Of a DNA stretch of 64,000 bases, positions 1 to 64,000 are shown piece after piece. This DNA comes from an uncultured Methylophaga sp. (lineage in GTDB: Bacteria; Pseudomonadota; Gammaproteobacteria; Nitrosococcales; Methylophagaceae). The translations under genes and the position numbers were made by a program. Location: positions 62,001 through 126,000 of the forward strand of contig NZ_CAMYKO010000004.1 of the NCBI RefSeq assembly GCF_947259025.1, in the 5' to 3' direction. Numbering within the stretch: position 1 is the first letter of the stretch; the number at the start of each line of letters is the position of its first letter. Below the pieces are notes generated by a model. The model was not told where the DNA came from. It searched no databases and saw only the letters and a list, made by a program, of their open reading frames with translations.

Positions 1-407
1 TGGCCCGCGATCGTGATCAAATAGCCCTGCAATATGTAAGTAATTTCAACACATTATGGCAAGTTAGCCTGCCTGCATTGACAAATTCGCTCAATTCTGG
101 GGAAAGTGTTGAATGGGCTACGGCTTTCGCGTATCTTAAACTCCTATCAGACGCTCCTGACAGCTTGATTTGTCGCAAGCAAAATCGGGAGACCGCAACC
201 GCAGTGACCAATAAGGCAAAACAGCTTGTTTTTCAAATGAATAAAAACAGTAAGTTAAATACTTATTCAGCTCAACTCACTGCCTGGGATATCGAATTAA
301 AACAGAAATCCATCAATCCGGGAACGACCGCCGATCTTGTCGCAGCAACGTTGTTGCTTTGGGCATTTGAGGATGGATTTTCTGCTGACAGAATTTCAGT
401 ACCATGA
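1..407 (+). CDS. CitG-like (triphosphoribosyl-dephospho-CoA synthase family) protein, C-terminal part
   Basis: The reading frame is open from the left edge of the window (first whole codon at base 3) to the TGA at 405-407, so only the C-terminal part of about 134 residues is visible. It begins ARDRDQIALQY and ends with an NPGTTADLVAA motif, both typical of the CitG/MdcB family. Homologues of this family sit in the tetrahydromethanopterin gene clusters of methylotrophs (Orf7 in Methylobacterium). Its place just before fae suggests the same role rather than citrate lyase cofactor synthesis. The exact reaction in C1-cofactor synthesis is not known to me. An internal TTG at 78 is not a real start. 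Family assignment is fairly safe and the role is inferred. Confidence 0.7.
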   Translation, partial: ARDRDQIALQYVSNFNTLWQVSLPALTNSLNSGESVEWATAFAYLKLLSDAPDSLICRKQNRETATAVTNKAKQLVFQMNKNSKLNTYSAQLTAWDIELKQKSINPGTTADLVAATLLLWAFEDGFSADRISVP

Positions 408-461
408 TGCATTCAGCGGACGGCACTGAGCAGGTGATACGTTCCTTTATTACGTATAAAC

Positions 462-483
462 CCTTCCTTGTCCGCAAGGAGGG
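462..483 (+). promoter_or_regulatory. Hairpin sequestering the fae ribosome binding site
   Basis: Bases 462-470 (CCTTCCTTG) pair with 475-483 (CAAGGAGGG) in a nine-pair stem with one G-U pair and a UNCG-type TCCG loop. The whole Shine-Dalgarno AAGGAGGG lies in the 3' arm, six A residues before the ATG at 490. The pairing is seen directly; a regulatory effect is inferred. A TATAAA at 455-460 could be a -10 element, but a start from it would remove part of the 5' arm. Confidence 0.55.
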
Positions 484-489
484 AAAAAA

Positions 490-1050
490 ATGAGCCTTTT
501 TGACAATTTTTTTGGAACAGGAAAATATAACATGCCAGTTATCGATCGCGTACTTGTAGGTGAATCTCTAGTCATCGAAGACGGTGACCTTGACAACGTC
601 GCTCACATTGACCTGATCATGGGCCCACGTGGCTCGGCTGCAGAAGATGCCTTCTGCCGCACTTTGACAGACCAGAAACAAGGGGTTAACGGTCTGTTGG
701 CTGTTGTTGCGCCTAACCTGATGGTTAAGCCAGCGACTGTGATGTTCAACAAAGTGACCATCAAAAACATGAAGCAAGCCGTACAAATGTTCGGCCCGGC
801 ACAGCGTGGTGTTTCCCTGGCTGTCGCTGAGTGTGTTGAAGATGGCACTATCCCGGCTGGTGAAGCGGATGACTGCTTCGTTTGTGTGGGTGTTTTCATC
901 TCTCCAACTGCTGACAGCGATGAGAAAATCCAGGACTGGAACTATCGCGCCACTAAAGAAGCTATCAAACGCGCGGTTGCCCGTGAACCGAAAGCGGCTG
1001 ACGTGGTAGCGCAATACAAATCTTCTGAACACCCATTCGGTGCCAAGTAA
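490..1050 (+). CDS. fae: Formaldehyde-activating enzyme (Fae)
   Basis: Fae joins formaldehyde to tetrahydromethanopterin to give methylene-H4MPT, the entry step of H4MPT-linked formaldehyde oxidation in the cytoplasm. The 186-residue product matches the family along its length: [18 protein letters not shown] with the expected active-site histidine (His39 here), [16 protein letters not shown] and [12 protein letters not shown], ending HPFGAK. The start at 490 has a very strong Shine-Dalgarno but adds 14 residues before [11 protein letters not shown], where most Fae proteins begin. An ATG at 532 with a weaker AGGA is the alternative. Codon use looks biased, as expected for an abundant protein. 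It is followed by a hairpin shared with the convergent HisA-like gene. Confidence 0.95.
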
Positions 1051-1068
1051 GATTTAAAGTTTAAGATG

Positions 1069-1094
1069 CACCGCCCTTCTCAGGAAGGGCGGTG
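1069..1094. terminator. Shared hairpin between convergent fae and HisA-like genes
   Basis: CACCGCCCTTC (1069-1079) and GAAGGGCGGTG (1084-1094) form a perfect 11-pair stem with a TCAG loop. The loop contains the stop codon of the minus-strand gene. The T-runs on both sides are weak, so termination strength is uncertain. Its position between two convergent genes suits a bidirectional terminator. Confidence 0.65.
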
Positions 1095-1799
1095 TTCTTG
1101 CTCCAGCCAATAGGCCACGGACTGCCTGTCCAGTTGACCAGTGTGTAAAGCACTGGCAACCAATGCCCCTGTGACCTTATTTTTTTCCAGCGTTAGCAAA
1201 TCCCGCTGATCGCGAACCCCCCCCGCCATATACCATTGAATGTCATCACGGCAGGCCTGCAACTGCTTTAACCAGTCCACCGCCGGCCCCTGATTAGCAC
1301 CCACATGATCCAGACTCATCACAATGACTCTTTCCGGCCATAACTTCGACTTTTCTAGTAAACCGGGAGGCCCCAGCACGCGGCCATGATGCCGATCCAG
1401 CGACAGCACCAGTTTTTGCTGATTGTCCTTGTGGCTAAGCAACTCAACCTGTTTCAGACTTTCACTGCCAATCACCAGGCGCAGGTTATGTATTGTCTGG
1501 TAGGCCTCTGAATCTTGTTGCTGTGCTATCCCGCTATCCAGCCAGAACTCCACCTGTGGGAAACGCGCTGTTAAGTCCCGGTAAAATTCAGGCTGTTGAT
1601 GACCCTGCGTTATGGCATCCAGATCGGCAATATAAAATCGTGGAAACGGTAACCAGGCCAACAGATCAGCAATGACCTCTGCGGGCTCGGTGGCGGATGT
1701 CAGTTGTGACTCAAGCAAAGGGTAAGCCTGTCTGTCTCCCCCCCTGGCGTGAACCACCCTGCCACCCTGAATATCAAGGACCGGTATAATCTGCAACAT
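1080..1799 (-). CDS. HisA-related TIM-barrel protein of the C1-cofactor gene set
   Basis: The 239-residue product starts MLQIIPVLDIQGGRVVHA and contains FYIADLDAI, SLDHVGANQGP and YMAGGVRD, the phosphate-binding TIM-barrel pattern of the HisA/HisF superfamily. HisA-like proteins of the COG1411 type accompany methanofuran and H4MPT genes in archaea and methylotrophs, and the neighbours here are such genes, so a cofactor role is more likely than histidine synthesis. The reaction is unknown to me. The open frame runs on upstream to 2216, but the ATG at 1799 gives the normal HisA N-terminus. That start is only 15 bases from the divergent ligase start at 1815. No clear Shine-Dalgarno is visible. 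Confidence 0.75.
   Translation of the reverse strand: MLQIIPVLDIQGGRVVHARGGDRQAYPLLESQLTSATEPAEVIADLLAWLPFPRFYIADLDAITQGHQQPEFYRDLTARFPQVEFWLDSGIAQQQDSEAYQTIHNLRLVIGSESLKQVELLSHKDNQQKLVLSLDRHHGRVLGPPGLLEKSKLWPERVIVMSLDHVGANQGPAVDWLKQLQACRDDIQWYMAGGVRDQRDLLTLEKNKVTGALVASALHTGQLDRQSVAYWLEQEHRPS
1785..1790 (+). promoter_or_regulatory. Candidate -10 element for the cofactor operon
   Basis: A perfect TATAAT lies 25 bases before the ATG at 1815, inside the first codons of the divergent HisA-like gene. No matching -35 hexamer is visible, so an activator-dependent promoter or chance are both possible. Confidence 0.3.
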
Positions 1800-1814
1800 A
1801 ATGTAATCTGAGCT

Positions 1815-2762
1815 ATGACGATTTTTATCTACGAACATCTTACCAGCGGCGCGCTGGCCGACACCGTCTTTTCCGAAGGATTGCTGCGTGAAGGTGATTT
1901 GATGCTGCAGGCCATATGCCGGGATCTGCTGGTACTGGGGCATACACTTTGTGTCATGCGTGATGCCCGTTTGCCAGCCATTGAAGCCCAGCCCGAGCTC
2001 AGACAGATCCGCATCACGACTGAGTCTGATTATGCTGCGGCCTGGCTGCAATGCCAGCGCGATTATCAGCAGTTTATTGTGATTGCGCCGGAAACCGGCA
2101 AAGTGCTTGAGCAACTGGTCCGGCAACTGGAGCAGAACAATAAGACTCACCTGGGCGCCACTGCCGATGCCATTGCCCAATGCAGCGATAAACAGCACTG
2201 TGCTCAACTGCTGCAAAGGGCGGGCTTGCCAACCCCTGAAAGCTGGCTGGCCCCTGATTGGGCTTCACAGGCTGCAGGTGAAGATAAAAAGTGGGTGTGC
2301 AAGCCCATTGATGGCGCTGGCTGTGAAGACACCTTTCTAATGGACACACAAACGCTGAGCGGTTTTATAACCCGGCAGACTGAGGCGCATCGACAACAGC
2401 TGATGGTTCAACCTTACATTGAAGGTATCGCGCTGAGCATCAACCTGTTCATCGATGATGAAATTGAATTATTGTCCGTCAACCGCCAGCATCTCTCACA
2501 AAGCGGCTCGCAACTGCATCTGGATTATTGTCAGCCGGGTTGTGACGATCTGCTTGAGAAACAGCAGGCATTAAAACTGGCCCGGCAGATTCATGCTACG
2601 ATTCCCGGCTTATGGGGGTTTATCGGTGTTGATCTGGTTTTGTCTGATAAGGCACTGTGGATTATCGACATCAACCCCCGGTTAACGCTTTCCTATGCCG
2701 AGCCGGCCATCAGACTCAACACTAATCCGGCCCTGGCTCTGCATCGAAAATTACGCTTATGA
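1815..2762 (+). CDS. ATP-grasp ligase, probable MfnD-like tyramine/tyrosine-glutamate ligase
   Basis: This 315-residue protein has the ATP-grasp pattern: a nucleotide-binding CKPIDGAGCED near residue 160, VQPYIEG in the middle and a metal-binding DINPRLTLSY near residue 285. ATP-grasp enzymes join a carboxylate to an amine using ATP. MfnD of methanogens adds glutamate to tyramine during methanofuran synthesis, and the next genes encode MfnF- and MfnE-like proteins, so that role is likely here. It is the first gene of a five-gene operon and overlaps the next by four bases (ATGA). The fold is safe. The substrate, tyramine or tyrosine, is inferred from context. Confidence 0.7.
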   Translation: MTIFIYEHLTSGALADTVFSEGLLREGDLMLQAICRDLLVLGHTLCVMRDARLPAIEAQPELRQIRITTESDYAAAWLQCQRDYQQFIVIAPETGKVLEQLVRQLEQNNKTHLGATADAIAQCSDKQHCAQLLQRAGLPTPESWLAPDWASQAAGEDKKWVCKPIDGAGCEDTFLMDTQTLSGFITRQTEAHRQQLMVQPYIEGIALSINLFIDDEIELLSVNRQHLSQSGSQLHLDYCQPGCDDLLEKQQALKLARQIHATIPGLWGFIGVDLVLSDKALWIIDINPRLTLSYAEPAIRLNTNPALALHRKLRL

Positions 2763-3799
2763 CACAACAACAGACTGGATATTGCGGCTGGGATATCGGC
2801 GGTGCCCACCTTAAAGTCGCCCGCTGCGATCATAACGGCCAATTGCAAACCGTGCGCCAATACCCCTGTGCTTTGTGGCGGGGTATCGACGAACTGGCGA
2901 CGGTGCTACAAAAGGTTATTGACGAGCTCGACTGTCAGGCCGATATCCATGCTATTACCATGACCGGTGAACTGGTTGATGCCTTCAGCAACCGCCGCCA
3001 GGGTGTGGCAGCCATCATCGACTGTGTGGCTCAGACGCTGCCCGCCTCTTTATCTCATGTCTTTGCCGGTGACCGGGGCTGGCTATCTTTCGAGCAGGCC
3101 AAAAACCAATGGCAGTCAGTGGCTTCGATGAACTGGCAGGCCAGCGCCATGCTGGCGGCAAACCAACTGGACACGGGTCTGTTTGTCGATATCGGCAGCA
3201 CCACCTGCGATATCGTGCCTTTCCAGCAACAGCACATTCAGCCCCGCGGTTACAGCGATCATGAAAGACAACGTGATGGCGGACTGGTCTACACCGGCGC
3301 CATCCGCACACCGCTGATGGCCATCAGCAATAAGGCACCGCTGCATGGTTATTTTGTGCCCCTGGCCGCCGAGTGGTTTGCCAGCAGCGCTGATATCTGG
3401 TGCCTGCTGGATGAGCTGGGCGAAGCACAGATCCAGGATAGCAGTGCTGACGGCCAGCCCTGGCAAAAGCCATACTGCCGCCAGCGGCTGGCACGGATGC
3501 TGGGTACTGATGCCGAGGCCGCCAGCGATGATGAATGGCAGCAGGTCGCCCGCTGGTTTGCTGACAAACAACTGCAAACTATCCTGGAAGGTTGTTTCCA
3601 GGTCATCAGTGCTTCAGGACTGCCTGCTACTGCACCGCTGGTCGGTGCTGGTGTCGGCCGCTTTATGGCGAAAGCCTGCGCTCGACGCCTGAACCGGCCT
3701 TATCTCGATTTCAGTGAGCTATGTCAGCATACCGATGCCGCCGCCGATCATGCGCCGGCCACTGCATTGGCCCTTCTGGCAAAACAACAGTTGTCGTAA
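2759..3799 (+). CDS. mfnF: MfnF-like ASKHA-fold protein (H4MPT-linked C1 transfer pathway protein)
   Basis: The 346-residue product shows two phosphate-loop motifs of the actin/hexokinase/Hsp70 fold, GWDIGGAHLKVA near residue 10 and FVDIGSTTCDIVPF near residue 142, plus a late GAGVGRF. This is the COG1548/hydantoinase-like family found with H4MPT genes in methylotrophs. In methanogens MfnF condenses the aminomethylfuran diphosphate with glutamyl-tyramine to form the methanofuran core. It overlaps the preceding ligase by four bases and is nine bases from pabB, so translation is probably coupled. Family assignment is strong and the reaction is taken from the archaeal enzyme. Confidence 0.75.
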   Translation: MTQQQTGYCGWDIGGAHLKVARCDHNGQLQTVRQYPCALWRGIDELATVLQKVIDELDCQADIHAITMTGELVDAFSNRRQGVAAIIDCVAQTLPASLSHVFAGDRGWLSFEQAKNQWQSVASMNWQASAMLAANQLDTGLFVDIGSTTCDIVPFQQQHIQPRGYSDHERQRDGGLVYTGAIRTPLMAISNKAPLHGYFVPLAAEWFASSADIWCLLDELGEAQIQDSSADGQPWQKPYCRQRLARMLGTDAEAASDDEWQQVARWFADKQLQTILEGCFQVISASGLPATAPLVGAGVGRFMAKACARRLNRPYLDFSELCQHTDAAADHAPATALALLAKQQLS

Positions 3800-3808
3800 A
3801 ATAGCCGG

Positions 3809-5200
3809 ATGAGTCAGTCACGCCCACCGCTCTGCCATGAACTGCCCTATCCCGGTGACAGTGCCCGTTATTTTAATCAACTGCGGCAACATCACTGGCC
3901 CGTCATGCTGGACAGTGCCAACACCGATCCGGTCAGTGGTCGTTATGACATTCTGGCGGCCGATCCCTTTATCACCCTGGAAACCCGCGGCGAGACCACG
4001 ACCATCTCAGAACATGGTGAGCAGCGCTTTTCCGGTGATGATCCTTTTGCCCTACTCGATGGGCTGCTGAAACCGCGTCAGCAAACCTATACCGACCTGC
4101 CATTTGCCGGCGGCGCTATTGGTTACTTCGGCTATGATCTGGGCCGTCGCATTGAAAAGCTGCCGACAAGTGCGGCCGATGCTGAACATATTCCTGATAT
4201 GGCGGTGGGCATTTATGACTGGGCAGTGATCACCGACCACCAGCAACAACGCTGCTGGCTGGCCAGTTTTGGCCTGAACCCCGACACCCAGGCGCAGTGG
4301 TCAACATTGATTGCCCTGTTCAGCGAAGCCAAGAACGAGAATGAAACCGATCCCTTCCATGTTGAGGGCAGTTTGCAATGCAATCTCAGCAAGGCTGAGT
4401 ACATCAAGGCATTTCAGCGTATTCAACATTATATTACCGAAGGCGACTGCTATCAGGTCAACCTTGCCAAGCGCTTTGAAATCCAAGCCCAGGGTGATCC
4501 CTGGTTTGCCTATCAGCGTCTGCGGCAACAGAATGCCGCGCCGTTTTCAGCCTATTTCAGCTCCGGCGAAGTCACGGTAATGAGTTCCTCACCGGAGCGG
4601 CTGTTACAAATGCATCAGGGCCAGGTGGAAACCAAGCCGATAAAAGGCACCCGCCCCCGGGATCTGAACAATGCCGACAATGACCGGGCTTTGGCGGAAG
4701 CTTTGCAACAGAGCATTAAGGATCGGGCAGAAAACCTGATGATCGTAGATTTGCTGCGTAATGACCTGGGTAAAGTCTGCCGGCCCGGAACCATCAGCGT
4801 TCCCCGCCCTTTCGCACTGGAAAGCTTTGCCACCGTGCATCACCTGGTCAGCACTATTACCGGCCAGTTAGCCCGGGCGCAATCGGCAGTGTCCTTACTG
4901 CGGGCCTGCTTTCCCGGTGGCTCGATTACCGGTGCGCCCAAATTACGGGCGATGGAAATTATCGAAGAGCTGGAACCCAACCGCCGTGGTGTCTATTGCG
5001 GCAGCATCGGTTATATCGGTTTTGATGGCAATATGGATACCAATATCACCATCCGCACCCTGGTGTTCAGCGACCACAGGCTGCGCTTCTGGGCCGGGGG
5101 TGGTATCGTAGCAGACTCTCAGGAAGAGGCTGAATATCAGGAGGTACACGATAAAGCCGCAGCGATGCTGCGCTTGATCGAGGAATTACAGCAAACATGA
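3809..5200 (+). CDS. pabB: Aminodeoxychorismate synthase component I (PabB)
   Basis: PabB aminates chorismate to 4-amino-4-deoxychorismate, the precursor of p-aminobenzoate for folate and for tetrahydromethanopterin. The 463-residue protein has the chorismate-binding fold. PIKGTRPR near residue 276 carries the lysine that marks PabB, where TrpE has alanine. SSPERLL, DRAENLMIVDLLRNDLG and FPGGSITGAPKLRAMEII follow, and YCGSIGYIGFDG is near the end. It lies inside the cofactor operon and overlaps the following kinase gene by four bases. This suggests dedicated p-aminobenzoate supply for H4MPT. No glutamine amidotransferase (PabA) gene is in the window. Confidence 0.92.
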   Translation: MSQSRPPLCHELPYPGDSARYFNQLRQHHWPVMLDSANTDPVSGRYDILAADPFITLETRGETTTISEHGEQRFSGDDPFALLDGLLKPRQQTYTDLPFAGGAIGYFGYDLGRRIEKLPTSAADAEHIPDMAVGIYDWAVITDHQQQRCWLASFGLNPDTQAQWSTLIALFSEAKNENETDPFHVEGSLQCNLSKAEYIKAFQRIQHYITEGDCYQVNLAKRFEIQAQGDPWFAYQRLRQQNAAPFSAYFSSGEVTVMSSSPERLLQMHQGQVETKPIKGTRPRDLNNADNDRALAEALQQSIKDRAENLMIVDLLRNDLGKVCRPGTISVPRPFALESFATVHHLVSTITGQLARAQSAVSLLRACFPGGSITGAPKLRAMEIIEELEPNRRGVYCGSIGYIGFDGNMDTNITIRTLVFSDHRLRFWAGGGIVADSQEEAEYQEVHDKAAAMLRLIEELQQT

Positions 5201-5778
5201 GAGTGATAAAACTGGGCGGTAGCCTTTTTCATACACCGGAACTCAGACAGTGGCTGGAACTGCTGGATAGCGCCAGTCAGCAGGACACCGTGGTCATCGT
5301 CCCCGGCGGCGGACCGTTCGCCGATGAAGTACGTCACGCACAGCGCCTGCACCGCTTCAGTGACAGCAGTGCCCATCATATGGCATTACTGGCGATGGCC
5401 CAGTTCGGCCTGTTGATTGCTGATCTGGCACCTGAAAGTCAGATTTTCTATTACCCTCAACAGGATCCGCAGCAACTACCGCCGGGCTTACACGTCTGGC
5501 TGCCCGATCGCAGCCTGTTGGAGTCAAGTGAGATTTCCCATAGCTGGGATGTGAGCTCCGACAGCTTGGCACTCTGGCTTAGCCAGGAATTGGAAGCCGA
5601 TGAACTGGTCATGATCAAACGCAGCACCGTGGTTTCCAGCCGTATTCAGGCATTGATTCAACATGGTGTTATCGACAAAGGCTTCACCTCGCTCTACCAG
5701 AGAAAGCCGGTGCTGACCAAGTTATTCCATTTTCAGCAACAGGCGCTGTTCCCTGATAACGGCCTGGTTTTACGATGA
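5197..5778 (+). CDS. mfnE: MfnE-like amino acid kinase family protein
   Basis: The 193-residue product is a short amino-acid-kinase-fold protein with VIKLGGSLF at the N-terminus, VIVPGGGPFADEVR near residue 33 and a late VDKGF-like VIDKGFTSLY. MfnE of methanogens phosphorylates aminomethylfuran phosphate to the diphosphate used by MfnF, and an MfnF-like gene is two places upstream. The gene overlaps both neighbours by four bases (ATGA), the strongest coupling in this operon. Other kinases of this fold, such as aspartate or uridylate kinase, are longer. The context supports MfnE. Confidence 0.75.
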   Translation: MRVIKLGGSLFHTPELRQWLELLDSASQQDTVVIVPGGGPFADEVRHAQRLHRFSDSSAHHMALLAMAQFGLLIADLAPESQIFYYPQQDPQQLPPGLHVWLPDRSLLESSEISHSWDVSSDSLALWLSQELEADELVMIKRSTVVSSRIQALIQHGVIDKGFTSLYQRKPVLTKLFHFQQQALFPDNGLVLR

Positions 5779-6906
5779 ACCAGCCGCTGCCGGTAAGCGA
5801 AGCTAATCGCTTGCTGCAACAACTGTTTGCTGGCAGTGCAGCGGATTTAAACCTGTTGCCTGCCAACTCACAGGCTCTACTGGAAGAAGCCGAACAGCAG
5901 CGCAGCGCCGACCAGGCTGCCCATATGACACCCCGCCGGCTCGCCCCCTACAGCCTGTTGGGAATGCAACTGGCCGGCCTGCACCAGGGTAACTTGCTGT
6001 CAGCAGCGCTCTACCCTGAGCTAAAGCAAGCAGAAAGCGACACCCTGGACTGGCTGAAAAGCTTGTTCTACCTGCCTTATGCCCAGTTCAGTCATGGCGG
6101 CAGCTATAACAACCTGCAGGCTCTTTGGCAGGCCCGTGATCAGGACGGCCATAACCGCAGTACCGTCTATGCCAGTCAGGCCTGCCATTATTCGATTGCC
6201 AAAGCCTGCCGTATTCTGGGTCTGGAACTGCAACTGATTGAGACCGATGACCGGGAACAAATGCTTGTCGACGAGCTGGCTAAAGCTTGTGCAGACAAAC
6301 CACCGCTGGCAGTGGTGCTGACTGCCGGCACACCGGTGTCAGGCGGTTGGGATCCGCTTGATGAAGCATTGGAGCTTGCCGGACAAACCGGTAGCTGGGT
6401 CCATATTGATGCGGCGTGGGGCGGCGCTTTATGGACGCTGGAAACGGCTTCACTGCGGTCTGTGAGTGGACAGGCTGACAGCCTGGGCTTTGATCCGCAC
6501 AAGGCGCTGTTTCAGCCCCGTCCCTGCAGTGTCTATTTCAGCCGTCATGAATTGTCAGCTACACAAGAAACCGCTTATCTGAGAGATGCACCGAAAGACC
6601 GGCTGGCCGGCTCTCATGGCGCAGAACTGTTTCTGCCTTTATGGCTGAATCTGCAAATGCTGGGACAGCAGTGGTTTACTGAACAAACCCGCCAGCGCCT
6701 GGCCCAGGCTGATCTTTTTGCCCGGCAGCTATCACAGCTCACAGACGGTTTGGTGTTGAATAACGGCAACGGCATCATCTGCTTCTCCGCCCCGGTGGGC
6801 GCTTTACAGAATTTGGTGGCTGACGGCGTGCTGTCTTGCGCGCGCCTGAATGGTCAAAACGTGTACCGGGTGGTCTTTACCAGTTATAGCACCCGGGCCG
6901 ATGCGC

Positions 6907-6935
<29 letters not shown>
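5775..6935 (+). CDS. PLP-dependent group II decarboxylase-like protein (MfnA-like)
   Basis: The 386-residue protein has the group II decarboxylase signature: a cofactor-stacking histidine in ACHYSIAKA (His138), the aspartate of HIDAAWGGA near residue 210 and the Schiff-base lysine in FDPHKALFQP (Lys243). It is the last gene of the methylofuran operon, overlapping the kinase gene by four bases. MfnA of methanogens makes tyramine from tyrosine, and aspartate decarboxylation is another activity of relatives. Tyramine supply for the cofactor is the simplest reading here. Its 3' end overlaps the convergent damX-like gene by 29 bases, with no terminator between them. Confidence 0.7.
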
Positions 6936-8463
<1,528 letters not shown>

Positions 8464-8478
8464 CGCTGATTCACGCTC

Positions 8479-9558
8479 CTAAGCCTGAAAAAAATCCAGC
8501 GTTTGCTGCAGCTTGGCTTTATCATAATCATCACTGATCACGGCTTTGCCAATGCCCCTGAGCAGGATCAGTCTGATCACGCCATCCTGAACTTTTTTAT
8601 CTACCGCCATCAAATCCATAAACTGCTGCGGACTCATCCCCTTCGGCCCGGTCACTGGCAGGCCGGCTTGTTCAAACAGGGTTTTGATTCTGCTGACATC
8701 TGACTCAGACATCCAGCCCATTCGGGCTGACAGATCGGCCGCCATTAACATGCCGGTGGCGATGGCCTCACCATGCAGCCAGTTGCCATAGCCCATGCCG
8801 GTCTCAATCGCGTGACCGAAGGTGTGGCCCAGATTGAGCAAAGCCCTGACGCCCTGCTCGGTTTCGTCTTTGGCGACCACATCGGCCTTATCCTGGCAGG
8901 AGCGCTCTATGGCATAAGCCAGTGCAGCCGGATCGCGGGACGTGAGCTTATCAATGTTCTCCTCCAGCCAGTCGAAAAAGGCCGGATCACTGATGAGTCC
9001 GTATTTGATAACTTCAGCGATCCCTGAAGCCAGTTGACGATCTTCCAGAGTATTGAGCGTGTTGGTATCAGCAATAACGCACTGTGGCTGATAAAACGCC
9101 CCAATCATGTTTTTACCCAAAGCGTGGTTAACCGCGGTCTTACCGCCCACTGAGGAGTCAACCTGTGACAACAGCGTGGTAGGCACCTGGATAAAAGGCA
9201 CGCCACGCTGGTAGCAGGCAGCGGCAAAGCCCGCCATATCGCCAATCACACCGCCGCCTAAAGCGAGCAGCGTGACCTTGCGCGAAAACCGCGAGGCCAG
9301 CAATTTATCAAACACCTGGTTCAGTACTTCCAGCGTTTTGAACTGCTCACCATCGGGCAGCACGACGGCCTCGGTCTGATAGCCATCAAGGCTGGCCACA
9401 AGCCGATCCAGATAAAGCGGCGCAATGGTTTCATTGGTGACCACCAACACTTCTTTGCCTTTGATATGCTGCTGCAACAGGGATTGCTGCGACAGTAAGT
9501 CCTTACCGATATAAATCGGGTAGCTGCGGTCAGCCAGTGCGACGTTTAAGGTTTTCAT
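8479..9558 (-). CDS. aroB: 3-Dehydroquinate synthase
   Basis: AroB converts DAHP to 3-dehydroquinate, the second step of the shikimate pathway, using NAD and a divalent metal in the cytoplasm. The 359-residue length is usual. Visible motifs are DGEQFKT, the NAD-binding [34 protein letters not shown] with catalytic residues, and the metal-binding histidines in [11 protein letters not shown] and HGEAIATGM. The start overlaps the aroK stop by four bases. Its chorismate product line also feeds the pabB gene of the cofactor operon, although that operon is transcribed in the opposite direction. Confidence 0.97.
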
Positions 9559-10091
9559 GACGTCTTATTATCTTTTCCTGTCTTTTTGAGCTTTCTGATC
9601 ACTTCATTCACCGTGTGTTGAATAGACTGATCACTGGTTTTTAATACGATATCAGCCACTTGTCGATATAGTGGATCCCGGCTTTGCAGTAAGTCATTAA
9701 TTTTCTGACGGCGATCCCCATTTTGCAGCAGAGGCCGTTTCTTATCCCTGGCAGTGCGCCGGTACAGCTGCTCAGCCGTGGCCGACAAATAAATCACATG
9801 GCCGCGGGCTTTGAGCCAGTTACGGTTTTGTTCCGATAGCACCACCCCGCCGCCAGTGGCCAGAACGATATTCTCCATCGCCGATAGTTCTTCTATCGCC
9901 CGTGCCTCGCGCTCCCTGAAACCGGCTTCGCCTTCCATTTCAAATATCCAGGAAATCGACACGCCGGTGCGCTGTTCAATGACCTTATCACTGTCATAGA
10001 ACTTTTTATGTAATGCCTTGGCCAATTGCCGGCCGATGGTCGATTTACCCGCCCCCATCGGCCCAACAAGGAATATATTACCTGATATCAA
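9555..10091 (-). CDS. aroK: Shikimate kinase
   Basis: AroK phosphorylates shikimate with ATP. The 178-residue protein begins [24 protein letters not shown], with the Walker A loop at about residues 11-18. The DSD shikimate-binding motif, FREREARAI and LATGGGVVL follow, and [12 protein letters not shown] forms the lid. It is coupled to aroB by a four-base overlap. A terminator hairpin lies between pilQ and aroK, so aroK probably has its own promoter or receives only read-through from the pil operon. Confidence 0.96.
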
Positions 10092-10117
10092 AAGCCTGCC
10101 CTTGAATTCCTGATCAC

Positions 10118-10145
10118 AAAAAAGCCGGATCAGTCTGATCCGGCT
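10118..10145 (-). terminator. Rho-independent terminator after pilQ
   Basis: AGCCGGATCA (10123-10132) and TGATCCGGCT (10136-10145) form a perfect ten-pair stem with a three-base loop. On the minus strand the stem is followed by six T residues, the classic intrinsic terminator form for the pil operon. Confidence 0.85.
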
Positions 10146-10174
10146 CTTTGATTAATAAAGCGCTGCAGGGAATT

Positions 10175-12343
10175 TTAATACTGTAGGCCTTCTTTCACAA
10201 TTTTTGGTGTGACAAAGACCAGTAGTTCACGTTTACGATCTTCCTTGAATTCATTTTTGAACAGGAAACCGACGTATGGCAAATCACCAAAGAACGGTAC
10301 TCGTTCTACGTTATCGTTGATGCTTTGCTCGTAAATCCCGCCCAGCACCACAGTCTCGCCATTATCCACCAGTACCTGGGTAGCCACGCTGCGGGTATCG
10401 ATACTGGGCACGCCCAGGAACACTTCACCCACCTCGTCCTTGCTGACTTCCAGATCCATCACAATGCGATCATCCGGGGTAATCTGCGGTGTGACATCGA
10501 GTTTCAGTACTGCCTCTTTGAACGACACATTTGTGGCACCAGAGGAAGTCGCTTCCTGATAAGGGATCTCTGTACCCTGTTCAATGGTGGCCTGTTTCTG
10601 ATTGGCGGTGATGACCCGTGGAGAAGAAATCACTTCGCCGCGGCCTTCCGCCTGCATCGCTGACAGTTCCAGTTCCAGAATCATGCCCAACGGCAGTTTA
10701 GCCAGCGCCAGACCGATTGAGCCGGACGGATTGGAGACCGGTAGATCAACGTTCAAATCATTGGGGAAGCTGACACCCGCACCACCGGCCCCAGTCTCAG
10801 GCGTTTCCACCAGATTAGGATTGGTATTACCATTTCGTGCATCCAGACCGTCGAGTGAGCCTGAGACACCGGCTCCAAGCGTACGACTTCGGGCATTAGC
10901 ACCGAAGCGCACGCCCAGTTCTTTATTAAAGTCATTATTGGCAATGACGATTCTGGATTCGATCAACACCTGTCTGACCGGTTTATCCAGTTGGTCGATG
11001 ACCTGACGCATTTCCTCGAGGCTGTCAGAGGTATCACGGATCAGCAGTGAGTTAGTGCGCTGATCGATGGTGATATTGCCTCTGGGCGACAGGAAGCCTC
11101 TCTGATTGCTACTGCCACCACCTGCACCGCCCGAACCGCGTGAACTCAGCAATGTTGCCAGCTCAGTGGCTTTGGCAAACTTGATTTCAACAATTTCGGT
11201 ATAGAGTGGTTCGAGTTCCACCAGTTGCTTCTGCGCTTCCAGTTCCTGCTTCTCACGCGCTGCGATTTCAGCCGCTGGGGCCACCATCATCACGTTGCCG
11301 CTCTGACGCATGCCCAAGCCTTTAGACTTGAGGATAATATCCAGCGCCTGGTCCCAGGGCACATTTTTCAAACGCAGAGTAAGGTTACCTTTGACGGTAT
11401 CACTGGTGACCAGATTCATGCCGGTAAAGTCGGCCAGCAGCTGCAGCACTGCGCGTACTTCAATATTCTGGAAGTTGAGAGAGAGCTTCTCACCGGTATA
11501 GCCGAACTGTTCGCTGCGACCGGCCTGAGGTTCATCAGGTAAAGGCTTCACTTCCACCACCAGGGTATTTTCCGACTGATAAGCCAAATGCTCGTATTGG
11601 CCCTCCGTGGTCAATGTCAGCGTGGTGGCATTGGCACTGGACTCGGTGTCAATAAAATGTACCGGGGTCGCAAAATCCATCACATCCAGCCGCCGGTTCA
11701 GCTTTTCAGGCAATGTGACATTGGCAAGATCGACCACGATGTTGCCGCGCTCCTGACGCACATCCAACGCCGCATCTTCATTGTTCAGCTTGACGATGAC
11801 GCGGGCTTCACCATTTTCGCCACGGCGAAAATCGACATCAGTAATGGCCGTTTCAGCGCTGCCGGCCGAAGCTCTGCTCGCTGTTCTCTGTCTGCCACTG
11901 TCGATAGTAATCAGCATCTGGTTGCCATCCTGAGTGATGGTGTAGGGCACTTTCTGTAACAGATTAATCACCATCCGGGTTCTGTCGCCGGCTTCAACAG
12001 CAGAAATGCTGCGGGTCATACCGACGTTAACCTGTCTGGTGCGTTCAGTTAAGCGGTTCTGCACACCCGCGAAATCAATCACAATCCGCGCCGGATCATC
12101 GGTCGCAAAGCTGTGCGGCTTGCTTACCGGCTCCGAGAATATCAACTGAATCCGGGCTTTATCGCCGGGCATGGCGCTGTAATCCAATGCCGTCAAATCA
12201 GCAGCCTGGACAGTGAAACCGAAAAATAGCAGGCCTGAAGCCAGGATGAGCTTTTTCATCATTGCCATTACCCCCACCTGTGCGCTGAGCGCTAAAGTCT
12301 GCTGATTCATGTTCATTCCATTTTGATTTGTCATGGTATTCAT
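10175..12343 (-). CDS. pilQ: Type IV pilus secretin PilQ
   Basis: PilQ forms the outer-membrane ring through which the type IV pilus passes. The 722-residue product has a signal peptide (MKKLILASGLLFFGFTVQAA), two AMIN-type domains that bind peptidoglycan, and a secretin N0/STN domain starting near FGYTGEKLSLNFQNIEV. An NolW-type domain and the C-terminal secretin barrel with VLVDNGETVVLGGIYE follow. The listed ATG overlaps the pilP stop as ATGA, but it puts 27 extra residues before the signal peptide. An internal ATG at MKKLIL may be the true start. A glycine- and serine-rich stretch (RGSGGAGGGSSNQRG) lies in the secretin domain. It is the last gene before the terminator. Confidence 0.95.
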   Translation of the reverse strand: MNTMTNQNGMNMNQQTLALSAQVGVMAMMKKLILASGLLFFGFTVQAADLTALDYSAMPGDKARIQLIFSEPVSKPHSFATDDPARIVIDFAGVQNRLTERTRQVNVGMTRSISAVEAGDRTRMVINLLQKVPYTITQDGNQMLITIDSGRQRTASRASAGSAETAITDVDFRRGENGEARVIVKLNNEDAALDVRQERGNIVVDLANVTLPEKLNRRLDVMDFATPVHFIDTESSANATTLTLTTEGQYEHLAYQSENTLVVEVKPLPDEPQAGRSEQFGYTGEKLSLNFQNIEVRAVLQLLADFTGMNLVTSDTVKGNLTLRLKNVPWDQALDIILKSKGLGMRQSGNVMMVAPAAEIAAREKQELEAQKQLVELEPLYTEIVEIKFAKATELATLLSSRGSGGAGGGSSNQRGFLSPRGNITIDQRTNSLLIRDTSDSLEEMRQVIDQLDKPVRQVLIESRIVIANNDFNKELGVRFGANARSRTLGAGVSGSLDGLDARNGNTNPNLVETPETGAGGAGVSFPNDLNVDLPVSNPSGSIGLALAKLPLGMILELELSAMQAEGRGEVISSPRVITANQKQATIEQGTEIPYQEATSSGATNVSFKEAVLKLDVTPQITPDDRIVMDLEVSKDEVGEVFLGVPSIDTRSVATQVLVDNGETVVLGGIYEQSINDNVERVPFFGDLPYVGFLFKNEFKEDRKRELLVFVTPKIVKEGLQY

Positions 12344-12876
12344 TGCTGTTTCACCTCTACCGCAGATACAGAGGTATCTCTTTCGATAAACCCGCCATTG
12401 CCCTTGGGAACGATTTCTCTGAGTTCCAGATTGTCATCGCTAATCGCCGTGATCTTGCCGTGGTTTCGGCCCATAAAGTTGCCATTCTGCACCCGATGAA
12501 TGACACCATCCGGGGCTCTGACCAGCGCCCAGACCTGCTCCTGCTCCAGCGTGCCGACAAATTGCAGTTCTGCCAGCTCAAAAGCTTCCAGCGCCTCTTT
12601 GCGGCGGTTGGAGTCAGGCTGAATACCGTTGTCCACTATCGGCTCCGGCTCCGGCTCGGCCATATCCACGACGGTCGGGACAAAAGGATCGCGGAGATCG
12701 GCGGCAGCATATTCAAAATTCTCGTAGGGTTTCATCACCGGAATAGGGGGAATATCCGATTTCTGCTGTGATTTGATTTGCGCGACGTAGGCGTTGAGAT
12801 CGCTTTTATTCTCCTGGCAACCCGCCAGTACCGCCAGCGCCATGACAATGATAGAAAGTTTAAATCGTTGACTCAT
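12340..12876 (-). CDS. pilP: Type IV pilus inner-membrane lipoprotein PilP
   Basis: PilP links the PilMNO inner-membrane complex to the PilQ secretin. The chosen start (MSQRFKLSIIVMALAVLAGCQ) follows an AAGGA eight bases upstream and gives a 178-residue lipoprotein with the lipobox LAGC. Two ATG codons 18 and 24 bases further upstream are weaker. The mature part has a flexible segment, then ADLRDPFVP and VGTLEQEQVWALV with the family pattern of the C-terminal beta domain. It overlaps pilQ by four bases and lies 33 bases after pilO. Confidence 0.93.
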   Translation of the reverse strand: MSQRFKLSIIVMALAVLAGCQENKSDLNAYVAQIKSQQKSDIPPIPVMKPYENFEYAAADLRDPFVPTVVDMAEPEPEPIVDNGIQPDSNRRKEALEAFELAELQFVGTLEQEQVWALVRAPDGVIHRVQNGNFMGRNHGKITAISDDNLELREIVPKGNGGFIERDTSVSAVEVKQQ

Positions 12877-12909
12877 GACTGATTCCTTATCCATCCCCAA
12901 CTTATTGTT

Positions 12910-13500
12910 TTAGTTGTCATCATCGTCAAAATACCGGTAGGTTTTGGCCGTCATGTTCATGGTCATTTTGCCGGTCTTTTCACTGATTGAACCGAGGGTG
13001 ATGTTGTGCATGGTGACGATCCGTGGCAGCGCCGCCAGACCACTGACAAACTCGCCGAACTGATGATAATTGCCGGTCACTGTCATCTGAATCGGCAGTT
13101 CAGCATAAAAGTCCACCGGCCGCTCACCCTGTGGCTGGAACAATTCAAACTCGAGACCATTGATCAGTCCGGTGCGGGTAACATCCACCAGCAATTCAGG
13201 CACTTCGCTTTTTTTCGGCAACTGTTCCAGCATTGATGAGAACATCACCCGCATTTCCGCCAGTTGCTCTTTATAGGCTTCCAGGTTGACTGCTTTGGCC
13301 TGTTTGGTTTCAAACTCCTGCTTGAGCTCGACTTCTTTCTGCTGCAACGTTTCGAGTTCAGCCTGTTTATCCTTGATCAGGAAGTAATAGCCGCCCCCCC
13401 AAATCACGGCGCAGATAAGCAGCACCGCGATGACCTTGAAAGCTACCGGCCATTCGCCGCTTTCATTAAAATCCAGTTCGCTAATTGAAGACAATTCCAT
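12910..13500 (-). CDS. pilO: Type IV pilus assembly protein PilO
   Basis: PilO pairs with PilN in the inner membrane as part of the alignment complex. The 196-residue protein has a short cytoplasmic part, one membrane helix (VIAVLLICAVIWGGGYYFLI), a coiled coil of about 55 residues and a C-terminal periplasmic domain with LPIQMTVTGNYHQFGEFVSGLAALPRI. This is the usual length and layout. It starts two bases after the pilN stop. Confidence 0.95.
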   Translation of the reverse strand: MELSSISELDFNESGEWPVAFKVIAVLLICAVIWGGGYYFLIKDKQAELETLQQKEVELKQEFETKQAKAVNLEAYKEQLAEMRVMFSSMLEQLPKKSEVPELLVDVTRTGLINGLEFELFQPQGERPVDFYAELPIQMTVTGNYHQFGEFVSGLAALPRIVTMHNITLGSISEKTGKMTMNMTAKTYRYFDDDDN

Positions 13501-13502
13501 CT

Positions 13503-14063
13503 CTATTCTCCGCCTTCAGCTTCGGGCTTGGCTTCATTCACTTCAACCGTGAATTTCCTGATCGCATCATCATTGCTTGAGGTGCGCTTAATCACTTTAA
13601 GCCGTGACTCACCGTATTCCTCATTACCATCAATTTCCTGCATGAATACCGAGACGCGGGCATTGGACTGGGCGACACCATCGAATTTAAGCAGATTCCC
13701 GGTGCGATCGACTTTCTCCAAGTTGACGCCTTCCGGCACCACTCTGGCCAGTGAGTCAAACACCTTGACGATTTTGGGGCGGCTGGCCTGCAGTTCCTGA
13801 ATCACTTGCATCCTCGCCAGCAGACGTTCCCGCTGTTTTTCAAGATCTTTAATTTCTTTGATTTTCTTATCAACTTTAGCAATTTCCATTTGCAGGAAAC
13901 TGTTTCGCTGATTCTGTCCTTCAATCAGGCTGTCGGCATACATCACCACCGCATATAGCACCGCGGCAGCAAATATCAGCCCGGCAACCAGCGCCAGGTA
14001 AAACTGCTGCTGTCTTTCCTGGCGGCGTTCTTCACGCCATGGCAAAAGGTTTATGTGGGCCAT
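13503..14063 (-). CDS. pilN: Type IV pilus assembly protein PilN
   Basis: PilN binds cytoplasmic PilM through its N-terminus and pairs with PilO in the periplasm. The 186-residue product begins MAHINLLPWREERR, the conserved INLLPWR motif that docks onto PilM. One membrane helix (FYLALVAGLIFAAAVLYAVVMY), a coiled coil and a ferredoxin-like periplasmic domain follow. Its ATG overlaps the pilM stop by one base (TGATG). Confidence 0.95.
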   Translation of the reverse strand: MAHINLLPWREERRQERQQQFYLALVAGLIFAAAVLYAVVMYADSLIEGQNQRNSFLQMEIAKVDKKIKEIKDLEKQRERLLARMQVIQELQASRPKIVKVFDSLARVVPEGVNLEKVDRTGNLLKFDGVAQSNARVSVFMQEIDGNEEYGESRLKVIKRTSSNDDAIRKFTVEVNEAKPEAEGGE

Positions 14064-15121
14064 CAGTCAAAACTCCTCATTGCCAGTCCGCAGGCAATCA
14101 TCATTGACGGCGCATCGTTGCTGAGTGCCTGTATTTTTACCCTCGACCCCAACACCATGTCTGAAAAGGGGTTGGCTACCGACGTCGAAGTGCCGGTTTC
14201 TTCTTCAATCATATCGGCGACCCCTTTAATCGAGGCGCAGCCGCCAGCGAGAATGATGTGATCAATTGATTGATATTGAGTGGAAGCTGAGAAAAAGAAC
14301 TGCAAAGCTCGGGTAACGGTCATGGTCATTGACCGTTTGAAAGGTTCCAGCACTTTGGGACCGTAATCATCCGGCAGGCTACCGTCTTTTTTGGCGCGGC
14401 CGGCCTCCTGATAGGACAGGCCATAGTGGCGTTCTATATCTTCGGTCAACATGCGGCCACCGAAAGTCTGTTCGCGGGTAAAGACGATTTTGCCATCGAC
14501 CAGCACATGCAAAGTGGTCACGGTAGCACCGACATCCGCCACAGCCACAGTCAGCCCCTGACCATGATGGGGTAACTGACGAGCTATCAGCTCGAAGGAA
14601 TTCTCCATGGTATAAGCTTCAACATCGACCAACATCGGTTTGAGGCCGGCTTTTTCCACCACTTCGGTGCGGGCATCGACATTTTCCCGTCGCGAGGCCG
14701 CCAATAGCACGTCCATGGCATCCACATCAGCGGCAGAGGTGCCAAGTACTTCAAAGTCGAGCCGGACTTCTTCCAGTGGGTAGGGAATGTAATTTTCCGC
14801 TTCCATCATCACGTTCTCTTCCAGTTCTCTTTCAGAGAGGGAGGCAGAAAATGAAACAGTTTTGGTTATGGCGGAATTGGCGGAGACAGCGACAGCGGCT
14901 TCTTTGGCTTTGGTTCCTGAGCGTTTGACGGCGCGGCGGATGGCGCCGGCAACTTCCTCACGATTTTCAATACGGCTTTCAACCACCGCATTAACGGGCA
15001 AAGGCTCTACAGCGTAAGACTCAACAGTATATTTATCTCCTTTCTTGTGGAGTTCAAGCACTTTGACTACCGATGAACTGATATCGATCCCTAGTAAAGG
15101 AGATTTTTTTCGTCCAAACAT
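14063..15121 (-). CDS. pilM: Type IV pilus assembly ATPase-like protein PilM
   Basis: PilM is an actin-like cytoplasmic protein that anchors the PilNOP complex. The 352-residue product has LLGIDISSSVVKVLEL at the N-terminus, VADVGATVTTLHVLVDG in the middle and LAGGCASIKGV near the end, the nucleotide-binding pattern of this fold. The ATG at 15121 has GAGG seven bases upstream. A TTG four codons earlier is less likely. It is the first gene of pilMNOPQ and faces mrcA across a 194-base divergent promoter region. Confidence 0.95.
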   Translation of the reverse strand: MFGRKKSPLLGIDISSSVVKVLELHKKGDKYTVESYAVEPLPVNAVVESRIENREEVAGAIRRAVKRSGTKAKEAAVAVSANSAITKTVSFSASLSERELEENVMMEAENYIPYPLEEVRLDFEVLGTSAADVDAMDVLLAASRRENVDARTEVVEKAGLKPMLVDVEAYTMENSFELIARQLPHHGQGLTVAVADVGATVTTLHVLVDGKIVFTREQTFGGRMLTEDIERHYGLSYQEAGRAKKDGSLPDDYGPKVLEPFKRSMTMTVTRALQFFFSASTQYQSIDHIILAGGCASIKGVADMIEEETGTSTSVANPFSDMVLGSRVKIQALSNDAPSMMIACGLAMRSFD

Positions 15122-15183
15122 CTGTCGCCTCAATTCCCGTTGATTCTGTCGTTATAAGCTCACTTAGCCTTATTAGTTAAAGT

Positions 15184-15211
15184 AGTTTATTAAGTTCGAC
15201 GCGAATGTCAA
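15184..15211 (-). promoter_or_regulatory. Candidate sigma-70 promoter of pilMNOPQ
   Basis: On the minus strand TTGACA (15206-15211) is followed after 16 bases by TAAACT (15184-15189). This is the best match in the region between pilM and mrcA. A second TTGACA lies 12 bases further upstream on the same strand (15216-15223 area). Confidence 0.4.
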
Positions 15212-15315
15212 CAACAATTGTCAATAAAACTAAGGCTTTGTACTGAATCACTGTTTTTATTCCTGCCTTTATATATACTTTAGTGACTTATTTATTGCGA
15301 ATATTTTTCAACCCA

Positions 15316-17694
15316 ATGTCTCGACTAGCCCGCAAATTTATTGTCCTGCTCCTTGCTTTGTGCATTCTCTCAGTTATTGCCGCCGCCGGCGCCTACTATC
15401 TGCTTGCCCCGAAGTTACCCGACACCCAGACACTAAAGCAGACTCAGCTGCAGATACCGTTGCGTCTGTTCAGCTCCGAGGGCGCGCTGATGGCCGAGTT
15501 TGGTGAAAAACGGCGGGTCCCGGTCGAGCACAAGGATCTACCCGAGCGCCTGATCCAGGCATTTCTGGCCGCTGAAGATGATCGCTTCTATCAGCATCCC
15601 GGTGTCGACTATCAGGGCATCATCCGTGCAGCCTACTCGCTGTTAATGACCGGTGAAAAAACGCAGGGCGGCAGCACCATCACCATGCAGGTTGCGCGCA
15701 ACTTCTTTCTCAGTAATGAAAAAACTTATCTGCGCAAGCTCAACGAAATCATCCTGGCACTGGAAATGGAGCAGGTGCTGAGCAAGCAAGAAATTCTCAC
15801 CCTCTATATGAATAAGATTTATCTGGGTAAACGGGCCTATGGCGTCGGCGCTGCCGCCAATGTCTATTACGGCCGCCCCATCAACGATCTGACACTGGCG
15901 GAAATGGCGATGATTGCCGGACTGCCTAAAGCGCCGTCGCGGTTTAATCCGGTCGCCAACCCGGAGCGTGCGGTGATTCGCCGCAACTATGTACTCAAGC
16001 GCATGTGGGAAGTCGGGTATATCAGCGAAGCAGCGTTCCTCGAAGCCAGCGAAGCACCGGTCACCGCCCGCTACCACAGCCGGGAAATTGAAGTCTATGC
16101 GCCTTATGTTGCTGAAATGGTGCGTACAGAACTGTTTGAACAATACGGTGAAGAAATCTATACCAGCGGCTTCAATGTCTACACCACGATCCGTGGTGAT
16201 CAACAGCAGGCCGCCAATAAGGCGCTGCAAACAGCGTTGCTGGAATATGACCGTCGCCATGGCTATCGTGGGCCGGTTGCCGAAATCGAACTGGCACCGG
16301 AGGAAGATGAAGCTGCATTGAGCGGAAAACTCGAAGCCTATGAAGCTATCGGTCCATTGAAACCCGCTATCGTCACTAAAGTCACTGACGACTCCGCCAC
16401 CGTCTTTATTCAGCAGGCCGGCTTTGCTCAACTCAGTCTGGGCTCAATGAAATGGGCGCGCAAAAAACTGAGTACCAATAGCCGTGGTGCTGTGCCCAAA
16501 ACAGTTAACGATGTGATGAAAGCCGGCGATATTATCCGCGTGGAAAACATGCAGGGTGAAAGCTGGCAACTGGCTCAACTTCCTGAAGCCCAGGGCGCGC
16601 TGGTGGCGGTCGCGCCTTTTGATGGCGCGGTTACCGCACTTAATGGCGGCTTTGACTATTTCAATAACAAGTTTAACCGGGTGATCCAGTCACGCCGTCA
16701 ACCGGGCTCGGGTTTCAAGCCCTTTATTTATTCGGCTGCACTGGAAAAAGGCTACACCGCTTCCAGCATTATCAATGATGCCCCGGTGGTGTTTGATGAT
16801 CCCGGGCTGGAAAATGTCTGGCGTCCGGAAAACTACAGTGGCAAGTTTTTTGGTCCTACCCGACTGCGTGAAGGGCTGATTCACTCGCGTAACCTGATCT
16901 CGATTCGCCTGCTGCGCGATATCGGCGCCGATTATGCGGTGGAATATGCCAAAAAATTCGGCTTTGACGACACCATGCTGCATAAAAACCTGTCGCTGGC
17001 CTTGGGCAGTGGCAGTGCCGCACCCTGGCATATGGCTACAGCCTATGCGGCGCTGGCCAACGGCGGTTATAAAGTCGAGCCCTATATTATCCAGCGAGTG
17101 GAAGATGCCAACGGTGAAATTATCATGCAGACCACGCCCACCACGGTCTGTGAAACCTGTCTGCTGGATAACAACAACGCCGACAATACCGGTTTCAAAG
17201 TGGCCGAGCAGATCATGACACCGCAGAACCACTACATAATGAATAGCCTGCTGCGTGATGTAGTGAAGCATGGTACTGGCCGCAAGGCGATGAGCCTGGG
17301 CCGTAATGATTTAGCCGGTAAGACCGGCACTACCAATGATCAGCTTGATGCCTGGTTTAACGGCTTTCACCCGGAGCTGGTGGCGGTCAGTTGGGTCGGT
17401 TTTGATACACCGCGCTCGCTGGGTCGCTATGAAACCGGCGGCCGCGCGGCCCTGCCCATGTGGATAGATTTTATGGAAGTGGCTTTACAGGGACTGCCTG
17501 AAGCCCCGCTGAAACAACCGGTGGATATGGTCACCGTCAGAATCGATCCGCAAACCGGCCTGCTCGCCAGACCCGGTGCCAGCGATGCGATTTACGAAAC
17601 CTTCCGCGAGGATCATGCGCCAACCAGGGTGGCACCGGCAAGCAGTGAATATGCCGGTGACAATGGCGGGTCGCCGGTTATAGATTTATTCTGA
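15316..17694 (+). CDS. mrcA: Penicillin-binding protein 1A (bifunctional transglycosylase/transpeptidase)
   Basis: PBP1A polymerises and cross-links peptidoglycan on the periplasmic side of the inner membrane. From the ATG at 15316 the protein has about 792 residues. It has an N-terminal membrane anchor (VLLLALCILSVIAAAGAYYLL) and a glycosyltransferase domain with EDDRFYQHPGVDYQGI and GGSTITMQVARNFFLS. An OB-like insert and a transpeptidase domain follow, with the serine in SGFKPF, the SRN in HSRNLIS and KTGTTND. A GTG at 15283 in frame is an alternative start; neither has a good Shine-Dalgarno. The divergent pairing with pilM is common in gammaproteobacteria. Its stop abuts the M48 protease stop, both read from one TGATCA. 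Confidence 0.95.
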   Translation: MSRLARKFIVLLLALCILSVIAAAGAYYLLAPKLPDTQTLKQTQLQIPLRLFSSEGALMAEFGEKRRVPVEHKDLPERLIQAFLAAEDDRFYQHPGVDYQGIIRAAYSLLMTGEKTQGGSTITMQVARNFFLSNEKTYLRKLNEIILALEMEQVLSKQEILTLYMNKIYLGKRAYGVGAAANVYYGRPINDLTLAEMAMIAGLPKAPSRFNPVANPERAVIRRNYVLKRMWEVGYISEAAFLEASEAPVTARYHSREIEVYAPYVAEMVRTELFEQYGEEIYTSGFNVYTTIRGDQQQAANKALQTALLEYDRRHGYRGPVAEIELAPEEDEAALSGKLEAYEAIGPLKPAIVTKVTDDSATVFIQQAGFAQLSLGSMKWARKKLSTNSRGAVPKTVNDVMKAGDIIRVENMQGESWQLAQLPEAQGALVAVAPFDGAVTALNGGFDYFNNKFNRVIQSRRQPGSGFKPFIYSAALEKGYTASSIINDAPVVFDDPGLENVWRPENYSGKFFGPTRLREGLIHSRNLISIRLLRDIGADYAVEYAKKFGFDDTMLHKNLSLALGSGSAAPWHMATAYAALANGGYKVEPYIIQRVEDANGEIIMQTTPTTVCETCLLDNNNADNTGFKVAEQIMTPQNHYIMNSLLRDVVKHGTGRKAMSLGRNDLAGKTGTTNDQLDAWFNGFHPELVAVSWVGFDTPRSLGRYETGGRAALPMWIDFMEVALQGLPEAPLKQPVDMVTVRIDPQTGLLARPGASDAIYETFREDHAPTRVAPASSEYAGDNGGSPVIDLF

Positions 17695-19194
17695 TCAGCG
17701 TACCCGTTTGGCCATCTGGCCGGCCTGCAATTCGCCATCAGGGTAATCATCATTGAGCAGCCGCAGCTGCTGGATCGGACTGTTGCTGATACGTGACTCG
17801 CTAGCCCAGCGGGCATAGCTATCGCTGCCCGACACCGTGACGACTTCCAGTTCCTGCTCACGTGCCAGCGCAATTTCATCGTCCCTGAGCGTGTGCAGAC
17901 TATTGATGCTGGCCAGAAACGCCGGATCATAGGCATTGAATTCGCGGCTGTTTTCGCTGGTGCCGAAAAAGATAAAGGCCTGCTCCCGCAGATAAACAAC
18001 TCCTATCCGCAGCGGCTTGTCTTTTTGTAAGGTAATGCCGGTATAGCCGTCGAGTCCATGCGGCTTAATCACCTCACCCGAACGCAGATTATCGACTTTC
18101 AGGCGCTGTTCAATAAACTGGCGCGGTGTCAGCTTACGATTCAGATCGGTGGCCCCCATTTCCATAAAGGCTTTACCTTCCGGTGCGATAGCCTGCAGGC
18201 TGTCCGGGTTATTGTTGATATGCCAACCTTGCGGAAAATCCAGCGCGAAACGCATGGAAAGATGATAAAAGTGGTTTTCCGAGCGGATCCCCTGAGCTTC
18301 ACTGTCGCCGAAGGTCATCCCGGCAATACGCTGCAGATAGGGTTCGCGTTTGATAGCGCCGTTACTCGCCTCAGTGTATTTATTCGCCTCGCCGACGACT
18401 TGTTGCAGGCGGGTGTCGTTATCCGGGTGGCTGGCAAACAGGCCATGGTAACCCTGGTAATCACGCCCCTGTTTTTGAGCCTCTGCTTCGGCGAAGGTCG
18501 CCTGATCCTTGAGTACACTGATGACATCAATCATGGCTTTCGGCGTGTAGCCGGCCTTGGCCAGATATTCGGCGCCCAGCCGATCCGATTCCAGCTCATG
18601 CTCGCGGCCATAGCCACTCAGCAAAGCGCCCCCCAGCATATTGAACAGGTTCTGCGAACCGGCGCCGCGCAGCTCGGGTAATAAAATCGCGCCCAGCGTA
18701 TAGCCGAAGTTGGCCGCCTGCGCCGCGCTTTGCTGACGCACACCATGGCGGGCGGTCACGTGACCAATTTCATGGCCCAGCACCGCTGCTAATTCCGCCT
18801 CGGAGTTCAGATAGGCCATCAGCCCGCGGGTGATATAGATATAACCACCGGGCAGCGCAAAAGCATTAATCACCGGTGAGTCGAGTACCGTAAAGCGATA
18901 CACCAGATCATCACGATGGCTCACCGCCGCCAGCTTTTCACCGACTGACTGCACATAAGCCTGCAAGGCTTCGTCATCATAACGACCATACTCGGCGATG
19001 ATCTTGGGGTGGTTGCTGCGTCCCATCTGCAGCTCGGTGTCTTCACCGAACATAACAAAGTCCTGATCGCCGGTGACCGGGTTGGTGGCACAGCCAGACA
19101 GCCCCAGAAACAACAAAGCCCCTACCAACAGGCAGAGGCTCCGGAGTCTGTCGTGCATGGTACTGATTTGTACTGACACGTGTTTCATCATCAA
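17695..19194 (-). CDS. M48-family metalloprotease, lipoprotein (BepA/LoiP-like)
   Basis: The product is a periplasmic zinc protease of the M48 family, which in relatives degrades misfolded outer-membrane proteins. The listed start gives 499 residues, but an ATG at MHDRLRSLC, 12 codons in, places the signal peptide normally. The lipobox LSGC is followed by ATNPVTG. The zinc site is LGHEIGHVTARH with the third ligand in ELESDRLGAEY. A C-terminal domain of about 230 residues follows, ending in a LysM-like stretch (QLRLLNDDYPDGEL then GQMAKRVR). A downstream substrate is not evident from the neighbours. Annotation as BepA exactly would need the TPR repeats, which I do not see. Confidence 0.88.
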   Translation of the reverse strand: MMMKHVSVQISTMHDRLRSLCLLVGALLFLGLSGCATNPVTGDQDFVMFGEDTELQMGRSNHPKIIAEYGRYDDEALQAYVQSVGEKLAAVSHRDDLVYRFTVLDSPVINAFALPGGYIYITRGLMAYLNSEAELAAVLGHEIGHVTARHGVRQQSAAQAANFGYTLGAILLPELRGAGSQNLFNMLGGALLSGYGREHELESDRLGAEYLAKAGYTPKAMIDVISVLKDQATFAEAEAQKQGRDYQGYHGLFASHPDNDTRLQQVVGEANKYTEASNGAIKREPYLQRIAGMTFGDSEAQGIRSENHFYHLSMRFALDFPQGWHINNNPDSLQAIAPEGKAFMEMGATDLNRKLTPRQFIEQRLKVDNLRSGEVIKPHGLDGYTGITLQKDKPLRIGVVYLREQAFIFFGTSENSREFNAYDPAFLASINSLHTLRDDEIALAREQELEVVTVSGSDSYARWASESRISNSPIQQLRLLNDDYPDGELQAGQMAKRVR

Positions 19195-19218
19195 ACCATA
19201 AAGTTTGATTCCGACAGA

Positions 19219-19419
19219 TTACTTACCGTATTTCTGACGGAATTTGTCTACACGACCCGCGGTATCCAGCATTTTTTGCTTGCCGGTGTAGAACGGGTGG
19301 CATTCTGAGCACACATCCAGAGACAAGTCTGAAGTGCGTGTAGAGCGAGTTTTAAAAGTGTTACCGCAGCTGCAGGTAACATTGATCTCGGTGTATTCAG
19401 GGTGGATATCCGCTTTCAT
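19219..19419 (-). CDS. rpmE: 50S ribosomal protein L31 (zinc-binding form)
   Basis: The 66-residue protein begins [20 protein letters not shown] and contains [13 protein letters not shown], giving the four-cysteine zinc site of the C+ form of L31. This form is released and replaced by a cysteine-free paralogue under zinc limitation in species that have both; no paralogue is in the window. The ATG at 19419 gives the conserved N-terminus. The longer open frame to 19461 is not supported. A promoter is visible upstream. Confidence 0.97.
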
Positions 19420-19491
19420 ATCTGTACTCGTTAATGTGTGTTTGCGATAAATCTCGCTCAAATCTTCTAAGCTGAGCTTTTGAACCGCATT

Positions 19492-19520
19492 ATTTTATAG
19501 ATCAAGCAGGGCGCAGGCAA
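19492..19520 (-). promoter_or_regulatory. Candidate sigma-70 promoter of rpmE
   Basis: On the minus strand TTGCCT (19515-19520) and TAAAAT (19492-19497) are separated by 17 bases, about 70 bases before the rpmE ATG. Confidence 0.5.
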
Positions 19521-19542
19521 GTCTCATTTTGTCACCTGTGTT

Positions 19543-20118
19543 TCAGGGTTTCTCCGCCACCAGCATCGCCTGATTTCGCCAGCCCTGATTATGAGCACCA
19601 AGCAAGGATTCCTCCCTGAACACTCTCAAATTCAGACCGGCAAACAAAGACAGGAGTTCATTGTCAGCCAGTAAATAATCCGGATTGCCTGGTCCCTGCG
19701 GGAACACCTTGTCCCGGCAGTAGGTCTGGTAAAACAGCAAGCCGCCGGGCCTGAGCGCGGCCATCAGGGCCGGTGCCATTTCCCTGGCCAGAAAATGCGT
19801 GACCACCAGGACATCTAAACTGTGCTTTTCCGGAAACTCCCGCTCTACATCAGCCACCCGGGCATCAATATCCAAACCCTGCGCCGCTGCTTCAGCACTC
19901 AGTTTATTGATGGCAACCGGGGAAATATCGCGGCTGATCACACTCAGCCCGGCCTTAGCCAGAAACAGGCTATTGGCACCCAAGCCGCAGGCGAGATCCA
20001 TGGCTACGCCATTGGCCGGCAACAGGTGGCCATTTTGCTGCAACACCTCGGCCGCCTCAGCCAATTGCGTCTGCTGATCGCGGTAACGTCGATCCCACTT
20101 TTGCTGCAGTTCACTCAT
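19543..20118 (-). CDS. Class I SAM-dependent methyltransferase (TehB-like)
   Basis: The 191-residue protein contains the SAM-binding glycine motif MDLACGLGANSLFLAKAG near residue 40, then VISRDISPVAINKL and DVLVVTHFLAREMAPALMAALRPGGLLFYQTY, the usual seven-strand methyltransferase order. It resembles small TehB-type enzymes; the substrate cannot be told from sequence. Its ATG directly abuts the trkH stop, so it is the last gene of the long miaB-to-trkH operon. Confidence 0.82.
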   Translation of the reverse strand: MSELQQKWDRRYRDQQTQLAEAAEVLQQNGHLLPANGVAMDLACGLGANSLFLAKAGLSVISRDISPVAINKLSAEAAAQGLDIDARVADVEREFPEKHSLDVLVVTHFLAREMAPALMAALRPGGLLFYQTYCRDKVFPQGPGNPDYLLADNELLSLFAGLNLRVFREESLLGAHNQGWRNQAMLVAEKP

Positions 20119-21570
20119 TCAGCGGCGCCAGAATGCCGGAGTCAGCACCACCAGCAAGGTGAAAATTTCCAGCCGCCCCAGCAACATGGCCATGCACAAT
20201 ACCCACTTCGACGGTGAGTTGATATCACCGAAGTTAGCGCCGACTTCGCCCAGCCCCGGCCCCAGGTTGTTAAGACAGGCGGTCACGGCCGAGAACGAGG
20301 TCACCACATCCAGCCCGGTCGACATCAAAAACAGATGCATCATGGTGAAGCAGAATACGTACATGGCAAAAAAGCCCCAGACCGCGCCGACGACCTTGGC
20401 CGGCAAGGCCTTGCCATTGATCTTGATGGCAAACACGGCATTAGGATGAATCAAACGCAGGATCTCACGATAGCCTTGTTTGAACAGCAACATAATGCGG
20501 ATCACCTTGATGCCGCCGCCGGTGGAAAAGGCACAGCCACCGATGTAACTCGCCATCAGCAGCAGGATCGGTAAAAAGCCCGGCCACAGGTAATAATCGG
20601 TGGTGGTAAAGCCCGCCGTGGTGCCAATGGAGACCGCCTGGAACACGCCTTGATGCACGGCAGTCCACAGGTCATCAAAGGTATCACTGAAATACAGGTA
20701 ACTTGAAGTCACCACCGAAATAAAGGCCAGAATCCCCAGGTAAGTGCGCAGCTCCGAGTCACGCCAGTAATGCTTGATTGACCGGTGTCGCCAGGCCAGA
20801 AAGTGCAGCGAGAAGTTCATCCCGGAGATCAGCATAAAGGCCACTGCGATCATTTCAACCGTGGCACTGTTGAAAAAGCCCATGCTGGCATCGTGGGTGG
20901 AAAAACCACCGATAGCGACCGTGGAAAAACTATGGCCAATGGCATCAAACCAGCTCATGCCGGCCCATTTATAGGCGATGGCGCAGGCGATGGTAAGGGA
21001 CAGATAGATATACCAGAGCGCCTTGGCAGTTTCGGTGATACGCGGGGTCAGTTTGGAGTCTTTCATCGGCCCCGGCGTTTCGGCACGATAAAGCTGCATG
21101 CCCCCCACGCCCAACAGTGGCAGGATGGCGACGGCCAGTACTACGATCCCCATGCCGCCCAGCCACTGCAGAAACTGGCGATAAAACAACACGGCCTTAG
21201 GCAGTGTATCGAGCCCGGTCAGCACTGTCGCCCCGGTGGTGGTCAACCCTGACATTGACTCAAATACCGCGTCGGTAAACGACATCTTGGGGACTTCGGT
21301 CAGGAAAAACGGCAGAGAGCCCGACAGGCCCAGCGCAATCCAGAACATCACTACGACGATAAAGCCGTCACGGATTTTGAGTTCTTTACGATGATTCCGC
21401 GCCGGCAGCCAGAAACACAGACCGATGGTCAGCAGCAGAAAGAAGGCCGAGATAAAGGCCTGGCTAGCCCCGTCACCATAATACCAGGACACCAGAACCG
21501 GTGGCAGCATGGTAATACTGAACAGGGTCAGTAAAATCCCTAAAATGCGCTGAATCGTCAGAAATTGCAT
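20119..21570 (-). CDS. trkH: Trk-type potassium uptake protein TrkH
   Basis: TrkH is the pore subunit of a potassium (and coupled cation) uptake system in the inner membrane. The 483-residue length equals that of E. coli TrkH. Repeated membrane-pore-membrane units carry selectivity-filter regions such as MSGLTTTGATVL, FSTVAIGGFSTHD, SIGTTAGFTTTDY and NNLGPGLGEV. It begins 12 bases after lnt. The regulatory partner TrkA is not in the window. Confidence 0.93.
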   Translation of the reverse strand: MQFLTIQRILGILLTLFSITMLPPVLVSWYYGDGASQAFISAFFLLLTIGLCFWLPARNHRKELKIRDGFIVVVMFWIALGLSGSLPFFLTEVPKMSFTDAVFESMSGLTTTGATVLTGLDTLPKAVLFYRQFLQWLGGMGIVVLAVAILPLLGVGGMQLYRAETPGPMKDSKLTPRITETAKALWYIYLSLTIACAIAYKWAGMSWFDAIGHSFSTVAIGGFSTHDASMGFFNSATVEMIAVAFMLISGMNFSLHFLAWRHRSIKHYWRDSELRTYLGILAFISVVTSSYLYFSDTFDDLWTAVHQGVFQAVSIGTTAGFTTTDYYLWPGFLPILLLMASYIGGCAFSTGGGIKVIRIMLLFKQGYREILRLIHPNAVFAIKINGKALPAKVVGAVWGFFAMYVFCFTMMHLFLMSTGLDVVTSFSAVTACLNNLGPGLGEVGANFGDINSPSKWVLCMAMLLGRLEIFTLLVVLTPAFWRR

Positions 21571-21582
21571 CGAAGTCTTAAA

Positions 21583-23061
21583 TTACACAGAATTTTTTGG
21601 TCGATAATACGCCCACAGCAGCAACATCAACAACGACAGCAGCCAGATTGGCCATCGCTGCAGAGTGACATAAGGCGTCTCGCCTGTCCGTGGCTGGATT
21701 GAGCTTGTCAATGCGGCCTTTTCAAACTGCGGGGTTTGCGCCATCACCCGGCCCTTGAAATCGACAAAGGCGGAAATACCGTTGGTGGTGGCCCTGACCA
21801 GTGGCCGACCGGTTTCCAGCGCCCGGCTGCGGGAAATCTGCAAATGCTGATGCGGGGCAAAGGAATCGCCATACCAGGCATTATTGGTGGCATTCACCAA
21901 TAGCCCCGCTTCCGGCACAGTCTGCAACACTTCGCTGGAAAACACGTCTTCATAGCAAATGGATATACCGACTTTGTGCCCCGCCGCTTCCAGCAATGGC
22001 TGTCCGGCAGGGCCCGGCACAAAGGCCGACATCGGCAGATTGAAAAAGGCAATCAGGCCCCGTAACCATTCAAACGGCACGTAGTCACCAAACGGCACCA
22101 AGTGCTGTTTGTGATAAAAACCTTTAGTGTCACCAGCAACCATCATGCTGTTGTAGTAGCTGACGCCATCATCATCACGCACCGGCAGCCCCAGCAGAAT
22201 ATCGCTGTTATTGTCGCGGGCTTCCTCGGTCAGCGGCGTCAGATAGAAGTCTTCCAGCTGGTGATAAAAGGCCGGCAGCGCATTTTCCGGCCACACTATC
22301 AGGTCGCTGTCCCAGTGCTGACGGGTCATGGTCTGATATAGCGCCAAGGTATTCACCAACTGCTCCGGCTGCCATTTGATTTGTTGAGGCACATTGCCTT
22401 GAATAATGGTGGTGGCCACGGGCTCACCACTTGCCCGGGTCCAGTCCAGCGGCTTAAGTGCCTGTCCCGCGCCCCAGAGCAACAGTAAGGGTAACAGCCA
22501 CAAAACCCGTCTTTGCTGCCAGACGGTCAATAGCAGACCGGCAGTCAGGGCCACCAGCAGCGAGACGCCACTGATCCCGATTAAAGGCACAAAGCCGGCC
22601 AGTGGCCCTTCGATCTGGCTAACGCCAAGTTCGAGCCAGGGAAAACCGCTGAGGAACCAGCCTTTGAACAATTCGAAACCAAGCCAGCCAGCCGGCAACA
22701 GCAATAGCCAGTCTCTGGTTGAAAGCATGCCGGGGCTGAGTTTTTTGACCAGCCAGCCCAATCCCGCCAGGTAGAGCGAGAGAATAGCAACAAACAGAAA
22801 AGTCAGGATCGAGGCCAGCAGCAGGCCAGACTGACCAAACACATGAATCGCGACAAAAACCCAGGAAACACCGACACCAAACAGGCCCAGGCCAAACAAC
22901 CAGCCCCGCCAGGCAGCCTGTTTAGGTGTCACCTGCTGCCAGCTCAGAAACAAGCCGGCCAGACTGAGAATAGCCAGCGGGTAGATGAAAAACGGGGCAA
23001 ATGCCAGCGGCATCAGGGCACCGGCGATCAGTGCCAATATGTTTCCTTTCCAGCCCTGCAT
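21583..23061 (-). CDS. lnt: Apolipoprotein N-acyltransferase
   Basis: Lnt adds the third acyl chain to the N-terminal cysteine of lipoproteins at the periplasmic face of the inner membrane. The 492-residue protein has about six N-terminal membrane helices, then a nitrilase domain with the catalytic glutamate in VWPENALPAF, PFGDYVPFEWL, the catalytic cysteine in GISICYEDVF and NATNNAWYGDSFAPHQHLQ. One C-terminal helix follows. It lies 17 bases after corC, the conserved corC-lnt order. The window has several lipoproteins that would be substrates, including PilP, the M48 protease and the RND adaptor. Confidence 0.96.
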   Translation of the reverse strand: MQGWKGNILALIAGALMPLAFAPFFIYPLAILSLAGLFLSWQQVTPKQAAWRGWLFGLGLFGVGVSWVFVAIHVFGQSGLLLASILTFLFVAILSLYLAGLGWLVKKLSPGMLSTRDWLLLLPAGWLGFELFKGWFLSGFPWLELGVSQIEGPLAGFVPLIGISGVSLLVALTAGLLLTVWQQRRVLWLLPLLLLWGAGQALKPLDWTRASGEPVATTIIQGNVPQQIKWQPEQLVNTLALYQTMTRQHWDSDLIVWPENALPAFYHQLEDFYLTPLTEEARDNNSDILLGLPVRDDDGVSYYNSMMVAGDTKGFYHKQHLVPFGDYVPFEWLRGLIAFFNLPMSAFVPGPAGQPLLEAAGHKVGISICYEDVFSSEVLQTVPEAGLLVNATNNAWYGDSFAPHQHLQISRSRALETGRPLVRATTNGISAFVDFKGRVMAQTPQFEKAALTSSIQPRTGETPYVTLQRWPIWLLSLLMLLLWAYYRPKNSV

Positions 23062-23078
23062 GCTTAGCGCACTCCCTG

Positions 23079-23936
23079 TTATTCGGTTTCGGCTTCGAGT
23101 TCTTGCTCGGGTGGCAACACTATCATTTTCATCAGGTACAAACGCCGGTTGTCAGCGCGCAGCACGGTAAACTGGAAGCGCCCCACATTGATTTGCTCAC
23201 CGCGTTGCGGCAGGTGGCCAAACTGGTTCATCACATGACCGCCGACGGTATCAAAGTCTTCATCGCTCCATTCGGTGTCGAAATGCTCATTGAAGTCTTC
23301 TACCGTGGTCAGCGCCTTGATCGTGTAGGTGTCTTCGCTGCGCTGCAGGATCGGCGCATCATCATCAATATCGTGCTCATCTTCGATTTCACCGACGATT
23401 TGCTCCAACACGTTCTCGATAGTAATGATCCCGGCGACCCCACCATATTCATCCACCACGATGGCCATATGATTACGACGGGCACGAAATTCACGCAGCA
23501 GCACGTTGAGCCGTTTGCTTTCCGGAATAAACACCGCCGGTCGCAATAGTTCCCGCAGGTCAAACTTGAAATCCCCGCTGTTGACGACCGCCGCCAGCAG
23601 ATCTTTCGCCAGCAGAATGCCGATCACATCATCGCGATCATCGTCGATCACCGGAAACCGCGAATGCGCCGTTTCAGTGACCAGTTTCAGGGTTTCTTCC
23701 GCCGGTGCATCACGCGAGACCATGACCACCTGTGAACGCGGCAGCATAATATCGCGGGCCTGCATTTGCGAGACGCTGAGCGCGCCCTCGACAATCGATA
23801 ATGCCTCAGCATCAAGAATGTGACGCTCGGAGGCGGAACGAATTAATTCAATCAGTTGATCCTGATCCTGGGGTTCCAGGAACAGGTTGCTCAGTTTTCG
23901 TACCCAGGACGGACTACTCGGTCGACCTTCGCTCAT
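23079..23936 (-). CDS. corC: CorC/HlyC-family CBS domain protein
   Basis: The 285-residue cytoplasmic protein has two CBS domains ([18 protein letters not shown] to [11 protein letters not shown], and [12 protein letters not shown] to [18 protein letters not shown]) and a C-terminal CorC_HlyC domain ending in [10 protein letters not shown]. Members are linked to magnesium and cobalt efflux or to lipoprotein and ribosome quality pathways through the shared operon with ybeY and lnt. It lacks the N-terminal membrane domain of larger paralogues. It overlaps ybeY by four bases. Confidence 0.93.
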
Positions 23937-24400
23937 GAATCAGTTACTCCCGGCGACTGATAGGGATTAGCAATGTTAATAGACTGCAGGATGTGAATTT
24001 CCAGCGCTTCCATCTGCTCAGCTTCGTCGTCTTCAATATGATCGTAGCCCAGCAGATGCAGACAGCCATGAACCACCATATGCGCCCAGTGCTCATCAAC
24101 GGCCTTGCCCTGCTCGGCGGCTTCGCGCTCAACGACCTGCAGGCAAATCACCAGGTCACCCAGCAATCTGGGCTCGAGTTCAATCGGCGCCTCGAAGGGA
24201 AACGACAACACATTGGTGGGGCCGGTTTTGCCGCGATACTCGCTGTTAAGCTCGGCACTTTCTTCGCTATCAACCAGGCGAATACTGAGCTCGCAGTCTT
24301 CTTCGACTTGCGCCAGCGCTGCCTCAGCCCAGTTCTGAAACTGCTCGACATCGGGCGTTTCGCCGCTACAGGCGTGCTGAAAATCCACGATCACGGTCAT
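23933..24400 (-). CDS. ybeY: Endoribonuclease YbeY
   Basis: YbeY is a metal-dependent RNase involved in 16S rRNA 3' maturation and ribosome quality control. The 155-residue protein carries the zinc motif [11 protein letters not shown] and [10 protein letters not shown], both family signatures. It overlaps ybeZ upstream and corC downstream by four bases each, which fits their shared function and translational coupling. Confidence 0.96.
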
Positions 24401-25374
24401 GACGGTTTATTGGCCTTATCGTAGGCCATAATAATTTTCTGCACCAGTTGATGACGCACCACGTCCTTAGCCTGGAAGAAGGTAAAGCCGATGCCCTCGA
24501 CATCCTTCAATACTTCAATGGCATGGCGCAGACCCGATTTCTGATTGCCCGGCAGGTCAATCTGGGTAATATCGCCGGTGATCACGGCAGTCGAGTTATA
24601 GCCCATGCGGGTCAGGAACATCTTCATCTGCTCGATGGTGGTGTTCTGTGCCTCGTCCAGAATAATGAAGGATTCATTCAGCGTGCGGCCACGCATATAG
24701 GCCAGTGGCGCCACCTCGATGACATTACGTTCCATCAACTTGGCGACGCGTTCAAAGCCCAGCATTTCATAAAGGGCATCAAACAGGGGCCGAAGGTAAG
24801 GATCGACTTTCTGAGCCAGATCGCCAGGCAGAAAGCCCAGTCGTTCACCGGCCTCCACCGCCGGTCTGACCAGCACAATACGACGGGCAAAATCACGCTC
24901 CAGTGCTTCCACGGCGCAGGCCACCGCCAGATAGGTCTTACCGGTACCGGCCGGACCGACACCGAAGTTAATATCATGAGTCATGATCCGGCGCAGATAC
25001 GCCTGCTGATTATCACCACGGGCCTTGATCAGACCGCGCTTGGTTTTAATGACGACCTCTTTATCCGGCTCGCTGAACGACGAGGTATCCTCGCCGCCAC
25101 TGTCGCGAATGGCGAGGTGGATTTGTTCGGGCTGTAAAACATGGTCAGCGGTATCGGCATAGAGGTCATGAATCACCTCCTGCACCAGAATCAGCACATC
25201 GGCCGGGCCGATGATCTGAAATTTGATCCCGCGGTTATTAATCTCGACGCCAAAGCCACGTTCAAGCATTCTTATATGCTCGTCCAGATGGCCGCAAAGG
25301 TTGGCAAGTCGGGGATTATCGGCGGGACTCAGTTCGAAGCTGACGCTATCGAGCGAATGAGTAGAATTGGTCAC
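24397..25374 (-). CDS. ybeZ: PhoH-family ATPase YbeZ
   Basis: The 325-residue protein has an N-terminal KH-like region and a PhoH ATPase domain with Walker [14 protein letters not shown], the [11 protein letters not shown] Walker B and GDITQIDLP. YbeZ partners with YbeY in rRNA metabolism. The name PhoH refers to E. coli phosphate-starvation induction of a relative; no Pho box is seen here. It starts 16 bases after miaB and overlaps ybeY by four bases. Confidence 0.94.
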
Positions 25375-25390
25375 TATGGGTTCCGAATGT

Positions 25391-26731
25391 TTATGCTGTC
25401 ACGCTATCAGTTAGCAATTCACCGCGCAAGGAATTGCTGTGGGCTTCTTCGATGAGCACATCGACAAACTGGCCAACCAGGGAGGTATCGCCCTGAAAGT
25501 TAACCACGCGGTTGTTTTCGGTGCGGCCGGCCATATCACCACCACCCCGATGCGCTTCTCGTTCGACCAGGATTTTCTGGGTGGTGCCGACCATGGCTTT
25601 GGCATGCATATCTTCCAGCTCACGCAGGCGATCCTGCATGATTTGCAGTCTTTCTTTTTTGACATCTTCCGGCACTGAGTCATGGAAGGCGGCGGCCGGC
25701 GTACCGGGACGGGCACTGTAAATAAAGCTGAAGGAATGATCGAACTCAACTTCATTGATGAGATCCATGGTCGCTTCAAAGTCGGCCTCGGTCTCATTGG
25801 GAAAGCCGATAATAAAGTCACTGGACATGCTCAGTTCAGGGCGCACTTGCTTGAGACGGCGGATTTTCTCCAGATATTCCTTCGCAGTATGGCCGCGCTT
25901 CATCATCGCCAGAATGCGATCGGAGCCCGACTGCACCGGCAGATGCAAATGATTGACCAGCTCCGGCACTTCGCCGAAAGCCTCAATCAGGCTGTCGGAA
26001 AACTCCACCGGGTGTGAAGTGGTAAAGCGGATGCGCTCAATGCCCTCAATCGCTGAGACATAATGAATTAATAGAGCGAGATCGGCGGTTTCTTCACCTT
26101 CAATAACACCCTGGTAGGCATTGACATTCTGCCCCAGCAGGTTCACTTCCCGCACCCCCTGCGCCGCCAGTTGACGGATTTCGCGCAGAATCGGCCCCAC
26201 CGGCCGGCTGACTTCTTCGCCACGGGTATAGGGCACCACGCAGAAAGTGCAGTACTTGCTGCAGCCTTCCATCACTGAAACAAAGGCGGTCGGCCCGTCA
26301 GCACGCGGGGCCGGCAGATTGTCGAACTTCTCGATTTCCGGGAAGGAAATATCAATGCTGGGTTTACGGCTGATTTTGACTTCTTCCAGCATCGCCGGCA
26401 GCCGGTGCAGGGTCTGCGGACCAAACACCAGATCGACGTAGGGCGCACGCTTGCGAATCGCTTCGCCTTCCTGACTGGCGACACAGCCACCGACCCCTAT
26501 AACGAGGTTAGGCTTTTTATCTTTCCAGCGCTTCCAGCGACCCAGCTGATGAAAGACTTTTTCCTGCGCTTTCTCACGGATCGAACAGGTGTTCAGCAGC
26601 AGCACATCAGCCTCTTCGGCGATGTCGGTCGGCTCCAGTTGGTGAGAGTCTGCAAGCACCTCCGCCATCTTGTTCGAGTCGTACTCGTTCATCTGACAGC
26701 CGAAGGTTCTGATATAAAGTTTGCCAGCCAT
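25391..26731 (-). CDS. miaB: tRNA-2-methylthio-N6-dimethylallyladenosine synthase MiaB
   Basis: MiaB adds the methylthio group to isopentenyl-A37 in tRNAs reading UNN codons. The 446-residue radical-SAM protein begins [19 protein letters not shown]. It has the auxiliary iron-sulfur cluster cysteines ([27 protein letters not shown]), the radical-SAM CSKYCTFC, and a C-terminal TRAM domain. The ATG at 26731 gives the conserved start; the open frame to 26758 adds nine unsupported residues. It is the first gene of a seven-gene operon and is divergent from radC. Confidence 0.96.
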
Positions 26732-26796
26732 AAAATTGCTTAGTGTAAAAGGGCGCACAGGATACTATTTTTTCGCTGTTTAGTATAGACAAGTGT

Positions 26797-26825
26797 TTGT
26801 TTTTACTAACAACAGCAAATATAGT
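26797..26825 (+). promoter_or_regulatory. Candidate sigma-70 promoter of radC
   Basis: TTGTTT (26797-26802) and TATAGT (26820-26825) are separated by 17 bases, ending 31 bases before the radC ATG. Confidence 0.5.
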
Positions 26826-26856
26826 GTTAAGCAGTTGAATGACAAGGATGTGAATC

Positions 26857-27531
26857 ATGGCAATCAAGGACTGGCCTGCCGATGATCGCCCGCGCGAAAA
26901 GCTGCTTAATTCGGGTGCTCAGGCTTTATCAGATGCCGAATTACTGGCGATTTTCCTGCGTACCGGGGTGAGCGGCCTGTCGGCCGTCGATCTGGCCCGG
27001 CAATTACTCAATCAGTTTGGCAGCCTGCGGGCCCTGCTGGAAGCCGATAAAACCACGTTTTGTGGCGGTCACGGCCTGGGTCAGGCCAAATTTGTGCAAC
27101 TGCAGGCGGTGCTGGAAATGGGACGCCGCCACCTGGAATCAACCTTGACCCGCGGTGATGCCTTTACCGACTGTGACACCACCCAACGTTATCTGAAGCA
27201 GCGATTGCGCCCCTATGCCTTTGAGGTCTTTGCCTGTCTGTTTCTGGATAACCAGCACCGGCTGATTCATTTTGAGGAACTGTTTCGCGGCACCATTGAC
27301 GGTGCCAGTGTTTATCCCCGCGAAATCGTTAAACAGGCGCTGGCGCATAATGCGGCGGCGGTGATCCTGGCGCATAACCATCCATCCGGCGTGGCCGAAC
27401 CCAGCCAGGCCGATATTCAGATCACCAGGCGTATCCAGTCGGCGTTGCAACTGGTCGATATCCGGGTTCTGGATCACATTATTGTGGGTGATGCTGAGAC
27501 CACCTCGCTGGCGCAGCAGGGTCAGCTATAA
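26857..27531 (+). CDS. radC: RadC-family JAB-domain protein
   Basis: The 224-residue protein has an N-terminal helix-hairpin-helix region ([14 protein letters not shown], then [16 protein letters not shown]) and a C-terminal JAMM metalloprotease-like domain with the metal motif [14 protein letters not shown]. Despite the name, a repair role is not established for RadC proteins. The ATG follows AAGGATG. Its end overlaps the convergent PepSY gene by six bases. Confidence 0.93.
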
Positions 27532-29094
27532 GTGACCGGCTTGCATTGTGATCGATTGTTTTGCCTCGCGTCTCAGCAAAAGTAACCCCAGCCCACCCAG
27601 TAACAAAGCAAACAACAGCAGGCCAAGACTGATAGCGGCCACCTGGGGGAAGCCAGCCTGCCAGAGTGATGCAATAACCGCTGTCATCAAGGTGCTGTCA
27701 ACCACCACTACTCCCAACAACAGCAATGCCGAGAGCACACAACTCCAGCCCAGGTAACGCAGATAGCGGCGGTTCAAATAGGCCATTACAACGGACAGCA
27801 ACAGCGTCAGGCCAAAGCCGGTCATCATCCATTCGCCGCGGTCGGTAAGCGCCACAGGTAATACCCGCTCCAGAAGAAAAGCCATGGCCGTAGCAGTAAT
27901 CGTGCCCATGGTTCCACCCAATGTCAGCCCACGCATAACGGCAAGCGTTCTAGCATGACGGGATTGTTTTTGTCGTTTGGTCATCCAAAGCAAATTACCG
28001 GCAACAATCATTGCGCATACGCCAATTGCCAGCAGGAAATAGAGCAGTCGCAAATCAACCCCGGCGTAATTCGCCATATGCAGGCTGAATAGCATATTGA
28101 CACCATCAGTAAACAGATTATGCTGCTGCGGATTCATCGCCTCAGGGAAGCTATCCGTTGATAGCTGGTAAAAGCGATCCACGCTTCTGGCAAAACTGCC
28201 GTTTTCCAGCACTGAAAAACCAATCAGCGCACTTTGATCACCATAATTCTGTATCGAAATGGTATGCACCGTAGTGTTGGCCTGTGCCTCAACTTTTTGC
28301 AGCAACGTATCCAAATCCGGCATTGATGCTGCCTGTTCGGTCATTTCTGCTTGATAGCTGGCAAAGCCGGCATCCTCCATCATGGTCTGCATATCGCCCT
28401 GATACAGGGTAATCATGGTGGTGATCTGGAAAATGATGCTCAGGTTAAACATTACCCCGGTCAGCGCATACATCAGGCCATAGGGCAGACTGATAACCCC
28501 CACCACAGTATGGATATCATTCACTTGCGAGCGGGTAGTGCTGTTATTGCGATAAAGGAAAAAGTTTTTAAACAGGTTTTTAAGCTGAATCACCAGGCCG
28601 GTCATCACCAGCACTAAAAAGAAAAAAGTGACGATACCGACAAGATACAAGCCCTGGGGCAACTTGAGGTTGAAGTGCAGTTGGTTAATAAAGTCAGCCA
28701 GTTGAAACGGCTCTGACGTCGACAGGGTCTCGCCACTGACCGGGTCAATCATCAGATGGACATGTTGGGCATGGTGTCCGCTTGCTTCCGGCAACGGTTC
28801 AAGCAACGGGAGTTCCATCCACAGATAGGGGGTGTGTTCTCCCGGAAGATGCAGTCTCAGCCTGTGGCTGGAATCAAAATCATATTGTGCAATCTTGTCC
28901 TCGACCACCTCATCAAGTGGAAGCGTCGCCTCACTGCCGCTTAACGGATAATGAGGCATTGTCGACCAGCGTTCGACTTCGGGATGAAACAGGGTGACAG
29001 CCCCCGCCCAGAAAATAATAAACAGCGGTACGGAAATAATCAGCCCTACCCAGCCATGAGCTTCAACAGCATGTCGGACAGTGCTGGCTTTCAC
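27526..29094 (-). CDS. PepSY-associated membrane protein (FpvG-like putative periplasmic iron reductase)
   Basis: The 522-residue inner-membrane protein has the PepSY-TM layout: an N-terminal helix in [21 protein letters not shown], two periplasmic PepSY-like regions, paired middle helices and a cluster of four C-terminal helices. Relatives such as FpvG in Pseudomonas reduce siderophore-bound iron in the periplasm. The two small upstream proteins match the partners usually found with it. It is the last gene of a four-gene operon and overlaps its upstream neighbour by four bases. Substrate and siderophore are unknown; no TonB-dependent siderophore receptor is adjacent. Confidence 0.75.
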
Positions 29095-29351
29095 GCAAAG
29101 ACTCCCAGCATAAATGCACCATTAATAGCCAGTGATATGACTAATAAAGTTCCGCAATACCACATGAGCCGACCGACTCCACTGGCACAATAAAACATCG
29201 TCATAATCACGCCCCAGAGAACAATGCCGCCAACAAAACCAAGCAACAGGTAAACCTCTCTGGGCAACGGCAAAAGGTAGGCCGTGTTGAGCATCAGGCT
29301 GAGACTGAGAGACAGACTGACGAAAAATCCCAGCAGGGTTTTAAGCCACAT
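29091..29351 (-). CDS. Small membrane protein, DUF3649-like
   Basis: The 86-residue protein has three predicted membrane segments (LLGFFVSLSLSLSLMLNTAYL, LLLGFVGGIVLWGVIMTMFY and LLVISLAINGAFML) and little else. Its size and location between a DUF3325-like protein and a PepSY reductase match the small DUF3649 membrane proteins of siderophore-iron uptake operons. It overlaps the upstream gene by 11 bases and the downstream gene by four, so coupled translation is likely. Function is not known to me. Confidence 0.65.
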   Translation of the reverse strand: MWLKTLLGFFVSLSLSLSLMLNTAYLLPLPREVYLLLGFVGGIVLWGVIMTMFYCASGVGRLMWYCGTLLVISLAINGAFMLGVFA

Positions 29352-29676
29352 AGTCCCCCCCGGACAAGGCCACCAGCAGCATCAGCACTGACAATGAAAC
29401 TATGACCAATGAAGGTCTGGTGCAATGCGGCATGCTGATAGCCAGCAGGATCCACACCATCATGACCACCACCGCAATGATCAAACAGGCCGTCAACCAC
29501 AGATAAACATGGCTCAACATCCATGCCGCACTCAGCATGGCAACAGAAAAAATAAGCCAGGCCAGGGGCTTGGGCAAAGGATGTCGTAAAATCCGCTGCT
29601 GCTGGGATGTGCAGTAAACAGGCACAGCGCCCAGCCAGGCCAGTTGTAAGGCGAGAATTTTTATTGCCAGTAGCAT
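29341..29676 (-). CDS. Small membrane protein, DUF3325-like
   Basis: The 111-residue protein has an N-terminal membrane segment, a short loop with SQQQRIL, then three more hydrophobic segments. This layout resembles DUF3325 proteins found beside PepSY iron-reduction genes. It starts eight bases after the cytochrome b gene and overlaps the next gene by 11 bases, placing it within the same operon. The family call rests on size, topology and context, so it is tentative. Confidence 0.6.
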   Translation of the reverse strand: MLLAIKILALQLAWLGAVPVYCTSQQQRILRHPLPKPLAWLIFSVAMLSAAWMLSHVYLWLTACLIIAVVVMMVWILLAISMPHCTRPSLVIVSLSVLMLLVALSGGDYVA

Positions 29677-29684
29677 CCTGCTAT

Positions 29685-30422
29685 TTACTCATCGTCGAGA
29701 GGTCTGGAACTAAACACTTTACGCCCACTAAACATCGCCGAGATAAGACCGTTACGCTCGCGCACTTCAGCAAACACCACACCGGCAATATGCAACACAA
29801 TCAAAAAGCTGAGCAGGAAAAAATTGATCTCGTGAATGTCCTTGAAGGGTGAACGGAAATCGCGCATTTCCTTGTACGCGGCTTTATCGACGCCAACATC
29901 GGAATAGGGTTTAACCAAATCCATGGTTTCCGGACTCTCCGCCACCCAGGTTTTAAACTGCTGCCCAAACGGCGGCTTGTAGATATCGGTGCCTGCCAGC
30001 ACCAACCCGGTTACGGCTTGTACCGTCAGTAAAACCAGCAGAGCTGTCACCATCATACGACCCAGCGGATTGTGCCCCTTAAAGCCAGCCGCGTTGCCCG
30101 TTTTCAAACCCTGAAAAAAGGCCTGACGCTGATGTTTGAATTTTTTGCCAACCGGCAAGATCGCCGACCAGCGGCTGTAACGACCGCCAATAAAACCCCA
30201 GATCAGGCGCCAGCCCAGGTTCAGGGCAAATACATAACCGATATAGACATGCCAGGTTTTGAGTAACACCTTGCCATCATCGGTGATACCCAGCGCCTTG
30301 CTGTTGAGGATCACCAAACCAATCGCTGACAAAGCCAGCACTGTAAGCACGTTAATCCAGTGAAACCAGCGAGTTGTGCGATCCCAGACCGGATATTCCT
30401 GTAAAGCGTTTTGTTGATTCAT
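29685..30422 (-). CDS. Cytochrome b561-type membrane protein
   Basis: The 245-residue protein begins MNQQNALQEYPVWDRTTRWFHWINV, the typical N-terminus of b-type cytochromes with a heme-ligating histidine in the first helix. Four or more membrane helices follow, with further histidines in LKTWHVYIGYV and LLSFLIVLHIAGVV. Such proteins pass electrons between the quinone pool and a periplasmic partner. An ATG two codons upstream (30428) is possible, but its GGTG spacing is poor. It heads the operon containing the PepSY reductase, suggesting it may feed electrons to that reductase; this is inference. Confidence 0.82.
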   Translation of the reverse strand: MNQQNALQEYPVWDRTTRWFHWINVLTVLALSAIGLVILNSKALGITDDGKVLLKTWHVYIGYVFALNLGWRLIWGFIGGRYSRWSAILPVGKKFKHQRQAFFQGLKTGNAAGFKGHNPLGRMMVTALLVLLTVQAVTGLVLAGTDIYKPPFGQQFKTWVAESPETMDLVKPYSDVGVDKAAYKEMRDFRSPFKDIHEINFFLLSFLIVLHIAGVVFAEVRERNGLISAMFSGRKVFSSRPLDDE

Positions 30423-30495
30423 TTCCATTTCACCATGTTGAAAGCTGTAACTGGCTCATAGCTTAAACAGTGATTATTAAATTTGGCTTAAATTT

Positions 30496-31347
30496 TTACA
30501 CCGAAAAAGGGTAGGAAATGGGCTCATGACACTGATAGCCCTCGACCTCAAAATCATCCAGTGTCACCCAGGATTCCAGATCCTGAAGCGTTTTTATCTC
30601 GGGGTTGATATGCAGCCTGGGTGAAGGATAAGGCTCGCGTTTGAGCTGCACATCGCGCATCAGTTCCAGTTGATCTTCATAGATATGGGCATTAACAATC
30701 TTATGGTAGGCCTTACCCGGTTTCAGGCCACTGATCTGCGCCATGATTTTGAGTAGGAAAAACACCTGAACCTGGTTAAAATTGAGGCCCAAAGGGACAT
30801 CACAGGATCGCTGATAAGAGGTCAAATACAGGGTATCGCCCAACACGGAGAAGGTATGGGTATGCATACACGGTCGCAGGCAGCCCATCTCAAACTCACC
30901 TGGATTGTAGAAAGTCAGGATCTCACCGCGATCATCGATGCCCTGTGCCAAGTGATCGGCAATTTTCTCCAACTGATCCAGCGTGCTGCCGTCCGGTTTC
31001 TGCCAGCTGCGGCCCTGCACCCCGTAAACCCGGCCCATATCATCTTCGCCTTTGCGGTGGGGGTTATTGAGCCAGTCCGGGTTGTCGTTGGCATTGGCAT
31101 TCCAGGTTTTGCAGCCAATGGCACGAAAGTCGGCGGCATTATCATAGCCACGCAGATAGCCCAGCATCTCGGCAATGGCGGCTTTCCAGTAACTTTTTCG
31201 GGTGGTGATCAGCGGGAACTGATTATTGGCAACATCATATTCCAGATCGGCATTGATGACCGTCAGGCAACGCTTGCCGGTGCGTTTATTTTCGACCCAC
31301 TCACCTTCATCGATAATGCGTTGGCACAACGCCAGATATTGTTTCAC
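30496..31347 (-). CDS. thyA: Thymidylate synthase
   Basis: ThyA methylates dUMP to dTMP using methylene-tetrahydrofolate. The 283-residue protein closely follows the longer Vibrio-type Thy[12 protein letters not shown] at the start, [21 protein letters not shown], the catalytic cysteine in [24 protein letters not shown] and the C-terminal YPFSV. E. coli ThyA is about 264 residues and differs in these stretches. Its stop is 73 bases from the cytochrome b start and the upstream regulator ends 66 bases before it, so it may share that transcript. Confidence 0.96.
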
Positions 31348-31413
31348 TGCCTGTCCTCAATTTCGCTGGATGTTGGCGATGATTTTGGCATTGCCTGCAT
31401 GGACGAACAAGCT

Positions 31414-32340
31414 TTAGGAAGAAATATTGTATTTCTGCATCCGGTAAAGCAGCGTATCGCGGCTGATCCCCAGCAAGCGGGCGGCCTTGGAGCGATTACC
31501 CGCCGCCATCTCCAGCGCCTGTTCAATCAGGTCCAACTCTACCTGAGCCAGGTCAATGCCACTGGCCGGCAACTGAAACGGACGCTCACTGATCGTGGAT
31601 TCCGGTTGCATGGCTTCCGGTAGCTCATCGGCCTGCAATAATTGACCAGGGTGCAATAAAGCCAGCCGCTGACAGCAGTTTTCAAGTTCACGCACATTGC
31701 CCGGCCAACTGTAACTCTGCAGGCTTTGCTCGGCCTCACGGGAAAAACGCACCAGAGCATTATTGCCAGCAAATTCGCGTAAATAATGTTTCAGCAGCAA
31801 GGAAATATCATCGCGTCGTTCGCGCAGCGGCGGCAAATCAATTGGCACCACCTGCAGGCGGTAGTATAGATCGGCCCGGAAACGACCGGCTTTGACCTCA
31901 GCCGGCAGATTGGCGCTGGTTGCCGCCAAGATCCGGACATCGGCCACCTGCAAACGATGACTGCCCTGAAGCTGACACTCCCCTGCTTCCAGAAAACGTA
32001 ACACCTTGGCCTGCACCGCCATGGGCAAGGCGTCGACCTCATCCAGAAAAACGGTCGATCCTTCCGCTGCCAGCAAACGGCCACGGAACGTCACATTGCC
32101 ATCGGCATCACAGCGGCCGAATAGATCCAGCTCTACATCCTCGGTCGGCAAGGCAGCGCAGTTGATGGTGACCAATTCCTGATCACGGCGGCGGCTCTGC
32201 TCGTGCAGCGTCTGGGCAATCAGTTCCTTGCCGGTGCCGGTTTCGCCGCTGATTAAAACACTGGCATCACTCAGCGCAATCATCGGCAGGGTGCGCAGGA
32301 TATGAGTGATCTCGGGGGACTGACCAAGAATATGCTTCAT
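31414..32340 (-). CDS. Enhancer-binding-protein-type AAA+ regulator without a GAFTGA loop
   Basis: The 308-residue protein starts directly with the AAA+ domain (PspF-like layout, no receiver or sensor domain). Walker A is GETGTGKE (residues 32-39), Walker B STVFLDEVDAL, the arginine-finger region GRFRADLYYRL, and the sensor II YSWPGNVRELENC. A Fis-type helix-turn-helix ends the protein (NRSKAARLLGISRDTLLYRM). The GAFTGA loop that normally contacts sigma-54 is replaced by a CDADGNVTFRG stretch near residues 77-87. It overlaps the TauE/SafE-like gene by four bases, so the two are coupled. Its targets are unknown, and activation of sigma-54 is doubtful. Confidence 0.85.
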   Translation of the reverse strand: MKHILGQSPEITHILRTLPMIALSDASVLISGETGTGKELIAQTLHEQSRRRDQELVTINCAALPTEDVELDLFGRCDADGNVTFRGRLLAAEGSTVFLDEVDALPMAVQAKVLRFLEAGECQLQGSHRLQVADVRILAATSANLPAEVKAGRFRADLYYRLQVVPIDLPPLRERRDDISLLLKHYLREFAGNNALVRFSREAEQSLQSYSWPGNVRELENCCQRLALLHPGQLLQADELPEAMQPESTISERPFQLPASGIDLAQVELDLIEQALEMAAGNRSKAARLLGISRDTLLYRMQKYNISS

Positions 32341-33083
32341 GGCTGCTCATCCTTTGCCAGCTCCGCCGCCGGCGCATGAGAAGTCGTGCCTGAATGATGC
32401 TGATGTGCCGCTTCCAGCGGCCAGAACAAGGTCGCGACCGCCATCATAATAATCAATATCCCGGCGACCTGACGCAATTGCCTGGAACGTGCCAGCGAAG
32501 CCAACATGCCGGTAAACAGCCCGGCCCCCATCACTGCCGGCAGGGTGCCGGCACCAAAACTCAGCATCACCAGCCCGCCTTTAAGTGGATCGCCGGCAGT
32601 CGCTGCGACAGCCAGTGCCGTATAGACCAGCCCGCAAGGTAACCAGCCCCACACTGTGCCCAGAAAGAAAGCCTGAGAATAGGAACGAACCGGTAGCAGC
32701 TTCTGGCCGATCGGTTGCAGCAATCGCCACACGGGTGCACCCAGCTTTTCCGCACGGGCAAACTTGGGAAACCAGCCGGCCAGATACAGGCCCATCGAAA
32801 TCATCACCAATACCGACAGGATGCGCAGTACCCAGTGGGCATTGAGCTGGGTCAGCGGCGCACTGAGCAGGCCCACAATCAGGCCGGCGACACCGTAGCT
32901 GAGAATGCGGCCAATATTGTAATTAAAAACAAAGGGCAGCATGCGTCGCTGACTTTCCCTGACTTCGGCAGGCAGGCTTAATGTCAATGCACCTATCACT
33001 GAGCCACACATCGCGATGCAATGCACCGTGCTGAAGAGTCCCAGCAGAAAAGCGGTAATGTAGGAACTGACGATGGCATCCAT
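32337..33083 (-). CDS. TauE/SafE-like membrane protein with HCxxMCG motif
   Basis: The 248-residue inner-membrane protein has six or more hydrophobic segments and begins with STVHCIAMCGSVIGAL, the HCxxMCG motif of COG2836. Members often sit beside cbb3 oxidase maturation or copper genes. The C-terminal tail is hydrophilic with an HQHHSG stretch that could bind metal. It is divergent from a TonB-dependent receptor resembling copper receptors, with a perfect palindrome between them. A role in copper or other metal handling is inferred; sulfite export is not supported. Confidence 0.7.
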   Translation of the reverse strand: MDAIVSSYITAFLLGLFSTVHCIAMCGSVIGALTLSLPAEVRESQRRMLPFVFNYNIGRILSYGVAGLIVGLLSAPLTQLNAHWVLRILSVLVMISMGLYLAGWFPKFARAEKLGAPVWRLLQPIGQKLLPVRSYSQAFFLGTVWGWLPCGLVYTALAVAATAGDPLKGGLVMLSFGAGTLPAVMGAGLFTGMLASLARSRQLRQVAGILIIMMAVATLFWPLEAAHQHHSGTTSHAPAAELAKDEQP

Positions 33084-33143
33084 TATTTAAACGTCCGGGG
33101 AACTGAAAACCAGCTCAGAATAACATGGGCCAAAATCCATCAA

Positions 33144-33161
33144 GTGTGTGATATCACACAC
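33144..33161. promoter_or_regulatory. Perfect 18-bp palindrome between the SafE-like and receptor genes
   Basis: GTGTGTGATATCACACAC is its own reverse complement over 18 bases. It lies 60 bases upstream of the SafE-like start and 75 bases upstream of the receptor start. A weak minus-strand -35 (TTGATG, 33138-33143) directly adjoins it. It looks like a dimeric regulator site. It does not fit the CRP spacing (TGTGA-N6-TCACA). Confidence 0.6.
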
Positions 33162-33192
33162 CCCGATCTGTAAAACCCTGAATTTTGTCGCC

Positions 33193-33221
33193 TTGTGTTC
33201 ATTTATCCTGTGCCTGATAAA
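33193..33221 (+). promoter_or_regulatory. Candidate promoter of the TonB-dependent receptor
   Basis: TTGTGT (33193-33198) and GATAAA (33216-33221) are 17 bases apart, just ahead of the AGGAG ribosome binding site of the receptor gene. Confidence 0.35.
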
Positions 33222-33236
33222 AAGTAGGAGAAAATC

Positions 33237-35261
33237 ATGACACGAGCAAGCTTTCTGACCCTGATACTGACAGGCTCACTCACCATGCCGGTGCTGGCTG
33301 ATCATGTGGAACTGCCCGGGATGTCAGTCTCTGGCGTAGCCGGAGAGGCCGCGCCTTATTCCTTGCCCCCCAGCACTCTGGCAACGGCTGACAGCGGCGA
33401 GTTGTTCAAAAAACTGCCCGGTGCCAATATCAATCAGAACGGTCCCCTCACAAGTCTGGTGCAATACCGTGGTATGTATGCTGATCGCGTCAACGTTCTG
33501 GTTGATGGTCTGGCACTGAGCGCCGCAGGTCCCAACCGGATGGACAGCCCGCTGGGCTATCTGCCCAGCACTCAGCTGGATAATATTTCCATTTATCGCG
33601 GTATTGCGCCCGTCAGCAGCGGCATTGAAACCATTGGCGGCACCGTCAAAGCCGAGTCCAGGCAGGCTGAATATGGCAGCAGTGATGAGGTTGAGGTGCA
33701 TGGCAACCTGAATACGCTTTATGCCACCAACGGTAACACCCGCTCTGTGGGCGCCAGCACCAGCATCGCCAACCAGAACCACCGCCTGCAGCTCTCCGGT
33801 AGTGTTGATCGCAGTCATGATCAGGAGTTCGATGGCGGTAAAATCCGGCCCAGCGAAGCAGACCGCGACACGCTGGGCGTCGCTTATGGTTTCAGATCCG
33901 GTCAGACCGAGTACGAGTTTGATCTCAATCATCTCGATACCGGTGAAACCGGCACCCCCGCCCTGCCAATGGATATTCTCTGGATCCGGGGTGAAACACT
34001 GAAAACCGGCCTCAAACACCAGCTGGATAATGGCGGTGAAATCACGGCTCGCGTTCACTACCAGGATGTCGATCACCGGATGGATAATTACAGCCTGCGC
34101 GCACGTGACATGATGTTCCGCTACAACGATGCTGATGTTCTGGCCAAAGGTTTTCAGCTCGGCTACAGCCAGGGTGGTTGGGAATTTGGACTGGAATCAG
34201 ACAGTGCTGAACACAACTCTTTTATCTCTGATCCCACGAATGCCCAGTTTTTCGTCAACAACTTCAACGAGGTTGAGCGCGATCGACTGAGCGCTTTTGC
34301 CGAGTGGTCAGGCGAACTCAGTGATAAATGGCAGATGCAATCAGGCCTGAGACTGACACATGTCAAGACCGATGCCGATGAGGTCAATATCAATAACCCC
34401 ATGGCGCCGCCAATGATGCAAATGATGGTGATGGGTCTCAAAAACAACTTTAACAATGCTGATCGCAGTCAGGAGGATACCCTGGCGGATATCGCTTTCA
34501 CCTTTACCCGCGAGTTGACCACGTCGCTTGATTTGGAGCTGGGTTTTGCCAGAAAAGAACGGGCACCCAGCTACCAGGAGCGTTATTTGTGGCTGCCTTT
34601 GCAGGCCACGTCAGGGCTGGCTGATGGCCGCACTTACGTAGGCAACATCAACCTGGATCCGGAAACCGCGCATCAGTTCGAGATTGGCCTGGACTGGCAC
34701 CATCCCCGCTTTGCCATCTCACCCCGGGTGTTCTATCACCATGTTGATGATTATATCCAGGGCACCGCGGGTGGGCCGAATGGCGCGCTGGTCTTCAGCA
34801 ACGTCGATGCCAAGCTCTATGGTTTTGACACCAACTGGTTGTGGAGTGTGTCTGATCAATGGCAACTGGACGGCACAGTCAGCTATGTCCGCGGTAAACG
34901 CCGTGATGCCGATGACAATCTGTATCGCATTGCACCGCTGACTGCTCGTACCCAGCTGAGCTACATTCAGCCTGACTGGCGTGTTGCCGCTGAGGCGGTG
35001 ACCGTGGCCAGGCAAAACCAGGTTTCATCATTCAATGATGAAGAAGAAACCGGTGGCTACGCCATTTTCAACCTGTCAGGTCAGTACAACGTCAACCAGA
35101 GTCTGACAGTACAGGGCGGTGTGACTAATCTGTTTGACCGCAAGTACCGTGATCATCTGGGGGGATATAACCAGGCCATGGGCAATGAAGATATCGCGGT
35201 GGGTGAACGTCTGCCGGGACTGGGCCGTAGTTTCTATGTCGGCATGAACCTGAGCTGGTAA
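33237..35261 (+). CDS. TonB-dependent receptor, OprC/NosA-like (probable copper)
   Basis: The 674-residue outer-membrane receptor has a signal peptide (ending PVLADH), a plug domain with QYRGMYADRVNVLVDGL and GPNRMDSPLGYLPSTQLDNISIYRG, and a beta-barrel that ends in a C-terminal aromatic residue (MNLSW). The NRMDSP stretch resembles the NRMD-P motif of OprC and NosA copper receptors. A methionine-rich loop (PMAPPMMQMMVMG, near residue 390) could bind copper. Classical TonB box identity is unclear; LPGMSVSG near the mature N-terminus is the candidate. The divergent HCxxMCG membrane protein adds weak support for metal uptake. Siderophore or vitamin substrates cannot be excluded. Confidence 0.8.
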   Translation: MTRASFLTLILTGSLTMPVLADHVELPGMSVSGVAGEAAPYSLPPSTLATADSGELFKKLPGANINQNGPLTSLVQYRGMYADRVNVLVDGLALSAAGPNRMDSPLGYLPSTQLDNISIYRGIAPVSSGIETIGGTVKAESRQAEYGSSDEVEVHGNLNTLYATNGNTRSVGASTSIANQNHRLQLSGSVDRSHDQEFDGGKIRPSEADRDTLGVAYGFRSGQTEYEFDLNHLDTGETGTPALPMDILWIRGETLKTGLKHQLDNGGEITARVHYQDVDHRMDNYSLRARDMMFRYNDADVLAKGFQLGYSQGGWEFGLESDSAEHNSFISDPTNAQFFVNNFNEVERDRLSAFAEWSGELSDKWQMQSGLRLTHVKTDADEVNINNPMAPPMMQMMVMGLKNNFNNADRSQEDTLADIAFTFTRELTTSLDLELGFARKERAPSYQERYLWLPLQATSGLADGRTYVGNINLDPETAHQFEIGLDWHHPRFAISPRVFYHHVDDYIQGTAGGPNGALVFSNVDAKLYGFDTNWLWSVSDQWQLDGTVSYVRGKRRDADDNLYRIAPLTARTQLSYIQPDWRVAAEAVTVARQNQVSSFNDEEETGGYAIFNLSGQYNVNQSLTVQGGVTNLFDRKYRDHLGGYNQAMGNEDIAVGERLPGLGRSFYVGMNLSW

Positions 35262-35264
35262 CGC

Positions 35265-35837
35265 TCAGGGTAATAACTGTTCCAGTACCGCATGGTGTGG
35301 CGCGAGATGAAAAATTGTCTCGCGCTGCTCCCCACGGCTGGTGACATAACGGAAGTTTAACTGCTGTGCGCCTTGCATCTGCAGGGTCAGATGCTCACCC
35401 GGGTCCAGTGGAAAATCGACCACTTCGGGCCGCCTGTCAGCAGCAAGTTCGGCGTACTGATCGGCATCCCAGCCAAGCAACTTCAGTACGTCAGGTTTAT
35501 CTCCGTCTCCACGACTGCCGCTGAAGGCCCAGTCCGACTCGCTCTGTTCAAACTGATAGACGACTTGCTGGCTTTTGGGCGCTGGTGCGCCGCAGGAACG
35601 AAAGCCCTGCTGCAGCTTGATGGGTTGGTGCTTGTCTACCTGCAGCACAATCAATTCATGACTGGCAAAGCTGGCAGTGGTGCGGTCACTGAGAAATAAG
35701 GAACCCCAAACCTCACCATTGGCCAGCCGCTGAATAGTGAGCAAGTCGCCGTTATTATGGCGAATCTCAATAGCTGTAGTCTGAGCCTGCAGGCCCGGTC
35801 CCAGCAGCAATAATGTGATAAAAATCAGGTGTTTCAT
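35265..35837 (-). CDS. Secreted protein of unknown function
   Basis: The 190-residue product has a clear signal peptide (MKHLIFITLLLLGPGLQAQ) and a mature part predicted to be mostly beta strands, with one cysteine in GFRSCGAP. I do not recognise a family. It is convergent with the TonB-dependent receptor, the stops being three bases apart, and it begins 51 bases after ppx ends. It could be an independent gene or functionally linked to the receptor; nothing in the sequence decides this. Confidence 0.7.
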   Translation of the reverse strand: MKHLIFITLLLLGPGLQAQTTAIEIRHNNGDLLTIQRLANGEVWGSLFLSDRTTASFASHELIVLQVDKHQPIKLQQGFRSCGAPAPKSQQVVYQFEQSESDWAFSGSRGDGDKPDVLKLLGWDADQYAELAADRRPEVVDFPLDPGEHLTLQMQGAQQLNFRYVTSRGEQRETIFHLAPHHAVLEQLLP

Positions 35838-35888
35838 CGCTGTCCCCCACTCACCCTTGTGAGACTGCCGTCAGCACAGCGAGTTCGT

Positions 35889-37394
35889 TCAGGCCTGCAC
35901 CAACAGCTTTAAGTCAATTTTTTTCAATTGCTCGGCTTCATGTTCCAGATCGGCTTCCGTCAGCGGGTGCTCTCGCAGCCACCCCTCAGGCAAGGTCAGC
36001 AGCAGCTTTTTGCCCTCGACCCTGAGCTTGACGTAGGTATCGGCCAGTTCACTGCGGCCACGGTTAAAGACCATGGCGAGACGTAACAAGACTGTGAGGC
36101 GCTGGCTGCTGAGCTGAAGTTCATCGGGGAGTTTTTTAATATGTTTCTTGGGAAAGGAGCGCCGCTGCCCGCGCACCATCACTGACAACACCTGCTGCTC
36201 TTCGCGGGAAAAACCCGGCAGGTCGGAATAGCCGACCAGATAGGCCGAGTGCTTATGAAACTGGTGATGGGAAATCGCCAGTCCAACCTCGTGCAGTTTA
36301 GCTGCCCACTGCAGCCGGTAGAGTAAGGCTTCATCATCAAGCTGCCAGTCCTGCGCTACCTGCTCGAACAGTTGTGTCACCATCACCGTGACTCTCTCAG
36401 CATGAGCCTCATCCACATCATAGCGGCGTGCCAAAGCCGCCACGGTGCGCTCGCGCTCATCATCATGCTGAATACGGCCCAGCAGGTCATAAAGCAGGCC
36501 TTCACGCAGGGCGCCGTCTGAGACGATCATCCGGTCAATGCCCAAACGGTCAAAAGCCGCAGATAATACACATAAGCCGCCGGGCAGGACATCGCTGCGC
36601 TCTTCACTCAAGCCCTGCAGATTGGCATTTTTCACACTACCGGCATCGATCAGGTGCTGCACCATTTTCTGCAGCGCTTCCGCAGTAATGATGCCGTCGT
36701 CGGCCCAGCCCTGCTCCTTGCAGATATTGGCGACACAGCGAATGGTGCCCGAGGCACCGACCGCTTCCACCCAGCCTGCCTGTCGATAGGGTCGCTGGAT
36801 GGTACGAATTTGCCGGGCAGCGGTCAGCATCGCTCTCTGCATGGCACTGGCCGGCGTCTGGCCATCTGCAAAATATTTCTGTGAATAGCTGACGCAGCCC
36901 ATTTCCAGACTCTCACGCATCTGCCCGCGAAAGCCTTCACCAATAATGAATTCGGTACTGCCACCGCCGATATCCATCACCAGCCGGCGACTGTTATCAA
37001 AAGCCAGTGCATGAGCCACGCCAATATAAATCAGCCGCGCTTCTTCCTCACCCGTCACAATCTCAATCGGGTGACCCAGCGCCTGCCGTGCCTGGTTGAG
37101 AAAATAGCGCGAGTTATGCGCAATACGCAGCGTGTTGGTGCCCACCACGCGGACATCGCCATAAGGAAGATGATTAATGCGCTCACCAAAGCGCTCCAGA
37201 CAAGCCAGCGCCCGTTCCTGCGCTTCCAGTGACAGGAAGTTATCCTTATCCAGCCCGGCGCGCAGTTGCACCATTTCCCTTAGACGATCGACCACCTGAA
37301 AATGGCCATCGCGCAGGCGGGCAATGATCATATGAAAACTATTAGAGCCGAGATCGACCGCGGCCAGCACATCGTGCGTTTTTTGCTGTTGCAT
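35889..37394 (-). CDS. ppx: Exopolyphosphatase (Ppx/GppA family)
   Basis: Ppx releases phosphate from the ends of polyphosphate chains in the cytoplasm. The 501-residue protein has the ASKHA motifs AAVDLGSNSFHMIIAR near residue 13 and LVMDIGGGSTEFIIG near residue 140, and a C-terminal HD-like domain with LHEVGLAISHHQFHKHSAYL. GppA is an alternative name, but the length of 501 fits both. It follows the phoU terminator and lies next to the pst-pho cluster, consistent with a phosphate role. Its own promoter was not found. Confidence 0.9.
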   Translation of the reverse strand: MQQQKTHDVLAAVDLGSNSFHMIIARLRDGHFQVVDRLREMVQLRAGLDKDNFLSLEAQERALACLERFGERINHLPYGDVRVVGTNTLRIAHNSRYFLNQARQALGHPIEIVTGEEEARLIYIGVAHALAFDNSRRLVMDIGGGSTEFIIGEGFRGQMRESLEMGCVSYSQKYFADGQTPASAMQRAMLTAARQIRTIQRPYRQAGWVEAVGASGTIRCVANICKEQGWADDGIITAEALQKMVQHLIDAGSVKNANLQGLSEERSDVLPGGLCVLSAAFDRLGIDRMIVSDGALREGLLYDLLGRIQHDDERERTVAALARRYDVDEAHAERVTVMVTQLFEQVAQDWQLDDEALLYRLQWAAKLHEVGLAISHHQFHKHSAYLVGYSDLPGFSREEQQVLSVMVRGQRRSFPKKHIKKLPDELQLSSQRLTVLLRLAMVFNRGRSELADTYVKLRVEGKKLLLTLPEGWLREHPLTEADLEHEAEQLKKIDLKLLVQA

Positions 37395-37468
37395 AGAGAA
37401 TGCCGTGATTGTTTAGCCTCATTTTGCCCCAGCCCGGCAGCCTTGAACAATGCTTAATCGGCTTCAGG

Positions 37469-37501
37469 CAAAAAAAAGCCCGTCCGGGAGAGTGGACGGG
37501 C
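37469..37501 (-). terminator. Rho-independent terminator after phoU
   Basis: GCCCGTCC (37478-37485) and GGACGGGC (37494-37501) form an eight-pair stem. On the minus strand it is followed by seven or more T residues, ending the pst-phoU transcript before ppx. Confidence 0.88.
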
Positions 37502-37534
37502 CAAGCAAATAGAGAGAAATTAAAAACCTGAAAA

Positions 37535-38257
37535 TCAGTCGATAGGCTCGCCTTTAACGACTTTTTCCGCCTTTTCGATGCTCAGGTGACGCACGTCCTT
37601 ACCCTCCACCAGGTAGATAATATGCTCACAGATATTATTGGCATGATCACCAATGCGTTCCAGTGAACGCGCTGACCACATCATGTCCACGACCCGCGAC
37701 ACATGGCGGGAGTCTTCCATCATGTAAGTCATCAGTTGGCGCAGGATGCCTTCGTATTCGGCATCAACTTCGCGGTCTTCCTTGGCCACCCGCAAGGCCA
37801 TTTCCACATCAAAGCGGGCAAAAGCATCAAGGCTGTCACGCAGCATGCCGCGGACATGGTTGCCCAGACTTTGCAGCTCGCGGTAGTTGCGTTTGGGGCG
37901 GTCTTTTTCTGACAGGTTAATCGCCATGCGCGCAATGCGTACCGACTCATCACCGATACGTTCCAGATCAGTGATGGTCTTTTCAATACCGGTCACCAAC
38001 CGCAGGTCACTGGCAGTGGGCTGACGCAGGGCAATGATCTGGATGCATTCTTCGTCAATGTTGATTTCCAGCTCGTTGACCTGTTCGTCCAGGCTGATCA
38101 CTTCACGGGCCAGCTCGGAATCAGCCGTGATCAATGCTTCCATGGCATTAGCCACCTGCTGCTCGACCAGGCCGCCCATCGCCATCACATGCGAGCGGAT
38201 ATCCTGCAGTTCGTTCTCGAACTGCTGTGAAATATGTTGCGAATTATTGGTTACCAT
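37535..38257 (-). CDS. phoU: Phosphate-specific transport regulator PhoU
   Basis: PhoU couples the Pst transporter to the PhoR kinase and represses the Pho response when phosphate is plentiful. The 240-residue protein is helical with the two metal-binding repeats ENELQDIRSHVMAMGGLVEQQV and TDLERIGDESVRIARMAI, and SLERIGDHANNICEHIIYLV at the end. It begins 24 bases after pstB and is followed by a strong terminator, closing the operon. Confidence 0.95.
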   Translation of the reverse strand: MVTNNSQHISQQFENELQDIRSHVMAMGGLVEQQVANAMEALITADSELAREVISLDEQVNELEINIDEECIQIIALRQPTASDLRLVTGIEKTITDLERIGDESVRIARMAINLSEKDRPKRNYRELQSLGNHVRGMLRDSLDAFARFDVEMALRVAKEDREVDAEYEGILRQLMTYMMEDSRHVSRVVDMMWSARSLERIGDHANNICEHIIYLVEGKDVRHLSIEKAEKVVKGEPID

Positions 38258-38281
38258 TTTTCTATCTCCTGGGCGCCTGCA

Positions 38282-39124
38282 TTAACCGTAACGGCCGGTG
38301 ATGTAATCTTCGGTCTGTTTCTTGGCCGGGTTGGTAAACAGCTCGTCGGTGGCACCAAACTCGATCAGTTCCCCCATGTACATAAAGGCGGTGTAGTCGG
38401 ACACACGTGCCGCCTGCTGCATGTTGTGGGTAACAATTACGATGGTGTACTTTTCCTTGAGCTCGTAGATCAGTTCTTCGATTTTCAGTGTCGACAGCGG
38501 ATCCAGCGCCGAGGCCGGTTCGTCCAGCAGCAACACTTCCGGCTCAATGGCAATAGCGCGGGCAATCACCAGACGCTGCTGCTGACCACCAGACATGCCC
38601 ATGGCAGACTCGTGCAGGCGATCCTTAACCTCATCCCACAAGGCCGCGCCTTTCAGCGAGGATTCGACCACCTTGTCCAAAGTCGAACGGTCATTCACGC
38701 CCTGCAGACGCAGGCCGTAAGCAACGTTTTCATAAATCGACTTGGGGAAGGGGTTGGGTTTTTGGAACACCATGCCCACCCGGCGACGCAAATCGGCGAC
38801 ATTGACCGACGGGGCATTGATTTCACCGCTATCGAGCAGCAAATCACCCTGCATTTTGACGGTATCAATCAGATCGTTCATCCGGTTGAAACAGCGCAGC
38901 AATGTTGACTTACCGCAGCCACTGGGGCCGATAAAGGCGGTCACCCGGTTTTTAGGGATCTGCATAGTGATGTTATGTAAAGCCTGCTTGTCGCCGTAAA
39001 ACAGGTTGAAGTCTTTGGTCTCCAGGCAGATAGTTTCATCGGCAAAGTTGACTTTGGGGCCGCGGTGCATTGATTCGATATCAATACCGCGGGCCACGTT
39101 TTTCTGTTCGTTGACTGCTTCCAT
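38282..39124 (-). CDS. pstB: Phosphate ABC transporter ATP-binding protein PstB
   Basis: PstB supplies ATP hydrolysis to the PstSCAB phosphate importer. The 280-residue protein has Walker [20 protein letters not shown], the ABC signature MSGGQQQRL, Walker [14 protein letters not shown] and the switch histidine in [11 protein letters not shown]. About 30 residues precede the usual PstB start. It starts three bases after the pstA stop. Confidence 0.97.
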
Positions 39125-39127
39125 CGC

Positions 39128-40813
39128 TTAACTCTCGGTTGCTTTATAGGTTTCACGCAGGCGATTACGAATACCAATCGCTGCCAGGTTCAGTACGATA
39201 ATGATCAGCACCAGCAAAAAGGCGGTGGCATAGACCAGTGGCCGCGCGGCTTCCACATTCGGACTCTGGAAGCCGACATCGTAAATATGAAAGCCCAAGT
39301 GCATAAATTGTCGATCCAGATGCAGGTAAGGCGCAATATTATCGACTGCCAAAGCCGGGGCCAGTTTCACCACACCGACCATCATCAGCGGTGCTACCTC
39401 ACCGGCTGCCCTTGCGACCGCCAGGATCAGCCCTGTCATCATAGCCGGCGCGGCCATCGGTAACACTGTGCGCCACAGGGTTTCGGCCTTGGTGGCCCCC
39501 AGTGCTAGGCTGCCTTCACGGATGGCGCGGGGGATGCGTGACAGGCCTTCCTCGGTCGCCACAATCACCACCGGTACGGTCAGAATGGCCAGCGTCAGTG
39601 ATGCCCATAACAGGCCCGGTGAGCCAAAGGTCGGTGCCGGTAATTTAGCCTGGAAGAAGACCTCGTCGATGCTGCCACCGACAAAGTAGACAAAGAAACC
39701 CAGACCAAATACGCCATAAACAATCGAGGGCACCCCGGCGAGATTATTGACCGCAATACGGATCAGACGCACCACAGGTCCCTGCTTGGCATATTCCTTC
39801 AGATACACCGCTGCAATCACACCGAACGGCGTCACCATCACTGACATAATCAACACCATCAGCACGGTGCCGAAAATGGCCGGGAAGATACCGCCCTCTG
39901 TGTTGGCCTCACGCGGTTCACCGGAGACAAACTCCCAGACATGGAAGAAGTACTGTCCCATTTTCTCGGTAACGCCCATGCCGTTTGGCTTGTAGGCCTG
40001 GACGATTTTCGCCATCGGGATTTCAACTTCACGGCCATCCGCCATGCGCACCATGATCTGATCCCGGTTCAGCGCCTGATAGAGGCCATCCAGCTCTTCA
40101 CGAAGCTTGGCATAGCGGTCGTTGTATTGCTGGCGTTCTTCTTCAATTTCCTGGTAAGGCAATGAGCCTTTAGCCACGTTGTCGAGTTCCAGTCGGCGTT
40201 CATCCAGGCGCAGTTCTTCCAGGCCGTGGTTGATTTTGCCGATCTCGTTTTTCTCCAGGTCTTTGATTTGGCGATAGAACGCATTACTGCGGTCCAGTCG
40301 GCTCTGGAACGCATCCCAGGCGCCCTCGCCCTGGGCAACGATATTACCCTGTTCCTTCACACTGACCAGGTAACCATAGAAATGACCCCATTCACGGCGC
40401 TCAATCGCCATAATGCCGTCCGGATAGGTGACATTCTGAATCCAGGGATCATAAATCCAGCGGAAATCGAGACCGTAATAGTCGCGGTTACCCACTTTCA
40501 TCAGGGTACGCTGGGCAAAGTCCTGCCCCTCCGGTAATTCAATGCCGGAACGGGCCAGGCGTGCGGCCGAGACTTGTTCATGGTCGACTTTTTCACCAAT
40601 CAGAATTTCGGCCTGCTGGCCCGGTTCCTGATAACTCATTTCCGCAATATCTGCGGGCCAGAAATGGCTGAGGCCGCGCACTGCGATCAACAGCAGCAGG
40701 CCGATCACCATGACGAGGCTAATACTGACGGCACCGGCATTGAGCCAGACCCAGGGGCTGCCACTTTGAAACCAGGTTTTAATAGAAGAACTCTGAGACA
40801 TCGTTTTATCCAT
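39128..40813 (-). CDS. pstA: Phosphate ABC transporter permease PstA (long form)
   Basis: PstA is one of two permease subunits. The 561-residue product is nearly twice the E. coli length (about 296). After an N-terminal membrane helix there is a periplasmic region of about 250 residues with a coiled coil, then the usual permease core with the EAA-type loop (AIREGSLALGATKAETLWRTVLP). Long PstA and PstC occur in Pseudomonas and other marine gammaproteobacteria. The ATG overlaps the pstC stop by one base (TAATG). Confidence 0.93.
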   Translation of the reverse strand: MDKTMSQSSSIKTWFQSGSPWVWLNAGAVSISLVMVIGLLLLIAVRGLSHFWPADIAEMSYQEPGQQAEILIGEKVDHEQVSAARLARSGIELPEGQDFAQRTLMKVGNRDYYGLDFRWIYDPWIQNVTYPDGIMAIERREWGHFYGYLVSVKEQGNIVAQGEGAWDAFQSRLDRSNAFYRQIKDLEKNEIGKINHGLEELRLDERRLELDNVAKGSLPYQEIEEERQQYNDRYAKLREELDGLYQALNRDQIMVRMADGREVEIPMAKIVQAYKPNGMGVTEKMGQYFFHVWEFVSGEPREANTEGGIFPAIFGTVLMVLIMSVMVTPFGVIAAVYLKEYAKQGPVVRLIRIAVNNLAGVPSIVYGVFGLGFFVYFVGGSIDEVFFQAKLPAPTFGSPGLLWASLTLAILTVPVVIVATEEGLSRIPRAIREGSLALGATKAETLWRTVLPMAAPAMMTGLILAVARAAGEVAPLMMVGVVKLAPALAVDNIAPYLHLDRQFMHLGFHIYDVGFQSPNVEAARPLVYATAFLLVLIIIVLNLAAIGIRNRLRETYKATES

Positions 40814-43086
40814 TACAGCGTGCTGTATTTTCTACGTAAACGTTGACGCACGACTTCAGCCGCCGTGTTCAGAACAAAGGTCGCCAGGAACAGCACCAGC
40901 GCTGCCAGGAACAGCACCCGGTAATGCGAACTGCCGACTTCAGATTCAGGCATTTCCACCGCGATATTGGCTGACAGCGCGCGGAAACCTTCGAAGATAT
41001 TAAAGTCCATGATCGGCGTATTACCGGTGGCCATCAGCACGATCATGGTCTCACCGACAGCCCGTCCCAGGCCGATCATCACCGCCGAGAAAATACCGGG
41101 GCTGGCGGTCAGCAATACCACCCGGGTCATGGTCTGCCACGGGGTCGCCCCCAGCGCCAGCGAGCCCACAGTCAGATGCTTGGGCACACCGAAAATAGCG
41201 TCTTCAGTAATAGAGAAAATGGTCGGGATAACAGCAAAGCCCATCACCAGACCCACTACCAGCGAGTTACGCTGGTCGAAGTCAATACCGACATCGTTCA
41301 GAAATTGCGGCATATTGCCGTCGAACAGCCATAACTCCAGCGTCGCGCTGAGAGACATCGAGATAATGCCAACCACGATTACGGTCGGGATCAGAATCGC
41401 GGCTTCCCAGCCATCGGGAATCGATTCACGGAATTTACGCGGCAGCTTGGTCCAGGCCCAGGCCGTTAATATCACCATCAACGGCAAGGTGATGAGGATG
41501 GTGAACACCCCGGGCAGATTGTCTTCCACCAGCGGCGCCAGCCACAGACCAGCCAGGAAACCGAGAATAACGGTAGGCAATGCCTCCATGATCTCGATGC
41601 TGGGTTTGACTATCGACCGCATTTTGGGCGACATGAAGTAGGCGGTGTATATCGCGCCCATGATCGCCAACGGAATCGCCACCAGCATTGCGTAGAAAGC
41701 CGCTTTGATGGTGCCGAAGGTCAGCGGCGTCAGGCTGAACTTGGGCTCGAAATCATTACTGGCTGAGGATGACTGCCAGATATGTTCCGGTTGCTGACGA
41801 CTTTCGTACCAGACTTTTTCCCACAGGGCATGCCAGGAAATATCCGGGTGCTCATTGTCGATATGCAGTTTCTTGATTTGGCCATCCGCATTGATGCTGA
41901 TCAGACCATTGGCGCGGGGTGACAAGGCCAGCGATGCATCGGCCGTGCTGAGGTACGGCTCGACCAATAGGGTGCGATGCGCCGTGGTGTGATAAATGCC
42001 CAGATTGCCACTACGATCCAACGTCAGGAAGCCTTTACGGGCCTCTTCGGGGATGATGGCCACAATCGCGTCGCTTTGCTCGTTAAAGCTGCGGACGTTG
42101 TGTAGGTAATAGTTGTTGTCTTGGTCACGAACCGGGAACCACTGATCGACCTGGCCGTCGCTGCGACCTACCAGCACCGAAATACCGCCGGTCAGAAACT
42201 CAAAGCTGGTCACGCTGACACCGGTGGGTACAGCTTTTACCTTCTGCACCAGGCGTGGCGTAGCGGCGTCTTGTACATCGTAGAAATAGATGAAACCTTT
42301 ATCATCGACCAGGTAAAGTTCACGCTGATCGATATCCAGCCGCAGATGCGTGATCGCTGCCGAACCATTCAAATCGATTTGCGCCGACGCTTCTTTCAGC
42401 GTGAACTGGGTCGGATCGATAAAGTTTTCTTCCTTGCGGATTTTTTTCAGCACCACCCGTTTATCAGCGGTGACCGCGGCAAAACTGGTGATATTGTCGT
42501 GACTCTGTACGCTGAGCATGTCCAGCGCCTGACCTTGTGGGTCAACCTCGATCCGCTTTTCGCCCAGCGGATATTCAATGCTGGGCACAATCACACGTTG
42601 AGTACCGGTGGGATAGGTGATCTTGTAGTCGCGCTTAAAGACAAAGGCGCTGCCGTCATTGAGACCATAGCCATAGACCCCGGTCACCGCACTGCCGGCT
42701 GCCACCGAGCTGATAGCATCTGAATCCAGCGGCAATTCAACATTGAGCATGGTCTCGCCGCTATTGGCTTTAAAGAAATGCGCAGTACCGTCGGCATTCA
42801 CGCTCAGCGCCACATCGTTGTACTCATTCATCGACAGATAACGGCTTTGAGTCTGATTGCTCTGGTACTGCGTGTCAGTCTCGATGCTGGCACCTGAAAA
42901 CAGCGGTAAAACCACGTACAACAGGTAAAAGAAAATAAGCACAATCGCCAGGATGACCGAAATACCACCAAAACCAATCCCGTATTTCGCAACGCGATCT
43001 TTCACTTCTCGCCAGTTGCGACGACGTCTGGCGATGGCAGAACCCGGTGCCGGCAGCACACTATTATCAGCAGTTTCTTCGTGCAT
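40813..43086 (-). CDS. pstC: Phosphate ABC transporter permease PstC (long form)
   Basis: PstC is the other permease subunit. From the ATG at 43086 it has 757 residues against about 319 in E. coli. An N-terminal membrane helix (GISVILAIVLIFFYLLYVVLPLF) is followed by a periplasmic domain of about 400 residues with beta-propeller-like repeats, then the permease core with LTVGSLALGATPWQTMTRVVL. A TTG four codons upstream is possible. Two hairpins separate it from pstS, so its expression is probably lower than that of the binding protein. Confidence 0.92.
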   Translation of the reverse strand: MHEETADNSVLPAPGSAIARRRRNWREVKDRVAKYGIGFGGISVILAIVLIFFYLLYVVLPLFSGASIETDTQYQSNQTQSRYLSMNEYNDVALSVNADGTAHFFKANSGETMLNVELPLDSDAISSVAAGSAVTGVYGYGLNDGSAFVFKRDYKITYPTGTQRVIVPSIEYPLGEKRIEVDPQGQALDMLSVQSHDNITSFAAVTADKRVVLKKIRKEENFIDPTQFTLKEASAQIDLNGSAAITHLRLDIDQRELYLVDDKGFIYFYDVQDAATPRLVQKVKAVPTGVSVTSFEFLTGGISVLVGRSDGQVDQWFPVRDQDNNYYLHNVRSFNEQSDAIVAIIPEEARKGFLTLDRSGNLGIYHTTAHRTLLVEPYLSTADASLALSPRANGLISINADGQIKKLHIDNEHPDISWHALWEKVWYESRQQPEHIWQSSSASNDFEPKFSLTPLTFGTIKAAFYAMLVAIPLAIMGAIYTAYFMSPKMRSIVKPSIEIMEALPTVILGFLAGLWLAPLVEDNLPGVFTILITLPLMVILTAWAWTKLPRKFRESIPDGWEAAILIPTVIVVGIISMSLSATLELWLFDGNMPQFLNDVGIDFDQRNSLVVGLVMGFAVIPTIFSITEDAIFGVPKHLTVGSLALGATPWQTMTRVVLLTASPGIFSAVMIGLGRAVGETMIVLMATGNTPIMDFNIFEGFRALSANIAVEMPESEVGSSHYRVLFLAALVLFLATFVLNTAAEVVRQRLRRKYSTL

Positions 43087-43115
43087 CGAAATGTCCAAAT
43101 CTCATTTGTTGTTCA

Positions 43116-43157
43116 AACAATCCCAAGCTTGCTGCAAGCAACAAACTTGGGATTGTT
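43116..43157 (-). other. Long hairpin in the pstS-pstC intergenic region
   Basis: AACAATCCCAAG (43116-43127) and CTTGGGATTGTT (43146-43157) form a perfect 12-pair stem around an 18-base loop that can itself fold (GCTTG/CAAGC). It lies after the pstS terminator and 30 bases before the pstC start. It may stabilise or process the pst mRNA. Confidence 0.6.
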
Positions 43158-43163
43158 AAGCGT

Positions 43164-43198
43164 AAAAACGCCCCACACTCCTAAGGGTGTGGGGCGTT
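43164..43198 (-). terminator. Terminator-like hairpin after pstS
   Basis: AACGCCCCACAC (43167-43178) and GTGTGGGGCGTT (43187-43198) form a 12-pair stem with about five T residues after it on the minus strand. It sits between pstS and pstC and would give partial termination. Confidence 0.8.
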
Positions 43199-43219
43199 CA
43201 CTTACAACGATGTTATGAC

Positions 43220-44176
43220 TTACTGAATTTTATTCAGCTCTGCTTCAACAACCGCTGGTGGCAGTGGCACGTAGCCATCTTTTACAACAACTTGCTGACC
43301 GACTTTAGACAGCACCATTTTCAGGAACTCACGGTCAATCGGTGTCAAGTCTTTGTTCGGTGCTTTGTTGACGTAGACATACAGGTAGCGTGACAGCGGG
43401 TAAGTACCGTTTGCCGCGTTGTCTTTAGTCGCAGGAATGAATTCCGCACCTTCTTCTTTAGCCAAAGCAACGGTTTTGACACCAGAAGTCTTGTAACCGA
43501 TACCTGAGTAGCCCAGGCCGTTCAGCGACTTGGTCACGCCCTGAACAACAGAGGCTGAACCCGGTTGTTCATTCACGCTGTTTTTGTAGTCACCTTTACA
43601 CAGGGCGATTTTCTTAAAGTAACCGTAGGTACCCGATACGGAGTTACGGCCGTAGAGCTGAATGTCGCCCAGACCTTCTACACCCAGTTGACCCCAGTCA
43701 GTGATGTCTTCGCCGTAACCGCATTTGCGGGTCGCAGAGAAAACCGCATCAACCTGTTCCATGGTCATGCCTTCAATAGGATTGTCTTTGTGAGCAAAGA
43801 CAGCGAGGGCATCAATCGCAACACGGATTGGTGTGGCTTTATAACCGAATTTAGATTCGAAAGCGGCTTCTTCTTTGTCTTTCATCATGCGGCTCATTGG
43901 GCCGAAGTTTGAAGTCCCTTCAGTCAGGGCCGGCGGTGCCGTTGAAGAACCGGCAGCTTGAATCTGGATGCTGACGTTTGGATATTCTTTTTTGAATTCC
44001 TCTGCCCACAGGGTCATCAGGTTTGCCAGGGTGTCAGAACCGACACTGGACAGGCTGCCTGAAATACCACTGACTTTTTCATAGTCAGGCAGGTTTGCGT
44101 CGACATCAGCAAATGTCATCGGTGAGAACGCCATGGTGACGGCGGCACCCAGCATTGCAAGATTTTTCTTGAACAT
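43220..44176 (-). CDS. pstS: Phosphate-binding periplasmic protein PstS
   Basis: PstS captures phosphate in the periplasm for PstCAB. The 318-residue protein has a signal peptide (ending PMTFADV) and the phosphate-binding [33 protein letters not shown] and [12 protein letters not shown] loops, as in the Pseudomonas-type PstS. The start follows GGGAG. It has its own Pho-box promoter and a terminator-like hairpin behind it, so it is set up for high expression. Its codon use looks stronger than that of the permease genes. Confidence 0.96.
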
Positions 44177-44227
44177 ATTGTTCAGCTCCCAAGTTAAAAA
44201 ATGATCAAACGTTTAAAACGCTGGGAA

Positions 44228-44283
44228 AGTATGGAATTAGACTGTGACAAGGATATGAAAGATATATGACAGTTCTATGACAA
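44228..44283 (-). promoter_or_regulatory. Tandem Pho boxes and -10 of pstS
   Basis: Read on the minus strand, four seven-base repeats TTGTCAT, CTGTCAT, CTTTCAT and TTGTCAC (44283 down to 44244) are spaced by four bases each, making two adjacent Pho boxes. Ten bases further on is CATACT (44228-44233) as -10 element. This is the standard PhoB-activated promoter layout. Confidence 0.9.
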
Positions 44284-44311
44284 ACCCTGCCATAAATTAG
44301 CCAAGCCACTG

Positions 44312-45601
44312 TCAGACGGAGATTTTTTCCACCACGATGGTGGCCGGGAAGTCGCAGCTAAAGCAGCTGCCTTTGCCCAGTTCACTGCTGATATGCAGTT
44401 GAGCGCCATGACGCTGCAGCACGTGTTTGACAATAGCCAATCCCAGGCCGGTGCCACCAGCATCATTACTGCGGCCTTTATCGACCCGGTAAAAGCGTTC
44501 GGTCAGTCGCTCTAGGTGATGCTCAGCAATGCCCTCACCCTCATCCGCCACCGCCAGTCGCGCCCCTTCATCCAGCAAGCGCCAGCTCAGGGTGACAGCA
44601 CAGCCTGCGGGGGTATATTTGACGGCGTTGAACACCAGGTTGGACACGGCGCTGCGGATTTCATCCACATCACAGACCAGCCATTTTTCGGTGTCCATTT
44701 CCAGCGTAATCTGATGATCGCGGTAATGCTCCAGCGTGTGAGCATCGTCGATGATCGACTGCAGCAATTTACCGACGTCGGTTGGGATGCGTCGCAACGC
44801 TTTTTCACCGGTTTCCAGCTGTGACAGCACCAACAAATCTTTGATCATCAGGTGCATACGTTCGCTTTGCTGTCGCATGGCCGGCAAGGCCGTCCGCCAC
44901 TGACTGCTGTCAGTGTCATCAGTAAAAGCTTCCAGGTAACCGCGTAATACGGTTAGAGGTGTCTTCAGTTCATGCGAGACATTGGCGACAAAATCGCGAC
45001 GCATACGCTGCAATTTGATGGTATGCGTCATATCACGGGCAATGAGTAAACGCCCGGCCCCCATGTAATTGACCAGCTTGAGCTCCAACTGCATGGCTTC
45101 ATCCAGCGGCGACTTGACGGTAATCGACTCACCTTGTCGATGCGGATCTTCCAGCAATTGCTGAAAGGCCGGGTCGCGGATCAGATTATTAATGCGAACG
45201 TTATTATCACGCGGCCAGCGCACCCCCAGTAATTGCCGAGCAGCCTGGTTAGCCCAGTCCACTTGACCGAACTCCCCCAGCACCACAATCGCGTCGGGCA
45301 AGGCCGCGGTAGCCATTTGGAAACGTTTGAGATAACCGGTGAGTTTTTTCTTGCGATTGCTGTTTTGCTGTCGCATGTGCTCAATCTGGCGACAAACATC
45401 GTCTATCATGCCATCAGCACTGGGCGAGCGGCGCTTTTTGGGCTTTTCCAGCCAATGCTTGAGCTTGATCCAGTTGAGCTGAAGCCAGATGGCGTAACCC
45501 AGTGCGGCCAGGAACAGAAAGGCCATCATTTGCCCGAATATCAGTCCGGCGAAGCCGGCCAGGCTCAGCAGTGTCAACAGCCGCCAGTTATCCCATTGCA
45601 T
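44312..45601 (-). CDS. phoR: Phosphate regulon sensor histidine kinase PhoR
   Basis: PhoR phosphorylates PhoB when phosphate is scarce. The 429-residue protein has two N-terminal membrane helices, a linker, a PAS domain (about residues 95-200) with LPDAIVVLGEFGQVDWAN, a HisKA domain with the phosphorylated histidine in FVANVSHELKTPLTVL, and an ATPase domain with N box NLVFNAVKYTP and G boxes VADEGEGIA and GGTGLGLAIVKHV. It starts 11 bases after phoB. Its stop precedes the pstS Pho boxes by about 30 bases. Confidence 0.95.
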   Translation of the reverse strand: MQWDNWRLLTLLSLAGFAGLIFGQMMAFLFLAALGYAIWLQLNWIKLKHWLEKPKKRRSPSADGMIDDVCRQIEHMRQQNSNRKKKLTGYLKRFQMATAALPDAIVVLGEFGQVDWANQAARQLLGVRWPRDNNVRINNLIRDPAFQQLLEDPHRQGESITVKSPLDEAMQLELKLVNYMGAGRLLIARDMTHTIKLQRMRRDFVANVSHELKTPLTVLRGYLEAFTDDTDSSQWRTALPAMRQQSERMHLMIKDLLVLSQLETGEKALRRIPTDVGKLLQSIIDDAHTLEHYRDHQITLEMDTEKWLVCDVDEIRSAVSNLVFNAVKYTPAGCAVTLSWRLLDEGARLAVADEGEGIAEHHLERLTERFYRVDKGRSNDAGGTGLGLAIVKHVLQRHGAQLHISSELGKGSCFSCDFPATIVVEKISV

Positions 45602-45612
45602 AAAAAGGCCGT

Positions 45613-46305
45613 TTAATCGTCGGAGAAGCGGTAGCCTACGCCACGCACTGTCTGAACCAGATGCTCGTGCCCACTCGGCTCCAGCGCCTTGCGCAGACGT
45701 CGGATGTGAACATCCACCGTGCGCTCTTCGATATAAACGGTATCGCCCCAGACATAATCAAGCAGTTGTGAGCGGCCGTAGGCACGCTCCGGGTTTTTCA
45801 TGAAGAAATGCAATAGCCGGAACTCGGTGGGGCCTAACTCGATACGTTCGTCTTTGACCGTCACCCGGTGACTCTTAGTGTCCAGCACCAGGTCTCGTAA
45901 CTGCAGCTTCTGCGCCTCATCACTGTCAGCCGGCTGACAGCGGCGCAGCACCGCCTTGATCCTCGCCATTAATTCCGGTGGTGAAAACGGCTTGTTAATG
46001 TAGTCATCGGCACCCACGCCCAGTCCCTTGACCATATCCTCGCTCTCGCCCTTGGCAGTGAGCATGATGACCGGAATATTGGCCAGAAACTCATTAGCAC
46101 GCAGGCGGCGAATAAATTCAATACCGTCAATGCCGGGCAGCATCCAGTCCAGTAGTATCAGATCGGGTTGCTGGTGCTTAAGAAAATCCAGGCCAGCCTC
46201 GCCGTCACCGACGCTGTCACAATCGTAAGCTGACTGTTTCAGCGTGAAGGACAGCATGTCCCGGATTGCTGCATCATCCTCGACCACCAATACGCTTGTT
46301 GCCAT
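45613..46305 (-). CDS. phoB: Phosphate regulon response regulator PhoB
   Basis: PhoB binds Pho boxes and activates transcription when phosphorylated. The 230-residue protein has a receiver domain with acidic VVEDDAAI, the phosphorylated aspartate in LLDWMLPGIDG, and the lysine in INKPFSP. A winged-helix domain ends with VDVHIRRLRKAL and TVRGVGYRFS. It is transcribed with phoR. Its own promoter carries a Pho box, so it should be autoregulated. Confidence 0.97.
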   Translation of the reverse strand: MATSVLVVEDDAAIRDMLSFTLKQSAYDCDSVGDGEAGLDFLKHQQPDLILLDWMLPGIDGIEFIRRLRANEFLANIPVIMLTAKGESEDMVKGLGVGADDYINKPFSPPELMARIKAVLRRCQPADSDEAQKLQLRDLVLDTKSHRVTVKDERIELGPTEFRLLHFFMKNPERAYGRSQLLDYVWGDTVYIEERTVDVHIRRLRKALEPSGHEHLVQTVRGVGYRFSDD

Positions 46306-46340
46306 AACGGTTGTTCCTTAATAGTCATTATCCTTGGCGC

Positions 46341-46374
46341 ATCATACAAAGCAATTATGACAGTTTGATAACAA
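46341..46374 (-). promoter_or_regulatory. Pho box and -10 of phoB
   Basis: On the minus strand TTGTTAT-CAAA-CTGTCAT (46374 down to 46357) is followed after ten bases by TATGAT (46341-46346), a PhoB-type promoter 36 bases before the phoB ATG. Confidence 0.85.
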
Positions 46375-46412
46375 GCTGATGACGGCCTCATCCCTGCATG
46401 CCTGATTGGTAT

Positions 46413-46428
46413 GTAAGTAGCTACTTAC
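46413..46428. promoter_or_regulatory. Perfect 16-bp palindrome upstream of phoB
   Basis: GTAAGTAGCTACTTAC is its own reverse complement. It lies between two Pho boxes, about 40 bases upstream of the promoter Pho box. No T-run follows, so it is not an intrinsic terminator for pit. It may be a regulator site. Confidence 0.5.
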
Positions 46429-46459
46429 CTGACGCCCCGGCAATTTTCCTGACCACAAT

Positions 46460-46477
46460 ATGACAAATCAATGACAG
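46460..46477 (-). promoter_or_regulatory. Second Pho box upstream of phoB
   Basis: On the minus strand CTGTCAT-TGAT-TTGTCAT (46477 down to 46460) matches the Pho box closely. No -10 element follows at ten bases, so it is probably an auxiliary PhoB site about 155 bases from the phoB start. Confidence 0.7.
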
Positions 46478-46494
46478 CTCGCGGACACCAGCCA

Positions 46495-48144
46495 TCAGCC
46501 CACGATGCCGCGGATCATGTAATACAGACAGGCTGACAAAACGGCAGCGGAAGGCACGGTAATCAGCCAGGCAGTAATAATCTTTTTGACCATATCGCGC
46601 TTAACATAAAGACTTTTCTTCTCTTTTTTCAGGGTCTTTTTGGCTTTCTTCAGGGTGCCTTTCTCTTCCTCAATGGTGCGGTAGAGATCAGTAATGCGCT
46701 CATAATCGCTGACGGTTTTGTCTTTTTTCTCCATCAGGTTGTTAAGTTCACTGCGCAGTGCGCTGAGTAAACGTTTTTCTTCCTGGATTTCGCGCTTATC
46801 CTGCTCGATTTCATCTTCCAATGTTTCCGAGCGATCCAGCCATTCACGCAGAAAACCCACACCAAACACACCGCCGATTGCGATGTGGGTGGAGCTGACC
46901 GGCAGCCCCAGCTGGCTGGCAATAATGACGGTGATGGCGGCGGCCATGGCAATCGCATAGGCACGCATCTGATCCAGCTCGGTAATCTCGCCGCCGACGG
47001 TGCGGATCAAGCGGGGTCCATACAGCGCCAGACCCAGCGCAATACCCAGCGCACCGACCGCCATGACCCAGAACGGAATGCCGGCTTGAGTATTGATACC
47101 GCCCGTCATCACCGCATCATGAATGGCGGCCAGCGGACCGATGGCATTGGCAACATCATTGGCACCGTGGGCAAAACTCAGCAGCGCCGCAGCAAAAATC
47201 AGCGGAATGGTAAACAAGACGTTAACGCTGGCCCTGTCATTAGTGAGTGTAGGCAGCCGTTTTTTTAGTGAGCGTTTGACCAGGAAAAACACCAGCACAG
47301 CAATAATAACGCCGATCACCGAGGCGTCGAGCAAACTCGGTTTTTTGCTGATTTCCAGCCCCAGGAACAACACCTGGTTAACCAGTTCCAGAAACTGCGG
47401 CCAGACTTTTTTCAGGCCTTTGAGCACCAGGTAGGTCACAAACGCCCAGGCCATGATGGCGACATAGACCGGCACCCATTTCATCGACGCCAAGATCTTG
47501 TCCTCACGGAAAATAATGGTTTTCTTGATAGCAAACAGGAAGGCCGCGGCAATGACACCACCAATCACCGGTGAAATCACCCAGGAACTGGCGATGGCCC
47601 CCATCGTGCCCCAATCAACAATGGTGAAACCGGCAGCGGCAATCCCCGCCCCCATGACACCGCCGACAATCGAGTGGGTGGTCGATACCGGCGCCCGCGC
47701 AAAGGTCGCCAGGTTGAGCCACAAGGCCGCCGCCAGCAGTGCTGACATCATCGCCCAGATGAAGCTCTCGGTATCACCCTGGAAGCCATTGATATCAACA
47801 ATGCCTTTTTTGATGGTGGACACCACTTCACCACCGGCAATAATAGCGCCGGCGGCCTCAAAAAACATCGCAATGAATATCGCGCCGCCCATGGTTAAGG
47901 CTCTCGAACCCACTGCCGGGCCGACATTGTTAGCCACATCGTTGGCACCGATGTTCATCGCCATATAGGCACCGAATACCGTGGCTACAGCCAGGAACAG
48001 GCTGTGCGGGCCATCACCGCTGAGGTTAAAGCTATAAACCAGCGCAATCGCCATGAAAAGCAAAGCCATGCCGATGCGGGCAAGCTCACCATGACTCTTT
48101 TTATAAGCTTGCTTTTCGAGTTGATGGATATCTTTTATTTCCAC
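46495..48144 (-). CDS. pit: PiT-family inorganic phosphate transporter
   Basis: Pit is a low-affinity phosphate/cation symporter in the inner membrane. The 549-residue protein carries the two inverted family signatures, NIGANDVANNVGPAVGSRAL near the N-terminus and HGANDVANAIGPLAA in the C-terminal half, and about ten membrane helices. A charged coiled-coil insertion of about 75 residues (near residues 436-512) sits before the last helix, which E. coli PitA lacks. No PhoU-like accessory gene is next to it. The gene is upstream of phoB on the same strand, separated by 189 bases with Pho boxes. Confidence 0.9.
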   Translation of the reverse strand: MEIKDIHQLEKQAYKKSHGELARIGMALLFMAIALVYSFNLSGDGPHSLFLAVATVFGAYMAMNIGANDVANNVGPAVGSRALTMGGAIFIAMFFEAAGAIIAGGEVVSTIKKGIVDINGFQGDTESFIWAMMSALLAAALWLNLATFARAPVSTTHSIVGGVMGAGIAAAGFTIVDWGTMGAIASSWVISPVIGGVIAAAFLFAIKKTIIFREDKILASMKWVPVYVAIMAWAFVTYLVLKGLKKVWPQFLELVNQVLFLGLEISKKPSLLDASVIGVIIAVLVFFLVKRSLKKRLPTLTNDRASVNVLFTIPLIFAAALLSFAHGANDVANAIGPLAAIHDAVMTGGINTQAGIPFWVMAVGALGIALGLALYGPRLIRTVGGEITELDQMRAYAIAMAAAITVIIASQLGLPVSSTHIAIGGVFGVGFLREWLDRSETLEDEIEQDKREIQEEKRLLSALRSELNNLMEKKDKTVSDYERITDLYRTIEEEKGTLKKAKKTLKKEKKSLYVKRDMVKKIITAWLITVPSAAVLSACLYYMIRGIVG

Positions 48145-48284
48145 GATAATCCCGCTATGTGCTTACCAAAATGCGGCAATTATTACAGTATTGTGACGAC
48201 GCGCCTAGCCTCAACAAGACGGTTGTAACTATGCGCTGTTAAGATTGTCTAGTGAAAGACTGTCATGACAAGCCTTGGGGACTG

Positions 48285-50120
48285 ATGAAAAAATTTCTGT
48301 TTTTAATTCTGCTGTTAACGGTTTTCAGCGCTCATGCGCGGCCCGGTTTTCTGGAGGGACTGGGGCTGAATCAGGCAGAGGATGTGCCGCCTTTAGTGGA
48401 TGAGGCTTTTCAGTTCAGTGCTGAAGTCAATGACGATAATGCCATAGTGGCACGCTGGCAGGTCATGGAGGGCAATTACCTTTACCGCGACAAGTTGCGC
48501 TTTGAAGTTCTGGATAATGCACAGGTCAAACTGGGCGAAGTCAGCCTGCCTGCCGGTGAAAACAAACGTGATGAATTTTTCGGCCTGGTGCAGGTTTATC
48601 ATCATGATATCGCTCTGAACTTACCGCTAAGCCGCCCCGCCAGCGAACAAACGCTCACCCTCAAAGCTTATTTCCAGGGTTGCTCGGAAACCTTCGGCAT
48701 CTGTTACCCCCCCGGCGAACAACAGGTGACGCTGACACTGCCCGCTGTTAGCAACGCCTCGGACACTGAAGCGAATGCGCCGCCGCCCACATCCCCGGCT
48801 AAGCTCGCTCAGAATCCGCTATCGGAGCAGGACAGGCTGGCACAAAAACTGGCCCAAGATAATCTGCTGCAGATTTTTCTCGGGTTTCTGGGGCTGGGCT
48901 TATTACTGACCTTCACCCCTTGCGTGTTGCCGATGATCCCCATCCTCTCCAGCATCATTGTGGGTGAGGGAGAAAAAATCACTACCCGCCGGGCGTTTTC
49001 ACTATCTTTAGTCTACGTGCTGGCCATGTCTGCGACCTATACGACCGCTGGCGTCCTGACTGGCCTTTTGGGTGAGAACCTGCAGACCCTGTTCCAGAAT
49101 CCCTGGGTCATTGGCAGCTTCAGTCTGTTGTTCGTATTGCTGGCCTTATCCATGTTTGGGCTCTATGAATTGCAGTTACCGCATGGCCTGCAACACCGTC
49201 TGCATCAACTGACACATCGTCAGCAGGGGGGCAGTTTTGTTGGGGTTGCGGTGATGGGCCTGTTATCGGCCTTGATTGTCGGGCCCTGCCTGGCGCCGCC
49301 ACTGGCGGCCGCGCTGATTTTTATCGGCCAGCATGCGGATCCTTTCTTGGGCGGCGCCGCTTTATTTGCGCTGAGTCTTGGCATGGGCATTCCGCTGTTG
49401 ATTGTCGGTACCTCAGCCGGCTCTTTATTACCGCGCGCCGGCGACTGGATGAACGTGATCAAGGCTGTCTTCGGTGTATTACTGCTGGGTCTGGCGATCT
49501 GGATGCTGGAGCGCATTATTCCAGGCTGGCTGACACTGATGTTATGGGGCACCCTGTTAATTGTTTGCGCCGTGTATTTAGGCGCTTTAAATCAGTTGCA
49601 GATCGACAGCACCGGCTGGAGCAAACTGTTCAAAGGGCTGGGACTGATTCTGCTGATCTACGGTGCTTTGTTAATGATTGGCGGTGCCAGCGGCAGCCAG
49701 AATCTGCTGCAGCCTCTGCAGCTTCTGGCAGCCGGTCAGAGCCAGACTGAATCATCACAGCCTGCCCGTTTACAATTCAGCCAGGTAGATAATCTTGAAC
49801 AACTTGAGTCACGGCTGGCGGAGAGCAATCAGCCGGTGATGCTGGATTTTTATGCTGACTGGTGTACCGATTGCAAGACCATGGAGCGCACTACCTTTCG
49901 GGATCCAAAGGTCATTGCTGCGCTGGACGACTATTTGCTGCTCAAGCTGGATATGACCGATAACACCGAGGCGCATCAGCAGATGTTGCAGAAACTACAG
50001 GTGTTTGGTCCGCCTAGCATGCTGTTTTATATGGCTGACGGTTCGGAACTGCGCGACTATCGTCTGGTCGGGCACATCTCGGCGGAAGCCATGCTCGAGC
50101 ACCTGACCCGGCTGCCCTGA
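48285..50120 (+). CDS. dsbD: Thiol:disulfide interchange protein DsbD
   Basis: DsbD carries electrons from cytoplasmic thioredoxin to periplasmic thiol proteins. The 611-residue protein has a signal peptide (ending AHARPG), an N-terminal alpha domain with the cysteines of GCSETFGICYPPG, a membrane beta domain of eight helices with FTPCVLPMIP and VGPCLAPPL, and a C-terminal thioredoxin domain with DWCTDCKTME. The ATG at 48285 follows GGGG and places the signal peptide correctly; the upstream in-frame start at 48252 does not. It may support cytochrome c or copper-enzyme maturation, which matter in methylotrophs, but no such gene is adjacent. Confidence 0.96.
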   Translation: MKKFLFLILLLTVFSAHARPGFLEGLGLNQAEDVPPLVDEAFQFSAEVNDDNAIVARWQVMEGNYLYRDKLRFEVLDNAQVKLGEVSLPAGENKRDEFFGLVQVYHHDIALNLPLSRPASEQTLTLKAYFQGCSETFGICYPPGEQQVTLTLPAVSNASDTEANAPPPTSPAKLAQNPLSEQDRLAQKLAQDNLLQIFLGFLGLGLLLTFTPCVLPMIPILSSIIVGEGEKITTRRAFSLSLVYVLAMSATYTTAGVLTGLLGENLQTLFQNPWVIGSFSLLFVLLALSMFGLYELQLPHGLQHRLHQLTHRQQGGSFVGVAVMGLLSALIVGPCLAPPLAAALIFIGQHADPFLGGAALFALSLGMGIPLLIVGTSAGSLLPRAGDWMNVIKAVFGVLLLGLAIWMLERIIPGWLTLMLWGTLLIVCAVYLGALNQLQIDSTGWSKLFKGLGLILLIYGALLMIGGASGSQNLLQPLQLLAAGQSQTESSQPARLQFSQVDNLEQLESRLAESNQPVMLDFYADWCTDCKTMERTTFRDPKVIAALDDYLLLKLDMTDNTEAHQQMLQKLQVFGPPSMLFYMADGSELRDYRLVGHISAEAMLEHLTRLP

Positions 50121-50268
50121 GGCATAAAACGGCAAAACTTCAAGAAGGCAGCCATTTCGGCGAAAATAGCGACAAAAGTCCGCTTTTTAAACCGCTAAAC
50201 TGGACATCAACGGGTCGCTGGTGCACAATTCCGGCTAATTGTTTATTTGACCGGTGCAAAGGATCGTC

Positions 50269-50706
50269 ATGGCGACTATTTTGGTGCTCAACGGCCCCAA
50301 TCTGAACCTGCTGGGAACCCGTGAGCCAGAACATTACGGTGCCGACACCCTCGCTGATATCGAGGACCGCCTGAAAAGCCAGGCTGGCGATGCCGGGTTG
50401 CAACTGGATTTTTTCCAGAGCAATGCCGAACATGCGCTGGTCGATAAACTGCATCAGGCGCGCAGTGGTGTTGATTTCATCATTATCAACCCGGCCGCTT
50501 TTACGCACACCAGCATTGCACTTCGCGATGCACTGTCGGCCATCGCCGTGCCTTTTATAGAAGTACATCTTTCCAATGTGCATGCCCGCGAAGCATTCCG
50601 GCAGCACTCCTATTTATCCGATATCGCCCAGGGCGTGATATGCGGACTCGGCGCGCAGGGCTATGAACTGGCTTTGCAAGCCGCCATCAGACAACTTAAC
50701 TCATAA
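50269..50706 (+). CDS. aroQ: Type II 3-dehydroquinate dehydratase
   Basis: AroQ dehydrates 3-dehydroquinate in the shikimate pathway. The 145-residue protein begins [24 protein letters not shown] and has the catalytic tyrosine region, the [10 protein letters not shown] segment and [17 protein letters not shown] with the catalytic histidine. The ATG follows AAGGA by six bases; the upstream GTG at 50254 is less likely. It stands ahead of accB, the common gammaproteobacterial order. Confidence 0.97.
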
Positions 50707-50725
50707 CTATTATTAAGGTCATTGC

Positions 50726-51190
50726 ATGGATATTCGTAAAATTAAAAAACTCATCGATCTGATTCAGGAATCTGACGTCGCCGAGATCGAAATTGCCGAA
50801 GGCGAGGAGTCAGTTCGTATCAGCCGTAATAGTTCAGCCCCGGCTTATGCGCCAGCACCGGCCCAGGTGTCTGTACCGGCAGCAGCACCGGCGCCAGCAC
50901 CTGCTGCTGAACCGGCCGCCGAAGCGCCGGCAGCCAGTGATAGCCAGGTCAATGAAGCCAACGCTGTGCGTTCTCCGATGGTCGGTACCTTTTACCGTTC
51001 CTCGTCGCCGGAAGCACCCGCCTTTGTTGAAGTCGGTCAGAGTGTCGCTGCCGGTGACGTCATCTGCATTATCGAAGCGATGAAAATGTTCAACCAGATC
51101 GAAGCCGATCGTAGTGGCACCGTTAGCGCCATCCTGGTAGAAAACGGCCACCCGGTTGAATTCGATGAGCCTTTGATCGTTATTGAATAA
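50726..51190 (+). CDS. accB: Biotin carboxyl carrier protein of acetyl-CoA carboxylase
   Basis: AccB carries carboxybiotin between the carboxylase subunits in the first step of fatty acid synthesis. The 154-residue protein has an N-terminal helical part, an Ala-Pro-rich linker (about residues 36-70) and a biotinyl domain with the biotinylated lysine in [12 protein letters not shown]. It lies 19 bases after aroQ and about 60 bases before accC. Confidence 0.98.
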
Positions 51191-51249
51191 CGTTTCCATT
51201 CCGCCATTGGCGAACCTGCTCATCCTGAACTGTGGATAAGACTACCGAT

Positions 51250-52590
51250 ATGATCGATAAAATTGTTATTGCCAACCGGGGCGAGATCGCCCTGCGTATT
51301 CTGCGTGCCTGCTGGGAAATGGGCATCAAGACCGTTGCCGTGCATTCCAGCGTGGATCGCGATCTGAAACACGTGCTGCTGGCCGACGAAACCGTCTGCA
51401 TTGGCCCGGCACCGTCTAATGAAAGTTACCTTAATATTCCGGCCTTGATCAGTGCCGCTGAAATAACTGATGCCACCGCGATTCATCCCGGCTACGGCTT
51501 TCTTTCAGAAAATGCCGACTTTGCCGAGCGTGTCGAAGAAAGCGGCTTTATCTTTATCGGCCCGCGTGCTGAGACCATCCGCATCATGGGTGACAAGGTC
51601 GCCGCGATTAAAGCCATGAAAGAGGCCGGTGTGCCCTGTGTGCCGGGTTCCGATGGCCCGCTGGGTACCGATGATGAAACCAACCTGCGTCTGGCCCGTG
51701 AAATCGGCTATCCGATTATCATCAAGGCCGCTGGCGGCGGTGGTGGCCGTGGTATGCGCGAAGTACATAGCGAAGCGCATCTGCTCAATGCCATCGCGCT
51801 GACCAAGAGTGAAGCCCGCGCTGCCTTCGGCAACGATATGGTTTACATGGAAAAATTCCTGGAAAACCCGCGCCATGTCGAATTCCAGGTATTGTCTGAT
51901 CAACACGGCAATGCCATTCACCTGGGCGAACGCGATTGCTCAATGCAGCGTCGTCACCAGAAAGTGGTCGAAGAAGCGCCAGCGCCCGGTATCACCCAGG
52001 AAATGCGTGATCGCATGGGCGCCATCTGCGCCGAAGCCTGCGTGCGTATCGGCTACCGCGGTGCCGGTACTTTTGAGTTCCTGTACCAGGATGGTGAGTT
52101 CTATTTTATCGAGATGAACACCCGTATCCAGGTCGAGCATCCGGTCACTGAACGAGTCACTGATATTGACCTGGTTGCCGAGCAGATCCGTATTGCTGCC
52201 GGTGAAAAACTGAGCATCAAGCAGGAGGATGTGGTGATGCGTGGTCATGCGATTGAGTGTCGTATTAACGCCGAAGATCCGCGCACGTTCATGCCCAGCC
52301 CCGGCAAGATCACCCATTACCATGCACCAGGTGGTGCCGGTATCCGTATGGATTCACACATCTACAGTGGTTACTCAGTGCCACCGAATTATGACTCGCT
52401 GATCGGCAAACTGATTGCCTACGGCAAGGATCGTGACTCGGCAATTGCCCGCATGCAAACCGCACTCAAGGAAATCGGTATTGAAGGCATTAAAACCAAT
52501 GTCGAACTGCAGCGTGACATTATGGACGACACCCACTTCCAGACCGGGGGCACCAATATTCACTACCTCGAGAAGAAGCTGGGACTCTGA
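51250..52590 (+). CDS. accC: Biotin carboxylase subunit of acetyl-CoA carboxylase
   Basis: AccC carboxylates biotin on AccB with ATP and bicarbonate. The 446-residue protein begins [20 protein letters not shown] and has the glycine-rich ATP-grasp loop [12 protein letters not shown] and [14 protein letters not shown], all family signatures. The ATG at 51250 matches the E. coli start; an in-frame GTG at 51232 adds six residues. Its stop overlaps the prmA start by one base (TGATG). Confidence 0.98.
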
Positions 52591-53465
52591 TGGCCTGGAT
52601 CCAGTTTGTCTGCCACACCTCACAAGACAAAGCCGAGGCGCTCTCGGAAGCGCTGAGTGAGTGTGGTGCGGCGGCGGTCACCTTTGAGGATGATGCCGAT
52701 CAGCCGATTTATGAGCCGGACCCGGGTGAAACCCCGCTATGGAGCGAAACCCGGCTGACCGCCCTGTTTGATGCTGAAACCGAGCAGCAGCAAGTGCTCG
52801 ATATGCTGGCCACCCTGGTCGATGAGGTGCCGCGCTTTCGCGTGGAAGCCGTCGAAGACAAGGACTGGGAACGGGAATGGATGGAGAACTTTAAACCCAT
52901 CCAGTTCGGCGACAAATTATGGATCGTGCCCAGTTGGCATGAAGCGCCCGATGAAAAGGCGGTCAATATTCTGTTGGATCCCGGTCTGGCCTTCGGTACC
53001 GGCACCCATGCCACCACGGCTTTGTGTCTAGGCTGGCTGGATCAGGCCGATCTCAAAGGTAAATATGTCATCGACTACGGCTGCGGCAGTGGCATTCTGG
53101 CGATTGCCGCCGCCCTGCTTGGCGCTGAGCGTGTGATTGGTGTCGATACTGATCCGCAGGCGCTGGAAGCAACCCGTGCCAACGCTAAACGTAACGGCGT
53201 TGAAGTTGAAGCCTATCTGCCCGGCGATTGTCCCGATGCTCTCTGCGACCTGCTAATTGCCAACATCCTGGCCGGCCCCCTGCAGAACCTGGCACCACGG
53301 TTTGCCAACCTGTGTAAAGCCGATGCCCATCTGGTGTTATCGGGCGTATTGCAAACCCAGGCTGATGAAGTGGCTGAGAGCTATCAAAGCTGGTTTGCCA
53401 TGCAGCCGGCTGCGGCTAAAGAAGACTGGGTCAGACTGACTGGACAACGCTATGGCGCAAAATGA
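52590..53465 (+). CDS. prmA: Ribosomal protein L11 methyltransferase
   Basis: PrmA trimethylates ribosomal protein L11. The 291-residue protein has an N-terminal L11-binding domain, the linker WMENFKPIQFGDKLWIVPSW, LDPGLAFGTGTHATT and the SAM-binding VIDYGCGSGILAIAAALLGA, then DLLIANILAGPL. It is coupled to accC by a one-base overlap and overlaps dusB by 14 bases. Confidence 0.97.
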   Translation: MAWIQFVCHTSQDKAEALSEALSECGAAAVTFEDDADQPIYEPDPGETPLWSETRLTALFDAETEQQQVLDMLATLVDEVPRFRVEAVEDKDWEREWMENFKPIQFGDKLWIVPSWHEAPDEKAVNILLDPGLAFGTGTHATTALCLGWLDQADLKGKYVIDYGCGSGILAIAAALLGAERVIGVDTDPQALEATRANAKRNGVEVEAYLPGDCPDALCDLLIANILAGPLQNLAPRFANLCKADAHLVLSGVLQTQADEVAESYQSWFAMQPAAAKEDWVRLTGQRYGAK

Positions 53466-54456
53466 TCTGACAATCGGCCCCTACAGCCTGCCCAACCGGC
53501 TGTTTCTGGCGCCGATGGCCGGCGTCACCGATCGCCCTTTCCGCCAGCTTTGCCGCCGTCTGGGTGCCGGCATGGCAGTATCGGAAATGATCACGGCCAA
53601 TAAGGCGCTGTGGGCCAGCAAAAAGTCTTTGCTGCGCGCCAATCATGATGGTGAGCCGGAACCACGCAGCGTGCAGATTGCCGGTGCCGATCCGCAAATG
53701 ATGGCGGAAGCCGCCCGGCATAATGTCGATCAGGGCGCGCATATTATCGATATCAATATGGGCTGTCCGGCGAAAAAGGTCTGTAACGTGATGGCCGGCT
53801 CGGCGCTGCTGCAGAACGAAAAACTGGTGGCCGAAATTGTTGAATCGGTGGTCAATGCCGTAGATGTGCCGGTGACCTTGAAAATCCGCACGGGCTGGGA
53901 CCGCGATAACCGCAACGGGACCACAATTGCCCGTATTGCTGAAGATGCAGGTATTCAGGCACTGGCCGTGCATGGCCGCACCCGCGCCGATGCCTACAAG
54001 GGCGATGCCGAATACGACACCATTGCCGATATCAAAAGCCGTATTCAGATCCCGGTGATTGCCAATGGCGATATTACTTCGCCGCAGAAAGCGCTTGAAG
54101 TGCTCAATAAAACCGGGGCTGATGGCCTGATGATCGGTCGTGGCGCTCAGGGAAACCCGTGGATCTTCCGTCAGATTCTGCATTTTCTGGATTCCGGTGA
54201 GCTGCTGCCTGAGCCGGAAGTCACTGAAATAAAACAGGTCTTGATTGAACACCTGCAAAACCTGTACGATTTTTACGGTGACTATACTGGTGTCCGCATG
54301 GCACGCAAACATATCGCCTGGTATAGCAAGGGACTCCGCAATGGTAATGCGTTCCGGCAGCAAATGAACCAGTTTGAACAGCCGCAACAACAACTCCGCT
54401 TTACCCGCGAATTTTTTGAGCAAATACAAGAACAACAGGACTCTCAAGCCGCATGA
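53452..54456 (+). CDS. dusB: tRNA-dihydrouridine synthase DusB
   Basis: DusB reduces uridine to dihydrouridine in tRNA using FMN and NADPH. The 334-residue protein has LAPMAGVTDRPFRQL, DINMGCPAKKVCNVMAGSALL with the catalytic cysteine, VHGRTRADAYKG and ANGDITSP followed by GLMIGRGAQGNPWIF. It overlaps prmA and fis, the latter by four bases. In E. coli the same dusB-fis pair is one operon. Confidence 0.97.
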   Translation: MAQNDLTIGPYSLPNRLFLAPMAGVTDRPFRQLCRRLGAGMAVSEMITANKALWASKKSLLRANHDGEPEPRSVQIAGADPQMMAEAARHNVDQGAHIIDINMGCPAKKVCNVMAGSALLQNEKLVAEIVESVVNAVDVPVTLKIRTGWDRDNRNGTTIARIAEDAGIQALAVHGRTRADAYKGDAEYDTIADIKSRIQIPVIANGDITSPQKALEVLNKTGADGLMIGRGAQGNPWIFRQILHFLDSGELLPEPEVTEIKQVLIEHLQNLYDFYGDYTGVRMARKHIAWYSKGLRNGNAFRQQMNQFEQPQQQLRFTREFFEQIQEQQDSQAA

Positions 54457-54743
54457 CTAAACCGCTAGCCAAAGATGAATCGACTTGCGCTGAACTTGGT
54501 GTAGCGGCCGAGCACACGACGGCTCCCCTGAGTGACTGTGTCACACAAGCCCTGGCTGATTATTTCGAGCAACTCGAAGGTCACCCGGCGGCCAATCTCT
54601 ATGACATGCTGATGACCGAAGTTGAAGTGCCGCTGCTCAAAGCCACTTTGGCCCATACCAATGGTAATCAGAGCCGCGCCGCCGAAATCCTCGGCATCAA
54701 CCGCGGCACTTTGCGTAAAAAACTCAAGCTGTACGGCTTGTAA
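54453..54743 (+). CDS. fis: DNA-binding protein Fis
   Basis: Fis is a nucleoid protein that bends DNA and tunes growth-related promoters. The 96-residue protein ends with the helix-turn-helix NQSRAAEILGINRGTLRKKLKLYGL, nearly identical to E. coli Fis, and has YDMLMTEVEVPLLKATL in the core. The N-terminal 25 residues are divergent. The start overlaps the dusB stop by four bases, so it is expressed with dusB and has no separate promoter that I can see. Confidence 0.96.
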   Translation: MTKPLAKDESTCAELGVAAEHTTAPLSDCVTQALADYFEQLEGHPAANLYDMLMTEVEVPLLKATLAHTNGNQSRAAEILGINRGTLRKKLKLYGL

Positions 54744-54776
54744 ACAAATTCTCAATACCCTGGAATTTCTTTCTCA

Positions 54777-56342
54777 ATGAACACGATCAAACGAGCTCTT
54801 TTGAGCGTCTCTGACAAGACCGGTGTGCTTGAACTGGCACAGGAACTGAACCGCCTTGGCGTTGAACTGCTGTCGACCGGCGGCACGGCCAAACTGCTGA
54901 GCGAGGCCGGTCTGCCGGTCAAGGAAGTCTCCGAACATACCGGCTTTCCGGAAATGATGGCGGGCCGCATCAAAACCCTGCACCCCAAGATCCACGGCGG
55001 TCTGCTGGGGCGTCGCGGCACTGATGATGCGATTATGAATGAACACGATATCGCGCCCATCGATCTGGTGGTGGTCAACCTTTATCCATTCGAAGCCACC
55101 ATCGCCCGTGATGACTGCACCCTGCCGATGGCGATCGAAAATATTGATATCGGCGGCCCCACCATGCTGCGTGCGGCGGCCAAGAACCATGCTGATGTCA
55201 CTGTGCTGATTGATCCGGCAGACTACGGCCGCGTTATCCAGCAACTGGAAGCCCATGGCGGCGTCGATGATCAGACCCGTTTTGATCTGGCGGTCAAAAC
55301 CTTTGAACACACCGCCCATTACGATGGCGCCATTGCTAATTATCTGGGCAAGCTGACCGATAACGGGGATATGACCGAGTTTCCGCGCACATACAATAAT
55401 CAGTTTAATAAGAAACAGGATATGCGTTACGGCGAAAACCCGCATCAGAATGCGGCGTTTTACACCGAAGCCGACGCCGAAAGCGGCACTATCAGTGCGG
55501 CAGAGCAGATCCAGGGAAAAGCCCTTTCCTATAACAACATTGCTGATACCGATGCCGCGCTGGAATGTGTGAAAGCTTTCCCCGAGTCCCCGGCCTGCGT
55601 CATCGTCAAGCATGCCAATCCCTGTGGTGTGGCCACCGCAGACAGTCTCCTGGCGGCCTATGATCTGGCTTTCCAGACCGATCCGACTTCCGCGTTTGGC
55701 GGCATTATTGCCTTTAACCGGCCTCTGGATGCTGACACCGCCAAAGCGATTATTGACCGCCAGTTTGTCGAAGTGATTATCGCGCCGTCGGTCTCCGATG
55801 AAGCCAAAGCCGTGGTCGCACAGAAAGCCAATGTGCGCCTGCTGGCCTGTGGCGACTTTGTTGAACATGCGGCGGCCAGCCTCGATTTCAAACGCGTTAA
55901 CGGCGGCCTGCTGGTACAGGATCGTGACGATGCGCTGGTCGAAGCCCACGAATTGTCAGTGGTTACTGAAACCTCACCATCTGATGAACAAATGCAGGAT
56001 CTGCTGTTTGCCTGGCGGGTGGCCAAGTTCGTTAAATCCAATGCCATTGTTTATGCCAAGGATCAGCAGACCGTGGGCATCGGCGCCGGCCAGATGAGCC
56101 GGGTGGTCAGCAGCCGCATTGCCGGCATTAAGGCTGAAGATGCCGGTCTTGTCGTTCCTGGCGCGGTGATGGCATCCGATGCTTTCTTTCCTTTCCGTGA
56201 CGGCCTGGATGCCGCCGCCGAAGCCGGGATCAAGGCAGTGATTCAACCGGGTGGCTCGATGCGCGATGAGGAAGTCATTGCCGCCGCTAACGAACACGGT
56301 ATTGCCATGGTCTTTACCGGTATGCGTCACTTCAGACACTAA
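54777..56342 (+). CDS. purH: Bifunctional AICAR formyltransferase / IMP cyclohydrolase
   Basis: PurH performs the last two steps of IMP synthesis, using formyl-tetrahydrofolate. The 521-residue protein has the N-terminal IMP cyclohydrolase domain ([43 protein letters not shown]) and the C-terminal formyltransferase domain with the KHANPCGVA motif and [14 protein letters not shown] near the end. It follows fis by 33 bases and precedes the cyclase-like gene by 15. Confidence 0.97.
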
Positions 56343-56357
56343 GGGAGCAAGCAGGTC

Positions 56358-58973
56358 GTGGATCGGGTTCAGGCGCACCGTTTTTTCCAGGCGCATAACC
56401 ATGAACGCATCCACCGCCTGCTGCAACTCGCCCCCCCACGGCACAGCCTGCTCCTGGAGCTGCTGCCGTTTCTGTTTCATATCAATGCCAAAGTCCTGCC
56501 GGGCTATGTCAATGATGACACCCCGGCCGGGCTGATTGACTACCGGCCGGACAAACTGATTGTTGATCGTGCCCAGCAGCTGGAAAAAAGTTTCCGTTAC
56601 CGGCGCCGGGCGCTGCGCAGCTATCCGCTGCAGGGCCTGTATTTAATCAACCCTCACGGACTGCTCAGTTACCCGCAACAAGCCCAATTCGAGTTATGGT
56701 TGCTCCACAGCCAGCGCGTCAATACCGAGCAAAAAAGCCTGCTCGAGGAAAAACTAAAGCGGATCTGCGACTGGGCTGGCAAGTCTGGACTGCGCTTGCA
56801 GCCACGCTTGCTGTCCAGCGAAGATCTTTCTATGGGCAAACTCAGCCACTGGGATCGCGATCAGTTCTACAGCAGCGGCCTGGTGCTGGCCGGCAGCCAA
56901 CCCTACTGGTGGTTTACCAGTCCCGATGAAGACAGGCATTACGCCGACAGCATCGCTGAGCTGCAGGCACAGCGCATGCTGAACCAGGTCAGCCTGGTGG
57001 ATTTCGGTGAGGTGACTGAATTTGAGAGCGGGCCTGTATTCCAGCAAGCGTTGGCAGCACTGGATCACAGTCTGGATCATGGCAATCAGCTTCTCAACTT
57101 GCATTATCTAGATGCCTGCCTGCAACAGCCGGCAGCGATGTCCTTGGCACCTCGCCTCAAACAGCAGATCTACCTCCAGCAAACTGAGACCGCCGCCCTC
57201 GACCCACAGTATCTTCGATTGTTGCAACTGGAGGATATCCAGCCCGCACAAGCGCTGCGCGAGGCGTTCTACCGGCAAAGCCAGGAAAAACTCAGCAAAA
57301 CGGTGCGTCAGGCCCTGTTGCCCTGGCGTCGCAGCTTTATTGCCAAACTGGCCGAATACTGGCACTGGGATGCCGACTTTCTGCAACAACGCGATGAGGA
57401 GTCGGCCAGCCTATCTTTCCGCCGTCAGCAATTCCAGTTACAGGGACAATCCGCTAAGGCCCTGCTGCAACGCCTGCAACAATGGGGGCAGCAACACCAT
57501 GCACCGGAAACGCTGACATCGCTTCGGCGCAAACATCGGCTGCGCCATGAGCCGGCGCTGGATCAGGTGGCATGCCTGCCGCTGGCAATGCGTCCCGACA
57601 GTAATGATGATCGGCTCTACCTGACCCGTTTCAATGACAGCCAGACCTGGTATTTGAGTCGACAAGCCCTCAATAATCCGCGCGGCAATACGCTTTTTCA
57701 GCATGACAGCCTGTTGCAGGTTTTAGCTTTTGCGATAGCCAACCGTCTGCTGAGTCGCAGCAACTGGCTCAGCGTGAATGATCAGCAACAAACCATCCGT
57801 AGCGCCGATGTGCTGACACTGAGTCAGCAACTGTTAAAAACGCCACTTGCCGAGGGTGATCTGGTCAGTGATGCGTCGACGCTGGCGGCCCCCGAAACTT
57901 TTCATCAAGTCTGGTTGTTTATCAACCTGGCACAGCAACCCGAAGACAAACTGGCACGGCAGGGGCTGCAACTGTCCAGCAAGCTCAATGATCCGCTTAA
58001 TTACAGCTCCAGTCAGCAGAGCCTGGTGTTATCAATAGACGGCCTGGTTCAATCCAGCTTCGGCTTGTTTTACAGCTTCCAGTTCCAGGGTGATGCGGTC
58101 GTGCCGGAAACCCTGAGATACCTGTTGTCCTGGCCCCCGTCAGCACAGGCCGCAGTGAAAAGCTGGTGTCCCACTGCGATTTTTGGCCAGGCCATCAGCC
58201 AGCGCCTGGATGATCTGCTCGGCGAGCTGTTCTCTGTCTATCATCGCCACACTGAACAGGGTCGCTTTCTACTCGATATTGCCGGTCAGCCCTACCAGCT
58301 CAATTGGCAACAGCAGCAAGTCAGCTTTGAACCCAGTCCACGTGCCAGCGATATCTGGCCGGCGCTAGCCAATCAGCGCAGAAGCTTTTCTGCACTGTGG
58401 CTGGACCAAAAACTGGATAAAACAGGGCTGCTCAAGACAATACTGCCCTATCAGACCCCCCGCAGCGTGAGCGTCTTTGTTCTGAGTGAAGCGCGCTGGA
58501 TAAGTTGTTATTTCATCGATGAATTCGGCAACCTGCTACATCAGCAGATTGAGGATTTGAACGAATCCATTTTACTGAGTCACTGGCAGGCTTTTTTGTC
58601 GTCGGTCAAACACGGTAATCAACTGCAGCAATTGCGCTTTTACCGGCTCCAACAGCGACAAACTGGGTGGCAAGTCACGCCTTTGGCTTTGCCACAGCAT
58701 GACAGGGGTTATCTGCCTGTCAGAATCACACAGAGCAGTACCGCCGGGGATGCCAACTGCACCCTGCGCTGCGGCCAGCATCAGTTTGACGGCCGGGCTG
58801 ATGACCCAGCACTTTTCGCGCCGGTACAAACACTGGTTCAAAATCTGCCGCATAATTATCCGGTACTGATCAGCCAACTGCAGTTTGCCGATGAGGCTTA
58901 TCATCCGGCCGCCGTCTACATCGAACATAAACTACGCCTGCAACACAGGTTAAATGAGCAAACTGCGAGCTAG
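56358..58973 (+). CDS. Class I adenylate cyclase (CyaA)-like protein lacking the catalytic motif
   Basis: The 871-residue protein aligns by eye with E. coli CyaA (848 residues) along its length. LPFLFHINAKVLPGYVNDDTP matches CyaA LLHYHHPLMPGYLDGNVP. DQFYSSGLVLAGSQPYWWF matches its DEFYRTAVRLAGKRILWNM region. REAFYRQSQEKLSK and WRRSFIAKLAEYWHWD match RRCFYLKVCEKLSR and WRRAVLTQLVSEWGWD. The nucleotidyltransferase motif of CyaA (GSTSSVGQ then SDLDIWVC) is replaced by NPHGLLSY and AQFELWLL at residues 98-116, losing the G-S pair and both aspartates. The start is a GTG. It probably does not make cAMP; it may be a regulatory pseudoenzyme. It lies between purH and argC. Confidence 0.8.
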   Translation: MDRVQAHRFFQAHNHERIHRLLQLAPPRHSLLLELLPFLFHINAKVLPGYVNDDTPAGLIDYRPDKLIVDRAQQLEKSFRYRRRALRSYPLQGLYLINPHGLLSYPQQAQFELWLLHSQRVNTEQKSLLEEKLKRICDWAGKSGLRLQPRLLSSEDLSMGKLSHWDRDQFYSSGLVLAGSQPYWWFTSPDEDRHYADSIAELQAQRMLNQVSLVDFGEVTEFESGPVFQQALAALDHSLDHGNQLLNLHYLDACLQQPAAMSLAPRLKQQIYLQQTETAALDPQYLRLLQLEDIQPAQALREAFYRQSQEKLSKTVRQALLPWRRSFIAKLAEYWHWDADFLQQRDEESASLSFRRQQFQLQGQSAKALLQRLQQWGQQHHAPETLTSLRRKHRLRHEPALDQVACLPLAMRPDSNDDRLYLTRFNDSQTWYLSRQALNNPRGNTLFQHDSLLQVLAFAIANRLLSRSNWLSVNDQQQTIRSADVLTLSQQLLKTPLAEGDLVSDASTLAAPETFHQVWLFINLAQQPEDKLARQGLQLSSKLNDPLNYSSSQQSLVLSIDGLVQSSFGLFYSFQFQGDAVVPETLRYLLSWPPSAQAAVKSWCPTAIFGQAISQRLDDLLGELFSVYHRHTEQGRFLLDIAGQPYQLNWQQQQVSFEPSPRASDIWPALANQRRSFSALWLDQKLDKTGLLKTILPYQTPRSVSVFVLSEARWISCYFIDEFGNLLHQQIEDLNESILLSHWQAFLSSVKHGNQLQQLRFYRLQQRQTGWQVTPLALPQHDRGYLPVRITQSSTAGDANCTLRCGQHQFDGRADDPALFAPVQTLVQNLPHNYPVLISQLQFADEAYHPAAVYIEHKLRLQHRLNEQTAS

Positions 58974-59001
58974 GCCTGTCTGCAGACCGCTTTAATTTGG
59001 G

Positions 59002-59007
59002 TATACT
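59002..59007 (+). promoter_or_regulatory. Candidate -10 element ahead of argC
   Basis: TATACT lies 32 bases before the argC ATG. The -35 region is a poor match, so the promoter call is weak. Confidence 0.35.
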
Positions 59008-59038
59008 GTAGGATTTATATCCAAGCTCAGAGCAAAGC

Positions 59039-60067
59039 ATGATCAAAGTCGGAATTGTAGGGGGCACCGGATACACCGGCGTCGAGTTATTGCGGTTACT
59101 GGCCGGCCATCCTGATGTGTCTCTGGAAGTTATCACCTCGCGCAGTGAAGCGGGACTGGCAGTCAGCGACCTGTTTCCCAACCTGCGTGGTCACGTCGAT
59201 CTGAAATTCAGTGAGCCCGATCCCGATGTGCTGGCGCAATGTGATGTAGTGTTCTTTGCTACCCCGCATACCGTCGCCATGGCGCTGGTGCCGGAGCTGA
59301 TTAAACGCGGAACCCGCGTTATTGATTTGTCGGCCGACTTCCGACTCAAGGATCAGGCAGTCTGGGAGCATTGGTACAACACCCCGCATACCTGTCCGGA
59401 ACTGTTTGATATCGCCGTCTACGGCCTGCCGGAAATCAACCGCGAGGCTATCCGCGATGCCCAGTTAGTCGCTGTCCCCGGCTGCTACCCGACCGCGATT
59501 GAACTGGGTTTTATGCCGCTTTTGCAGGCAGGCCTGGTTGATTCCGGTCACCTGATTGCCAACGCCACCACCGGAGTCAGCGGTGCCGGACGTAAAGCCG
59601 CCATTCCCATGCTGCTGGCAGAAACCAGCGGCAGTTTCAAATCTTATGGTGTCAGCGGCCACCGTCACCTGCCGGAAATCCGCGAGAAGTTATCCGAATA
59701 CAGCCAGCAAAAGGTTGATCTGACCTTTATTCCCCATCTGGCGCCGATGGTGCGCGGAATTCACGCCACGCTATACGCTCGACTCACCCAGCAGGCTGAT
59801 CTGCAGGCCCGGTTTGAAGCCCATTTTCAGGATGAGCCTTTTGTTGATGTGATGCCTGCCGGTGCCATGCCTGAAACCCGCAGTGTGGCGGGATCCAATG
59901 TCTGCCGCATAGCGGTGCATCAGCCGCAGGACAGCGATACCGTAGTGGTGCTGTCAGTGATTGATAACCTGGTTAAGGGTGCCTCAGGACAGGCTATCCA
60001 CAATATGAACCTGATGTTCGGTCTGGAGGAGACCAGCGGCATTAACGTCATCGCGACCATGCCCTGA
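59039..60067 (+). CDS. argC: N-acetyl-gamma-glutamyl-phosphate reductase
   Basis: ArgC reduces N-acetylglutamyl phosphate in arginine synthesis. The 342-residue protein has the NAD(P)-binding [18 protein letters not shown], the catalytic cysteine in [12 protein letters not shown], and [16 protein letters not shown]. Its stop overlaps the next start by one base (TGATG), so the three genes argC, the DUF6776 gene and bactofilin are probably co-transcribed. The same order occurs in Pseudomonas. Confidence 0.97.
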
Positions 60068-60765
60068 TGCTGGACCGGCCTTATATTATTCATCACCGCC
60101 GGCCGTATCGCTGTCTGCTAGTGATTCTGCTCAGCCTGGCACTGGGCGTGGTAGCGGTCTGGTACTGGGGTCAGCAGTGGCGCGCGCAGCAACTGGAAAA
60201 ATTGACCGCATTACAGGCCCAGCATCAGCAGTTGCTGCAGGAGAACCAACGTCTGAGCGAACAGAACCTGGCCCTGAGTACGCAAGTTGAGGACAACAAA
60301 CAAAGGGATGCCATGCGTGAAGCTACCGATTCGCAACTGGAAGCCGAATTGCAGGCCATGCAGGAGCAAGTGATTGCACTCAATAAAGAATTGCTGTTCT
60401 ACCAGAATATTACCCAGGGCAATGCCAGCAGCAAATTGCAGGTTCGTGAACTACTTCTGAGACCGGCAGACGCCGATCCGTCAGCCTTTCTCTACAGAAT
60501 TGTTTTAACTCAGGGTAAACGCATTACCAAGCCGATTGCCGGCGAAGTGCTGCTGACTCTTAACCTCAAAGGTGACGGCGAAGCCCACTCACGCCTGCTT
60601 GAAAAACATGATTTGAGCATCCGTCACGTACAAGTGCTTGAGGGCACGGTAAAATTAACAGAGAATGAACAAGCAGAGAGTTTACGGGTTCTGTTGCGAC
60701 AGGAAGATAAAACCCTGATAGACAAAACATTTGAGTGGGAAGTGACGCCATCTCCCGCACCATGA
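60067..60765 (+). CDS. DUF6776-type coiled-coil membrane protein
   Basis: The 232-residue protein has one N-terminal membrane helix (CLLVILLSLALGVVAVWYW), a long coiled coil rich in Gln and Glu (about residues 38-115), and a C-terminal domain of about 100 residues predicted to be beta-rich. Its position between argC and a bactofilin gene matches the conserved DUF6776 protein of gammaproteobacteria. Function is unknown; linkage with bactofilin suggests a role in cell-envelope organisation. Confidence 0.78.
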   Translation: MLDRPYIIHHRRPYRCLLVILLSLALGVVAVWYWGQQWRAQQLEKLTALQAQHQQLLQENQRLSEQNLALSTQVEDNKQRDAMREATDSQLEAELQAMQEQVIALNKELLFYQNITQGNASSKLQVRELLLRPADADPSAFLYRIVLTQGKRITKPIAGEVLLTLNLKGDGEAHSRLLEKHDLSIRHVQVLEGTVKLTENEQAESLRVLLRQEDKTLIDKTFEWEVTPSPAP

Positions 60766-60773
60766 GGTAAACC

Positions 60774-61226
60774 ATGTTCAAGAAAGACAAACCCAAGAAA
60801 AAGAAATCCGTTAACCGTATCGACACGCTGATCGGGCGCCACACCCATATCAAGGGTGATGTCAGTTTCAGTGGCGGCTTACGGGTTGATGGCAGTGTTG
60901 AAGGCAATATCAACGCCACAGGTGATGACAACTCGGTGCTGACATTGAGTGATCATGGCCGTATTGATGGTGAGGTGCGTGTGCCCAATGTCATTATCAA
61001 CGGTGAAGTGAACGGTAATGTGTATGCGTCTCAGCATGTCGAACTCGCGCCCAAGGCGCGCATCAATGGTAATCTATATTACCGCATGCTGGAAATGGCG
61101 ATGGGAAGTGAAGTGAACGGTCACTTAATCCGCGCCCAGCAGGAGGACGAGAATATCCTCCAGGTTGAACACGAAGTGTTTGATGATGATGCTCAATTTC
61201 ACCTGGAACAGAAAGCCTCATCGTGA
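60774..61226 (+). CDS. Bactofilin (polymer-forming cytoskeletal protein)
   Basis: The 150-residue protein has a basic N-terminus (KKDKPKKKKS) and a central right-handed beta-helix region with repeating hydrophobic turns, from THIKGDVSFSGGLRVDGSVEG to GRIDGEVRVPNVIINGEVNG and KARINGNLYYRMLEM. Disordered acidic C-terminal residues follow. Bactofilins polymerise without nucleotide and help position envelope machinery. It lies eight bases after the DUF6776 gene. Confidence 0.9.
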   Translation: MFKKDKPKKKKSVNRIDTLIGRHTHIKGDVSFSGGLRVDGSVEGNINATGDDNSVLTLSDHGRIDGEVRVPNVIINGEVNGNVYASQHVELAPKARINGNLYYRMLEMAMGSEVNGHLIRAQQEDENILQVEHEVFDDDAQFHLEQKASS

Positions 61227-61240
61227 ACTTTCAGAGGCTA

Positions 61241-61272
61241 AATCTTGACTATTTTAGTCAGAATTGGATAAT
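61241..61272 (+). promoter_or_regulatory. erpA promoter with a probable type 1 IscR site
   Basis: TTGACT (61245-61250) and GATAAT (61267-61272) are 16 bases apart. Overlapping the -35 and spacer, 61241-61265 matches the type 1 IscR consensus closely: the core TTGACTATTTTAGTCAG fits YYGACTRWWWYAGTCRR at every position. This is the usual layout for repression by the [2Fe-2S] form of IscR. Confidence 0.75.
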
Positions 61273-61308
61273 AATTGACCAGTCAACACGAAATCTTTGG
61301 AGTTACCT

Positions 61309-61653
61309 ATGACCAGCGAAATGCCCAGCCCGATTCTTTTCACCGAGGCAGCGGCAGCGAAAGTCAGCGATTTGATCGCTGAAGAAGGCAATGATGAACT
61401 GAAACTGCGCGTCTTCATTACCGGCGGCGGCTGCTCCGGTTTCCAGTATGGATTCACCTTTGAAGAAGATATCAGTGATGATGACACCAAAGTCGTCAAA
61501 GATGGTGTCACCCTGCTGATCGATCCTGCCAGTTACCAGTACCTGGTCGGCGCGGAAATTGATTTCACCGATGGCATTGAAGGTTCACAGTTTGTGATCC
61601 GCAATCCGAACGCCACCACCACCTGTGGTTGTGGTTCGTCGTTCTCACCTTAA
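61309..61653 (+). CDS. erpA: Iron-sulfur cluster insertion protein ErpA
   Basis: ErpA is an A-type carrier that delivers iron-sulfur clusters to apo-enzymes such as IspG. The 114-residue protein has the three cluster cysteines, one in [11 protein letters not shown] and two in [10 protein letters not shown] at the C-terminus. The ATG at 61309 follows GGAG; an upstream in-frame ATG is not supported. It has a separate promoter with a probable IscR site and a terminator behind it, so it is probably monocistronic. Confidence 0.96.
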
Positions 61654-61672
61654 GACGCCATTGAACCAACAC

Positions 61673-61705
61673 AAACCGGTGCGGCGCTGCCCCACCGGTT
61701 TTTTT
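61673..61705 (+). terminator. Rho-independent terminator after erpA
   Basis: AAACCGGTG (61673-61681) and CACCGGTTT (61693-61701) form a nine-pair stem, followed by four further T residues. Confidence 0.88.
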
Positions 61706-61779
61706 ATGCGCGTTTTTCGCAGTCATTGTCTGCCACCGTAGGCTTGGTTATGCTTGAGACGACTGAGAAGGAGTAAAGC

Positions 61780-63051
61780 ATGTTTTCCAAATGGCAGTGG
61801 TTGCTGACCCAACTGACCCGTACCCTGTGGCTGCGTGCTTCTCTGTTTGCTCTGCTCGCTGTAACCACAGCATTAATCGCGATCCCGGTCGAGCGCTTTA
61901 TAACCGAGCCGTTTCCCTACAGCATCGGTGCCGAGTCAGTCGGCGATATCCTCAATATTCTGGCCTCCAGCATGCTGGCAGTGACCACCTTCTCTCTCAG
62001 CGTAATGGTCTCGGCCTACACCGCCGCCAGCTCCGGCGCCACGCCGCGGGCAACCCAACTGGTGCGTCAGGATTCCACTACCCAGAATGTGCTGGCAACT
62101 TTTATCGGCTCCTTCCTGTTCAGTCTGGTCGGTATCATTGCACTGAGCACCGGCGTCTATGGGGATAACGGCCGCTTGATCCTGTTTGTGGTGACCATCG
62201 GTATTATCGTTCTTATTGTTGTCACCATACTGCGCTGGATTGAGCACCTGTCACGGCTGGGACGGCTGGGTGAAACCACCAACCGGGTGGAACAGGTGGC
62301 CAGTCAGGCCGTACAGCAGCGGATTGATTATCCTTGCCTCGGTGCGCGCCGACTGGACTGGGATAATATGCCCGCCTATCTTGAGAACGCGATTTATCCC
62401 GACAATACCGGTTATATTCAGCATATCGATATCGGCAAGCTCAACCGCTGTGCCGAGCAGGCTGAAGCCGAAATCACCGTGTTAGCCGAGCCCGGCCAGT
62501 TTATCCACCCGGCCGAAGCCGCTGTCTGCTTCAGTGGTGAACTGACTGATGAGCTAGAAAACACGATTCGCTCTGCGTTCACGGTCGGTAATGAACGCTC
62601 TTTCGACCAGGATCCGCGTTTTGGACTGTCAGTGCTGGCTGAAATTGCCTCGCGGGCTTTATCACCTGCAGTCAATGATCCCGGTACAGCGATTGATATT
62701 GTCAGCCGTGCGGTGCGGATCCTGGAACCCTGGCGAGAGCACCTCTCCATCGATGACAGTCATGAAGACATTATTTACCCGCATGTTCGGATTGCCGAAA
62801 TCAAACTGGAGGATCTGTTTGACGATGTGTTTCTGCCGATAGCACGTGATGGTGCAGCACTGATAGAAATTCAGCTGCGCCTGCAAAAATCACTACTGGC
62901 ACTCAAGCAGCTTTGCCCCCAGTGTTTTGCCGAGCAAGTAGAACGTCACTCTGAAATGGCTTTCGAGCGTGCCCGCCATGCGCTGACCCTGGAAGCCGAT
63001 CAGCAGCGCCTGCGGCGGATCGTCGATCAAATCCAGTCCTGTCTGAATTAA
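61780..63051 (+). CDS. DUF2254-family membrane protein
   Basis: The 423-residue protein has four N-terminal membrane segments (residues about 17-38, 58-84, 104-126 and 131-150) with TTFSLSVMVSAYTAASSGATPR between them. A large soluble domain follows with LEPWREHLSIDDSHEDI and a helical end. This is the DUF2254 pattern. Members are widespread and uncharacterised. Start choice is supported by AAGGAG eight bases before the ATG. No operon link to either neighbour is evident. Confidence 0.85.
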   Translation: MFSKWQWLLTQLTRTLWLRASLFALLAVTTALIAIPVERFITEPFPYSIGAESVGDILNILASSMLAVTTFSLSVMVSAYTAASSGATPRATQLVRQDSTTQNVLATFIGSFLFSLVGIIALSTGVYGDNGRLILFVVTIGIIVLIVVTILRWIEHLSRLGRLGETTNRVEQVASQAVQQRIDYPCLGARRLDWDNMPAYLENAIYPDNTGYIQHIDIGKLNRCAEQAEAEITVLAEPGQFIHPAEAAVCFSGELTDELENTIRSAFTVGNERSFDQDPRFGLSVLAEIASRALSPAVNDPGTAIDIVSRAVRILEPWREHLSIDDSHEDIIYPHVRIAEIKLEDLFDDVFLPIARDGAALIEIQLRLQKSLLALKQLCPQCFAEQVERHSEMAFERARHALTLEADQQRLRRIVDQIQSCLN

Positions 63052-63063
63052 AAATTTAGTCTG

Positions 63064-63092
63064 TTTACAGCACATACCGATCGGTATATCAT
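63064..63092 (+). promoter_or_regulatory. Promoter of the TetR-type regulator and efflux genes
   Basis: TTTACA (63064-63069) and TATCAT (63087-63092) are 17 bases apart. Two palindromes overlap the promoter (see the next entries), as expected for autorepression. Confidence 0.6.
63074..63087. promoter_or_regulatory. Palindrome ATACCGATCGGTAT in the tetR promoter spacer
   Basis: This 14-base perfect palindrome fills most of the space between -35 and -10. TetR-family operators often have ACCGNNCGGT cores. Confidence 0.6.
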
Positions 63093-63110
63093 GAATGAAC
63101 GTTCATTCAT
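63091..63110. promoter_or_regulatory. Perfect 20-bp palindrome downstream of the -10
   Basis: ATGAATGAACGTTCATTCAT is its own reverse complement over 20 bases. It overlaps the -10 end and the likely transcription start, 16 bases before the tetR ATG. It resembles operators of AcrR/NemR-like regulators. Confidence 0.7.
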
Positions 63111-63125
63111 AACTCAGGTAACACC

Positions 63126-63725
63126 ATGGCTCAAACCGCCGCCACCGATAAAAAACAACGCATTCTTGAGGCCACCTTACAGCTTCTGGCCCGCTGCGGT
63201 TTTCATGGGTTTTCGATGAAACAGTTGGCCACAGAAGCCGGGGTCGCCACCGGCACCATTTATCTGTATTTCCGCGATCGCGAGGCGCTGATCGCCGAGC
63301 TTCACAGCATTATTATCAGCGCCTTTGCCGAGGCGGCGTTTGCCGATTTTAATGCGCAGCGTCCACTGAAACAGCAATACCAGCGGATCTGCGCCAACAT
63401 CTGGCAGTTCTGCATTGAAAACCGCTCTGTCACGTTGAGCAAGGCACAGTTTGATCACCTGCCCACAGATGTATTGCGCAGCCAGCGCAGCGATGCCTGG
63501 CAGCAGTTTCAACCGCTGCGTGACTTGTTTCAGCAGGGCCGCGACAACGGCCAGATCAAAAACCTGCCTGATGATGTTTTGGGCAGCCTGAGTTTTGAAC
63601 CCTATATGTACATGGCCAGTCAGCAATTACTGGATGTCATTAATGTCGATCAGACACAGCTTCAGCAAATCATGGATGCATCCTGGGATGCTATTGCCAC
63701 AGAAACCGGACAGGCCGCGGGGTAG
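63126..63725 (+). CDS. TetR/AcrR-family transcriptional regulator
   Basis: The 199-residue protein has an N-terminal helix-turn-helix (RILEATLQLLARCGFHGFSMKQLATEAGVATGTIYLYFRDREAL) of the TetR type, with the ligand domain after it. It sits nine bases upstream of an RND adaptor gene on the same strand, like many local repressors of efflux pumps. The promoter ahead of it contains two palindromes. The ligand is unknown. Confidence 0.92.
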   Translation: MAQTAATDKKQRILEATLQLLARCGFHGFSMKQLATEAGVATGTIYLYFRDREALIAELHSIIISAFAEAAFADFNAQRPLKQQYQRICANIWQFCIENRSVTLSKAQFDHLPTDVLRSQRSDAWQQFQPLRDLFQQGRDNGQIKNLPDDVLGSLSFEPYMYMASQQLLDVINVDQTQLQQIMDASWDAIATETGQAAG

Positions 63726-63734
63726 GAGTAAATG

Positions 63735-64000
63735 ATGAAACAATTAATTCAATGGCCCCTGCTGGGCTTGTTGCTGCTGGGCCTTGCCGCCTGCCAGCAG
63801 GAAGAGGCTTCACCGTCTGCCAATGCACAGACGCCCGCTGCCACACCGGTCAATGTGGTCACGCTGAAAGCTCAAGCTGTGACCCTGACCCGCTCTTTAC
63901 CGGCCCGGACCGTAGCGCTGCGCAAGGCCGAGGTGCGGCCACAGGTGAACGGTATTATTGAAAAACGCTTATTTGAGGAAGGCGCTCAGGTGGAAGCCGA
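63735..64000 (+). CDS. RND efflux periplasmic adaptor (AcrA/MexA-like), N-terminal part
   Basis: Only the first 88 residues are inside the window; the frame is open at the right edge. It begins MKQLIQWPLLGLLLLGLAACQ, with a lipobox LAAC, then an Ala-Pro-rich stretch and VNVVTLKAQAVTLTRSLPARTVALRKAEVRPQVNGIIEKRLFEEGAQVEA, the first beta-barrel and lipoyl region of the family. An ATG three bases upstream (63732) is an alternative, but the AGGAG spacing favours 63735. It should form a tripartite pump with an RND transporter encoded further right, controlled by the adjacent TetR. Confidence 0.9.
   Translation, partial: MKQLIQWPLLGLLLLGLAACQQEEASPSANAQTPAATPVNVVTLKAQAVTLTRSLPARTVALRKAEVRPQVNGIIEKRLFEEGAQVEA

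Follow-up and report, generated by a model that had tools for sequence, protein, structure and literature searches.

Why should a methylofuran (mfn) operon in a genome of the Methylophaga family (Methylophagaceae) end in a gene for a PLP-dependent decarboxylase, and what does this say about the form of the cofactor? The gene lies at 5775–6935 on the forward strand of the window, by which we mean the whole stretch of 64,000 nucleotides analysed. That the cofactor varies among methylotrophs, as the initial annotation of this locus proposed, is true but not new. Of the nine strains studied by Hemmann et al. (2021; PMC8141765), LC-MS showed tyramine-methylofuran in six; these authors report the tyrosine form in M. 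radiotolerans and M. album, besides M. extorquens, with each strain making one form exclusively. M. extorquens nevertheless builds tyramine into its cofactor when tyramine is supplied (PMC8141765). In the same paper PF00282 decarboxylases were seen, and proposed for the role, in three of the six tyramine-type strains and were seen in none of the three tyrosine-type strains; the source of tyramine was left open in half of the tyramine-type strains, and the text available describes no candidate decarboxylase as linked to mfn genes. The word Methylophaga is absent from its main text, and a literature search, with most subscription papers outside its reach, found no paper combining methylofuran and Methylophaga. 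What is new here is a decarboxylase that is operon-linked, family-wide and family-specific, in a family that the main text of PMC8141765 does not name. In our view the product of this gene is probably a PLP-dependent L-tyrosine decarboxylase giving tyramine for a tyramine-type methylofuran, both substrate and cofactor being predicted from sequence comparison.

The mfn operon and its last gene

The operon has the order mfnD-mfnF-pabB-mfnE-decarboxylase on one strand, with the decarboxylase as its final gene and 4-base overlaps at three of its four junctions. It begins with a gene for an mfnD-like ATP-grasp ligase (1815–2762, +), whose top NCBIfam match is the MfnD tyramine--glutamate ligase (93.9 bits, under the cut-off of 400) and which overlaps by 4 bases the gene for an mfnF/orf9-type protein (2759–3799, +; TIGR03123, 324.5 bits, above the cut-off of 244.1; NF040623 MfnF, 162.7 bits, under 520). 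There follow pabB (3809–5200, +), encoding aminodeoxychorismate synthase component I (TIGR00553, 395.7 bits, above the cut-off of 328.4), and, again with a 4-base overlap, a gene for a 193-residue mfnE-like kinase (5197–5778, +; PF00696; NF040622 MfnE, 76.4 bits, under 300). The stop codon TGA of mfnE and the start codon ATG of the decarboxylase overlap in an ATGA at 5775–5778 (+). Among 23 family loci scored (24 were tried and L210 is unscored) the same 4-base overlap occurs in 20, and in three the decarboxylase starts 6 bases behind mfnE, an arrangement from which we infer, in agreement with the initial annotation, that the decarboxylase is translationally coupled to the kinase gene.

Upstream of the operon stand fae (490–1050, +; TIGR03126, 213.1 bits, above the cut-off of 118.05), which encodes formaldehyde-activating enzyme and is a marker of the H4MPT/methylofuran pathway, and a gene for a HisA-like protein (1080–1796, −; PF00977; TIGR00734, 84.6 bits, under 179.85), beside mfnD on the opposite strand. 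A HisA-like gene beside mfnD recurs in most of the methylofuran clusters examined. FhcD and MfnB are also present in this genome, outside the mfn operon. Downstream, the operon is bounded by a convergent gene (6907–8463, −) that overlaps the 3′ end of the decarboxylase gene by 29 bases; we take it to be damX-like, and the next genes in most family loci examined to be aroB and aroK. The damX-like gene contains a hexanucleotide repeat of about 7 units, read by eye, at approximately 7388–7431 of the window, which encodes a Thr-Glu run and is possibly variable in length.

The decarboxylase open reading frame is intact, starts with ATG and encodes 386 amino acids. It matches the Pfam family PF00282 with an E-value of 1.1e-29 and 103.8 bits, above the curated cut-off of 27, and is the only PF00282 gene in its genome. 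The initial description of a PLP decarboxylase within a methylofuran operon is borne out. In one alignment of 24 family members Lys243 (in the motif DPHK), His138, Asp212 and Tyr268 are kept in all 24; we take these to be the PLP lysine, the stacking histidine, the aspartate that contacts the pyridine nitrogen and the loop tyrosine, respectively. In the Sphaerobacter enzyme the aligned counterpart of Tyr268 is the residue altered in the PDB Y333 entries; in animal enzymes, judging from the numbering, it is presumably the loop tyrosine. Because Tyr268 and the other catalytic positions are kept, the sequence argues against a dead enzyme or an aldehyde synthase. One further family member outside the 24-row set (L012, from genome G054) has Asn in place of His at position 242, reading FDPNK rather than FDPHK beside the PLP lysine; a near-identical relative in G053 keeps the His of FDPHK. 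The gene is under purifying selection, with dN/dS values of 0.13–0.22 in four close pairs and 0.27 in a fifth, nearly identical pair. Since 53 of 57 family genomes have a full-length relative and dN/dS is low, the open reading frame is a real gene and not a product of chance.

Relationship to other decarboxylases

By its PF00282 score, catalytic residues and fold the protein is a member of the group II PLP decarboxylases, and the designation MfnA-like given to it at first is too specific. It scores 66.9 bits on the MfnA model (TIGR03812, 375 positions), far from the cut-off of 299.4 and below the models for diaminobutyrate decarboxylase (91.8), histidine decarboxylase (80) and PanP (73.9), on all of which it is likewise under the cut-off; MfnA orthology is thus not demonstrated by the family model. 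Two further family members behave similarly: one scores 110.1 for MfnA against 112.8 for histidine decarboxylase, and the second 88.4 for MfnA against 117.6 for diaminobutyrate decarboxylase. Missing the MfnA cut-off does not in itself exclude MfnA function, because the MfnD-, MfnE- and MfnF-like neighbours miss the archaeal cut-offs too, and yet for those resembling MfnD and MfnE the Mfn model is the top match.

The predicted structure (pLDDT 89.2) is similarly placed between families. Its fold matches include DfoJ (Z 39.5, rmsd 3.0, 359 residues aligned), GAD65 (Z 38.9, rmsd 2.8, 362 aligned), the Sphaerobacter enzyme (Z 38.3) and MfnA (Z 35.8); the highest-ranking matches are decarboxylases of lysine, glutamate, cysteine-sulfinate, tryptophan and other substrates, and MfnA ranks somewhat below them. 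This comparison covers the 50 matches listed, and absence of a fold family from these carries no weight.

In a tree of 53 proteins the family forms one clade (support 100/100) adjoining three short proteins, L059, L060 and L163 (95/92), and in a quicker tree of 90 rows the family is again a single clade adjoining these three, with lower support; the reading frames around these three genes show no recognisable context. The unconstrained tree sets the family apart from two haloarchaeal MfnA-family proteins, the sole archaeal representatives included, and forcing their union costs 14 log units, a constraint that the test does not reject (p-AU 0.101). To our knowledge haloarchaea do not have methanofuran, and the two haloarchaeal proteins may be aspartate decarboxylases.

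Distribution within and beyond the family

The order set comprises 63 genomes, 57 of them in the family of the window and six in the order's other family, presumably a Nitrosococcaceae-type family in GTDB-style naming. Comparing gene presence across methylotrophs, as the initial annotation advised, shows a full-length relative without internal stops in 53 of the 57 family genomes. Two of the four exceptions (G003 and G006) also have no mfnF, and in a third (G033) the contig terminates within pabB. G003, a genome of 1.1 Mb rated 100% complete, may have lost the methylofuran pathway through genome reduction. The fourth, G043, is a MAG, 68% complete and from the genus group of the window; it keeps mfnE and has neither the decarboxylase nor the convergent damX-like gene. 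Collinearity of this locus with two relatives holds as far as the mfnE end and resumes shortly before aroB; about 2.7 kb is missing, and about 75 bases of unmatched sequence (L257, 3810–3886) stand between mfnE and aroB. This gap is either a true loss or a misassembly; if real, it would offer a natural test of the decarboxylase's role in determining cofactor type. Two other family genomes, G025 and G051, both less than 85% complete, have the decarboxylase and no mfnF match. We read gene order in 28 family loci, picked by us from the 57 genomes, one of which is cut by a contig end; in 26 of the 27 informative loci the decarboxylase stands directly behind mfnE, the exception being G043.

Outside the family the same operon is found without this gene. 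Our class sample of 369 genomes contains mfnF in 46, of which 42 lie outside the family of the window; the count is 49 rows less three partial matches of 19–21 bits (G154, G416 and G421), and 41 of the 46 are above the TIGR03123 cut-off, with five under it at 198–225 bits. The recurrent order in the loci of other families is fae, hisA on the opposite strand, mfnD, mfnF, pabB and mfnE, with some gaps. Recognisable mfnE is present in 32 of these loci, two of which end at or just behind it at a contig edge, and in all 30 informative clusters no relative of the decarboxylase stands behind mfnE, where the next gene varies. In one of these 30 clusters, that of G301, a distantly related PF00282 gene (L180, 14381–15679) lies downstream of mfnE at a distance of about 6.6 kb and in the same orientation. 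The other family of the order has six genomes; all three loci taken from them have the mfn operon beside aroK-aroB, the chromosomal site that it occupies in Methylophagaceae, with no decarboxylase.

Outside the family, profile searches turned up nothing closely related, the next best score being 196 bits against at least 500 for the family in the class sample, and 157 against 574 bits in a phylum sample of 319 genomes; both searches scored at most 5–6 first-look candidates per genome, and a weak extra copy may escape them. Viral contigs contain no relative. In a plasmid collection 347 records match, with 25–32% identity among the 20 matches listed, and around one Variovorax match the annotation shows an Lrp-type regulator as neighbour and no mfn gene. 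The distribution is most simply read as a lineage-specific gain, in which the Methylophaga family attached the decarboxylase to the 3′ terminus of an older operon; loss in the other families would be less economical.

A different type of PF00282 enzyme occurs in some of the other methylofuran genomes. Of the 42 that lie outside the family, PF00282 genes above the cut-off occur in 16; the remaining 26 include three with weak partial matches. Five of these genes (L222–L226, in G181, G152, G234, G145 and G273, from four families) form a close-knit type scoring 744–767 bits, which from its motif we take to be of the aromatic-L-amino-acid-decarboxylase kind. A sixth genome with this type above 700 bits, G268, is a congener of one of the five with no mfnF detected, and the next best match in the 369 genomes scores 444 bits, in a search that again scored no more than five or six first-look candidates per genome. 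With the four genomes of the window's family set aside, the type above 700 bits is enriched in methylofuran genomes (5/42 versus 1/323 of the others; Fisher p 9e-5), a result that is partly circular in that the A3 alignment of five rows was built from methylofuran genomes and that its rows are related. Like the decarboxylase of the window, these are PF00282 proteins in genomes with mfnF; unlike it, they form a separate clade (100/100), are about 480–500 residues long, and have no mfn gene within the 18–20 kb taken around them. They are a candidate second source of tyramine, and this is a lead.

Candidate function and comparison with known systems

In group II decarboxylases the alpha-amino group of the substrate must be free to form a Schiff base, and amide linkage to glutamate removes this free group from tyrosine. 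Because this free amino group is required, the substrate should be free tyrosine. The decarboxylase, dedicated to methylofuran synthesis, would convert free tyrosine to tyramine and CO2, the MfnD-like ligase of the same operon would join tyramine to glutamate, and the remaining enzymes would finish a tyramine-type methylofuran. The coexistence of the PF00282 gene with the methylofuran pathway (FhcD, MfnB and the mfn operon) in its own genome supports such a route. The MfnD-like ligase fits it weakly, because tyrosine-type M. album also has an MfnD-like paralogue according to PMC8141765. Against the route stand the fit to MfnA, which is no better than to other decarboxylase families, the G043 locus with its mfnE and no decarboxylase, and three tyramine-type strains without a recognised MfnA homologue, a feature that the tyrosine-type strains share (PMC8141765). 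On balance the family-wide operon linkage, the conserved mfnE overlap, the presence of panD and the position of the gene as the sole PF00282 member lend good support to the proposal of the initial annotation that a dedicated decarboxylase suggests the tyramine form.

The relevance of panD is to the idea that the enzyme is a PanP-like aspartate 1-decarboxylase making beta-alanine for CoA, with its place in the operon incidental. PanP is among the group II decarboxylases, TIGR03799 gives a weak match, and several PDB chains of M. jannaschii MfnA are named L-tyrosine/L-aspartate decarboxylase. The 73.9 bits on the PanP model are however far under its cut-off of 606.1, an incidental neighbour is not expected to hold the mfnE overlap family-wide, and panD is present not only in this genome but in 55 of the 57 from the family and 60 of the 63 from the order. 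With panD present, beta-alanine supply does not explain the decarboxylase, and we regard the PanP-like reading as highly unlikely. Some other substrate, such as glutamate, diaminobutyrate, histidine, DOPA or tryptophan, might be used for a cofactor variant or an unrelated product, as the position of sequence and fold between several decarboxylase families would allow; we regard this as improbable, the methylofuran and methanofuran cores described in PMC8141765 holding only tyrosine or tyramine. There is, finally, a very small chance that the gene is the MfnC transaminase making aminomethylfuran for MfnE. Its product is a PLP enzyme adjoining mfnE with a second, weaker Pfam match to the class-V aminotransferases (PF00266, 25.3 bits against a cut-off of 21.5), and bacterial MfnC is given as unidentified in PMC8141765; every methylofuran maker should however need MfnC, while the gene is found in one family only in the samples searched, the decarboxylase loop Tyr268 is kept in 24 of 24 members, and the top Pfam match is the decarboxylase family.

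Tyramine-type methylofuran could have arisen more than once in bacteria through different group II decarboxylases, appended to the operon in the Methylophaga family and, elsewhere, drawn from an unlinked aromatic-amino-acid-decarboxylase clade; we offer this tentatively, at somewhat under even confidence. Were it true, archaeal MfnA would not be the source, and the decarboxylases 'missing' from the earlier survey would be further recruits. A family-wide gene coupled to mfnE in a genus with cultured species also provides for a clean genetic test of cofactor type.

Among known systems, archaeal MfnA (TIGR03812; M. jannaschii 3f9t, 6jy1 and 6lds) resembles the decarboxylase described here in its PF00282 fold, short length, short catalytic loop and linkage to furan-cofactor genes. 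Position 80 is Tyr in 22 of the 24 family rows and both archaeal rows, and Ser in 41 of the 64 other rows. Structure comparison gives an identity to MfnA of 16% over 356 aligned residues. The Sphaerobacter thermophilus decarboxylase (4rit) and the DfoJ lysine decarboxylase (5o5c) are among the best matches in both sequence and fold, with structure-based identities of 29% and 25%, and we know of no furan-cofactor link for either. Also comparable are Mfla_2033, Snov_0063 and VAPA_RS28950, PF00282 genes proposed as sources of tyramine for methylofuran (PMC8141765). Compared by their description in that paper, Mfla_2033 lies beside the mxa cluster and no mfn link is described for Snov_0063 or VAPA_RS28950, whereas the Methylophagaceae decarboxylase is placed inside the mfn operon itself.
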